Assembly: GCA_903922465.1 (NCBI GenBank)
Contig: CAIXTV010000044.1
Span: 1-45,572, forward strand
Source: an uncultured bacterium
GTDB taxonomy: Bacteria; Bacteroidota; Bacteroidia; Bacteroidales; CAIXTV01
Length of the DNA stretch: 45,572 bases
Direction of reading: 5' to 3'
The notes beneath the pieces were generated by a model. The model made no database searches. It had not been told where the DNA came from and saw nothing but the letters and a program-made list of their open reading frames with translations. The position numbers and the translations under genes were made by a program. Positions 1 to 45,572 of this stretch are shown here, in pieces (the first letter of the stretch is position 1; every line of letters begins with the position of its first letter).

Positions 1-530
1 GATGTAACGGCAACTGTAAATCCAAACCCAACTGCCCCAACAGGCAGCGCGGCTCAGTCATTCTGCTCTGCAAGTTTGCCAACGGTGGCAAGTTTATCAG
101 CAAATGGCACTTCAATTAAATGGTATACCACAGCAATAGGCGGAAGCCCATTATCTGCTTCAGCATCCTTAACAAGTGGACATTATTATGCCAGTCAAAC
201 TACAAACAACTGCGAAAGCACTTCGCGATTGGATGTAACGGCTACTGTAAATATAACACCAATTGCCCCAACAGGCAGTACAACTCAATCATTCTGCTCA
301 TCAAGTTTACCAACGGTGGCAAGTTTATCAGCAACTGGAACATCAATTCAATGGTATGCTGCTGCAACAGGCGGAAGTCCGTTAGCAAGTTCAACGTCCT
401 TAACAAGTGGACATTATTATGCCAGTCAAACTACAAACAACTGCGAAAGCACTTCGCGCTTGGATGTAACGGTTACTCTAAATGCTTCCCCTTCTGCTCC
501 AACTGGAGATGCTAACCAATCATTCTGCTT
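1..530 (+). repeat. 231-bp direct repeats encoding Ig-like domains
   Basis: The segments beginning with gatgtaacgg at 1, 232 and 463 are spaced exactly 231 bp (77 codons) apart. The first two copies are nearly identical at the DNA level, while the third diverges after about 70 bp. This indicates recent in-frame duplication, so the true copy number upstream of the window may vary between strains or be mis-assembled. Confidence 0.9.
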
Positions 531-2619
531 TAATGCCACAATAAATGACATTATTGTTAGCGGTTTTGCAATACAATGGTATGACGCGGCTTCAGGGGGT
601 AACTTACTTCTGTCAAGCCAACTCTTAAACAATGGAGCTACCTACTATTCCAATCAAACGATTAACGGATGTACAAGCCAAACAAGGCTAAGTGTCACCG
701 TTTTCTTGAGTCCGGCGGCTGCTGTTACTGTACTTACCAAGCCCATTACCAATATCAGTCTAACGGGTGCAACCTTTAACGGTGAACTTTCCTCAACTTG
801 CAATAATACTTCCGTAAATAGAGGCTTCGTTTACTCAAGCATTTCAGCGACTCCTTTAATTACCGACCCATCGAGCATTTCTTTGGCTTCGGGAACTGGA
901 TTGGGCGCTTATGCTTCTACAATTTCTACTCTGACTAGCACAACTACCTATTGGATTAGGGCCTATGCCATTAATAATGCCGATACTTCCTATGGTGCCG
1001 TCTTGTCTTTCAAAACGGAGGCTCGTCCTTACTTCAATCTCGAACTTCGTAATGATGTGCAAGTTTCTCCTAATGTATATGAGTTTGATATTTATCTCTT
1101 ACACACTGGTAACTTCGTCACTCCTCCACAATTTGAACTATCTAGCATTCAAATGGGAATCTATTTCAATAGTGCGATATTAAATGGAGGAACTGCAACA
1201 GCCGTTATCGTTCCTGGTTCAACCAGCGACATTAGTCTAGGTCAACAACAAACAAATACCAATGTGTCTGTGGTTGGTCCAGCAACAGGAAACAAAACTA
1301 TTAAGATAACTGCCAAAACTTCTAGTGCAGGAAGTGGTACTATCATCTCAACTACAACGGGTACCAGAGTATTGCGCATAAGACTTACAAGCAGTTTGAC
1401 TTTTGCTCAGCTTAAACCCAATCTTTCATACTCATTTACTGCAGCTGGCCCATCGTGGATTACAAATATTAATGCCTATATTAATAATATCGGAACCAAC
1501 ATCAATGCTAATGGAACCTTCCTAACTTCTGGCTTACTCAATCCAACTCTTAACGCAACTACAGTCTTTAATGTAGTAGGAGGGGGGGCTTATTGCTCAG
1601 GAAGTAACTCTCCTGCAATTGTAAGTCTTAGTGGTTCTCAAACTGGGGTGAACTATCAGCTTAAAAAAGATGGTGTTGACTTTGGTAGTTTAGTTGCTGG
1701 TACTGGCAATGCACTTAATTGGAATATCATTGAAGCTGGTACTTACACCTGCGTAACTGGTTCGGTGAACATGAGCGGAAATGCAGTGGTCACTTTAGCA
1801 TCTACGCCAGCGCCTACAGGCAATCCAACACAAACATTCAGTAATTTAGTAAGCGTTAGCGATTTAGTCGCAAATGGTTCTTCTATTCAATGGTATGATG
1901 TTGCAACTGGTGGAACTGCACTTTCTCCTACCGAACTGTTATCAAATCAAACCTATTATGCTTCTCAAACTATTGGAGGATGCGAAAGCGAACTTCGCTT
2001 AGCAGTTACGGCTGTTATTTTCAAAACCGTTAATCTTCATCTCATCCTCGAAGGTTTATTCGATATAAACACAATTAGTATGTTGGAAGCAATCGATGGC
2101 AACACCGGAATGCCTCAATGGGGTTATGGAATTGCTGACAGAATTGATGTTGACCTATTTCATGAAGATGCACCTTATAATTCGGCAGGCATTAGTATTA
2201 GTGGTATCGATCTTTCGACAACTGGCTTAGCTACATTCCAAGTTCTATCTGATAATGTCGCTAATTACTACATCAGAGTTCGCAATCGCAATCACGTTGA
2301 AGTGTGGTCGGCTATAGCTGTGCCATTTAACACTCCTGTGGTTGAATATTCATTTATGTCGGATGTTAATCAGGCTTTTGGATACGACGCTCTCGTGCAG
2401 GTGGCCACAAATACCTTCGCATTATTCTGTGGTGACGTAGATCAAGGAGGATGGGTCGACTCTGATGACTTTAATGTCGTAGATATTGACCTTACTAATG
2501 GAGCCGCTGGTTTTGTTCCTTCCGACTTTAACGGTGGTGGCTGGGTCGATTCCGACGATTTCAACTTATTCGAACCTAGACTTTCTCAAGGTATTGCATC
2601 TCAATATCCAGGAAAATAA
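1..2619 (+). CDS. Partial cell-surface protein with Ig-like repeats and a C-terminal dockerin-like module (5' end outside window)
   Basis: The reading frame is open from base 1, so the start lies upstream; 872 codons are visible. The N-terminal part has Ig-like repeats of about 77 residues with the signatures PTG..QSFC, ASLSA.GTSIQWY and YYASQT..NCES. Another copy lies near residues 602-675. Between them is an FN3-like stretch (about residues 240-340, ending TTYWIRAYA...YGAVLSFKT) and a region I cannot assign. The C-terminus (about residues 680-872) resembles the module that ends many Bacteroidota surface proteins: a beta-rich domain followed by two EF-hand/dockerin-like loops, DVDQGGWVDSDDF and DFNGGGWVDSDDF. 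Both loops have Gly at loop position 5, where an acidic or polar ligand is usual. A surface or adhesin-like role is inferred from architecture. No T9SS sorting domain of the usual type follows the loops. A strong terminator follows the stop. Confidence 0.8.
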   Translation, partial: DVTATVNPNPTAPTGSAAQSFCSASLPTVASLSANGTSIKWYTTAIGGSPLSASASLTSGHYYASQTTNNCESTSRLDVTATVNITPIAPTGSTTQSFCSSSLPTVASLSATGTSIQWYAAATGGSPLASSTSLTSGHYYASQTTNNCESTSRLDVTVTLNASPSAPTGDANQSFCFNATINDIIVSGFAIQWYDAASGGNLLLSSQLLNNGATYYSNQTINGCTSQTRLSVTVFLSPAAAVTVLTKPITNISLTGATFNGELSSTCNNTSVNRGFVYSSISATPLITDPSSISLASGTGLGAYASTISTLTSTTTYWIRAYAINNADTSYGAVLSFKTEARPYFNLELRNDVQVSPNVYEFDIYLLHTGNFVTPPQFELSSIQMGIYFNSAILNGGTATAVIVPGSTSDISLGQQQTNTNVSVVGPATGNKTIKITAKTSSAGSGTIISTTTGTRVLRIRLTSSLTFAQLKPNLSYSFTAAGPSWITNINAYINNIGTNINANGTFLTSGLLNPTLNATTVFNVVGGGAYCSGSNSPAIVSLSGSQTGVNYQLKKDGVDFGSLVAGTGNALNWNIIEAGTYTCVTGSVNMSGNAVVTLASTPAPTGNPTQTFSNLVSVSDLVANGSSIQWYDVATGGTALSPTELLSNQTYYASQTIGGCESELRLAVTAVIFKTVNLHLILEGLFDINTISMLEAIDGNTGMPQWGYGIADRIDVDLFHEDAPYNSAGISISGIDLSTTGLATFQVLSDNVANYYIRVRNRNHVEVWSAIAVPFNTPVVEYSFMSDVNQAFGYDALVQVATNTFALFCGDVDQGGWVDSDDFNVVDIDLTNGAAGFVPSDFNGGGWVDSDDFNLFEPRLSQGIASQYPGK

Positions 2620-2673
2620 ACTTCTAAACTCAATGGGTTTATCATTAAAAACCTATTTGAAATTAATAAAAAT

Positions 2674-2703
2674 TCGCACCTTAAACGGTGCGATTTTTTT
2701 TTT
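2674..2703 (+). terminator. Rho-independent terminator after the surface protein gene
   Basis: A perfect 7-bp stem, tcgcacc (2674-2680) with ggtgcga (2687-2693), has a 6-nt loop and is followed by a run of nine T. It lies 55 bp past the stop codon. Confidence 0.9.
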
Positions 2704-2799
2704 ACTCTGTTTCCTTCTTTAGCTTTCCTTCCAAATCTATTGCTAAATGCATTTCTTAGAAAACATCCTACTTCGCTTGAGTCTCTTTTTAGGTGTTCA

Positions 2800-3072
2800 G
2801 GAATTGCTATCAGCTTGTTCGGATTTCTTTTTAACTCTTTAGGATTTCATTCTTGCAAATACGGACTTTCAAATATGTGATACGGACTTCCTAATACCTA
2901 ATACGGACTTTCTTCTAATTGATTAGGATTTCAATTTAACTGATTAGTTATTGCTACAAATAGGCTTGGATGTTTATACCATAGCTTCGGATATGTAATC
3001 AACAGATAAGGATTTCAATTTAACAGATAAGGATTAAGAAAAACAGATTAGGATTTAAAAAAACAGGCATGT
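2800..3072. repeat. Degenerate 21-bp-phased tandem array (about 13 units)
   Basis: Units begin with GGA followed by a T-rich stretch, at 2800, 2821, 2842, 2863, 2884, 2905, 2926, 2947 (GTT variant), 2968, 2989, 3010, 3031 and 3051. The spacing is exactly 21 bp except for the last unit (20 bp). Sequence within units is strongly diverged: early copies read cggactt, later ones ggatttcaatttaac. The phase has nevertheless been kept. Stop codons interrupt the frames, so the array does not look coding. It lies within the 672-bp gene-free stretch 2704-3375. The rest of that stretch shows nothing recognisable except the promoter at 3341. Confidence 0.8.
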
Positions 3073-3340
3073 TTTTGCCTACAATAAAGGCTTTCAGGCT
3101 GGTTTTTCTTTGATGTTAATTATTCATGCTATTTCTGATTTTTATATCTTGCTACTGTTACAAGACCTTGATGTTAGGTTTTTCGATTTTCTATAACAAA
3201 CACCATAATTAAATTTTTTTTATCCCTAAAAAGGAAAAATGTGAAAAGTTTAATGGCACTAAATGAAGCATTTACAAAAAACGCTTGTAGGCATTAACAA
3301 AATAAATCTGTTTTTCGATAATTATTTCGATCTGATTTAT

Positions 3341-3348
3341 TATTTTTG
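3341..3348 (+). promoter_or_regulatory. TAnnTTTG promoter element (-7 box) for the 3376 gene
   Basis: TATTTTTG matches the Bacteroidota -7 consensus TAnnTTTG and ends 27 bp before the ATG. No exact TTTG -33 box was found at the expected distance. The nearest candidate is a T-run near 3311-3316. Confidence 0.6.
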
Positions 3349-3375
3349 CATGACAAACTATAATAAATAAATCTT

Positions 3376-4329
3376 ATGGAAAAGTACAAATTAATTATCG
3401 TGGGAAGGACTGAAGAAGTTCCTATCATCACCCAAATGACAATCGATGCATTAGTTGCAGATATGCTCGCATTTCATGGATATAAACCCACTAAATACAC
3501 CGATGACTTCGTCGAAGCATTGCTTTTGAAACAGGAGGGTATTAATGCAATAATACTGCCTAAAGTTCTTACTGCAGAACTTAAAGTTATTACATTTCGT
3601 TTACACACTAACATCATCGGTTTGAGAAATACGATGAATTTGTTAGAAGGTTATGTTGTGGATGCTAATGGTTTAACCGTTTCAGTGAAAGATTTCGGAA
3701 TTAAAGACGTGCGCGATAAAATATCGACGGGCGATGCTGAAGGCATGAATGGAGCTTTAAGCTTTTTGCTCATAAATATCGATAATAATATCGCTGCTTT
3801 ATTATTGACAGACTACACTGCCGATAACCGCGATGCATTAGAAGCAATGAAAATTGCAATTTTTAATGATAATTTAGCTCAAGTGGCTAAAGAAAGAGAA
3901 AGATCTGATTTGGTAATGAATAATTTAGATCTCATTAATGATTTCCTTAAAGACATTAAAGCTATCTGGGCCGATGGCAAAAGACTTTTCAGGATAAATA
4001 ATAAATCTAAATTAGGCGATTATACAAATACTGATATCATTAGAAGAATTCGCAGAGATGAATTGCATACTTTGATAAAAGGTAATGTGTATAATAGTAA
4101 TGGTGAATTGAGTTCGGGTGCAAAAATTGTTGCCCGTCCAAGCACCGAAGGTAAAAGGGGGAAAACTATTCAATGTAAGAGCTCATCGAAATTTGAATTT
4201 AAAGGATTGCGTCCAATTAATTATATCCTTACGGTTACCTTGCGAAACGGCAACATTTTTGCAACCAATGTGGATGCTGTTACAAATCAAGTTGTGATTC
4301 TTGATTTGCATGAACCAGCTATTGATTAG
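3376..4329 (+). CDS. Unrecognised protein with C-terminal carboxypeptidase-regulatory-like beta domain
   Basis: 317 residues, with no signal peptide or membrane segment. Residues 1 to about 225 are mostly helical and charged, and I do not recognise them. Residues about 232-314 (KGNVYNSNGELSSGAKIVA to VVILDLHEP) look like a small beta-sandwich of the carboxypeptidase regulatory type, with the pattern G.V....G....GA.I...F.F.GL....Y.L.V. The ATG at 3376 follows a TAnnTTTG promoter by 27 bp, and a bidirectional terminator follows the stop, so the gene is probably transcribed alone. It lies immediately downstream of the 21-bp-phased array, an arrangement echoed by the 14177 gene. Function is unknown. 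Confidence 0.75.
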   Translation: MEKYKLIIVGRTEEVPIITQMTIDALVADMLAFHGYKPTKYTDDFVEALLLKQEGINAIILPKVLTAELKVITFRLHTNIIGLRNTMNLLEGYVVDANGLTVSVKDFGIKDVRDKISTGDAEGMNGALSFLLINIDNNIAALLLTDYTADNRDALEAMKIAIFNDNLAQVAKERERSDLVMNNLDLINDFLKDIKAIWADGKRLFRINNKSKLGDYTNTDIIRRIRRDELHTLIKGNVYNSNGELSSGAKIVARPSTEGKRGKTIQCKSSSKFEFKGLRPINYILTVTLRNGNIFATNVDAVTNQVVILDLHEPAID

Positions 4330-4375
4330 TCGAAACCCCGAAGTTAGCAAACTTCATTAGCAAATTTATGGGCAT

Positions 4376-4414
4376 AAAAAAAGCCTGTTCAACAAAGGTG
4401 AGCAGGCTTTTTTC
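4376..4414. terminator. Bidirectional terminator between convergent genes
   Basis: aaaaaagcctg at 4376 pairs with caggctttttt ending at about 4413. The stem extends inward partly through ttca/tgag. A-runs and T-runs on the two sides make it usable from both strands, fitting the convergent 3376 and 4432 genes. Confidence 0.85.
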
Positions 4415-4431
4415 TTAGATATCAATTTCTG

Positions 4432-5106
4432 TTAGAAAGAATGATCGTCACAAATATAATCATACATTTCCTGAGCATTGTTGTTGTGTGGATCTAAAGC
4501 AAGCACTTTCTTAAATTCTTCTTTTGCCAAATCATATTTGAAAGTTCGCATATAAGTACGACCTAAATGATAATGAGCCGAAACGTGTGGATAGTTTTCA
4601 CTAACCAATTTCTCGAAATAAGGTAATGCTTCGTCATATTTGCCAGAAGCTTTAAGTGCAATGCCTAAATAATAGTTAGCCATGGTGGTGTCGGGACATA
4701 ATTCGAGAAGCTTACGATAGCATTCAACGCTAAGTTCTTCTTTTCCTAAATGATAATAACTCAATCCCATCCAAATATAGGTCATTGGCATGTTTTTGCC
4801 CGAATCAACTATCTTGGCGAAAACTTCTACTGCCTGTGTGAAATAAGTTGCACGATACATAGCAACTCCCATGCGGTAATAAACAAAAATACTATCGGGT
4901 TTAAGTTCTAATACCCTTTTATAAGCATTAATACATTTATTCATTTCGCCTAAAATATAAGACATACTGGCAATTTCCATAAGTAAATGAGTACTATCTG
5001 GAAAATCTACAAGTTCTGCTTCGAAAAGCTCAACTGCTTCTTTTATATCTCCACTTAAGACTAATTCATAAGCTCTTTCAAGCCTTTTATCTCTAAACTC
5101 TTTCAT
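4432..5106 (-). CDS. Tetratricopeptide repeat protein
   Basis: 224 residues consisting almost entirely of TPR units of about 34 residues: near 8-41 (ERAYELVLSGDIKEAVELFE), 42-75, 76-109, 110-143 (MGLSYYHLGKEELSVECYRK), 144-177 and 178-211 (HYHLGRTYMRTFKYDLAKEE). It has no signal peptide or lipobox, so it is probably cytoplasmic. TPRs form a superhelical protein-binding scaffold, and the partner cannot be told from sequence. It lies about 100 bp downstream of the isocitrate dehydrogenase gene in the same direction and could be co-transcribed with the acn-icd operon, ending at the terminator at 4376-4414. Confidence 0.85.
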   Translation of the reverse strand: MKEFRDKRLERAYELVLSGDIKEAVELFEAELVDFPDSTHLLMEIASMSYILGEMNKCINAYKRVLELKPDSIFVYYRMGVAMYRATYFTQAVEVFAKIVDSGKNMPMTYIWMGLSYYHLGKEELSVECYRKLLELCPDTTMANYYLGIALKASGKYDEALPYFEKLVSENYPHVSAHYHLGRTYMRTFKYDLAKEEFKKVLALDPHNNNAQEMYDYICDDHSF

Positions 5107-5205
5107 GATATTTAATTTAAAATTGAGGTGTAAAATTAATAATATTCTGTTTTATTCGACCAATTATTCTAAATTTAAATCTTTTTATGATTTATTTTCG
5201 GATTC

Positions 5206-6474
5206 TTATTGCATGTTAGCGATAATTGCATCGCCAAATTCAGAGGTTTTCAACAGTGTTGCACCTTCCATTAAGCGATGAAAATCGTATGTAACTTTTT
5301 TGTCGTTAATAGCGCTTTCAACACCCGAATAAATAAGATTGGCTACTTCGAACCAGCCCATATATTCGAACATTAATGCACCTGAAAGAATTACTGAACC
5401 TGGATTTACTTTATCTAAACCAGCATATTTAGGAGCTGTTCCATGAGTAGCTTCGAAAATAGCATGACCAGTTTCGTAATTGATATTTGCACCCGGAGCA
5501 ATGCCAATTCCACCAACAATTGCGGCTAATGCATCAGAAATATAGTCGCCATTTAAATTTAATGTGGCAATAACTGAATATTCTGCTGGACGTAGAAGAA
5601 TTTGTTGCAAGAAAGCGTCGGCAATTACATCTTTTACAATGAGTTTTCCGGCATTAATGGCTTCAGTTTGTGCAGCATTTGCAGCTTCTTCGCCTTTTTC
5701 TTTAACAATTTTATTATACTGATTCCAAGTAAATACTTTATCGCCAAATTCTCTTTCAGCCAAAGCATAACCCCATTTCATGAAAGCACCTTCTGTGTAT
5801 TTCATGATGTTGCCTTTATGAACAAGAGTAACAGATGGCAAATTTCTTTCAATAGCTAATTTAATAGCCTGACGAATTAATCTTTCTGAACCTTCGAGTG
5901 AAACAGGTTTAATTCCTATTGAGGCAGTTTTTGGGAAACGTATTGATTTAACGCCCATTTCTTCAATTAAAAAACTCTTTACTTTTTCAACTTCAGCTTC
6001 ACCATACATAAATTCAATTCCAGCATATATATCTTCGGTGTTTTCACGGAAGATAATCATGTCAACATTTTCAGGATGTTTAACAGGACTAGGAACGCCT
6101 TTGAAATATCGCACAGGACGATAGCAAGTATACAAATCGAGAATCTGACGTAGGGCAACATTTAGCGAACGCATGCCACCACCAATAGGGGTTGTTAGAG
6201 GCCCTTTAATTCCTACGAGATATTCTTTAAAAGCTTCGAGGGTTTCGTCGGGTAACCAATTGCCAACAGTGCTGAATGCTTTTTCGCCGGCAAGAACTTC
6301 TTTCCACATTATTTTCTTTTTGCCTGCATACACTTTTTCTACTGCAGCGTCGAACACTCTAATTGATGCTCTCCAAATATCTACTCCAATACCATCGCCT
6401 TCAATAAAAGGAATTATTGGATAATCGGGAACGTTAAGTACACCTTCTTTAATCGTGATTTTTTCTCCTGTCAT
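5206..6474 (-). CDS. icd: Isocitrate dehydrogenase (NADP+), TCA cycle
   Basis: 422 residues, the E. coli Icd type. It oxidatively decarboxylates isocitrate to 2-oxoglutarate. The substrate-binding set is intact with a constant offset of 10 from E. coli numbering: S103, N105, R109, R119, R143 and Y150. The serine corresponds to the one phosphorylated in enterobacteria. Metal-binding Asp residues lie in [12 protein letters not shown]. The cofactor site has HGTAPKYAG and TYDFHRLM, whose Lys-Tyr and Tyr...Arg residues are those that select NADP+ in the E. coli enzyme. It follows the aconitase gene by only 13 bp on the same strand, so the two consecutive TCA steps are almost certainly one operon. 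Confidence 0.96.
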
Positions 6475-6487
6475 GTGTTTTTATTAT

Positions 6488-8755
6488 TTAGTTGTTATTT
6501 GATTTTCTAATTAAGTTTAATGCGCCACCTGATTTAAACCACTCAATTTGTGCGGCGTTGTAAGTGTGATTTGCTAAGATGTTGTTAGAAGTTCCGTCGA
6601 TATGTTTTATTTCAACGACTAATTGTTTGCCAGGTGCAAAGTCATTTAAGCCTTTAACACTGATTTTATCTCCTTCTAATATTGTATTATAATCTTCTTT
6701 ATTGTCAAAAGTAAGCGCAAGGATTCCTTGTTTTTTTAAATTGGTTTCATGAATGCGTGCAAACGATTTAACCAACACCGTCTTCACATTCAGAAAACGT
6801 GGTTCCATAGCAGCATGCTCACGTGATGAACCTTCACCGAAGTTTTCTTCACCAACTACTATTAATCCAAATCCAGCAGCTTTATATTCCTTAGCTACTT
6901 GAGGTACTGTATTGTAAATTGAAGTTAATTGATTGATTACGGTGTTTGTTTTATCATTAAAACAGTTTACAGCACCTATCATATAGTTGTTTGATATGTT
7001 CTCGAGATGTCCACGATACTTCAACCAAACACCTGCCATAGAAATATGGTCGGTTGTGCACTTGCCTTTAGCTTTAATTAATAGAGGAAGGTCAGAAAAA
7101 TCCTTACCATTCCATTCTTCGAAAGAAGTTAAATATTGTAGCCTGTCCGAATCGGGAGCTATGATGACATTAGCATTTCCACCTGTTTTATCTGATTTTT
7201 GATAGCCATTATCAACAGCACCAAAGCCATTGGGGGGAAGATCAAAACCTTTGGGTTCATCTAATTTCACTTCAACTCCATCAGCATTAATTAAGGTGTC
7301 GGTTAAAGGATTAAAACTTAAAGTTCCTGCAATAGCCATAGCCGTCACTATTTCGGGTGAAGCTACAAATGCGTAAGTGTTGGGGTTGCCATCGGCACGC
7401 TTAGCGAAATTTCGGTTGAACGAATGAATGATAGTATTGGTTTCGCCCTTTTCTGCACCTTCGCGACTCCATTGTCCTATGCAACTTCCACAAGCATTAG
7501 CAAATATTTTGCCTCCTATCTTATTGAATATGTCGAAATAGCCATCGCGTTCCGAAATCGAACGAATCTGTTCCGATCCTGGCGTAATGGTAAACTCTGA
7601 TTTGGCAGTTAAATTCTTATCTACAGCATTTTTTACCACAGATGCGGCTCTTGAAATGTCTTCATAGGATGAATTAGTGCATGAACCAATCAAACCTACT
7701 TCAATTTTGAGAGGCCAACCGTTTTTCACAGCTTCTTCTTTCATTTTTGATATAGGAGTAGCTAAATCTGGGGTGAAAGGACCATTAATATAAGGTTCGA
7801 GTTCCGATAAATTGATTTCAATAATCTGATCATAGTATTTCTCAGGACTTGCATATACTTCATCGTCAGCTCTAAGATGAGCTTTATTTGCACCTGCAAG
7901 AGCAGCAACTTCTTCTCTGCCTGTTGCATTGAGATATTTCTCCATAGCTTCGTCATATGCAAACACCGAACAGGTTGCCCCAATTTCAGCCCCCATATTA
8001 CAGATAGTAGCTTTTCCGGTGCATGATAGGGAAGAGGCGCCTTCTCCAAAGTATTCAACAATGCATCCTGTTCCACCCTTAACCGTAAGTATTCCTGCTA
8101 TCTTAAGAATGATGTCCTTCGCAGAAGCCCATCCCGACAGCTTGCCACTTAATTTGATTCCAATAAGCTTAGGAAATTTCAACTCCCAACCCATTCCGGA
8201 CATTACGTCCACTGCATCGGCACCGCCAACCCCAATAGCAATCATTCCTAAACCTCCTGCGTTTGGAGTGTGAGAATCAGTGCCTATCATCATCCCCCCT
8301 GGGAATGCGTAATTTTCTAATACGATTTGATGAATAATCCCTGCGCCTGGCTTCCAAAACCCTATGTCGTACTTATTGCACACTGAACTTAAGAAATCAT
8401 ACACTTCTTTGTTCGTAATATTAGCCGTGGCTAAGTCTTCCACATTACCGGATTTCGCCATAATCAAATGGTCGCAGTGAACAGAAGATGGGACTGAGGT
8501 GGTCTCTTTTCCAGCCATCATAAACTGAAGTAAGGCCATCTGAGCCGTAGCGTCTTGCATCGCAACCCTATCAGGGGCAAAGTCAACATAATCAATTCCT
8601 CTCAAAAGAGGCGCCGTGAGTTTGTTTTCAAACAAATGGCAATACAAAAGTTTTTCGCTTAATGTAAGTGGGTGATTCAAAACACTTCTGGCTTTCGATA
8701 TCTTTGAAGGCAATTCAGCATAGAATGTTTTAATCATTGCGTAGTCAAACAACAT
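6488..8755 (-). CDS. acn: Aconitate hydratase, mitochondrial-type
   Basis: 755 residues, close in length and motifs to mitochondrial aconitase rather than to the longer AcnA/IRP1 type. It interconverts citrate and isocitrate through a [4Fe-4S] cluster. The cluster ligands are C359 (GSCTNSS), C422 and C425 ([11 protein letters not shown]). The offset of 26 from mammalian mitochondrial numbering is constant. GTDSHT (158-163) and the C-terminal swivel-domain motif [14 protein letters not shown] are present. It is the first gene of an operon with icd. A TAnnTTTG-like promoter lies at 8837-8844. I use "acn" because the AcnA/AcnB naming does not fit this subtype well. Confidence 0.96.
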
Positions 8756-8836
8756 AAGTTGGGTATTTAGATTAATTATTTGGGTGATATATATATTTCT
8801 CGAAGAGTATTAAGCAAAACAATAATAAAAGCGTCT

Positions 8837-8844
8837 CAAAGTTA
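8837..8844 (-). promoter_or_regulatory. Possible TAnnTTTG promoter for acn-icd
   Basis: On the minus strand the sequence reads TAACTTTG, ending 81 bp upstream of the aconitase ATG. A TTTG lies upstream (8857-8860, minus strand), but its spacing is shorter than usual. It is the only consensus match found upstream of acn in the intergenic region. Confidence 0.35.
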
Positions 8845-9096
8845 AAATAAAACAGTCAAAATGTCAGCTAGTTAATACAATATGAATTCTAAATTATAAA
8901 GCTGCTAAAGCAGATTTACTGCATTTCTAATGCTGTGATTTTTTATTTAATTAGACCGGCAACAAAATTACTATTTTTGTTGGGATTGTAGCTTAATAAT
9001 CCTTAAAAGCGAACTATTTATTTCAATATATCATTGACATTTATCAATGCTCTGCCAAACATAATCAAATAGGTCTCAATTAATATTGAATATTGA
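8845..9096. other. Gene-free stretch between acn and mnmE with an orphan promoter-like hairpin
   Basis: No ORF or RNA gene is recognised. One item stands out: caacaaaa (8960-8967) and ttttgttg (8975-8982) form an inverted repeat. It overlaps a plus-strand TAnnTTTG match, TATTTTTG at 8972-8979, that points away from acn with no plus-strand gene following. A second small hairpin, cattga/tcaatg, lies at about 9033-9050. A short RNA or chance are both possible. Confidence 0.3.
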
Positions 9097-10491
9097 TTAC
9101 TTACCGATACAAAACCCACTGAATATGTTTTGTAGCACTTCTTCACTAGAAATCTCACCTGTGACTAAGCCTAAATAGTGTAAGGCAAGTTTCAAATCAG
9201 TAGCAATTAAGTCGGTTGTCACACCCATTTCGAAAGCCTCTTTGATGTTTTTTAAAGCTTCTAGTGTCTTCAGAAAAGATTCGAAGTGCCGCGAATTAGA
9301 AACTATAGTTTGATCTTCAATATTGAGCTGAGCAATATTCTTTAGCAGACTATCGGTAATTAAATTGATGTTAACATTGCGCTTTGCTGAAATAAAAATC
9401 GTTTCCATTCCAACCCAATCCTTAAAATGTGCAGGAGTTTCGCTTATTAAGTCAGCCTTATTAGCAACAATAATAAATGACTTATTGACATTCTCAATAT
9501 GTTCCTTAAAATCTTCAATGTCTGATTTAATTTGTTCAATAGTAATCTCATTCACATCAATAACATATAAAATTACCATTGCCTGTTCGATAGTTTGATA
9601 AGTGCGCTCAATTCCTATCGACTCAATAGCATCATTTGTATGACGCAAACCGGCAGTATCAATAAAACGGAAAGTTATTCCTTCAATAACAATGGTATCT
9701 TCTACCGTATCGCGAGTAGTCCCCGGTATTTCGGAAACAATTGCCCTCTCTTCATTCAAAAGCGCATTCAGCAAAGTTGATTTTCCTACATTAGGTTTCC
9801 CTATTATCGCAACAGGAACGCCATTTTTAATAACATTTCCCAACGTAAATGAATCTTTTAGACTTATCAGCTCCTTTGAAATCGAATCTAGCAATTGCAG
9901 GAGCTTAGTTCTGTCGGCAAATTCAACATCTTCTTCACTAAAATCAAGTTCTAATTCAATTAAAGTAGCAAAATGCTTAAGCTGTTCTCTAAGACTTTTA
10001 ATGTATTCAGAATAACCACCTCTTAATTGACTTAATGCCAACTGATGCGAACGTGGCGATTGAGCGGAAATCAAATCTGCAATTGCCTCGGCTTGCATCA
10101 GATTGTACTTCCCATTAATAAATGCCCTAAAAGTAAATTCTCCGGCTTCGGCCATGCGAGCTCCACTTTCAATTAATAATTCCAGTATCTTTTGTTGAAT
10201 AAATCGGCTTCCATGACATGAAATTTCAATGGCATCTTCACCTGTATATGACTTAGGAGACTTAAAAACAGAAACCATAACATCATCTACTATCTCATCT
10301 TTATTAAAAAGCGTTCCGTAATGCAGAGTATAGCCTTTCGAATTTGCCAATGTCTTTTTGGCTTGCAAAGGTCGGAACACAGCATCACACATTTTGATGC
10401 ATCCTGCACCCGAAATGCGAATCACAGCAATTGCTCCGCTTCCTAATGGAGTTGCTATTGCACATATAATATCTTTTGAAAACAACATCAT
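9097..10491 (-). CDS. mnmE: tRNA uridine-5-carboxymethylaminomethyl(34) synthesis GTPase MnmE
   Basis: 464 residues. With MnmG, MnmE installs the (carboxymethyl)aminomethyl group on wobble U34 of certain tRNAs. Domains in order are the N-terminal folate-binding TrmE domain (about 1-122), a helical domain interrupted by the G domain (about 220-380), and the C-terminal helical part. G-domain motifs are all visible: GKPNVGKS (231-238), GTTRD (257-261), DTAGLR (278-283) and NKAD (about 346). The C-terminal CIGK (461-464) carries the conserved cysteine. The start could be either of two adjacent Met codons. It is a single-gene unit with a TAnnTTTG element 23 bp upstream, divergent from sucD. Confidence 0.97.
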   Translation of the reverse strand: MMLFSKDIICAIATPLGSGAIAVIRISGAGCIKMCDAVFRPLQAKKTLANSKGYTLHYGTLFNKDEIVDDVMVSVFKSPKSYTGEDAIEISCHGSRFIQQKILELLIESGARMAEAGEFTFRAFINGKYNLMQAEAIADLISAQSPRSHQLALSQLRGGYSEYIKSLREQLKHFATLIELELDFSEEDVEFADRTKLLQLLDSISKELISLKDSFTLGNVIKNGVPVAIIGKPNVGKSTLLNALLNEERAIVSEIPGTTRDTVEDTIVIEGITFRFIDTAGLRHTNDAIESIGIERTYQTIEQAMVILYVIDVNEITIEQIKSDIEDFKEHIENVNKSFIIVANKADLISETPAHFKDWVGMETIFISAKRNVNINLITDSLLKNIAQLNIEDQTIVSNSRHFESFLKTLEALKNIKEAFEMGVTTDLIATDLKLALHYLGLVTGEISSEEVLQNIFSGFCIGK

Positions 10492-10514
10492 TTTATAGGT
10501 TAAATGAATTTCTA

Positions 10515-10522
10515 CAAAAGTA
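10515..10522 (-). promoter_or_regulatory. TAnnTTTG promoter element for mnmE
   Basis: The minus strand reads TACTTTTG, ending 23 bp from the mnmE ATG, consistent with a short 5' UTR. No clear -33 TTTG was found. Confidence 0.6.
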
Positions 10523-10647
10523 AATCAGAAAATTGAATAATAGATAATAAAATGATATATTCTTTGTTTACAGCTTCTTAATTGCAGTAAGTATGCTGAG
10601 GAAATAAAAAAATATCTCCATACAAATAAACTTATATAAAAAATGTG

Positions 10648-10655
10648 TAGGTTTG
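10648..10655 (+). promoter_or_regulatory. TAnnTTTG promoter element for sucD
   Basis: TAGGTTTG ends 21 bp upstream of the ATG at 10677. Its last three bases are the in-frame TTG that would otherwise be taken as an earlier start, so that start is unlikely. Confidence 0.65.
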
Positions 10656-10676
10656 CTTCCTCAAATAAACGAAAAA

Positions 10677-11552
10677 ATGAGTATATTAGTAGATAAAAAT
10701 TCCAAGGTATTGGTACAAGGTTTTACGGGAAATGAAGGCACTTTTCATTCTTCTCAAATGATAGAATATGGAACACAGGTAGTAGGAGGGGTTACACCAG
10801 GAAAAGGTGGCACCATTCATCTCGATAAGCCTGTTTTCAATACAATGAAAGAAGCTGTTGAAAAAACAGGCGCAGATGTTTCATTAATATTTGTCGCTCC
10901 TGCTTTTGCGGCCGATGCTATTATGGAAGCTGCTGATGCAGGGATAAGACTTGTAGTTTGCATAACCGAAGGAATTCCTGTACAGGATATGGTTGTTGTG
11001 AAAGAGTATCTGAGTTCAAAAAACACCAGACTTATAGGCCCAAATTGCCCAGGTATTATAACTCCTCCCTATACCAAAATAGGTATTATGCCAGGATTTA
11101 TTCATACTCCAGGAACTATAGGCATAGTTTCACGTTCAGGAACTTTAGCTTACGAAGCTGTTGATCAAATTACCAAAGCCGGATTAGGTCAATCAACAGG
11201 TATTGGTATTGGTGGTGACCCAATTCCGGGTACTACTATTAAGGATGCTGTTGAAATGTTTATGAACGATAAAGATACTGAAGGCATTGTTATGATTGGC
11301 GAAATTGGTGGAAATATGGAAACCGATGCAGCTTATTGGATTAAAGAATTTGGAACAAAACCTGTTGTAAGTTTCATAGCTGGTGCCACTGCACCTAAAG
11401 GAAGAACCATGGGACATGCTGGTGCTATAGTTGGCGGACATGCTGATACGGCCGAAGCTAAGAAAGAAATATTAAGTGCTTGTGGTGTGCATGTGGTGGA
11501 TTCACCTGCCGCAATTGGAGCTAAAATGCTTGAAGTACTGAAGAGGAATTAA
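10677..11552 (+). CDS. sucD: Succinyl-CoA synthetase (ADP-forming) alpha subunit
   Basis: 291 residues. It catalyses succinyl-CoA + ADP + Pi to succinate + ATP with the beta subunit (SucC). The N-terminal CoA-binding Rossmann domain has [13 protein letters not shown] and GGVTPGKGG. The ligase domain has IGPNCPGII and [10 protein letters not shown], and the phosphorylated histidine lies in the [13 protein letters not shown] segment. The start is set at ATG 10677 (MSILVDKN, the usual family N-terminus). The upstream in-frame TTG at 10653 lies inside the promoter element. No sucC neighbour is present: mnmE is divergent upstream and the downstream gene is convergent, so the two subunits must be encoded at separate loci. 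Confidence 0.96.
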
Positions 11553-11612
11553 TAATTAAAAATGAATAATGAATAATTAATATTGAGATAGTTATTTCAG
11601 AAATTAGTTTTT

Positions 11613-11673
11613 AAAAATAGCCATAGATTCACTGATTGAATACATTTATTCAGTGAATTTGTGGCTTTTTTTT
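11613..11673. terminator. Bidirectional terminator between sucD and the beta-helix lipoprotein gene
   Basis: A long stem pairs agccata.attcactga (from 11619) with tcagtgaatttgtggct (ending about 11666). It is preceded by A-runs and followed by eight or nine T, so it serves both convergent genes. Confidence 0.85.
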
Positions 11674-11676
11674 ATT

Positions 11677-13122
11677 CTATTTTGCTGGAATAAACTCGTA
11701 GCATCCAGGGTCGGGGTCGGCATCTCTTGGTTTTCCTAATAAATCAGTTGTAACTCCATTGAAAACAGCTGCATTTATTAATGTAGAGCTAGCGCTTAAT
11801 TGATAATTATTTTCTCCTGGCAAAATAAATGCAGGGTCGGTGTTGATGAAACAAAAAGCATATTTATTTACATCGCTCGTATTAAGCGTAGTTTTTATTG
11901 CTGTATGGTCGAACTTAAAAACAAAGGCTGCATTGGACGACTGCTCAAAATCTAACTCATTATCATTATTCCCATACACAATACAATTTCCAAATAAAGC
12001 GTTCAGGTCTTTGGCTGTAACTGTCCCTGCATCGTCAGCAGTAAAGTTGTTGAAGTATAAGCTTGGTGTTTGCCGCACTCCATAAGCCCAATAATTCCCG
12101 AAAGTGCAATGCTTGAATTGATAGTCGCCTCCTATGGTTAATGCTGCGCTATAGCTTCCACTATTGCCAAACAAACAGTTTTCGGAAGTGATTTTGTAAT
12201 TACGAGCCAACAAATCAATTCCACTTGAGTTTTTAATGATGGTGTTATTCAGCAATAGCTGATTTCCCATACTAGTTTGTAATATTTCGGCTTGGATGCC
12301 TATAAAAGCATTCTTTATTACGCCGTAATTAAATTCGTTATCAACCGAGCCTTCGTTCAGCCATATTCTATCCCATTGACCAGGAACATCCTGATAATAT
12401 TGTTCTAGGCGATCACCCTGAAAAGTCACTGGCTGGTCGAGCACCCCATTCACTTTTATGCATCCACCTTTATACACCCAAATACCTGCATTGCTATGCA
12501 AATAAATTCTTACGCCCGGATCAATATTTAGGCGAGCAGTCGAATCTATTACGGCATAACCATAAATCACATAAGGTTTATCGTTCTGCCATGTAACGGT
12601 TTGGCCTTCATGAGCCACAATTTTATAGGGAGGTAGATTTTGAGTGTAGGTGTCGGCAATAATAAAATGTGCATCCTGCCCCCAGGTTAGTAAGTCTACA
12701 TCCTGAGTGTTGCCATTAGTCTCGAAAACAATAGAATCGGTAACCAACATGGGCAAATTCTGACTTGTTGGGTTGATGGTAACTTTAACAAAAATATACA
12801 TGCTGTCGTGGGCTTCAATTTCGATATCGGTAAAATGTGTACCTGCAATTCCATCAACATTTAGCCGATAGGGTGAAGCCGTACCACTGGCAAGTGCAAT
12901 GCTTGATATCTTGATTTTCTGACTATTGGTGTTGTACACCATCAAGCGTTTGGTGGTGGATCCAAGAGTTGTGAATACGGTATCGAACAATACCTGAGTG
13001 CTAGAAAATTGAACTTTGGCTGACGAATCGGTGATGAAATCGCTTTCTTTTTTACAAGAAACTACAGCAAAAAGAATGCTTGTAAATAATAGGAGGGAAG
13101 CGAAAAATGAAATACGTTTCAA
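11677..13122 (-). CDS. Lipoprotein with right-handed beta-helix and C-terminal choice-of-anchor-like end
   Basis: 481 residues. The N-terminal signal peptide has lipobox AVVSC (Cys about 23) followed by KKESD, so it is a lipoprotein. Residues about 35-150 look like an Ig-like/DUF1573-like beta domain (VQFSSTQVLFDTVFTTLGS). Residues about 190-440 have the spaced N/G pattern of a right-handed parallel beta-helix (VIKNAFIGIQAEI, LLNNTIIKNSSGIDL, ENCLFGNSGSY). The end (LLGKPRDADPDPGCYEF) is typical of "choice-of-anchor Q" type proteins of Bacteroidota. I know of no enzymatic activity for this type. A TAnnTTTG element lies 20 bp upstream of the ATG. The gene is probably monocistronic. Confidence 0.85.
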   Translation of the reverse strand: MKRISFFASLLLFTSILFAVVSCKKESDFITDSSAKVQFSSTQVLFDTVFTTLGSTTKRLMVYNTNSQKIKISSIALASGTASPYRLNVDGIAGTHFTDIEIEAHDSMYIFVKVTINPTSQNLPMLVTDSIVFETNGNTQDVDLLTWGQDAHFIIADTYTQNLPPYKIVAHEGQTVTWQNDKPYVIYGYAVIDSTARLNIDPGVRIYLHSNAGIWVYKGGCIKVNGVLDQPVTFQGDRLEQYYQDVPGQWDRIWLNEGSVDNEFNYGVIKNAFIGIQAEILQTSMGNQLLLNNTIIKNSSGIDLLARNYKITSENCLFGNSGSYSAALTIGGDYQFKHCTFGNYWAYGVRQTPSLYFNNFTADDAGTVTAKDLNALFGNCIVYGNNDNELDFEQSSNAAFVFKFDHTAIKTTLNTSDVNKYAFCFINTDPAFILPGENNYQLSASSTLINAAVFNGVTTDLLGKPRDADPDPGCYEFIPAK

Positions 13123-13142
13123 ATGATTGTGGTTTTGGTTTG

Positions 13143-13150
13143 CAAATTTA
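13143..13150 (-). promoter_or_regulatory. TAnnTTTG promoter element for the beta-helix lipoprotein
   Basis: The minus strand reads TAAATTTG, ending 20 bp upstream of the ATG at 13122. Confidence 0.55.
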
Positions 13151-13220
13151 CTATTTCAAAACGGATTTGGAAAAAAATTATTGTATTTAAGATTTATGAT
13201 TTATAAGGTTGGCTTATATT

Positions 13221-13466
13221 TTAATCCTTATTCATAAACAGAACAAAAGTTTGTATTATTATTAGAGGGATTAAAACAATACTCTGCAAAATCCATATTA
13301 CGAAAAATTTGTCAAAAGCAACTCCAAATAAAATTATCATTAAAATACTGATTAAGCAAACCAACCAAAATGGAAGTCTAATAAATTTATTTACTGCTTT
13401 ATTCCCAATAATAAGTTGAAATATTGTTGGAAAGGAGATAATTAAAATTATAAGTAATTCTTCCAT
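13221..13466 (-). CDS. Small hydrophobic membrane protein, unrecognised
   Basis: 81 residues with about three hydrophobic segments (near 3-20, 30-50 and 53-76) separated by short polar turns containing GNKAVNKF and RLP. It ends MNKD. There is no recognisable family motif. A minus-strand TAnnTTTG match (TATTTTTG, 13530-13537) lies 63 bp upstream of the ATG. There is no overlapping alternative gene, and the composition is that of a real inner-membrane protein. The downstream lipoprotein gene has its own promoter. Confidence 0.55.
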   Translation of the reverse strand: MEELLIILIISFPTIFQLIIGNKAVNKFIRLPFWLVCLISILMIILFGVAFDKFFVIWILQSIVLIPLIIIQTFVLFMNKD

Positions 13467-13754
13467 TTAAGCTTTTTATACTGCTGAAAATAATTTTCAT
13501 GCGATTCAAATTATTTTTTCAATTGAAAGCAAAAATACAATTATTCCCCAATTAAAAACCCAATTTTTATCTAAAACATTCCCCTTCATCCTATTTTATG
13601 GTCATCATTGCATAAAACAAAAATCAACATCGTTCCACTTTATAAGTCAATAAAATCGGGCAGAATGTTTATGCCTTGTTAGGCTGAGGACTTTAGGAAA
13701 GAAAAATATTTTCATGGAAAGTCAAAAACCTATTATAGTATGAAAAATAAATTG

Positions 13755-13762
13755 TATTTTTG
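13755..13762 (+). promoter_or_regulatory. TAnnTTTG promoter element ahead of the 42-bp repeat ORF
   Basis: TATTTTTG ends 23 bp before the ATG at 13786. If active, it would transcribe the repeat array and, with no terminator seen between, the 14177 gene. Confidence 0.45.
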
Positions 13763-13785
13763 GAGTGAAATTATTTTTTTTACAA

Positions 13786-14124
13786 ATGCATCTTCATTCA
13801 TACCTCAATAATATACAATTTGGGTTGTCTGACACTAATTCGGGCAATCGCCTGCCTATATACTTTAGGCAAATAAAAATAATTGAATCTACATCTCAAA
13901 TAAGAATGTTCGGATACAATTTAGAGCAGGGTAACATGTTACCCAATGCTAACGCAAATATTTCAGGGCAGGGTAACATGTCACCCGACACTAAATTAAA
14001 AAATTCAGGGCAGGGTAATATGTTACCAAGCACTAACGCGAATATTTCAGGGCAGGGTAATAAGTTACCCAACACTAAATTAAAAAACTCAGGGCAGGGT
14101 AACATGTCCATCAATCATGTTTAA
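13786..14124 (+). CDS. Doubtful ORF carrying 14-residue repeats
   Basis: About 112 residues. The first 45 are without recognisable features. The rest is four and a bit copies of a 14-residue repeat, alternating between GQGNMLPNANANIS and GQGNMSPDTKLKNS types. An in-frame GTG at 13765 exists, but it sits directly on the promoter element, so ATG 13786 is preferred. Against coding: the opposite strand is also open across the array (13896-14114), because a 42-bp period preserves all frames. In favour: the promoter and an unbroken frame running into and out of the repeats. It may be only a transcribed repeat leader for the 14177 gene. Confidence 0.35.
   Translation: MHLHSYLNNIQFGLSDTNSGNRLPIYFRQIKIIESTSQIRMFGYNLEQGNMLPNANANISGQGNMSPDTKLKNSGQGNMLPSTNANISGQGNKLPNTKLKNSGQGNMSINHV
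13926..14109. repeat. 42-bp tandem array with palindrome, alternating A/B units
   Basis: Units begin with gcagggtaa at 13926, 13968, 14010, 14052 and 14094 (the last partial), exactly 42 bp apart. Units 1 and 3 share the tail gctaacgcaaatatttca. Units 2 and 4 share cactaaattaaaaaattca. The higher-order period is therefore 84 bp. Unit 1 contains the perfect 16-bp palindrome gggtaacatgttaccc (13929-13944); the other units keep it imperfectly. There are no unique spacers. Confidence 0.9.
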
Positions 14125-14176
14125 TAATTAATCGAAACATATAAATAAATAATATTCACAACAAAAACTAATCACT

Positions 14177-14863
14177 ATGACACCAACAGATGTAAACCCA
14201 GAAGAGAAAAAAAATCCATCAAAAGTTTCAAATATTCCAGATTCGGACACCGATCTGAAAAATGTTTCAAAACTTGTTTGCACCGCATGGGGACTCCATC
14301 CCCTTCTTATCTTAATCTGGATAACCCAGCCCGATTTTGTTATTATTGTTGATAATTTCGACACCACACTTACAGAACGTAAATCTACCGGCAGCACCCG
14401 CCCTGAAGTTAGCCATAAGCTTGCTGAATTGGATATGACTATTAACACAGATGTTGAAAATATTAAAATATATTTAGCTGAAAAATACACTAAAAAGAAC
14501 GCTCCTTCTTATTATGCAGCATTTGGTATTGTTAAAACAGGAAAAGTTTTTAAACTGCCTAAGGATCGCGATGAGCGCAAAGACGCTCTCGATTTGATGT
14601 TGCCCGCAATTACCTTGCATGGGTTCGACAGCAAACCATTCGGTCTTGCTTATTGGACCAATGTGAAAACTCAGTACGATGCATTGTTAGCTCAGGCTAC
14701 CAGCATCGACGGCACGGTTTCAATCAAAGTAGGGGATAAAAACGTATTGAAAATACAAATCAAAAAGGTGCTGAATGCCATCATAAATTTAATTAAAGCA
14801 AATTATCCCGATACTTATAAATCTGAACTTAGAAATTGGGGATTTCAGAAAGAGAAGTATTAG
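14177..14863 (+). CDS. Unrecognised protein, mostly helical
   Basis: 228 residues with no signal peptide. The N-terminal 35 residues are polar (MTPTDVNPEEKKNPSK). A short hydrophobic stretch follows (GLHPLLILIWI, about 41-51). The rest alternates helices and loops and ends in a basic, aromatic segment (YPDTYKSELRNWGFQKEKY). The spelling of this tail looks like that of a family repeated in Bacteroidota genomes, but I cannot name a domain or function. The ATG follows the repeat ORF by 52 bp, so the two may be co-transcribed from the promoter at 13755. It is followed by the 16-bp hairpin at 14935. Confidence 0.7.
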   Translation: MTPTDVNPEEKKNPSKVSNIPDSDTDLKNVSKLVCTAWGLHPLLILIWITQPDFVIIVDNFDTTLTERKSTGSTRPEVSHKLAELDMTINTDVENIKIYLAEKYTKKNAPSYYAAFGIVKTGKVFKLPKDRDERKDALDLMLPAITLHGFDSKPFGLAYWTNVKTQYDALLAQATSIDGTVSIKVGDKNVLKIQIKKVLNAIINLIKANYPDTYKSELRNWGFQKEKY

Positions 14864-14934
14864 AAATTTATGATTTGGGGGCACATCAAAAATCGAAAAT
14901 CTTATTCTTAAATGAGTGATATTTGTTGAGATTG

Positions 14935-14971
14935 AAAACCTAACAGGTTTCGAAAACCTGTTAGGTTTTTT
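14935..14971. terminator. Perfect 16-bp hairpin, probable bidirectional terminator / interspersed palindrome
   Basis: aaaacctaacaggttt (14935-14950) pairs perfectly with 14954-14969 across a cga loop and is followed by T residues. It lies 72 bp after the 14177 stop. The long perfect palindrome suggests an interspersed repeat element as well as a terminator. Confidence 0.75.
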
Positions 14972-15064
14972 ATTGATAATCTGTTTTTGGTGCAGGCTTG
15001 TGCTTACATCTGTTTTTCAGATAAAATATTCAATAATTCACTCCATTAAAAACCCTGAATTCCC

Positions 15065-15104
15065 CCTAAATCATAAATCCTAAATCATAATCCTAAATCA
15101 TAAT
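15065..15104 (+). repeat. Three short direct repeats upstream of the CapD-like gene
   Basis: cctaaatcataa is repeated at 15065, 15079 and 15092 (periods 14 and 13 bp). The last copy ends 12 bp before the promoter element at 15116. Function is unknown. Confidence 0.7.
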
Positions 15105-15115
15105 TTGATTTTATC

Positions 15116-15123
15116 TACTTTTG
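15116..15123 (+). promoter_or_regulatory. TAnnTTTG promoter element for the CapD-like gene
   Basis: TACTTTTG ends 15 bp before ATG 15139. Its last three bases are the in-frame TTG at 15121, ruling against that codon as the start and implying a very short 5' UTR. Confidence 0.6.
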
Positions 15124-15138
15124 CCTAAAATTCAGGGC

Positions 15139-17007
15139 ATGTTTTACTCAAACAAAAGCACACCGGGCTGGCTGGTACTCATATTCGAATGCTTGATAGT
15201 AGTGTTCTCGCTACTACTGTCATATATGGTGCGTTTTAACTTTTCCTTGCCACTTGTCGAACAACTTGCCTTACCTCGAGTAGCGCTTTATGTGATTTTG
15301 ATTAGAGGGTTGCTGTTTTTTATCTTCAAAACATACACCAGCATTATACGCTACACTAGCACCCGCGATGCAGTGCGCATATTTTTAGTATGCTCGCTTG
15401 GAAGTTTTATCTTTGGTATTTCAAACATCATTAGCTACCATTTCATCAATCAAACTTATATAATTCCTTTTTCAATCATTATTATTGAGTTTTTTATAAC
15501 CACTTTTTCCATCATTTCGGTGCGCAATGTGGTGAAGATAGTATATAATGAATTGCGAAACCCCAGTCGCGATAAATCAAATATCATTATTTTCGGGGCC
15601 GGTGAAGCAGGATTAACTACCAAGCGTGCCATCGACCGCGATGCCGGTTCGAAATATAAAGTTATGGCTTTTATTGATGATGAACCTAATAAAGATGGTA
15701 AGAAACTCGAAGATGTCCCAATCTATTCTAACGAAAAACTTATTAGTTTGCTGCAAGAAAATAGAATTGCACTGATAATTATTGCAATTAAAAACATTTC
15801 GCTCCATCGCAAACAACAAATCATTGAACAATGCATGAGTCAGAACGTAAAAGTGCTGAACATTCCCCCCGTAAGCTCATGGATAAACGGTGAATTGAGT
15901 TTTAAACAAATCAAGAAGGTAAATATCGACGATTTACTCGAACGCGAAGTTATTCAACTCGATAAAGAAAAACTCAGCCACGAACTTAGTGGTAAAGTTG
16001 TGCTTGTGACTGGAGCAAGTGGTTCAATTGGAAGCGAAATTTCGAGGCAGCTTGCAGTGTTTCCCATAAAGAAACTCATACTTATCGATTATGCTGAAAC
16101 TCCACTTCACCATCTTCAACTCGAATTAAATGAAAAATATCCCCGCTGTAACTTCGAGTTTATCTTAGCTGATATTCGCGATAAGCTTAGGATGAAAGAG
16201 GTTTTCGAACGCAACCTTCCTTCGGTTGTCTATCACGCTGCAGCCTATAAACACGTTCCTATGATGGAAAGCAATCCTGTTGAAGCTGTGCGCACTAATA
16301 TTTTGGGCACACGTTATCTTGCCGACCTTGCCGTGAATTGCAAGGTTGATAAATTTGTAATGATTTCCACCGATAAAGCTGTAAATCCTTCGAGTGTAAT
16401 GGGAGCTTCGAAGCGGGTTGCCGAAATATATGTACAATCGCTTAATCAGAATGGTATCACACGTTTTATCACCACTCGTTTCGGAAATGTGTTAGGCTCG
16501 AGCGGTTCCGTCATCCCATTGTTTAAACAACAAATCGATAAAGGTGGCCCCGTCACTGTCACCGACCCAGAAATTACCCGTTTTTTCATGACCATTCCAG
16601 AAGCTTGTCAGTTGGTGTTGGAAGCTGGGGCAATGGGCAATGGGGGCGAAATCTTTATTTTCGATATGGGGAAATCGGTTCGAATAGTCGATTTGGCAAA
16701 GAAAATGATTCAACTTTCAGGCTTAACGCTGGGCAAAGATATACAGATTGTATTTACAGGTCTGCGTCCTGGCGAAAAGTTGTATGAAGAACTTCTCAAT
16801 AATAATGAAAACACCCTCCCAACTCATCATCCACTCATTATGATTGCAAAAGTAACCCAATACGATTACGATGAAGTCGTAAAACAATTTAACGAGTTCG
16901 AAGCCAACCTCGATCAGGATAAAGCTGTAGAATTGGTCAGAAAGATAAAACAATTGGTCCCTGAATACAGCAGTATGAACTCCGAATTTTGTGCATTAGA
17001 CCATTAA
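15139..17007 (+). CDS. Membrane-bound nucleotide-sugar dehydratase/epimerase, CapD/FlaA1/PglF family
   Basis: 622 residues. Three to four membrane segments occupy about 10-130. A first nucleotide-binding fold begins IIIFGAGEAGLTTK (149-162). The catalytic short-chain-dehydrogenase domain begins VVLVTGASGSIGSE (287-300). Also visible are YHAAAYKHVPMME, STDKAVNPSSVMGASKR (Met in place of the usual catalytic Tyr, as in the UDP-GlcNAc 4,6-dehydratases) and GLRPGEKLYEELL. Relatives convert UDP-GlcNAc into 4-keto-6-deoxy sugars for capsule, O-antigen or glycans. Start ATG 15139 is chosen over TTG 15121, which overlaps the promoter. It is first in a rightward run with the sugar-phosphate mutase 46 bp downstream, consistent with cell-surface sugar synthesis. 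Confidence 0.9.
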   Translation: MFYSNKSTPGWLVLIFECLIVVFSLLLSYMVRFNFSLPLVEQLALPRVALYVILIRGLLFFIFKTYTSIIRYTSTRDAVRIFLVCSLGSFIFGISNIISYHFINQTYIIPFSIIIIEFFITTFSIISVRNVVKIVYNELRNPSRDKSNIIIFGAGEAGLTTKRAIDRDAGSKYKVMAFIDDEPNKDGKKLEDVPIYSNEKLISLLQENRIALIIIAIKNISLHRKQQIIEQCMSQNVKVLNIPPVSSWINGELSFKQIKKVNIDDLLEREVIQLDKEKLSHELSGKVVLVTGASGSIGSEISRQLAVFPIKKLILIDYAETPLHHLQLELNEKYPRCNFEFILADIRDKLRMKEVFERNLPSVVYHAAAYKHVPMMESNPVEAVRTNILGTRYLADLAVNCKVDKFVMISTDKAVNPSSVMGASKRVAEIYVQSLNQNGITRFITTRFGNVLGSSGSVIPLFKQQIDKGGPVTVTDPEITRFFMTIPEACQLVLEAGAMGNGGEIFIFDMGKSVRIVDLAKKMIQLSGLTLGKDIQIVFTGLRPGEKLYEELLNNNENTLPTHHPLIMIAKVTQYDYDEVVKQFNEFEANLDQDKAVELVRKIKQLVPEYSSMNSEFCALDH

Positions 17008-17053
17008 TGCGAAGAATCCCTCTAAATATTAAATTATAAATTTCAATTTACCT

Positions 17054-18463
17054 ATGACCCTAATCAAATCTATTTCAGGAATACGTGGAACTATTGGTGG
17101 AAAACAAGGCGATGGCTTGAGCCCTCTCGATATTGTTCGATTTACTTCCGCCTTTGCAACTTATATAAAACGTTCTCTGCATAAAGATAAACTTACCTTC
17201 ATTATTGGTAGGGATGCTCGTATTTCTGGCGACATGGTGAATCATACCGTTGTGGGTGCTTTGTTAGGTTGTGGCGTAAATGTTATTGATACTGGATTAT
17301 CTACAACTCCAACTGTTGAAATGTCTGTTATTGATAATACTGCTGATGCTGGAATCATAATTACGGCAAGTCATAATCCAAAACAATGGAATGCCCTAAA
17401 ATTATTGAATAATAAAGGTGAATTTATATCTGCAATAGAAGGAAATGAAGTGCTGAGGATTGCAGATGAACAGGATTTTGAGTTTGCTGATGTGGACAAG
17501 TTAGGGGTATATAGTAAGGATGATAATGCCATTCAAAAACATATCGAAAAAGTGCTCGCCTTGCCTTTAGTTGATAGAAATGCAATTAAAAAAGCCAACT
17601 TCAAAGTAGCTATTGATTGTGTGAATTCAACCGGAGGAATTGCAATCCCCATGCTTCTCGATGCACTTGGAGTGAAAAATATAGAAAAATTATATTGCAC
17701 ACCTGATGGACATTTCCCTCATAACCCAGAACCTTTACCTGAAAATCTGAGTGAAATTTCGAGAGTGGTTGTTCAATCGAAATCTCATATAGGTTTTGTA
17801 GTTGATCCCGATGTTGACCGTCTTGCTATTGTTTGTGAGGATGGAGAGATGTTTGGAGAAGAGTATACCTTGGTGGCTGTAGCTGATTATATTCTTATGC
17901 ATCAGAAAGGGAATACGGTTTCCAATTTATCATCCACCCGTGCTTTAAGGGTGATAACTGAGCAAGCAGGAGGACAATATAGTGCTTCGGCTGTTGGGGA
18001 AGTAAATGTGGTTGAAAAGATGAAGGAAACCAATGCTGTGATTGGAGGCGAAGGGAATGGGGGAGTGATTTATCCAGAATTACATTATGGACGTGATTCA
18101 CTTGTTGGAATTGCATTATTTCTTTCTCATATGGCACATTCTGGGCTGATATGTTCTGCTTTGAGAGAGAAATATCCAGATTATTATATCTCTAAAAATA
18201 AAATAGAACTTTCTGATGGGGTAGATATTGACGATATTATAAGCAAGATAAGAACCCAATATCATAAACAGCCCATTAATGATATTGATGGATTAAAAAT
18301 TGAATTTGATAACGAATGGGTACATCTTCGTCGTTCCAATACAGAAGCTATCATCCGCATTTATTCAGAAAGTGATTCAATGGCAAAAGCTGATCATCTC
18401 GCCAATAAAATTATTTCAGATATTCGCGAAATCCTTCGTCCTTCGATTGATTTTGAAAAATAA
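17054..18463 (+). CDS. glmM: Phosphoglucosamine mutase / phosphomannomutase family (GlmM-like)
   Basis: 469 residues, an alpha-D-phosphohexomutase with four domains. Key sites are the phosphoserine loop TASHNP (104-109, S106), the Mg2+ loop DPDVDR (251-256), the sugar-specificity loop GGEGNGG (331-337) and the phosphate-binding loop RRSNTEAIIRIYSE (about 425-438). The specificity loop differs from the GGEQSGH of proteobacterial GlmM and is of the kind found in Bacteroidota and archaeal enzymes, so the substrate (glucosamine-6-P, mannose-6-P or glucose-6-P) is less certain than the family. It stands between the CapD-like gene and the cysteine desulfurase gene (21 bp), likely in one operon. Supply of UDP-GlcNAc would fit the neighbour. 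Confidence 0.88.
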   Translation: MTLIKSISGIRGTIGGKQGDGLSPLDIVRFTSAFATYIKRSLHKDKLTFIIGRDARISGDMVNHTVVGALLGCGVNVIDTGLSTTPTVEMSVIDNTADAGIIITASHNPKQWNALKLLNNKGEFISAIEGNEVLRIADEQDFEFADVDKLGVYSKDDNAIQKHIEKVLALPLVDRNAIKKANFKVAIDCVNSTGGIAIPMLLDALGVKNIEKLYCTPDGHFPHNPEPLPENLSEISRVVVQSKSHIGFVVDPDVDRLAIVCEDGEMFGEEYTLVAVADYILMHQKGNTVSNLSSTRALRVITEQAGGQYSASAVGEVNVVEKMKETNAVIGGEGNGGVIYPELHYGRDSLVGIALFLSHMAHSGLICSALREKYPDYYISKNKIELSDGVDIDDIISKIRTQYHKQPINDIDGLKIEFDNEWVHLRRSNTEAIIRIYSESDSMAKADHLANKIISDIREILRPSIDFEK

Positions 18464-18484
18464 GCTGTCTAATTAATATCCTCG

Positions 18485-19597
18485 ATGAAAGTCTATCTTG
18501 ATAATGCCGCAACAACACCTTTAGCCCCTGAGGTTATTGATGAAATGATTTTTGTGATGAAAAATGTTTACGGCAATCCATCTTCAATTCACAACTGGGG
18601 AAGAGAAGCGAAAGTCGTAATTGAAAATGCCCGTAAGACCATCGCAACATTAATTCAAGCTAGCCCTTCAGAAATTTATTTCACTTCAGGTGCTGTTGAA
18701 GCCATTACAACAATTTTGTGGGGGGCAATAAGTTCTTTACAAGTTAGAACTATCATCACATCTAAAATAGAACATTCAATTGTAATTCACACTCTCGATA
18801 AGTTTCAAGAAAGAGGATTCGTGAAAGTAGAATATTGCAAAACGGATGGTCTTGGTCATATTGACCTACAACATTTACAAACACTGACTGAAGCAAACAA
18901 TGGCGCCTTGGTTGTATTAATGCATGTCAATAACGAAATTGGGAACATTTCACCCATTAATGAAATATCTTTGATGTGTAAACAGAATCAATGTTATTAT
19001 TGCACTGATATGGTTCAAAGCATGGGGAAACTTGCAATAAACCTAAAAGAAATTTCTCCAGATTTTGCCATAAGCTCAGGACATAAATTGCATGCCCCAA
19101 AAGGTATTGGATTCATGTATATAAGAAAAGGAGTTAAAATTCAGCCACTTCTTATTGGTGGTCAAGAGATGAACCAAAGAGCAGGCACAGAAAATATTTA
19201 TGGAATAGCTGGCCTGTCTAAAGCATTTGAAATTGCTTATATGAATTACGAATATAATGTAGATTATATTTCTGGTTTGAAACAATATATGATTCAACTA
19301 TTAGAGAAAATCCCCAATATTGAGTTTAATGGGGATGCTAAAGGAAATTCCCTTTATACTATTCTTAATGTGTCTTTCCCAAATGAAACAAAATATGAAA
19401 TGTTGGTTTACAAACTCGATATTGCAGGAATTGCCGTTTCTGAGGGGAGCGCTTGCAGCTCGGGCGTGAATCATTTATCACATGTTATTCAGGAACTACC
19501 AAATCCGGGTCGTCCTGCAATTCGGTTTTCGTTTAGTAAGTTTAATACGAAAGAAGAAATTGACTATTGTATTGAAATAATTAGAAATTTCAATTAA
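18485..19597 (+). CDS. Cysteine desulfurase, IscS/NifS family
   Basis: 370 residues. This PLP enzyme takes sulfur from cysteine as a persulfide for Fe-S clusters, tRNA thiolation and cofactors. It starts YLDNAATTPL. H97 (IEHS) stacks on PLP. NNEIG (149-153), D175 (CTDMVQS) and Lys201 (SSGHKLHAPKG) form the PLP site. GGQEMNQRAGTEN (225-237) is present. The catalytic cysteine is C324 in SEGSACSSG. The C-terminal tail after the last family block is short compared with housekeeping IscS, and no iscU follows. It is probably co-transcribed with the upstream mutase. Confidence 0.93.
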   Translation: MKVYLDNAATTPLAPEVIDEMIFVMKNVYGNPSSIHNWGREAKVVIENARKTIATLIQASPSEIYFTSGAVEAITTILWGAISSLQVRTIITSKIEHSIVIHTLDKFQERGFVKVEYCKTDGLGHIDLQHLQTLTEANNGALVVLMHVNNEIGNISPINEISLMCKQNQCYYCTDMVQSMGKLAINLKEISPDFAISSGHKLHAPKGIGFMYIRKGVKIQPLLIGGQEMNQRAGTENIYGIAGLSKAFEIAYMNYEYNVDYISGLKQYMIQLLEKIPNIEFNGDAKGNSLYTILNVSFPNETKYEMLVYKLDIAGIAVSEGSACSSGVNHLSHVIQELPNPGRPAIRFSFSKFNTKEEIDYCIEIIRNFN

Positions 19598-19609
19598 GGG
19601 AGCTATTCA

Positions 19610-19693
19610 ATGAGAACTATATTTCTTTTAATTTGCTCCAATATATTTATGACTTTTGCTTGGTATGGTCATCTTAAGTATATAGAATGCTAA
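19610..19693 (+). pseudogene. Truncated N-terminus of a DUF486 (DMT-like) small membrane protein
   Basis: An ORF of only 27 codons starting ATG 19610 reads MRTIFLLICSNIFMTFAWYG and continues HLKYIEC before a stop. This is the strongly conserved start of the DUF486 family (about 110 residues, four membrane helices), including the FMTFAWYGHLK signature. The remaining three-quarters is absent, and the next gene overlaps its last codons. It is too short for a functional copy, so I call it a remnant left by deletion. It cannot be excluded that the peptide is translated and couples translation of the overlapping HAD gene. Confidence 0.7.
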
Positions 19694-20184
19694 GCTTTTA
19701 TCCAATTTTCGATTGGGGTGACACCTTAATGAGGGACGACCCTCATCAGCCAGGTCCCATGTATTTGTGGGATCACATCGAGTTGATAGAAGGTGTTCAA
19801 GATTGTCTTGAAATACTTTCGAAACAATTTGTTTTATCTGTAGCTACAAACGCTGGTGGGTCAAACGAGGAAGCCGTAAGAAAAGCTTTTAAAAGAATCG
19901 ATATCGAAAAGTATTTCACTCATTTTTTCACATCAAAAGAAATCGGATTTGAAAAACCTGATACACGTTTCTTTTATGCTATTCATCAAAGGTTAAAAGT
20001 AGCACCAGCAAACTGCATTATGATAGGGAACCTTTATGAAAAGGATGTTGTTGGAGCCTTTAATTCGGGCATGAAAACCATTTTCTTTAATGAAAATGAA
20101 CTTCAAGGAGATTTTGTAATGGCAAACGAAATTTGCACACAATTTAAAGATGTATATAATGCAATAATTAGAATCTCCACCTAA
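19687..20184 (+). CDS. HAD-superfamily hydrolase with altered motif IV
   Basis: 165 residues. Motif I is FDWGDTLM (DxxDT; about residues 8-15), motif II Thr lies in SVATNA, and motif III Lys in FEKPDT. Motif IV reads MIGNLYEKDVVGA, where most family members have IGD....D. The first acidic residue is therefore Asn, which may weaken Mg2+ binding. The substrate is unknown: a small phosphoester by family. The ATG overlaps the end of the DUF486 remnant (ATG inside gaATGCtaa), so the start is fixed only by motif I. It is last in the rightward run from 15139. The next gene is convergent. Confidence 0.82.
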   Translation: MLSFYPIFDWGDTLMRDDPHQPGPMYLWDHIELIEGVQDCLEILSKQFVLSVATNAGGSNEEAVRKAFKRIDIEKYFTHFFTSKEIGFEKPDTRFFYAIHQRLKVAPANCIMIGNLYEKDVVGAFNSGMKTIFFNENELQGDFVMANEICTQFKDVYNAIIRIST

Positions 20185-20248
20185 TCAATAGGGGAGAAGT
20201 AGAATTATCTATATTGCCGCAACTTTCAATTCTTAAAACCTTGAATTA

Positions 20249-21721
20249 TTAAAGTTTTTCAAACCATCCGTTAATCATTTCAGAATGTTTGTCAACGAAG
20301 TATTTATGCTTAAATTCGTTGATGCTCATGTTGTATGAATAATCCTGTTCCCAAACTTTATGGTTTTCAACAACTTGTTCGATGGCGTTAATAATAAAGT
20401 CTAATTCCTTATTTGTCATGGTTGGATGCAATGATAATCGAACCCAGCCTGGTTTTAGAGATAAGTCGCCTTTATTTATTTTGTCGGTTATAGCTTTTGA
20501 CTGTGAATGTCCAACATGTAAAAGATAATGCCCATAAGTACCTGCGCATGCGCAACCACCCCTTACTTGAATGCCAAACTTATCATTTAACAGTCGAACA
20601 ATTAAGTTGTAGTGAATATCTTCAGTGTAAAAGGAAATTACGCCAAGACGTTCTTTTACATTATCTGCCAGTATGTGAACACCCTTTATTTTCTTAAATC
20701 CTTCGAAAGCTAGGTTTACCAATTCTTCTTCACGTTTCATGATATTAGCAACTCCCATATGCTCTTTCAAACGAATAGCCAATGCAGCTTTTATTGTTTG
20801 CAAAAAGCCAGGTGTTCCGCCATCTTCGCGTAGTTCGATATCGTCAATATATTTATATTCGCCCCAAGCATTAGTCCAATCAACCGTGCCACCACCAGGT
20901 TGGTCGGGGCTTTTAAGACTATAAAGATTTTTGTTGAATATCAAGATCCCTGAAGAACCTGGTCCGCCCAAAAATTTATGAGGTGAAAAAAAGATTGCAT
21001 CAAGTTTTTGCTCAGGGTCTTCAGGATGCATGTTTACATCATGATAAGGGGCTGAAGCTGCAAAATCAACAAAGCACATACCTTTATGTTGATGCATCAA
21101 GGCAGCAATTTCATGATAAGGGGTAACTATGCCTGTTACATTTGAACAAGCTGTTATGGATGCAAATTTAAGGGGACGGTCTGCATACTTTTCGAGAGCA
21201 TCTTTCCAATTTTTCAAATCGACTAAAAGATCTTCGTTAGGTTCAACAACAACAACATCGCATACAGTTTCATACCATGATGTATGATTAGAATGATGTT
21301 CCATGTGAGTTACGAGAACAACAGGTTTCTTAATCATTAATGCGCAGGTTTTGCAAGGTTGGTAGTTGTTAATACCACAACCTTTAAGGCCCAGTATTCG
21401 TTGGAACTTATTAATCACCCCAGTCATTCCAAAGCCAGCACTAATGAGCACGTCATCCAAATTAGCATTTACATGCTTTTTGATGATCTCTTTAGAGTAT
21501 TTATATGAGTTGGTCATTATTGTGCCCGACTCACTGGTTTCAGTATGAGTGTTCCCTACGTAGGCCCCAAAATCGTCAGTTATGCGCTTTTCTATTGTAT
21601 TATAGAGTCGTCCGCTAGCTATCCAGTCTGCATAAAGCATCTGCATTTCACCATATGGGCTGTTAAACTTTAAATCGACTCCTACTATATTCTTTCTGAA
21701 TTGGTTAAAATACTTTTCCAT
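20249..21721 (-). CDS. Class V aminotransferase-fold PLP enzyme (cysteine desulfurase/selenocysteine lyase-like)
   Basis: 490 residues from ATG 21721. PLP motifs are FVDFAASAPY (Asp), FFSPHKFLGGPGSSG (Lys, about residue 249) and GGTPGFLQTI. A Cys-rich loop RGGCACAGTYGHYLL (about residues 393-407) stands where desulfurases carry their catalytic cysteine. The N-terminal insertion INNYQPCKTCALM adds two further cysteines. It could be a sulfur- or selenium-releasing lyase, or another class V enzyme such as a kynureninase-like lyase; the Cys loop favours the first. The TTG at 21742 is rejected as a start because it forms the 3' end of the TAGGTTTG promoter element. It lies between two other PLP sulfur-type enzymes but is convergent to the first. 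Confidence 0.82.
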   Translation of the reverse strand: MEKYFNQFRKNIVGVDLKFNSPYGEMQMLYADWIASGRLYNTIEKRITDDFGAYVGNTHTETSESGTIMTNSYKYSKEIIKKHVNANLDDVLISAGFGMTGVINKFQRILGLKGCGINNYQPCKTCALMIKKPVVLVTHMEHHSNHTSWYETVCDVVVVEPNEDLLVDLKNWKDALEKYADRPLKFASITACSNVTGIVTPYHEIAALMHQHKGMCFVDFAASAPYHDVNMHPEDPEQKLDAIFFSPHKFLGGPGSSGILIFNKNLYSLKSPDQPGGGTVDWTNAWGEYKYIDDIELREDGGTPGFLQTIKAALAIRLKEHMGVANIMKREEELVNLAFEGFKKIKGVHILADNVKERLGVISFYTEDIHYNLIVRLLNDKFGIQVRGGCACAGTYGHYLLHVGHSQSKAITDKINKGDLSLKPGWVRLSLHPTMTNKELDFIINAIEQVVENHKVWEQDYSYNMSINEFKHKYFVDKHSEMINGWFEKL

Positions 21722-21739
21722 CTTATCTTGATTTCTTTG

Positions 21740-21747
21740 CAAACCTA
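21740..21747 (-). promoter_or_regulatory. TAnnTTTG promoter element for the class V aminotransferase gene
   Basis: The minus strand reads TAGGTTTG, ending 18 bp upstream of the preferred ATG at 21721. Confidence 0.6.
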
Positions 21748-21961
21748 CAATAAAACCTTAAGCAAGCAAAATTTGTTCTGAAAATATTTTTTGAAAGTAT
21801 TATTAGAACTTATCCTAAAGGGGGATACTAATCAGATTTCCTCAGTTTAAGTTGCTATATAAGAGATGAAAGCTTGGTTACTGTGTTTATGAATTTCTTG
21901 GAATAATTAGGTTTCGACAAGGAAAATGGTCTGAATAGCAAACAACAAGGAAGGTGATTTT

Positions 21962-23065
21962 CTATTCTTTGTGTGCGCAAAAGGGGAGACCAGCTTCGGT
22001 TGTTTTACAAAAATAACTTGCTTCAACACAATCGGCAGGATTGCAACAAGTTTGACACACCCTTTTGTAGGCTTGTATCTTGATTATTTTAATAGATGTT
22101 GAATAGAATCCTTCTTTTACCGGTTCTACTTTAAGTAAGTCAGTACTCAAGTATTTTTTGTTATCATCAGGAAATACTGTGGCAACAACCGCTCCGCTAC
22201 CAAGTTTGTTTTGAATTTTGAGTGCTCCAATAAAATTAGCGCCCGAAGATATACCAACACCCAAACCTACATTAGCTAACTTTTGCGCCATAATTATCGA
22301 ATCCCCATCATCAACACTTTCTATCGAATCTAATTGATCGAATTCAATGATGGAGGGTATGAATTCATCGGAAATTCCTTGAATACGATGTTTCCCTACT
22401 TTATAACCTGTTGTTAATGTTGGAGAATTTGAAGGTTCCAAAGGATGGATAGAAATGGAAGGATCTTTTTCTTTTAAATATTTTCCCATTCCCATAACCG
22501 TTCCTCCTGTTCCAACACCTGCAACAAAAGCATCTAGTTTTAAGTTTCTAAATTTTAACTGCCACCACAATTCAGGTGCGGTGGTTAAATAATGTGCTTC
22601 AATGTTATCTATGTTTGAAAACTGACAGGGCAGAAACGAATCTTTTAGCGATGCTGCCAATTCATTTGCTTTATCAATGCTTCCTAAAAAACCACCTGCT
22701 TCTTTGCTAATTAAATGAATAGTTGCCCCAAAACCCTTAATTAGGTTTATTCTTTCGGCACTCATCCAATCGGGCATGAAAATCGTAACGGGATGTCCAA
22801 GTGCTCTGCCAAGAGCAGCAATAGAAATACCAGTGTTTCCGCTGGTTGCTTCAATAATGGTTGATTCTGGTGTAAGTTTATTCGTTAAGATTGCTCTGTT
22901 AAGAATATGGAAGGCCATTCGATCTTTAATACTTCCTGTCATATTCAGGTTTTCTGCTTTTGCATATAGTTTTCGTTTTTCGCCTTTATATTCGAAATCG
23001 ATGACAATTAAAGGGGTGTTTCCGATTAAACTGCTTAAGCCCTGAATTCGTGAATGAGTTTCCAT
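21962..23065 (-). CDS. Cysteine synthase / PLP beta-family enzyme with C-terminal Cys-rich tail
   Basis: 367 residues. It has the fold-type II PLP core: LIGNTPLI (13-20), catalytic K47 in [10 protein letters not shown], the substrate loop [10 protein letters not shown] and the phosphate loop [15 protein letters not shown] sits near the PLP N1 position. These place it with O-acetylserine sulfhydrylase/CysM or cystathionine beta-synthase-like enzymes. The last 35 residues add cysteines at 337, 340, 341, 346, 353 and 363 plus H365, a metal- or Fe-S-like cluster absent from ordinary cysteine synthases (about 300-320 residues). It is divergent from the UbiD gene, with 118 bp between starts. The exact reaction cannot be told from sequence. 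Confidence 0.85.
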
Positions 23066-23157
23066 GAAATTAATAATATTTGTAATGAAATGTATAGATA
23101 ATTTATATTCGTGGCGAAAATACTAAATTTCAGAAATATGAAGTGAAATTAATTTCT

Positions 23158-23165
23158 TACTTTTG
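23158..23165 (+). promoter_or_regulatory. TAnnTTTG promoter element for the UbiD-family gene
   Basis: TACTTTTG ends 18 bp before ATG 23184. Its last three bases supply the in-frame TTG (23163) that is therefore an unlikely start. Confidence 0.6.
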
Positions 23166-23183
23166 CTTTTTAATCGAAGTATT

Positions 23184-25067
23184 ATGCCTTATAAAAACTT
23201 ATCCCACTTTATCGATCGCCTCGAAGCCGAAGATGAACTACTTAGAGTGAAGACTTATATCTCACCTGAACTTGAAATAACAGAAGTAACTGAACGAATC
23301 ATTAAATCAGGTATTAATAAAGCAATATTATTTGAGAACACTGGTAGTGATTTTCCTGTACTTATGAATGCTTTTGGTTCCGAAAAACGAATGAGCATGG
23401 CATTAGGAGTCTCGAATCTGACAGAAATTGTTATTGAAATCGATAATATCACTCATGGTTTAATGGGTGCAAAATCTAACTTTATTGATAAATTAAAAAC
23501 TTTACCCATTTTAAAAAGGATAAGCAGCTATTTCCCTTATGTGTCAAATAGGAGGGGAGAGTGCCAAGAAGTGGTAATGCAAACCCCCGACATTACTAAA
23601 TTACCGGTTTTGAAATGTTGGCCTTTCGATGGTGGAAACTTCATTACTTTTCCAGTTGTTCATACCAAAGACCCAAGCACGGGTGGCCGAAATGTTGGGA
23701 TGTATCGAATGCAGGTTTACGATGCAACAAGCACAGGAATGCATTGGCATTTGCATAAAAACTCAGCAAGGCATTATAATGAATACAAAGAAATGAATAA
23801 GCTAATGCCTGTGGTTGTGACTCTTGGAGGCGATCCTGCATATACTTATTGCGCCACTGCTCCATTGCCTGATAATTTAGATGAGTATATCTTTGCAGGT
23901 TTCTTGCGTAAGAAAGCTGTGAAAATGGTGAAATGTCTCACTCAGGATTTAGAAGTTCCTGCCGATGTCGACTTTGTGATTGAAGGTTTTGTCGACCCTG
24001 GTGAAGCACTCAAAATGGAGGGACCATTTGGAGATCATACTGGTTTTTATTCTCTCGCAGACAATTATCCCGTATTTCATATTACTTGTATCACCCATAG
24101 GAAAAATGCAATTTATCCTGCCACAATTGTTGGTATTCCTCCACAAGAAGACGGATGGATGGGAAAAGCTACTGAGCGCATCTTCCTGAAACCAATTCAA
24201 ATGACGATTGCCCCCGAAATTACTGATATGGTAATGCCTTTCGAAGGAGTGTTTCATAATATCGTTATTGTGAAAATCAAGCAAACTTATCGGGGACAAG
24301 CGGTTAAAGTTATGAATGCCTTGTGGGGAGCCGGACAAATGATGTTTAATAAATATTTGATGGTCCTTGATGAAACCGTTGATATTGCTTCTCCTATTGA
24401 TGTCATGAATGCGATTTCACGTAATTTCAATCCATTAGAAAGTATTTATTTTAATAAAGGACCACTGGATGTATTAGACCATGCATCTCCTGAGTTTGTT
24501 TATGGTGGAAAGATGGGAATTGATGCTACTTCCATAAATGAAGCTAAAGATGTTTCTTTTGAGGCCGCAGAAGTAAACCTTGAAAAGATTTTGCAAGACA
24601 TTCCTCAAGTGATTTCGGGGAATATTAAGGCAATTGCATGGGGGATTCTTTGTGTTTATGTGCAGAAAGCGAAAGGTGAAAGTTTGAAGCCCTTACATTC
24701 GTCACTCCTTAAATATACTAAGGGAATAAAAAGCATTGTTTATTTCGATGTTGATGTTTCAGTAATTGATTTGCCAACATTGGTTTGGCTTGCAGCAAAT
24801 CAAACGGATGCGGTTAGAGATTGCTGGATTGAAAAACAAAATATAAACACTGCCGAAATAGGTGTTTTAGGGATTGATGCTTCACGCAAGAAAGCCTCAG
24901 ATGGGTTTAATCGCTCTTGGCCTCAAGTTGTAATGAGTGATGATGCGACTATCAAATCGGTGGATGAAAAATGGGAGAGTGCTCTCGCTTTAAAGTTTGT
25001 TTCCTCCCCATCGTTGCGCTATAAAGCATTATCTCCGGGCGATTCGGCAGTTTGGAAAATAGATTAG
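23184..25067 (+). CDS. UbiD-family decarboxylase (probable menaquinone biosynthesis)
   Basis: 627 residues from ATG 23184 (MPYKNLSHFIDRLE). UbiD enzymes use prenylated FMN to decarboxylate unsaturated or aromatic acids. Visible family blocks are the N-terminal domain with DELLRV.T.I.PELEITE, the central NVGMYRMQVYD...GMHWHLHK.AR (prFMN/metal region), and the catalytic-loop region EGPFGDHTGFYSLAD with its acidic residues. The length matches the roughly 600-residue Bacteroidota members usually annotated as menaquinone biosynthesis decarboxylases; classical UbiD is about 490. The partner prenyltransferase UbiX is not in this window. Substrate assignment is by family only. Confidence 0.88.
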   Translation: MPYKNLSHFIDRLEAEDELLRVKTYISPELEITEVTERIIKSGINKAILFENTGSDFPVLMNAFGSEKRMSMALGVSNLTEIVIEIDNITHGLMGAKSNFIDKLKTLPILKRISSYFPYVSNRRGECQEVVMQTPDITKLPVLKCWPFDGGNFITFPVVHTKDPSTGGRNVGMYRMQVYDATSTGMHWHLHKNSARHYNEYKEMNKLMPVVVTLGGDPAYTYCATAPLPDNLDEYIFAGFLRKKAVKMVKCLTQDLEVPADVDFVIEGFVDPGEALKMEGPFGDHTGFYSLADNYPVFHITCITHRKNAIYPATIVGIPPQEDGWMGKATERIFLKPIQMTIAPEITDMVMPFEGVFHNIVIVKIKQTYRGQAVKVMNALWGAGQMMFNKYLMVLDETVDIASPIDVMNAISRNFNPLESIYFNKGPLDVLDHASPEFVYGGKMGIDATSINEAKDVSFEAAEVNLEKILQDIPQVISGNIKAIAWGILCVYVQKAKGESLKPLHSSLLKYTKGIKSIVYFDVDVSVIDLPTLVWLAANQTDAVRDCWIEKQNINTAEIGVLGIDASRKKASDGFNRSWPQVVMSDDATIKSVDEKWESALALKFVSSPSLRYKALSPGDSAVWKID

Positions 25068-25098
25068 GTGTATTTCTTACTTTCATTAAGTCAGGCTT

Positions 25099-25117
25099 TT
25101 ATGCCGAATTGGCATAA
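25099..25117. other. Short inverted repeat between ubiD-like gene and rho
   Basis: ttatgcc-gaatt-ggcataa is a perfect 7-bp stem with a 5-nt loop, 32 bp after the UbiD stop. No T-run follows on the plus strand, so it could be a weak terminator, an operator, or chance. The rest of 25068-25254 holds nothing recognisable. Confidence 0.35.
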
Positions 25118-25254
25118 TGGTGCTACTACTTTTAATCTTCATAACTCCACAAATTGGCTTTAGCCTTATGCTTTATCTTGTTGATACTTTAAGTTAAATA
25201 ATGCAAATATTTATTTTTGTTTAATCGATTTCGCAATAAATCAAATATTATACT

Positions 25255-25262
25255 TACTTTTG
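25255..25262 (+). promoter_or_regulatory. TAnnTTTG promoter element for rho
   Basis: TACTTTTG lies 120 bp upstream of the rho ATG, leaving a leader of about 110 nt, much longer than at most other genes here. An imperfect -33 candidate is TTTC at 25229-25232. Confidence 0.55.
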
Positions 25263-25324
25263 CCGTGAAATTATTCCAATTTAAATAGTCCTTCTCTTTA
25301 TTTTCCCAAAACCCCTTTCTAATC

Positions 25325-25348
25325 ATCACACGATTTTTAATGTGTGAT
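25325..25348 (+). promoter_or_regulatory. Hairpin in the rho leader
   Basis: atcacac (25325-25331) pairs with gtgtgat (25342-25348) around a 10-nt loop, 35 bp before the rho ATG. There is no poly-T tail. Rho autoregulation by leader RNA is known in other bacteria. Whether this hairpin takes part is inference. Confidence 0.35.
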
Positions 25349-25382
25349 TCATTTCCCAAAAATCAAAATTAATTATTAAAAT

Positions 25383-27389
25383 ATGTACGACATTGTTGAA
25401 TTAAACTCTAAACTACTAAACGACCTAAAGGATATTGCCAAGCAGCTGAATATCCCAAAAATTGAATCGATGAAAAAACAAGACCTCATTTATCGTATTC
25501 TCGACCAACAAGCCCTAAATCCAAGCAAAGATATACTTGATAAAGAACGCAAAAACAAAGAGGTAGCCCTAAAAAATCGTAAACGCAAGGAATTTGTTAA
25601 GGTTGTCAATCTAAAGCCAGGTGAAAAAGCTCCTGTTGAACCTCCTGTTAAAGCAAAAATTGTTCCTGTTTTGAAAAATAAAATTGAAGAAACTGTTGAG
25701 AGTGTTGTAATTGAAAAGCCTGTTCCTAAGAAAAGCCATCATCCACATTTAAATCTTGAAAAGAAAAATCCAGCTTTAATTGTCGAGACTCCTGCTGTTC
25801 GTAAAGAAATTCAAACGGCTAGTGGAGAAGCGCCTGTTTTGCCCGTTCAGGAAAAAAATCAGGAGAAAAAACCTTTTGTTAAGGCTACAGTTAAACCTGT
25901 GCGCAAGAATGTTAATCCAAATCAGGCAAATCCTAATGCGAGAAAAATTAATCCTCCTATTTCCGATGCTAACAAACCTGAAGTAAAAAAAGTCATTATC
26001 AATCTGAAAACTGAAGATCCTTTCATAAAGGAACTCGACAGTACTCCTGATATTGAACCTATTATTGAAGAAATAAACATTGCCGCAGCTATTGTTCCGA
26101 ATACGGACATTGTTGAAATAACACCTGCTGTTACACCTAATGTTAGGCCTAATTTGAATGCTCCACAATCAGGCGAAAAAGATAAAAATACCGAAAGAGA
26201 ACACTTTAATAAGAATTTGAAGTTAAAACCTAATTTCGTTGAGCGTCGTAAAGATGATACCCCTAATGAATTTGACGGAATTGTCAGCGCTCAGGGAGTT
26301 GTTGAAATTATGCCTGATGGGTATGGTTTTTTACGTTCATCAGACTACAACTATTTGAATTCGCCCGACGATGTTTATATTTCGCAATCGCAAATTAAAT
26401 CGAACGGCTTAAAAACTGGCGATACTATTAAAGGTACCATACGCATTCCACGCGAAGGCGAAAAATACTTCCCTTTAGTTAAGGTTGAACTTATTAACGG
26501 AAAACGTCCAGAAGAAGTTAGAGACCGCATTCCTTTCGACTATCTTACTCCATTGTTTCCGATGGAGAAATTCACTTTAACGGGGCATGCCGAGAATTCG
26601 CTGTCGACTCGTATCATTGATTTGTTTACTCCAATTGGAAAAGGTCAGCGTGGGCTTATTGTGGCACAACCAAAAACTGGTAAAACTGTTTTGCTTAAAG
26701 AAATCGCCAATGCCATCGCCAGTAACCATCCTGAAGCATACCTAATTATTTTATTGATAGACGAACGTCCTGAAGAAGTTACGGATATGCAACGCAGTGT
26801 AAATGCTGAAGTTATATCTTCTACCTTCGATGAACCCGCCGAGCGTCATGTGAAAATTGCCAATATTGTTTTAGAAAAAGCCAAACGTCTTGTCGAATGT
26901 GGGCATGATGTTGTGATTCTACTCGATTCAATTACACGATTGGCAAGGGCATATAATACTGTTGCACCTGCTTCAGGGAAAGTGCTTTCGGGTGGGGTAG
27001 AAGCCAATGCTTTGCAAAAACCCAAACGCTTTTTTGGAGCAGCCCGTAAAATTGAAAACGGAGGTTCGCTTACCATCATTGCTACGGCTTTAACCGATAC
27101 AGGTTCGCGTATGGATGAAGTTATTTTTGAGGAATTTAAAGGTACAGGAAATATGGAATTGCAGCTCGATCGTAAGTTATCGAACAAACGCATTTTCCCT
27201 GCTATCGACATTGTTGCTTCAAGCACTCGCCGCGACGACCTTTTGGTTGATAAAGAATGGCTGCAACGCATTTGGGTGTTACGGAATCACCTAGCCGACA
27301 TGAACTCCCTCGAAGCTATGGAGTTCCTTAAAGAAAGAATACGTTTCACACAATCAAACGAAGAATTTCTGCTGTCGATGAATAGCTAA
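25383..27389 (+). CDS. rho: Transcription termination factor Rho with long low-complexity insertion
   Basis: 668 residues, against about 420 in E. coli. Residues 1-43 are the N-terminal helical Rho_N domain. Residues about 45-295 are a K/P/E/N-rich, probably disordered insertion. The RNA-binding cold-shock-like domain is at about 298-370 ([20 protein letters not shown]). The hexameric ATPase has P-loop QPKTGKTVL (430-438), a Walker B-type [16 protein letters not shown] segment and the C-terminal [18 protein letters not shown]. Insertions of this kind are typical of Bacteroidota Rho, and in Bacteroides thetaiotaomicron such a region has been linked to phase separation. It is monocistronic, with its own promoter and a strong intrinsic terminator. 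Confidence 0.97.
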
Positions 27390-27498
27390 TTTGTTAATCT
27401 AAGAATTGAAATAAATGCCAATGAAGTGAAATAACAACAAAGTCAGTTAAGTTAAACTGCTTTGAATGATTTCCTAAAATTGTATTGCATCTAATATT

Positions 27499-27532
27499 AA
27501 AGTGCTGTTATTGTAAAAATAACAGCACTTTT
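27499..27532. terminator. Intrinsic terminator after rho
   Basis: aagtgctgttatt pairs perfectly with aataacagcactt around a short gtaaa loop, followed by tttcatttt. It lies about 110 bp past the rho stop. Confidence 0.9.
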
Positions 27533-27553
27533 CATTTTATGGGTATAAGAGAT

Positions 27554-27794
27554 CTACTTCATGACATATTTTATCAAAGCATGACATATTTTATCAAAGC
27601 ATGACATATTTTATCAAAGCATGACATATTTTATCAAAACACGACATATTTAAGCAAAACACGACTTTTTTTATTTAAACACGACATATTTTATCAAAAC
27701 ACGACATATTTAAGCAAAACACGACATATTTAAGCAAAACACGACATATTTAAGCAAAACACGACATATTTAAGCAAAATATGTCATGAAGTAG
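27554..27794. repeat. 20-bp tandem array (11 units) framed by a 19-bp perfect inverted repeat
   Basis: Eleven contiguous 20-bp units run from 27561 to 27780 with no spacers. Units 1-3 are atgacatattttatcaaagc and unit 4 ends in aaaac. Units 5 and 8-10 are acgacatatttaagcaaaac, and unit 11 ends in aaaat. Units 6 and 7 are intermediates. The ends are ctacttcatgacatatttt (27554-27572) and its exact reverse complement (27776-27794). It lies between rho and a convergent YdeI-like gene. No ORF spans it. The flanking stretch 27795-27964 holds nothing recognisable. Confidence 0.92.
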
Positions 27795-27964
27795 AAAAGT
27801 ACAACCTAACTAAGAAAAGGTTTCTGTCTGTTGATTTTTCAAGTAATGATTTGGAATTAATTTACACTTTAAATAGATTGATGTATATATTTAGGTATAT
27901 GATGCAACTTTAATGTTTACAGTGCATTGAAAATTAACGACTGTTATAAAGTTACATCTGAATA

Positions 27965-28435
27965 CTAATTTGGGTTTTTAACTTTATTGCTTAGCAAGTC
28001 AACCCCTTTTTGAATTCTTTTGATGCGGGTTTCTGAGCGCTTTGCACCTTCAATCCAATTCACATATTCTTTTCGGTTTGAAAACGAAAGGCTTTCAAAG
28101 AAGTCAAATAATTTATTCGTATTGAGTTCAAGCAAAAAGTCATCTGGAATAATCACCAAGCGTTCATCCAAATCTTGTTCAATAATAAAATGAACAGTAT
28201 CGCCCTCATTTTTATTGATTTTTAAGCGCAGGGCTTTTAAAATGGGTAAAACGTGACAACCCATCCCCATATTTGCAAGCGAACCACGATAATACTCTCC
28301 ATCAATCCAAACTTTAATTTTGATTTGATTCTTTTTCCCAAAGATTTCAAACACATCAAAAGGAAATCGAATAAAGCAAGCATTAATCTCAGGCACTTTT
28401 TCAAGCACAGCATCAAATTCGAAACGGGGTATCAT
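27965..28435 (-). CDS. DUF1905 / YdeI-OmpD-associated-like protein
   Basis: 156 residues. The N-terminal half (about 4-95) resembles DUF1905: F.A.L.K..., then FIRFPFDVFEIFGKKNQIKIKVWIDG..YRGSL and MGCHVLPILKALR. The C-terminal part (about 108-153, LNTNKLFDFFESLSFSNRKE YVNWIEGAKRSETRIKRI) is the helical "bacteriocin resistance YdeI/OmpD-associated" segment. The biochemical role of this family is not established to my knowledge. It is cytoplasmic, with no signal peptide. It is separated from the upstream lipoprotein gene by a hairpin at 28459-28487 and so probably has its own weak promoter, though no TAnnTTTG match was found. Confidence 0.8.
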   Translation of the reverse strand: MIPRFEFDAVLEKVPEINACFIRFPFDVFEIFGKKNQIKIKVWIDGEYYRGSLANMGMGCHVLPILKALRLKINKNEGDTVHFIIEQDLDERLVIIPDDFLLELNTNKLFDFFESLSFSNRKEYVNWIEGAKRSETRIKRIQKGVDLLSNKVKNPN

Positions 28436-28458
28436 GTTTTTAGGTCGTTACATTAAAA

Positions 28459-28487
28459 CTGCGCCTTTTCTCATCGAAAAGGCGCAG
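28459..28487 (-). terminator. Terminator after the 28510 lipoprotein gene
   Basis: ctgcgccttttc (28459-28470) pairs perfectly with gaaaaggcgcag (28476-28487). Read leftward it is followed by a short T-run (TTTTAATG), so the terminator is strong in stem but weak in tail. Confidence 0.75.
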
Positions 28488-28509
28488 CAAAAACAAAGTT
28501 GAAATTAGT

Positions 28510-29046
28510 TTATTTCTTGGCTGTCATAGCCGAATCGTTCTTGGCTTCAAACTCAGCAATCAATTGTTCGGGAGTTTTTCCCAAATTGTCAATCGACATC
28601 TGAGCATCGTCGGCCAAATCGTGAGAGGGATATTTCTGTATGAACTCCTTGTAAAGCTCTTCGGCTTTTTTAAGGTTTTTCATAATATTTTCATATAGAA
28701 AAGCCTTCATGAAAATACAATCAGGAGCACGACGGAAATCGGGATAATCTTTCAAAACGCGGTTAAAAAGATTTACCGCCTGTTCAGGTTTTGAAATATT
28801 CATCGAAATATCGGCTGCTTTAAAAAGAAAAACAGGGGCGAGGGTATCTTTAGGATATTCATCAGCAAAAGCAATATATGCTTCCGTAATTTCTTTGGCT
28901 TTTTTAAGATCAAGCCCCGTCGAATCCTTTAACAATACCTCTTCCATCTGTTTGATGTTTTGTGCGGCTTTATCTTTTTTATTTCCACAAGCTGTAAAAA
29001 TAACAACTGTTAAAGTTAAGATGATTAATGTTTTAAGAGTTTTCAT
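28510..29046 (-). CDS. Lipoprotein with TPR-like repeats (YfiO/BamD-like fold)
   Basis: 178 residues. The signal peptide ends in the lipobox IFTAC (Cys about 20), followed by GNKKDKA. The mature part has TPR-like helices: ITEAYIAFADEYPKDTLAPVFLFKAADISMN, PEQAVNLFNRVLKDYPDFRRAP and AEELYKEFIQKYPSHDLADDAQ. The spacing of YP.D...A resembles BamD/YfiO, but the protein is shorter than BamD (about 245) and lacks enough repeats to assign it. Location is inferred to be the periplasmic face of a membrane. It lies 55 bp downstream of def in the same direction, with its own TAnnTTTG match overlapping the def stop. Confidence 0.8.
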   Translation of the reverse strand: MKTLKTLIILTLTVVIFTACGNKKDKAAQNIKQMEEVLLKDSTGLDLKKAKEITEAYIAFADEYPKDTLAPVFLFKAADISMNISKPEQAVNLFNRVLKDYPDFRRAPDCIFMKAFLYENIMKNLKKAEELYKEFIQKYPSHDLADDAQMSIDNLGKTPEQLIAEFEAKNDSAMTAKK

Positions 29047-29096
29047 ATCTATGATTAGTTTAGTTATATTAAGTGTTATGTTGATATAAGCAATTT

Positions 29097-29104
29097 CAAA
29101 TTTA
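29097..29104 (-). promoter_or_regulatory. Possible TAnnTTTG promoter for the TPR lipoprotein
   Basis: The minus strand reads TAAATTTG, overlapping the def stop codon and lying 50 bp upstream of the lipoprotein ATG. Confidence 0.4.
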
Positions 29105-29671
29105 TCTTGATTTCTTGCGTAAGGGGAATTTCATTCTATAATCTACTTTAATATTCCCAAACGTAATGTCAGTGAGTTTTCGTTTGAGAAGTATTTTTCG
29201 GATATTACTTACTTTTTCAACAAACAATTTTCCTTCGAGATGGTCATATTCGTGCTGCACCACACGTGCAACCATACCTTTATACACTTCGGTGAAGGTG
29301 TTGAAGTTTTCGTCTTGATAAGTAATTTTAATGCAAGGTTTGCGCCAAACATCTTCTCTGATGTCGGGAACACTCAAGCAACCTTCATTAAAAGCCCATT
29401 CATCCCCAGTTTCCTCTATGATTTCGGGGTTAATCATTACCTTTTTAAAATCAATGGTTTCAGGAAATTCATCAGAATAAATCGTTGCATCAATTATAAG
29501 CAGACGTATCGAAGCATCTACTTGAGGAGCAGCCAAACCCACGCCTTTTGCAGCATACATAGTGTCGAACATATCTTGTATTAACTGCTGTAAGTTTGGA
29601 TAATCAGATTTAATTTCTACGGCACGTTTTTTTAAAACAGGAGAGCCATAAGCAATAATAGGTAATATCAT
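29102..29671 (-). CDS. def: Peptide deformylase
   Basis: 189 residues. It removes the formyl group from nascent N-terminal fMet. All three metal/catalytic motifs are present: GVGLAAPQ (43-50), EGCLS (96-100, metal ligand C98) and QHEYDHLEG (139-147, ligands H140 and H144, catalytic E141). The length is typical for Bacteroidota enzymes. The ATG overlaps the ruvX stop by 4 bp (ATGA), so the two are translationally coupled. Confidence 0.97.
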   Translation of the reverse strand: MILPIIAYGSPVLKKRAVEIKSDYPNLQQLIQDMFDTMYAAKGVGLAAPQVDASIRLLIIDATIYSDEFPETIDFKKVMINPEIIEETGDEWAFNEGCLSVPDIREDVWRKPCIKITYQDENFNTFTEVYKGMVARVVQHEYDHLEGKLFVEKVSNIRKILLKRKLTDITFGNIKVDYRMKFPLRKKSR

Positions 29672-30105
29672 GATTTTTTTTTGTTAGAACGGAATTCCAT
29701 AGTTTCGAGATATGACTGAAGAATAATAGTTGCACTAATGCTGTCGACCAATTCCTTTTGCTGACGGTCTTTTTTCTTTAAATTAGCATCTATAATCGCC
29801 TGCATCGCAATTTTAGAAGTAAAACGCTCATCAATTCTTTCTATCGTAAGCCAAGGAAACTTTTTATGTAATTTAGTTACGAAGGGTTCAATGTACTTAG
29901 CCGACTCCGAAGGGCGGTTTTGTAAATCTTTTGCTTCGCCAACAACAATACAATCAACATTTTCGTGAGAAATATATTCCTGAATAAATTCAATGGTTTT
30001 AGACGCAGAAATAGTAGTCAACGGATTCGCAATCATCTGAAGTTCATCAGTAACGGCTATCCCTGCTCTTTTTTGTCCAAAATCAATTGCTAAAATTCTT
30101 CCCAT
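29668..30105 (-). CDS. ruvX: Putative pre-16S rRNA nuclease / Holliday junction resolvase-like YqgF
   Basis: 145 residues from ATG 30105 (MGRILAIDFGQKRAG), the family's usual beginning. An upstream in-frame ATG at 30126 adds MHIQIKC, which has no family counterpart. The RNase H-like fold shows DFGQKRAGIAVTD (first Asp), IVVGEAKDL, DERFTS and the final Asp in VDSISATIILQSYL. YqgF processes the 16S rRNA 5' end in E. coli; resolvase activity has also been proposed. It forms an operon with def (4-bp overlap) and is divergent from dapD. Confidence 0.93.
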   Translation of the reverse strand: MGRILAIDFGQKRAGIAVTDELQMIANPLTTISASKTIEFIQEYISHENVDCIVVGEAKDLQNRPSESAKYIEPFVTKLHKKFPWLTIERIDERFTSKIAMQAIIDANLKKKDRQQKELVDSISATIILQSYLETMEFRSNKKKS

Positions 30106-30175
30106 ACATTTTATTTGAATATGCAAAATAACAACATTTTCTTTTTAATGTGGATTTTATATGTGTTTTTTCTTG

Positions 30176-30183
30176 TAATTTTG
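30176..30183 (+). promoter_or_regulatory. TAnnTTTG promoter element for dapD operon
   Basis: TAATTTTG ends 20 bp upstream of the dapD ATG. An upstream T-run (30155-30158) stands at the right distance for a degenerate -33 box. Confidence 0.6.
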
Positions 30184-30203
30184 AAAAATTAACTTGAATA
30201 GAA

Positions 30204-31022
30204 ATGCTTAAACACATAAAAGGACTAATTGAAGAGGCTTGGGACAAGCGCTTAATGCTTGAGAATGAAGATACTAAACAAGCAATTAACGAGGCAGTTG
30301 AAATGCTCGATAAGGGTTTAATTAGGGTAGCAGAACCTTCAAGTAATGGATGGATTTTAAACGAATGGGTTAAAAAAGCGGTGATTTTATATTTTCCTAT
30401 CCACAAAATGGAGACAATTGAAGCCTTTCCTTTCGAATTTCATGATAAAATACCTCTAAAAAAACATTTTGCTCAATCGGGCGTGAGGGTTGTTCCCCAC
30501 GCTTTGGCAAGATATGGCTCTTTCCTTTCGGAAGGGGTTATCCTAATGCCTTCCTATGTTAATATAGGAGCTTATGTTGGACGTAATACAATGATAGATA
30601 CTTGGGCCACCGTTGGATCGTGTGCGCAGGTAGGCGCAAATGTGCATGTTAGCGGAGGGGTTGGAATAGGAGGGGTTTTAGAGCCTTTGCAAGCCAAACC
30701 CGTTATTATAGAAGATGATTGCTTTATCGGTTCGCGTTCCATTATTGTTGAAGGAGCCCACATTCGTAAAGGGGCAGTAATAGGAGCAGGGGTTCTCATC
30801 ACTTCAAGTACTAAAATTATTGATGTTTCGGGCAAAGAAGCCGTGACTTATATTGGAGAAGTTCCCGAAAATGCTGTTGTCATTCCCGGAAGCCTAAAAA
30901 AAGAATTCCGGGCAGGAACGTTTTATGTTCCCTGTTCTTTGATTATTGGGAAACGAAAACCTTCAACCGATTTAAAAACCTCGCTCAACGATGCTTTGAG
31001 AGAATACAATGTAGTTGTTTAG
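30204..31022 (+). CDS. dapD: 2,3,4,5-tetrahydropyridine-2,6-dicarboxylate N-succinyltransferase
   Basis: 272 residues, the usual DapD length. It transfers succinyl from succinyl-CoA to tetrahydrodipicolinate on the way to meso-diaminopimelate and lysine. The N-terminal helical domain (1-100) leads into FPFEFHDKIPLKK. A left-handed beta-helix of hexapeptide repeats follows (about 105-230: VRVVPHALARYG, IGAYVGRNTMIDTWATVGSCAQVGANVHVSGGVGIGG.LEP split over successive coils). The C-terminus has PGSLKK and FYVPCSLIIGKR. It heads an operon with a GT9 glycosyltransferase 6 bp downstream and a YrdC protein. Confidence 0.97.
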   Translation: MLKHIKGLIEEAWDKRLMLENEDTKQAINEAVEMLDKGLIRVAEPSSNGWILNEWVKKAVILYFPIHKMETIEAFPFEFHDKIPLKKHFAQSGVRVVPHALARYGSFLSEGVILMPSYVNIGAYVGRNTMIDTWATVGSCAQVGANVHVSGGVGIGGVLEPLQAKPVIIEDDCFIGSRSIIVEGAHIRKGAVIGAGVLITSSTKIIDVSGKEAVTYIGEVPENAVVIPGSLKKEFRAGTFYVPCSLIIGKRKPSTDLKTSLNDALREYNVVV

Positions 31023-31028
31023 TTTATT

Positions 31029-32039
31029 ATGCCTGAAAACATTACTAAAATTCTTTTAATTCAAACCGCCTCAATTGGCGATGTAATTCTTATAAGCCCG
31101 GTTATGGAAGAACTACATCGACTACACCCTTCAGCGAAAATTGATGTGCTACTTAAAAAAGGCAACGAAAGCCTTTTCTCGGGCCATCCTTTTATTAATG
31201 AAGTTTTGATTTGGGATAAGTCAAATGAAAAGTACTCTCATTTGTTTTCTCTATTAAAAAAGATAAGAGCTAAGGAATACGAATGGGTGATTAATTTTCA
31301 GCGTTTCGTTTCTACAGGTATGCTCACGGCTTTTTCAAAAGCAGACAGGAAAACCATTTTTCAGAAGAATCCTTTGTCGTTTTTATGCAATGATGTTCAT
31401 CATCATATCATAAATAATCCCCAACAATCTTTTCATGAAGTGGAAAGAAATTTGAGTTTAATTCAAATTTCAAGTGAAATCAGCAACAGAAGGCCGGTTT
31501 TATATCCTACAAAACAAGATGAAGAGAAAGTATTTCCCTTTAAGCAACGACCTTACATCTGTGTTGCCCCTGCTTCATTATGGTTCACAAAACAATTCCC
31601 TATTGCGAAATGGTGCGAATTCTTGAATGAAATTCCAAAAAGCTTAGATGTGTATTTAATTGGAGGGAAACAGGATATTAGCCTAATGGAGAACATTATA
31701 AACAACATATCTAACGAAAACATTAAAGTAAAAAATCTGGCAGGTAAGCTAAGTTTGCTACAAACCACTTCTCTGATGAAAGATGCTCAAATGAATTTTG
31801 TAAACGATTCAGCTCCTTTACATTTAGCATCGGCCGTAAATGCTAAAACAACCGCCTTGTTTTGTTCAACTATCACTGATTTTGGGTTCGGACCTTTATC
31901 TGATGATGCTATGGTTATTGAAACACTGAAAATACTAAATTGCCGCCCTTGTGGTTTACATGGGCAAAATCAATGTCCTGAAGGGCACTTTAAATGTGCG
32001 CTTTCAATCAAAAAAGAACAACTACTCTTTAGAATATAA
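31029..32039 (+). CDS. Glycosyltransferase family 9 (heptosyltransferase-like)
   Basis: 336 residues with a GT-B fold. The N-terminus KILLIQTASIGDVILISPVM is the family signature (two 10-residue parts: the nucleotide-independent acceptor domain with IGD). The C-terminal donor domain has YICVAPASLWFTKQFP, LDVYLIGGKQD, the LAGKLSLLQTTSLMKDA block and FVNDSAPLHLASAVNAKTTALFC. The segment NCRPCGLHGQNQCPEGHFKC matches the Cys-containing C-terminus of heptosyltransferases. It probably adds a heptose or similar sugar to the LPS core. It lies 6 bp after dapD and 3 bp before the YrdC gene. Confidence 0.92.
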   Translation: MPENITKILLIQTASIGDVILISPVMEELHRLHPSAKIDVLLKKGNESLFSGHPFINEVLIWDKSNEKYSHLFSLLKKIRAKEYEWVINFQRFVSTGMLTAFSKADRKTIFQKNPLSFLCNDVHHHIINNPQQSFHEVERNLSLIQISSEISNRRPVLYPTKQDEEKVFPFKQRPYICVAPASLWFTKQFPIAKWCEFLNEIPKSLDVYLIGGKQDISLMENIINNISNENIKVKNLAGKLSLLQTTSLMKDAQMNFVNDSAPLHLASAVNAKTTALFCSTITDFGFGPLSDDAMVIETLKILNCRPCGLHGQNQCPEGHFKCALSIKKEQLLFRI

Positions 32040-32042
32040 TAT

Positions 32043-32606
32043 ATGGAAGAAATTATTGATGCTGCTATAAGCATTTTAAAATCAGGAGGAATTATCCTTT
32101 ATCCCACCGATACCGTTTGGGGAATAGGATGCGATGCAACGAATGCTAAAGCCGTAAAGAAAATTCAAAAACTTAAGGCGCGTGCTGCCGATAAAAGCTT
32201 TATAATATTAATTGATTCCATTAAAAACCTAAATGATTTCGTTGTTGACCTCCCTGAAATTGCCACCGAATTGATTAAAAGTTACAAGAAACCCCTTACG
32301 GTGGTATTCCCTAAAGGAAAAAATTTGGCCGCAAATGTTATTAATGCTGACGGAAGTGTGGCTATTAGAGTTGTGAAGAATAGGTTTTGCGAACAATTGA
32401 TTTCTAAGCTTGGCGCTCCAATTGTTTCTACATCCGCTAATATTTCGGGGCAAAATGCTCCTATCGTTTTTAATACCATATCTGCACAAATTAAAAATGG
32501 CGTTGACTTCGTCGTTCAGTTGAATCAGGAAGTATCAAACGAAGTGAAAGCTTCAACCGTCATTAAATTCATTAATGATACTGAGTTTGTGGTGCTTCGC
32601 GATTAA
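32043..32606 (+). CDS. tsaC: L-threonylcarbamoyladenylate synthase (YrdC/Sua5 family, TsaC)
   Basis: 187 residues, the short form without the C-terminal Sua5 domain. It makes threonylcarbamoyl-AMP for the t6A37 tRNA modification. Family motifs are ILYPTDTVWGIGCDATN (about 19-35), KIQKLKARAADKSFIIL, KPLTVVFPKG, AIRVVKNRFCEQLI and GAPIVSTSANISGQNAP. It is third in the dapD operon, 3 bp after the GT9 stop. No terminator was recognised directly after it. The 206-bp gap to the next gene holds that gene's promoter. Confidence 0.93.
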   Translation: MEEIIDAAISILKSGGIILYPTDTVWGIGCDATNAKAVKKIQKLKARAADKSFIILIDSIKNLNDFVVDLPEIATELIKSYKKPLTVVFPKGKNLAANVINADGSVAIRVVKNRFCEQLISKLGAPIVSTSANISGQNAPIVFNTISAQIKNGVDFVVQLNQEVSNEVKASTVIKFINDTEFVVLRD

Positions 32607-32744
32607 CTGAAAGTAGTAATAAGCAACAAAGTTTTGGTTATAATTCCTTCCAAAGAAAATAAATTCTATAGTGTTATAACGAATTATTGACTGTTGACTT
32701 AAAGATATAAAATCATAAAGCAAACTTCTAAATTAAACATTCTC

Positions 32745-32774
32745 TTTGATTATTGAGTAAAAACACTATTTTTG
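32745..32774 (+). promoter_or_regulatory. Bipartite promoter TTTG / TAnnTTTG for the POT transporter
   Basis: TTTG (32745-32748) and TATTTTTG (32767-32774) are 22 bp apart start to start. It is the best match in the window to the two-part Bacteroidota promoter. It lies 38 bp upstream of the ATG. Confidence 0.7.
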
Positions 32775-32812
32775 TCACACAATCAAAATAATACACACTT
32801 AAATTACACATT

Positions 32813-34645
32813 ATGTTAAAAAATCACCCTAAAGGTTTATTAGTAGCCTTTTTTACTAACATGGGAGAGCGTTTTGGTTTCTATACCATGATGGCTATTC
32901 TGGTCATGTTTCTTCAAGCGCGCTATAATCTGAATGCTGAGGCTGCAGGATCTTATTATTCCTGGTTTTATTTTGCAATTTACGCTTTGGCTTTGCTCGG
33001 CGGTATGCTTGCCGACTGGACTAAGAAGTATAAAACTGTCATATTTGTCGGACAGGTTATTATGTTTGCAGGTTATTGCATAATTGCAATCCCTGGTTCT
33101 GAACAATGGGTTTCCATTTCGGCATTATTTGTTATTGCCTTAGGGAATGGTTTGTTTAAAGGAAACCTTCAGGCAGTAGTTGGTCAGATGTATGATAATG
33201 AAAAGTATAAGAAATATCGTGACGGGGCCTTTATGATCTTTTATATGGGCATAAACGTAGGTGCTTTCTTTGCTCCCTTCGTTGCAAAAGCAGTTAAAGT
33301 TTATTGGCTAAAACTGAATGGTTATATTGAGGACAGCAATCTGCCTTCCTTGTGCCATCAATTCATTAATGGTACGTTGAAAGATACAACTCAACTCAAA
33401 ACCTTTGCCGATGCTTCTATTATTCAAGGTGGTGGAAAATCTGCTTCTGATTTGGGGGTTTTTGCTAAGGATTATATTAATGTATTTTCAACAGGGTATA
33501 ACTATGCTTTTGGTGTTGCTGCCGGAGCCATGATTTTATCTTTAATCATATATATCATTTTCAATAAACATATTCCTGCTAGCGAAAGAAATGCAGTGAA
33601 AGAAGTAAAAGTAAAAGATAATTCAACTGTTGGTTTGGCAAGTAATTTAAAAGCAACCATTATTTCTCTAGCCCTTATGGTTGGCATAGCACTTCTTTTC
33701 CATTTTGCGGATCAATACACCGATATTGCTGATATCAATTATAAATTGGGGCTGGCCATTGGCTTGTTTGTGGGTTTTGTTACTCTTATTTTCCAGATAT
33801 CTACCAAAGATGAAAAACCTAGAGTGATGTCTTTATTTATGGTGTTCTTTGTTGTGATATTTTTCTGGATGTCATTTCATCAAAATGGTCTTACACTGAC
33901 CATGTTTGCCAGAGATTATACCGCAAAGGCCGTAGGACCAGTCACAAGTTTGTTTTTTAATCTTGAATCGATGTTATGTGTGATAGGTTCCATTGCGGGT
34001 TGTATTTTGTTGTTTTTCAACAAAAAGAACATGACACGAATGTTGGGAGGGGCTATGTTTGTTGCCTTCGGTTTTGGGTGTTATTACTTTGCTAGTCATG
34101 CTACTTCGGCAAATATCATTTCCCCTGAAGTTTTCCAATCATTCAATCCATTATTTATTGTTGCGCTTACACCGCTTGTGATGGGCGTTTTTGCCTGGAT
34201 GAACAAAAAAGGCATTGAGCCATCGTCACCACGAAAAATAGGAATTGGAATGATTATCGCATCTGTTGGCTTTGTGCTGGTTCTAATTGCTTCTCTCAAT
34301 TTAATCTCACCAAAAGATTTAGCAGGAGCAGCAGTGGTTGATTCTATGCGCGTAAGTCCTTATTGGTTGATGAGTTCGTATCTCATAATGACCATTGCCG
34401 AATTGTTCCTAAGCCCAATTGGCTTATCTTTCGTTTCGAAAGTTGCTCCCGCCCGTTTTCAGGGTCTCATGCAGGGAGGATGGCTATTGGCAACCGCCAT
34501 TGGCAACAAATTCCTCTTTGTAGGAAGTTTATTATGGGGTAAAATTGATTTGTACATTTTATGGGGCGTATTCATCATTGTTTGCATTTTGGCCGCCTTA
34601 TTCATCTTTTCAATAATGAAACGCCTCGAAAACGCTACTAAGTAG
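32813..34645 (+). CDS. POT/PTR-family proton-dependent oligopeptide transporter
   Basis: 610 residues, with about 12-14 membrane helices. The family's N-terminal signature is ExxERFxYY; here it reads NMGERFGFYTMMAIL, so the Glu of the ExxER motif, implicated in proton coupling, is Asn. The second signature is ALGNGLFKGNLQAVVGQMYD...RDGAFMIFYMGINVGAFFAP. The C-terminal block is WLMSSYLIMTIAELFLSPIGLSFVSKVAP. A large extracellular or loop insertion lies near residues 165-225. It imports di-/tripeptides by family. It is transcribed alone from the bipartite promoter upstream and ends at a terminator. Confidence 0.92.
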   Translation: MLKNHPKGLLVAFFTNMGERFGFYTMMAILVMFLQARYNLNAEAAGSYYSWFYFAIYALALLGGMLADWTKKYKTVIFVGQVIMFAGYCIIAIPGSEQWVSISALFVIALGNGLFKGNLQAVVGQMYDNEKYKKYRDGAFMIFYMGINVGAFFAPFVAKAVKVYWLKLNGYIEDSNLPSLCHQFINGTLKDTTQLKTFADASIIQGGGKSASDLGVFAKDYINVFSTGYNYAFGVAAGAMILSLIIYIIFNKHIPASERNAVKEVKVKDNSTVGLASNLKATIISLALMVGIALLFHFADQYTDIADINYKLGLAIGLFVGFVTLIFQISTKDEKPRVMSLFMVFFVVIFFWMSFHQNGLTLTMFARDYTAKAVGPVTSLFFNLESMLCVIGSIAGCILLFFNKKNMTRMLGGAMFVAFGFGCYYFASHATSANIISPEVFQSFNPLFIVALTPLVMGVFAWMNKKGIEPSSPRKIGIGMIIASVGFVLVLIASLNLISPKDLAGAAVVDSMRVSPYWLMSSYLIMTIAELFLSPIGLSFVSKVAPARFQGLMQGGWLLATAIGNKFLFVGSLLWGKIDLYILWGVFIIVCILAALFIFSIMKRLENATK

Positions 34646-34680
34646 TTGAATCCATTGTAAGGCGAAATAATTTTTATTAT

Positions 34681-34735
34681 AAAGCCCTGAATCTTAAATT
34701 TCTATTTATAGAAAAATAAGATTTGGGGCTTTTTG
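34681..34735. terminator. Terminator after the POT transporter
   Basis: aaagccc..aatctta (34681-34696) pairs with taagatt..gggcttt (34717-34732), with a two-base interior mismatch, followed by T residues. Confidence 0.8.
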
Positions 34736-34875
34736 TTTAGCAACATATCCAATAATTATGATTTAGATGAAAGTGACTGAAAATATGCAATATGATTTTC
34801 GGAATAAAATCCTTTTATGAAAGTAGAAGCCTTTAATTGCTGAAAATTCGAGATTTGATTTTTGGTATACTACGG

Positions 34876-35100
34876 CAGGTTTTCAAAAAACAGGCCTTGT
34901 CTACTATTATTCTGTGACAGTTTTTCAAAAAACTGACCATGTTTACCATTATTCAATGACAGTTTTTCAAAAAACTGACCATGTTTACCATTATTCAATG
35001 ACAGTTTTTCAAAAAACAGGCCTTGTCTACCATTATTCTGTGACAGTTTTTCAAAAAACTGACCATGTTTACCATTATTCAATGGCAGTTTTTCAAAACT
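34876..35100. repeat. 42-bp tandem array (5.4 units, two unit types)
   Basis: Units begin with cagtttttcaaaa (first copy caggttttcaaaa) at 34876, 34918, 34960, 35002, 35044 and 35086 (partial), exactly 42 bp apart. Type A units (2, 3 and 5) contain the inverted repeat cagttttt/aaaaactg followed by accatgtttaccattatt. Type B units (1 and 4) read aaaacaggccttgtctac and break the inverted repeat. Order is B-A-A-B-A. Both strands are open through the array because 42 is a multiple of 3. No convincing start or family supports coding. Confidence 0.9.
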
Positions 35101-35438
35101 AAATTTCCGTATAATTTAATGCGAAGTCAGAAATTTAAAACATCATTTTCTGTTTTTAATATTTATGTATTTAATTTATAATGAATACTATATGTATATT
35201 TTAAAGCGTATAAAATCCAAAATTTCATCACTTGGTTTTATTTGAAAACTCCATTAATATTGAAAACCTGGCTATATTTTAATGATGAAAACTAAACATA
35301 GAGAAGTTTTCAAGAATCGATTTGCAATATCTAGCATTTAGTAGGGAACGAAAACCAAAATAAAATTGATTTTTTTTGGATTTAATACAATGTGTGTCTA
35401 AAAAAAGAAAATGCACTCGTTTTAGTTTAGTTTTTTTA
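35101..35438. other. AT-rich gene-free stretch
   Basis: No gene, RNA or repeat is recognised between the 42-bp array and the promoter of the hydrolase gene. The stretch is very AT-rich. Confidence 0.5.
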
Positions 35439-35446
35439 TACTTTTG
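35439..35446 (+). promoter_or_regulatory. TAnnTTTG promoter element for the T9SS hydrolase
   Basis: TACTTTTG ends 16 bp before ATG 35463. A T-rich stretch stands at the -33 position. Confidence 0.6.
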
Positions 35447-35462
35447 AAAATAAAATATCATC

Positions 35463-36614
35463 ATGAAAAAAATTACTCTTTTAGCTCTGTTTGGCCTTGT
35501 TTGCTTAACAATTCAAGCTCAGTATTTTGTTGGACATCAATCCATAACTTATCAGGACCCAGCTCGCGCAAACCGAAGTATTGCAACGGAAATATATTAT
35601 CCGGCAACTTCTGCTGGCAACAATACTCCCTTCGAAGCAGGGCAATTCCCTCTTATCGTGTTTGGGCATGGATTTGTGATGACTTGGGATGCTTATGATG
35701 ACTTCTGGACTACTTTGGTGCCTCTGGGCTACATTATGGTTTTCACCACCACAGAGAGCTCCTTTTCGCCTGTCCATGCCGATTTCGGGAATGACTTGGC
35801 ATTTCTAATCAATAAACTTAAAGCTGAAAATGCTGATGCCATTTCTCCTTTCTTTCAAAAGCTGACAAATATGTCTGCCATCATGGGGCATTCAATGGGA
35901 GGGGGGGCTTCATTTCTTGCTTCCGCAAACAATTCAGTGCCAGATGTGATGGTTAGCTTTGCCGCTGCAAATACTACTCCTTCATCCATTACAGCATCTC
36001 AGCAGGTGAGCATTCCCTGCCTGCTCTTTTCGGGCGAAAAAGATTGTGTGGCACCTCCTGCAACTCATCAGCAAATAATGTACGATTCCTTAGCTACGAA
36101 CTGCAAAGTGATGATAAGCATTAAAAATGGAGGGCATTGCTACTTTGCAAATAGCAGCACCTATTGCACTATTGGCGAATCGACCTGTTTGCCTGTTGTA
36201 CCTATCAGTCGTGCAGAACAGCAGTCAGCAACTTTCGATATGTTGATTCCATATTTAGATTATTATCTTCATTCAAATGCGGCTTCTTGGACCACTTTCA
36301 GCGATTCCTTACAGCAATCAGCCCGAATTACCTATCAATCATATTGCCCTGCTTTAATGAATGTTAATGAAAGCAGTCAAAAGCATTCATTTAATATATA
36401 TCCAAATCCAGTTTCTGATATTTTGAACGTTTCTTCCCCCGAAGGCATCCTTGATATTAATGTGATGGATGTTTCTGGAAGGCGAGTTTATGCAAATACA
36501 GGAAATTCTGAGTTCAATTTAAACTTATCCACAACTTCTTTAAAAGCAGGAGTCTATTTCCTTGAAATTCAAACTAAAGGGGAGGTGAATCGAACTAAAT
36601 TCGTAAAACAATAA
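35463..36614 (+). CDS. Secreted alpha/beta hydrolase with T9SS type A sorting domain
   Basis: 383 residues. A Sec signal peptide (1-19, ending IQAQ) is followed by an alpha/beta-hydrolase domain resembling PET-hydrolase/dienelactone-hydrolase or platelet-activating-factor acetylhydrolase types. It has FPLIVFGHGFVMTW (oxyanion region), the nucleophile elbow GHSMGGGAS (Ser about 141), an acidic candidate in LFSGEKDCVAPP, and His in NGGHCYF. Residues about 310-383 (SFNIYPNPVSDILNV...LKAGVYFLEIQTKGE..RTKFVKQ) form a type A T9SS C-terminal domain, so the protein should cross the outer membrane and be attached or released. The nucleophile elbow is encoded across a G7 run. The substrate is an ester by family only. 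Confidence 0.88.
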   Translation: MKKITLLALFGLVCLTIQAQYFVGHQSITYQDPARANRSIATEIYYPATSAGNNTPFEAGQFPLIVFGHGFVMTWDAYDDFWTTLVPLGYIMVFTTTESSFSPVHADFGNDLAFLINKLKAENADAISPFFQKLTNMSAIMGHSMGGGASFLASANNSVPDVMVSFAAANTTPSSITASQQVSIPCLLFSGEKDCVAPPATHQQIMYDSLATNCKVMISIKNGGHCYFANSSTYCTIGESTCLPVVPISRAEQQSATFDMLIPYLDYYLHSNAASWTTFSDSLQQSARITYQSYCPALMNVNESSQKHSFNIYPNPVSDILNVSSPEGILDINVMDVSGRRVYANTGNSEFNLNLSTTSLKAGVYFLEIQTKGEVNRTKFVKQ

Positions 36615-36642
36615 GCTTTTTTTATAAAAATAGAAGATCAGA

Positions 36643-38631
36643 TTATAGAACATCATCCTCTACTAAAACAGCAACACTGTCAGTCGAAACTACATTCTTT
36701 AAAAGCATTCGGTAAGCAGCACCTTTTAACTCAACCTTAGGGACTAATGAGTTATAATCTTGTTCTGTAATTTGCTGTCTTTTCAACATCTTTTCCGAAA
36801 CCCTATAGTAATAATCCATCATACTTTCCTTCAACTCGTGGTTTTCGTCAAACGAATATTTAAACCCTTTTGGTCTCGGAACAATGCTGGCTAAAAAGAT
36901 GCATTCAGCCAATGTAAGCTTGGAAACATCCTTTTCGAAATAAAACCTTGCTGCTTCATTCGCGCCATATATGCCAGGTCCCCATTCAATAACATTGAGG
37001 TATACCTCATACATCCTTTCTTTAGATACAAGTCTTAAGTTCTCTATAAGCCAAACAATTAAAACTTCTTCTAACTTACGGGCTACGGTTTTGTTTCGGT
37101 TTAAATAAACATTTTTAACCAATTGCATACTGATAGTGCTACCACCTCTAGCAAAACGCTTTTGCTTAATATTGGTAACTATCGACTCCCGAAAAGCATC
37201 AGGCACAAATCCTTGATGAAAGAAGAACCAACCATCTTCAGAAGTGAGTAAAGCGTATTTCAAAAAGTCAGGAATCTGCGAAAAACTCCTGAAATTAGGG
37301 TTTTCCGGGCCTACCATAAAAGTCCTTATGGGCTCACCGGCTTCAAAAGCAGTGTATTCAAAAGCATCATTGATGAAAGCTAAATTGGTTTTGCCATAAT
37401 GCTGAATCTTGAAGCCTTCAGGCTTCAATTCAGAATAAAATTTTAAAGAATCAGGCAATGCTAAATCCACAAAGAAGTCAAGATGATAACTTATATTTCC
37501 TTTTGTTTCAATCCCTTCGAGATTATTAAATAAACCCTTTGGCAAAGACTCAAACATCAACTGCGAAGGGAAAGTAGGCTTATGAATGGAGAGGGCAATT
37601 TGCTTTGATGGTTGGATAATTACTTTAAAATACGGGTTAAAATCGAAAGTATGCAGCCTCACATTGGTGTTACTATCGAGTTCAAAATAATTACTTCCTA
37701 TATTAACCCAATACTTTAAGCTTGCATCATCAAACTTCACATCTTCAGGTGATATTCTCTTATGTTGAACAGAGAATTGTTGTAAAGCAGCAAGGCCTTT
37801 AATAGTAAATATCCCATTATTAAATTCGGCTTCATCAAGGCTAAAACTAATAAAACTGAATTGTACTTTAGCATTCCAATGGTAAGTAATAAATGGAAGC
37901 GAAACGACTTCGTCTTTGCCTGCGACTAAGGTAAATCCGAGCTTTCTGTTCGATTTATCAAGTTGTCCGAGCAAAGTCCAGTGGTGTTCCAGAGAATCTT
38001 CTTTAGCTATAATAGGGAGATTGAAGTTTTCTTCTTTAAGTTCAAACTGCTCGATATGAAAAGAAAACTCATGATTGTTATATCGGTTAATATTGTTGAA
38101 ATTCTTAATTGAAACATGAGTAGGTAATAGGTTAAATATTAAGTCAATAAACTTATCTGCCTGCTCAGCGTAATTCACGCTTTTATCAGTTTTATCTCCT
38201 TCCAACTGAGGAGATGATTTACTAAAGAAAAAGTTGAAGTTGTCAATACTATCATGCTTAATTGGTGTAAGATACGTATTCTCTAATTCTAAATCTTGAA
38301 TAGCAAACTTACCCATTAGAAGTTTTATCAAACCAAAATGAAAATCTAGCTTTTCAATCGAAATTAGAGTATCGCCATCAATTGGTTTTAAAGAAATGTT
38401 ATTAACTGATATTCCATTGATTCCGTGAAATGAAGACTCTCCTATATATAACTCAGCTTTATACTTAGAATGAAACTTATCACATATTTTATTTAGATAA
38501 TGATGCAGAATCATATTCCTTAAAGCAAAGGACATTATAAATATAAAAACAATACTCGCTGATATTATGAAAAGCCACTTTTTTAGCTTATTGTTTTTTA
38601 GGGTTTTAATTATATTATCGAATGCTTTCAT
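36643..38631 (-). CDS. AsmA-like N-terminus fused to GT51 peptidoglycan glycosyltransferase
   Basis: 662 residues. One membrane helix lies at about 18-40. Residues about 45-410 are a beta-rich region with the look of AsmA-type membrane-anchored proteins (LYIGESSFHGINGISVNNIS, FGLIKLLMGKFAIQDLELEN). Residues about 430-600 are GT51: LLTSEDGWFFFHQGF (catalytic E465), RGGSTISMQLVKN (495-507), and KERMYEVYLNVIEWG with the second Glu (E542), then YGANEAARFYF and LTLAECIFLASI. There is no transpeptidase domain, so it would polymerise lipid II glycan strands without cross-linking, if active. It lies 6 bp downstream of the LolC/E-like permease gene. Confidence 0.87.
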   Translation of the reverse strand: MKAFDNIIKTLKNNKLKKWLFIISASIVFIFIMSFALRNMILHHYLNKICDKFHSKYKAELYIGESSFHGINGISVNNISLKPIDGDTLISIEKLDFHFGLIKLLMGKFAIQDLELENTYLTPIKHDSIDNFNFFFSKSSPQLEGDKTDKSVNYAEQADKFIDLIFNLLPTHVSIKNFNNINRYNNHEFSFHIEQFELKEENFNLPIIAKEDSLEHHWTLLGQLDKSNRKLGFTLVAGKDEVVSLPFITYHWNAKVQFSFISFSLDEAEFNNGIFTIKGLAALQQFSVQHKRISPEDVKFDDASLKYWVNIGSNYFELDSNTNVRLHTFDFNPYFKVIIQPSKQIALSIHKPTFPSQLMFESLPKGLFNNLEGIETKGNISYHLDFFVDLALPDSLKFYSELKPEGFKIQHYGKTNLAFINDAFEYTAFEAGEPIRTFMVGPENPNFRSFSQIPDFLKYALLTSEDGWFFFHQGFVPDAFRESIVTNIKQKRFARGGSTISMQLVKNVYLNRNKTVARKLEEVLIVWLIENLRLVSKERMYEVYLNVIEWGPGIYGANEAARFYFEKDVSKLTLAECIFLASIVPRPKGFKYSFDENHELKESMMDYYYRVSEKMLKRQQITEQDYNSLVPKVELKGAAYRMLLKNVVSTDSVAVLVEDDVL

Positions 38632-38637
38632 AGAAGA

Positions 38638-39855
38638 TCAATCAAAACGAATTGCCTTTACAGGAGAAATTCTGGTTATGATAAAAGAAGGGCCTATCAT
38701 CAAAAGTAGACATAGAATAAAGGTGAAGAGATTAATTAGGAATATATACTGAAAGTTAAGGTTTACAGGAACATATGGCATGTAATACGATTGTTGGTTT
38801 AAGTGAATCAATCCAAATTTCAATTGTGCGATGCATAAGCTTAAGGCTATTAAGTTTCCTAATAACAAGCCCTTCCCAAGAATGTATAATGTCTTAATGA
38901 GTATAATCTTTCTAATCATCCAGTTGTTTGCACCAAGAGCTTTAAGTATTCCTATATCGCGAGTCTTCTCCAATATGATAATGAGTAAGGTAGATATCAT
39001 GGTTATGGCTGAAACTAGCGACATAATGACGATGATGATGACTACATTCATGTCAAAAAGTTTAAGCCAGTCGAAGATTTCAGGGTGTAACTGTTTTATT
39101 GATTTGGCTTCAATGTCATATCCCACCGTTTCTGAAACTTTTTCCGAAAGTTTATCAATGTCTTTATAGTCATCAAGCAAGACTTCAAAGCCTGCAACTT
39201 GATTTTCCTTCCAATTATTGAGTTTTTGAATATGACCAATGTCTGAAATCACAAATTTCTTATCAAATTCCTCAAAACCCGTATCATAAATCCCAGCAAT
39301 GCTGAATTTTCTAATTCGAGGAGGGTCTTGAATAAAATATATAAATACCTTGTTCCCAAGTTTTAGCTTTAGCTTATCGGTCAGGTATTTTGAAATGAGT
39401 ATTTCGTCTGACTTTGCTGAATCTTTCCAAGTAATCATTTTCCCCTGAATAAGACTCTTCGAAAAAAAATCGCTATTGAAATCACAGCCAACCCCTTTTA
39501 AAATAACGCCTTCTATTTCTGTTTCAGTTTTAATGACTCCTGCTTTCTGAGCAAATGCCTGCACATGCTTAACTCCTTTAATTTCTTTAATTTCTTTGAG
39601 CCAATTTTGATTATTTAGTATGGGAAGAGGCTCGAGAGACTCATTATTATCGTAATTCTTTATTTGAATATGGCCACCAAAGCCAATTATTTTATTTCGT
39701 ATTTGTTCTTGAAATCCGGTTACTACAGATACAGCTATAATCATGACTGCTAAGCCCAAAGCTATGCTGGTCACGGAAATGGGAAGTATTGGATAAGAAA
39801 AAAACTTTTTATCTTTCCCTAAAATTCGTCTTGCTATAAAGTTTTCTAGTTTCAA
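38638..39855 (-). CDS. FtsX-like/LolC-LolE-type ABC transporter permease
   Basis: 405 residues from TTG 39855 (MKLENFIARRILG). The open frame extends to 39909, but the extra 18 codons overlap the TAnnTTTG element at 39873-39880, and family members begin near KLENFIARR. Topology is one N-terminal helix (about 28-50), a large periplasmic MacB-like domain (about 51-255) and three C-terminal helices (about 265-295, 312-345 and 370-395), the FtsX/LolC/E pattern. It probably takes part in lipoprotein release to the outer membrane. The ATPase gene is not adjacent. The downstream AsmA-GT51 gene starts 6 bp later. Confidence 0.88.
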   Translation of the reverse strand: MKLENFIARRILGKDKKFFSYPILPISVTSIALGLAVMIIAVSVVTGFQEQIRNKIIGFGGHIQIKNYDNNESLEPLPILNNQNWLKEIKEIKGVKHVQAFAQKAGVIKTETEIEGVILKGVGCDFNSDFFSKSLIQGKMITWKDSAKSDEILISKYLTDKLKLKLGNKVFIYFIQDPPRIRKFSIAGIYDTGFEEFDKKFVISDIGHIQKLNNWKENQVAGFEVLLDDYKDIDKLSEKVSETVGYDIEAKSIKQLHPEIFDWLKLFDMNVVIIIVIMSLVSAITMISTLLIIILEKTRDIGILKALGANNWMIRKIILIKTLYILGKGLLLGNLIALSLCIAQLKFGLIHLNQQSYYMPYVPVNLNFQYIFLINLFTFILCLLLMIGPSFIITRISPVKAIRFD

Positions 39856-39872
39856 TTTGTAATAGTTAGCTG

Positions 39873-39880
39873 CAAATTTA
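39873..39880 (-). promoter_or_regulatory. TAnnTTTG promoter element for the permease-GT51 operon
   Basis: The minus strand reads TAAATTTG, ending 17 bp upstream of the TTG start chosen at 39855. Confidence 0.55.
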
Positions 39881-39929
39881 TTAAAATTGCATTGATTTTC
39901 GGAATTCAATATAATTAAACTCTTTTTTA

Positions 39930-41147
39930 ATGAGAAATTGCTTCATCTTACTAGCTGTTTTCACTGTGTTCATTCAGTGTAATATTACTGCTCAACAAAG
40001 TGTTAGCACAATGAATGTGCATATAAAACCATCTAATTCTATTATGGTTGGGGCTGAGTGTACTGATCAATATTTCCAAAAACTAAATGGGAAATCCATA
40101 GCCATTGTTGCCAATCAAACCTCAATAATTGGAAAAACTCATATAGTTGACAGTCTTTCTGCAATGCATTTTAATATTTTAAAGATATTTTCACTTGAAC
40201 ATGGTTTTAGGGGAAATGCCGATGCGGGAAGCAGTGTGAAAGATTACAACGATGAGAAAACAAAAATCCCTGTGGTTTCTCTTTATGGCGAAAAAAAGAA
40301 ACCTACAAAAGATGATTTGGCAAATATCCAACTAGTCATATATGACATTCAGGATGTTGGGGTTAGATTCTATACCTACATTTCAAGTTTACATTATATA
40401 ATGGAAGCTTGTGCCGAAAATAATGTTGAATTGATGATACTTGACCGACCAAATCCAAATGGATTTTATGTAGATGGCCCAGTTTTAGAAAAAGACTGCC
40501 ATTCTTTTGTGGGGATGCATGAAGTTCCTATTGTTTATGGAATGACTTGTGGAGAATATGCAAATATGATAAATGGTGAATCATGGTTGCCAAATGGTTT
40601 AAAATGCAAACTAAGTGTAGTAAAAGTTGCTAATTATACGCATACAGATAAATACACACTTCCTCAAAGACCTTCTCCTAATTTACCCAATATGAGTTCA
40701 GTTTATCTATATCCCAGCTTAGGCCTCTTCGAAGGCACTGCTATAAGCGTGGGGCGTGGGACAGATAAGCCGTTTCAGTTGTTAGGTCATCCTTATTTAA
40801 AAATCTTTGATTACACTTTTACTCCAAAAAGTCTTTCAGGGTTTTCTATGCATCCTCCTTATCAGGATACTCTTTGTTATGGATACGATTTATCAGAGTT
40901 CGGTAATGCATTTATGAAAAACAACCAGCATCTATATTTATACTGGTTAATTGAATTATATAAATCATTCCCTGATAAAAAGAAGTTTTTTAATCCTTTT
41001 TTCGATAAGCTTGCCGGAACAAAAAGTCTAAAAAAACAAATCACCGAAGGATTGAGTGAAGAAGAAATACATAAAAGCTGGGCAAACGGCATTGAACAAT
41101 TTAAAAAGATAAGAAAGAAATATTTATTATATCCCGATTTCGAATGA
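39930..41147 (+). CDS. DUF1343 family, NamZ-like exo-beta-N-acetylmuramidase
   Basis: 405 residues. The N-terminal signal peptide (about 1-21, VFIQCNITAQ) contains a Cys but not a clear lipobox. Family blocks are LNGKSIAIVANQTS, IFSLEHGFRGNADAG (with Glu-His), LVIYDIQDVGVRFYTYISSL, LMILDRPNPNG, YPSLGLFEGTAISVGRGTDKPF and the FEGT-containing block. The characterised member NamZ of Bacillus releases terminal MurNAc from peptidoglycan fragments (family GH171), pointing to cell-wall turnover. The stop overlaps the next gene's ATG by 4 bp, so the two are translationally coupled. It is divergent from the permease-GT51 operon. Confidence 0.9.
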   Translation: MRNCFILLAVFTVFIQCNITAQQSVSTMNVHIKPSNSIMVGAECTDQYFQKLNGKSIAIVANQTSIIGKTHIVDSLSAMHFNILKIFSLEHGFRGNADAGSSVKDYNDEKTKIPVVSLYGEKKKPTKDDLANIQLVIYDIQDVGVRFYTYISSLHYIMEACAENNVELMILDRPNPNGFYVDGPVLEKDCHSFVGMHEVPIVYGMTCGEYANMINGESWLPNGLKCKLSVVKVANYTHTDKYTLPQRPSPNLPNMSSVYLYPSLGLFEGTAISVGRGTDKPFQLLGHPYLKIFDYTFTPKSLSGFSMHPPYQDTLCYGYDLSEFGNAFMKNNQHLYLYWLIELYKSFPDKKKFFNPFFDKLAGTKSLKKQITEGLSEEEIHKSWANGIEQFKKIRKKYLLYPDFE

Positions 41148-43234
41148 AACCAATAAACGTGAAAGATAAGCATCAGGAAACAAGCTATAGGAAAAGTTTT
41201 TTCAGTTCTGTTTCTAATCAAAATTATATTTTAATAGGAATTAGTCTCCTATTGTATGCCAATACTTTATTCTTTAGTTATACTTTAGACGATAGAATGC
41301 TGATTTCTGAAAACAAGTTCACTAAAGAAGGAGTCAGTGGATTGAAATCTGTTTTCACCAACGATGCTTTTACTGGGTTCTTCGGTATAAAAAAGAATCT
41401 TGTAGAAGGAGGAAGGTATCGCCCCCTCACTCATGCAATGTTCGCTTTTGAATATGAAATATTTGGATTGAATCCTTTTATAGGACATCTGATTAACATC
41501 ATTCTTTACACCCTTTTGATTCTTTTACTTTTCAAAGTCCTTACGAATATCTTTAATGATATTAAGATGCTCGAACAATTTAAGCATTTTGCTTTCGTCA
41601 TTACTTTATTGTATGTGGTGCATCCTTTGCATACAGAAGTTGTTGCCAACATCAAAGGTCGCGATGAAATAATGTCACTTTTAGGAGCCCTTGCAGCTTT
41701 GTGGTTTGCTATTAAATATGTAGAGAATCATAAAAGCCTTAACCTTTTATATATCTCTTTAAGTTTTTTTATTGCTTTGCTTTCAAAAGAAAACGCTCTG
41801 ACTTTCATTGCAGTAATACCACTAAGCATTTATTTCTTTAAGAAAACTTCTTTTAAAGAGCAGGCCTTCATTCTTTTCCCTTTGCTCATTTCTGCAATGA
41901 TATTTATGTATCTCCGATTTAATGCTCTCGGTTTTTGGATACAATCGGGAGGGGCAGCCACCGAATTACTTAACAATCCATTCATTGGAGTTAGTTTCAC
42001 AGGAAAACTGGCAACCATATTTTATACTTGGCTGATTTATTTTAAACTCTTACTCTTCCCACATCCTCTCACTCACGATTATTACCCTTTCCAAATTGCT
42101 ATACAATCCTTTTCGAGTCCTTTTGTTTTATTAAGTGTTGGAATTTGCTTAGCTTTAGCATTCTATGCCATCAAAGGATTTATAAAACGCAGCATATCAT
42201 CATTCGGAATATTGTTTTTCGTACTGACATTCTCAATATCATCTAACCTTTTCTTCAACATCGGTACCTTTATGAACGAAAGGTTTTTATTTGCACCCAT
42301 GCTTGGATTGCTGATATTAATTGCATCACTGATAAATAAATATATCCCGAAATTCATTCATTCAAAGGGCGGATTTGTATTTCTATTTGCCATTGTATTA
42401 TTGTTTTCAGTGAAAACCTTTAGCAGAAACTTCGCATGGCAGGATGATTTCACCTTGTTTACGACGGATGTAAAAACCTCTGTCAATAGTACAAAATGCA
42501 ATGTTTCGGCAGGAGGGGTATTGGTTGAAAAAGCTGACAAGGAAGCTCCACAAAAAAAGGATGCATTGTATCGTAAGGCCATCACGTATTTAACCCGTGG
42601 AGTTGAAATTTATCCCAAGAACTTTGCCGGATGGATTTTGATGGGGAATGCCTATCATGGCTTAGATGATTTCGAAAACACTTATCGTTGTTTTCAAAAT
42701 GCATTTGCTATAAACCCTAATAAGTCTGAGGCTATTAACAATATGAAGTATGTTGCCCAACAAGCAGAGAAAAAGAATTTATTCCAGCTTTCAGCTAATG
42801 CATTTCAGCAATTACTGAAATTCGACCAGGACAATTCCGAATATCAAATTCAATTGGCAGATGTGTATTCTAAGGTGAGCAAGACTGATTCATCCTTCAT
42901 CATCCTGCAATCCTTAATCAATAAAAATCCCAATAACGGTAAAGCACTTGGGAAATTAGGTGAAATTTACGGAAGAGTTTTTAATAACATACCTTTAGCA
43001 AAAGAATATTTATTGAAAGCAATTCGGTTTGAGCCCAACGATTTAAGTATAAATGAAAATTTGGGAATAGTATATGGTTTGACTAAAGATTATGATAAAT
43101 CAATTGGCTACTTTAATAAAGCAATTAGTATTGAACCCAAAAACTCGAGAATATTAATGAATATTGCCAATACATATTATATGATGGGCGATTTGAAAAA
43201 AGGAGATGAGTACAAACAGAAAATAAAACAATAG
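41144..43234 (+). CDS. TMTC-like multi-spanning membrane protein with C-terminal TPRs (GT-C type candidate)
   Basis: 696 residues. About 9-11 membrane helices occupy residues 25-430. The first extracytoplasmic loop has SYTLDDRMLISEN (a DD motif), followed by GRYRPLTHAMFAFEYEIFG, HPLHTEVVANIKGRDEIMS and LSKENALTFIAV. These blocks resemble the eukaryotic TMTC O-mannosyltransferases and their bacterial relatives (DUF1736/GT-C superfamily). Residues about 470-696 contain four to six TPRs (GWILMGNAYHGLDDFENTYR, NENLGIVYGLTKDYDKSIGY, LMNIANTYYMMGDLKKGDEY). It could transfer a sugar from a lipid carrier to proteins or glycans on the outer face of the membrane. The start overlaps the NamZ-like gene by 4 bp. 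Confidence 0.8.
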   Translation: MKPINVKDKHQETSYRKSFFSSVSNQNYILIGISLLLYANTLFFSYTLDDRMLISENKFTKEGVSGLKSVFTNDAFTGFFGIKKNLVEGGRYRPLTHAMFAFEYEIFGLNPFIGHLINIILYTLLILLLFKVLTNIFNDIKMLEQFKHFAFVITLLYVVHPLHTEVVANIKGRDEIMSLLGALAALWFAIKYVENHKSLNLLYISLSFFIALLSKENALTFIAVIPLSIYFFKKTSFKEQAFILFPLLISAMIFMYLRFNALGFWIQSGGAATELLNNPFIGVSFTGKLATIFYTWLIYFKLLLFPHPLTHDYYPFQIAIQSFSSPFVLLSVGICLALAFYAIKGFIKRSISSFGILFFVLTFSISSNLFFNIGTFMNERFLFAPMLGLLILIASLINKYIPKFIHSKGGFVFLFAIVLLFSVKTFSRNFAWQDDFTLFTTDVKTSVNSTKCNVSAGGVLVEKADKEAPQKKDALYRKAITYLTRGVEIYPKNFAGWILMGNAYHGLDDFENTYRCFQNAFAINPNKSEAINNMKYVAQQAEKKNLFQLSANAFQQLLKFDQDNSEYQIQLADVYSKVSKTDSSFIILQSLINKNPNNGKALGKLGEIYGRVFNNIPLAKEYLLKAIRFEPNDLSINENLGIVYGLTKDYDKSIGYFNKAISIEPKNSRILMNIANTYYMMGDLKKGDEYKQKIKQ

Positions 43235-43400
43235 GTGCGACATCTTATAGATAATATTGTTGCTTATACTGAACCCGAATTCATAGATAGCTCAACGAAA
43301 TAGCTTGTTTGATGTCCCGTGCACGGATAGTCGACCGTTGTAGGTATATTATATCAACAGAAAGAAATATCTTCCCGTACAAATATTAAAAACAAGAGAT

Positions 43401-44597
43401 TTATATCCTTCCGGGATACACTTTTAAGGCTTCATCAAGGCAAATCATAGCCTCTTTTAAATCGTCCACATTTAGCACATAACTTATCCTGACTTCATTT
43501 TTCCCCAAACCTTTTGTCGAATAGAAGCCTGTGGCGGGTGCCAGCATCACCGTTTTCTTATTAAATTCAAACGATTCGAGCAACCATTGGCAAAATTTAT
43601 CAGCATCGTCAATAGGTAAACGGGCAACGGCATAAAATGCACCTTTAGGAGTAGGGCAGAAGCAGCCTTCCATTTTATTAATAGCTTCAACCACAAGGTT
43701 TCTGCGGCTGATATATTCTTTCATCACATTATCGAAATACGTTTGAGGCGTATCGATTGCTGCTTCAGATAATACCTGCCCAAATGTAGGAGGACTTAAA
43801 CGTGCCTGAGCAAATTTCATCGTAATAGAAAGAATTTCTTTATTACGGGTAACCAGGCATCCAACCCTTGCTCCACAAGCACTATAACGTTTCGAAACGG
43901 AATCGAGCATAATCACATTATCATCAACACCCTTTAGATTCATCGCCGAAAAATGGGGTTCTCCATCATAACAAAATTCACGATACACTTCATCTGAAAG
44001 AATATATAGATTATGTTTTAAAGCCAAATCTTTAAGGGTTTCAAGTTCTTGCTGTGTATATAAATAGCCGGTCGGATTATTTGGATTGCAAATCAATATC
44101 GCTTTGGTTTTTGGAGTAATGAGCTTTTCAAATTCTTCAATCGCAGGTAAGGCAAATCCATTTTCTATTATAGAAGTAACAGGTTTAATATTAATGCCTG
44201 CTGTTACGGCAAAACCTAAATAATTTGCATAAAACGGTTCTGGAACAATCACTTCATCGCCAGGATTCAGACAAATCATAAAAGCAAACAAAATTGCTTC
44301 AGAACCACCGTTCGTTACAATTATTTCATCTTGATTCACTTCAATATTAAAGCGATGGTAATACTCCACCAATTTTTTCCTATACGATAATATCCCTGCC
44401 GAATGACTATATTCGACTACTTTTATTGGAGTATTCCTCAAAACGTTCATAGCGTTTTCGGGAGTTTCAATATCAGGCTGACCAATATTGAGGTGATAAA
44501 CTTTATGTCCTTTACTTTTTGCAACATCTGCATAAGGAACGAGTTTACGAATAGGAGAGGATGGCATGAGAATGCCCTTTTCTGAAATGCTTGGCAT
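43401..44597 (-). CDS. Class I/II PLP aminotransferase (aspartate aminotransferase-like)
   Basis: 398 residues. Fold-type I aminotransferase: LNIGQPDIETP (N-terminal substrate loop), TNGGSEAILFAF, PFYANYLGF, NPNNPTG (PLP-binding Asn), DEVYREFCYDG (Asp and Tyr), the Schiff-base Lys in SVSKRYSACGARVG, and a C-terminal Arg in GKNEVRISY. The substrate cannot be told; relatives act on aspartate, alanine or aromatic amino acids. The nearest upstream gene, for the DUF1573 protein, is separated by a terminator, so it is an independent unit without a recognised TAnnTTTG box. Confidence 0.92.
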   Translation of the reverse strand: MPSISEKGILMPSSPIRKLVPYADVAKSKGHKVYHLNIGQPDIETPENAMNVLRNTPIKVVEYSHSAGILSYRKKLVEYYHRFNIEVNQDEIIVTNGGSEAILFAFMICLNPGDEVIVPEPFYANYLGFAVTAGINIKPVTSIIENGFALPAIEEFEKLITPKTKAILICNPNNPTGYLYTQQELETLKDLALKHNLYILSDEVYREFCYDGEPHFSAMNLKGVDDNVIMLDSVSKRYSACGARVGCLVTRNKEILSITMKFAQARLSPPTFGQVLSEAAIDTPQTYFDNVMKEYISRRNLVVEAINKMEGCFCPTPKGAFYAVARLPIDDADKFCQWLLESFEFNKKTVMLAPATGFYSTKGLGKNEVRISYVLNVDDLKEAMICLDEALKVYPGRI

Positions 44598-44619
44598 AGT
44601 ATATTTAATTAGTGTGCAT

Positions 44620-44646
44620 AAAAAAACCCGGTCGTTTAAACCGGGT
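44620..44646 (-). terminator. Terminator after the DUF1573 gene
   Basis: acccggt (44626-44632) pairs with accgggt (44640-44646). Read leftward it is followed by six T (aaaaaa at 44621-44626 on the plus strand). Confidence 0.85.
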
Positions 44647-44683
44647 GCAAAATTGGTGAAAAAGATTTATATATACTAATCTT

Positions 44684-45139
44684 TTATTTGTTAGGAACCG
44701 TTGTTGGGCTTTGTACTTTTTCAGGAACTTTTTCTGCTTCTTTTTGCAAAACGTTACCCTTAATGTTTAAGATAATTCTATCTGATTTAGCATTCGACAT
44801 AACCGTAATTTGTTTACTGATGGTACCAATACGTTTAGTATCATAGTGAATTTTGATAGCCGATGTTTTCCCTGGAAGAATAGGTTCTTTTGGCCAAGAT
44901 GGAACGGTACAACCACATGATGAAACTACATTTGAAAGTACAAGAGGTTCATTTCCTGTGTTTTTAAACTTAAACTCACAATTGCCATCTGCGTCTTGCA
45001 TCATGGTACCATAGTCATGTGTGGTTTTGTCAAACACGATTTCTGCTCCTTCTATAGGGGCAGCTTTTGTTGAAGTTTGGGCCTGTGTAGCAAAGCAAAA
45101 ACCTGCTGCTACAAATAATGTTAAGATTACTTTTTTCAT
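44684..45139 (-). CDS. Secreted DUF1573 domain protein
   Basis: 151 residues with a Sec signal peptide (1-20, CFATQAQ). The DUF1573 Ig-like domain spans about 33-132: FDKTTHDYGTM, CEFKFKNTGNEPLVLSNV, SSCGCTVPSWPKEPILPG and IHYDTKRIGTISKQITVMSN. The C-terminus is a P/K/E tail (about 134-151) of low complexity. DUF1573 proteins are abundant in Bacteroidota and related to ASPM-SPD-2-Hydin-type domains. No molecular function is established. It is monocistronic, with TAAATTTG upstream and a terminator downstream. Confidence 0.92.
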   Translation of the reverse strand: MKKVILTLFVAAGFCFATQAQTSTKAAPIEGAEIVFDKTTHDYGTMMQDADGNCEFKFKNTGNEPLVLSNVVSSCGCTVPSWPKEPILPGKTSAIKIHYDTKRIGTISKQITVMSNAKSDRIILNIKGNVLQKEAEKVPEKVQSPTTVPNK

Positions 45140-45163
45140 TGGATTAATTGATTTTTAGAGATA

Positions 45164-45171
45164 CAAATTTA
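45164..45171 (-). promoter_or_regulatory. TAnnTTTG promoter element for the DUF1573 gene
   Basis: The minus strand reads TAAATTTG, ending 24 bp upstream of the ATG. Confidence 0.6.
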
Positions 45172-45572
45172 CTACTTTTTTTTTTACATTTAAGGAAAAT
45201 CCTTTTCTTAACCTATTTTAACAAATCTCGTGCCACAATTTATCCACGTTATTAGGCTGTTTTCATACGGATTTTGATTGCGATATATAGCAAACATCTC
45301 TAATGTTTAGCATATTTGAAATATCTCTTCTTCCCACCAAGGTGGCTATTATCATTATTGCTTCCCTTTTATTTTTAAAGAGCCATAAAAGGGGAAAAAT
45401 AATAGACATTAGCATTAGTTTGCTCAATTCGAATCATTGTTGTCCGATAAAACAGTTTAAAACATTTTATCATCACTTAATCACTTATAAATCAGCATGA
45501 GTTTTATGAGTTTTTTCATTATTCAAAAAGTAAGCCCTTTCAAAATAAGGATAATTGCTCTGTATTATAAAA
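45172..45572. other. Gene-free end of window
   Basis: No convincing gene was found on either strand. A 65-codon plus-strand frame (45303-45500) has no promoter, family or composition to support it. A small inverted repeat (aaggaaaatcctt, about 45193-45205) lies upstream of the DUF1573 promoter. A gene may begin beyond the window edge. Confidence 0.4.

Follow-up and report, generated by a model that had tools for sequence, protein, structure and literature searches.

The window, the whole of the 45,572-nucleotide stretch analysed here, is contig C44 of a 5.02-Mb assembly comprising 312 contigs. Its genes and the search results suggest a member of the Bacteroidota. Between the rho gene and a convergent DUF1905/OmdA gene it carries a tandem array of 20-bp units whose outer edges are mirror images of each other. 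The features of this interval are as follows.

25383 to 27389, plus strand: rho
27499 to 27531, plus strand: terminator-like hairpin of 14 pairs, 3' of rho and outside the array element
27553 to 27572, plus strand: left arm of the inverted repeat, TCTACTTCATGACATATTTT, made of 7 bp of flank (TCTACTT) and the first 13 bp of unit 1
27560 to 27779, plus strand: tandem array of eleven 20-bp units, CAYGACATATTTTATCAAAR and variants, from Tandem Repeats Finder and an in-phase unit split
27660 to 27679, plus strand: unit 6 of the array, CACGACTTTTTTTATTTAAA, a sequence that recurs unchanged as the final complete unit of the C159 array end
27760 to 27788, minus strand: terminator-like hairpin facing the DUF1905/OmdA gene, with 12 pairs, a 5-nt loop and a weak T tail, built from unit 11 plus the flipped edge
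27776 to 27795, minus strand: right arm of the inverted repeat, AAAATATGTCATGAAGTAGA, a flipped copy of the left edge; the AAAA with which this arm begins also closes unit 11 and is a candidate switch-point microhomology
27965 to 28435, minus strand: DUF1905/OmdA gene

Tandem Repeats Finder reported a period-20 repeat at 27563-27779 (10.9 copies, 91% matches, no indels), and the in-phase split gave exactly 11 units, which are AT-rich (26% GC) and contiguous, without spacers. A preliminary description of this DNA had counted eleven contiguous units and placed them in the convergent gap after rho, and both statements hold. Its view that the units grade from one type into another is only loosely right, since the units run A A A A' B C A'' B B B B, where B is CACGACATATTTAAGCAAAA and C is CACGACTTTTTTTATTTAAA. 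The inverted repeat that it saw at the edges is indeed present and perfect but is 20 bp long, one more than the 19 bp reported, with 13 bp of each arm being repeat-unit sequence and 7 bp lying outside the array. No other perfect inverted repeat within 320 bp anywhere in the 45.6-kb window is as long, the next being 16 and 14 bp; shuffling the window 200 times under a first-order Markov model gave at most 16 bp within the same distance, reached once. The sequence CTACTTCATGACATA occurs exactly in the genome only twice, at both ends of the C44 array.

A BLAST search of the genome found the array sequence on four further contigs, in each case outside recognised genes.

Contig C278: array piece downstream of recQ
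Contig C81: array piece adjoining a 225-aa ORF
Contig C134: array piece about 770 bp upstream of a 146-aa ORF
Contig C159: array piece about 300 bp from two tRNA-Leu genes

Each of these pieces terminates its contig, those on C134 and C278 being left ends and those on C159 and C81 right ends. Since two left and two right ends all sit at contig ends, the four pieces are probably two further long arrays that were cut by the assembly, which would make approximately three arrays in all. A two-unit pattern was found at 37 places, all within the five array contigs, and the reversed control gave none; solo 20-bp units were absent from the genome. The family thus consists of related contiguous units in five pieces at approximately three loci, and it is non-coding, all six reading frames of the array being interrupted by stops and every piece lying outside recognised genes.

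The pieces have their edges in common. All three left edges start with TTCATGACATATTTTATCAAA, whereas internal units are instead preceded by AGC or AAC, and both of the other right edges (C159 and C81) end at CACGACAT and then give way to unrelated sequence. Under uniform phases the probability of this agreement is near 1e-4. Unit 6 of C44, which differs by five substitutions, is matched exactly by the last full unit on C159, and the left ends of C44 and C134 run through the same order of G-type, A-type and CAC-type units. In the longer arrays the middle is homogenised to CAYGACTTATTTTATCAAAA, and the middle-unit type GACTTATTTTATC shows a partly alternating CAC/CAT. The arrays are therefore related as multi-unit blocks from TTCATGACAT... 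to ...CACGACAT, and since the unit variants, the left-end order and both edges are common to several loci, the array appears to have spread as a block with fixed ends. This relationship fits ordinary minisatellite homogenisation. The preliminary description had favoured a discrete element over simple local slippage, and had allowed that this would suffer if there were neither a second copy anywhere nor an empty site in relatives and the boundary repeats were not conserved. Further copies do exist, and a discrete, dispersed element is supported by the four other pieces in the same genome, their common edge phase and the five-substitution unit present at two loci. The boundary repeats are indeed not conserved, and the inverted repeat does not define the ends of this element, since its outer 7 bp (TCTACTT) lie at none of the four other array edges.

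The striking "terminal inverted repeat" is thus confined to one locus once the other copies are compared. Pairwise tests of the 40-bp flanks of the other array edges gave no significant inverted pairing; for the two longer arrays, which are incomplete and whose left and right pieces are not assigned to each other, the test was made edge by edge. No terminator-like hairpin resembling that at 27760-27788 was found at the other array edges. On the left, C44 shares CTTCATGACATATTTTATCAAAG with the C134 edge and matches it from CTTCATGACAT onwards. Since the C44 left edge agrees with C134, we take the left arm to be the older one and the right arm to be its reverse-complement copy. Beyond the array the left flanks of C44 and C134 are weakly similar (p=0.004 before correction for 15 comparisons; other pairs not significant), which could represent a decayed leader.

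Beyond this genome, we searched an order sample of 393 genomes, including the source genome, and a phylum sample of 296, neither of which includes another genome of the same genus or family. No second genome with the array was found in either sample. Matches in the two samples and in viral contigs were isolated and AT-rich, and those inspected never lay in a 20-bp array; the phage matches were short and attributed to chance. Since the sampled genomes include no member of the same genus or family, the array family may be wider at that level. Eight of the relatives sampled have a homologue of the DUF1905/OmdA gene, in no case with rho in the flanks examined. A scan of genome contigs returned three matches, two of them single and without a second unit, and the third at the end of an alphaproteobacterial contig. 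This last contig, CAIOTO010000023.1 of a MAG, begins inside GTCATGTTTAACTTAAATACGTCATGTT, and its positions 1-36 cover about 1.4 units of what may be a similar repeat of 20 bp. An intergenic AT-rich array of 21-bp units, about TTTTAATGACATATTTTATGA, lies at 1500-1600 of the Spiroplasma citri plasmid NZ_ON511091, and its core TGACATATTTTAT matches the 20-bp unit with E=5e-3, which is not convincing as a sign of relationship and is probably due to chance.

Several other repeats were seen in the window. A second intergenic array, with 42-bp units CAGTTTTTCAAAAAACTGACCATGTTTACCATTATTCAATGA, lies at 34876-35098 and has an 87% identical copy on contig C124 (69747-69969). Past the array the two have approximately 40 bp of tail in common, and an imperfect inverted repeat, AATTATACCGTGAC / AATTATACGTGAC, flanks the C124 copy. 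With its copy on C124, this 42-bp family means that dispersed arrays recur in the genome, and it looks a better MITE candidate than the 20-bp array, and more like the BrickBuilt element considered below. A third array, also of 42-bp units (AATTCAGGGCAGGGTAACATGTTACCCAACACTAAAGCAAAA), at 13918-14107, is apparently single copy, with a weak 36-bp match on contig C182. A perfect 16-bp hairpin, AAAACCTAACAGGTTT-CGA-AAACCTGTTAGGTTTT, followed by a T tail at 14935-14969 is a strong terminator-like or REP-like element, and a 231-bp tandem repeat (2.1 copies, 86%) at 1-483 has a length that is a multiple of 3 and may be coding.

Candidate functions for the 20-bp array were also considered. Protein coding was rejected on account of the stops in all six frames. 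In predicted curvature the array exceeds ordinary DNA of the window, but it does not exceed permuted or run-shuffled 20-bp units; since such units equal it, the signal is a by-product of periodicity. Over the array region no Rfam family scored above threshold, and microRNA matches remained below their gathering scores. The sigma-70-like promoters come down to TTGATA/TAAAAT, which recurs with the unit, and since Bacteroidota use a promoter consensus that differs from the sigma-70-like one, we have not taken them as promoters. By default the array most likely has no dedicated function, and the description best supported is that of a repeat that is passive or weakly exapted.

We therefore propose, with a probability of roughly 0.6, that this is an interspersed non-coding minisatellite present at approximately three intergenic loci, in which the inverted repeat at C44 is secondary and arose via a template switch. 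Tandem arrays of the unit CAYGACWTATTTTATCAAAA at these loci would change in unit number and mix through replication slippage and unequal recombination within each locus, which would homogenise the middle of an array and let older variants persist at its ends, and blocks would have been copied to new loci, for example by ectopic conversion or rare transposition. At C44 the replisome, on reaching the right end of the array, may have jumped to the left edge through the AAAA microhomology at 27776-27779, copied approximately 16 nt of that edge in reverse complement and then switched back. The AAAA shared by unit 11 and the right arm offers a suitable microhomology for the switch point, and the perfect 20-bp reverse-complement copy reaches 7 bp into non-repeat flank. 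The flipped copy would have replaced the canonical right end and, by chance, formed the weak terminator-like hairpin on the minus strand. Template switching makes perfect inverted repeats in E. coli (PMC7202029) and generates new hairpins (PMC8794818), and in quasipalindrome template-switch mutation a reverse-complement copy of a nearby stretch yields a perfect inverted repeat (PMC7202029, PMC8794818). The E. coli reporters involve a short quasipalindrome, whereas an array separates the C44 arms by approximately 200 bp, and the event proposed here is read from the sequence of this one locus. The mirror-image ends of the C44 array are thus most likely a local accident found at no other copy.

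An alternative is that the array sits, as in BrickBuilt, inside a non-autonomous transposon of the MITE type whose terminal inverted repeats have stayed intact only at C44 and decayed elsewhere. The perfect 20-bp inverted repeat at the C44 edges, with its TCTACTTCATGACAT, would be expected of such an element, as would several dispersed copies with fixed edges and the weakly similar left flanks of C44 and C134. In the second array family of this genome the copies do have sequence in common outside the array, and an imperfect inverted repeat flanks it, and even in BrickBuilt both terminal inverted repeats are kept in just 4 of the 19 copies (PMC4596501). Against this, the outer part of the inverted repeat is present at 0 of 4 other edges, the bases beside the arms (G at 27552 and A at 27796, plus strand onward) show no obvious target duplication, and a transposase was not found in the flanks examined. 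Since terminal repeats common to the copies were looked for and the outer 7 bp occurred only at C44, we have not filed the array as a MITE and regard this origin as unlikely. It is rather improbable that the palindrome came first, as a hairpin of CTACTTCATGACATATTTT and its complement, perhaps the terminator of the minus-strand gene, of which one arm was then amplified in tandem. With the array removed, CTACTTCATGAAGTAG would be a 16-bp palindrome, and the last unit and the flipped edge still form a terminator-like hairpin. However, arrays of 20-bp units occur at unrelated loci that lack such a palindrome, and C134 has the same left edge, so the array would have preceded the palindrome.

The regular 20-bp spacing, the conserved CAYGAC core and the intergenic sites might also suggest functional protein-binding iterons (nucleoid, segregation or regulatory) under selection, the inverted edge serving to anchor a loop, yet homogenisation alone accounts for the conservation, the gene contexts of the three loci are unlike and the array turned up in no other genome of the order and phylum samples. 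For the protein-bound loop offered in the preliminary description we found no positive evidence, A-tract phasing being no better than in permuted units, and we consider this reading very unlikely. The flipped right edge might instead be a chimeric join in a fragmented assembly, one of 312 contigs with 3.98% contamination in which all the other array pieces end a contig. A 20-bp repeat is short for an assembler overlap, however, and a single contig carries the array unbroken between ordinary genes, so that an artefact has little chance of being the explanation. We give scant credence to the idea of a site-specific element, N x 20 + 8 bp long with the 8-mer CAYGACAT at both ends, whose copying or extension would depend on a dedicated recombination activity recognising this core and not on passive slippage and conversion; the fixed ends would be what suggests such an active mechanism, which is unlikely. 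An interspersed minisatellite with a secondary inverted repeat at C44 remains our preferred reading.

The MIRU and VNTR loci of mycobacteria resemble the 20-bp family in being related tandem arrays at several intergenic loci, and differ from it in unit length and sequence. The STAR elements of Staphylococcus aureus, a closer parallel, are likewise interspersed intergenic direct repeats, but they have a GC-rich 14-bp repeat with recurring spacers of at least 40 bp (PMC3532100), whereas the units of the 20-bp family are AT-rich and contiguous. The closest described element is BrickBuilt of Porphyromonas gingivalis, a minisatellite within a MITE with a 23-nt unit and 19 copies (PMC4596501). Both have a short, spacer-free tandem unit, are dispersed and always intergenic, contain imperfect units and have a limited host range. 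BrickBuilt has a leader and a tail with IS5-type inverted ends common to its copies (PMC4596501), whereas the 20-bp family has approximately three copies, no established common leader or tail, and an inverted repeat at one copy. If its arrays vary in length, they may offer typing markers for this uncultured lineage. The family adds another lineage-restricted interspersed minisatellite to those of the Bacteroidota, its fixed ends and common unit variants indicating block-wise spread, and it seems to be a further case of interspersed minisatellites, a class already known in bacteria, and not a novel kind of element.
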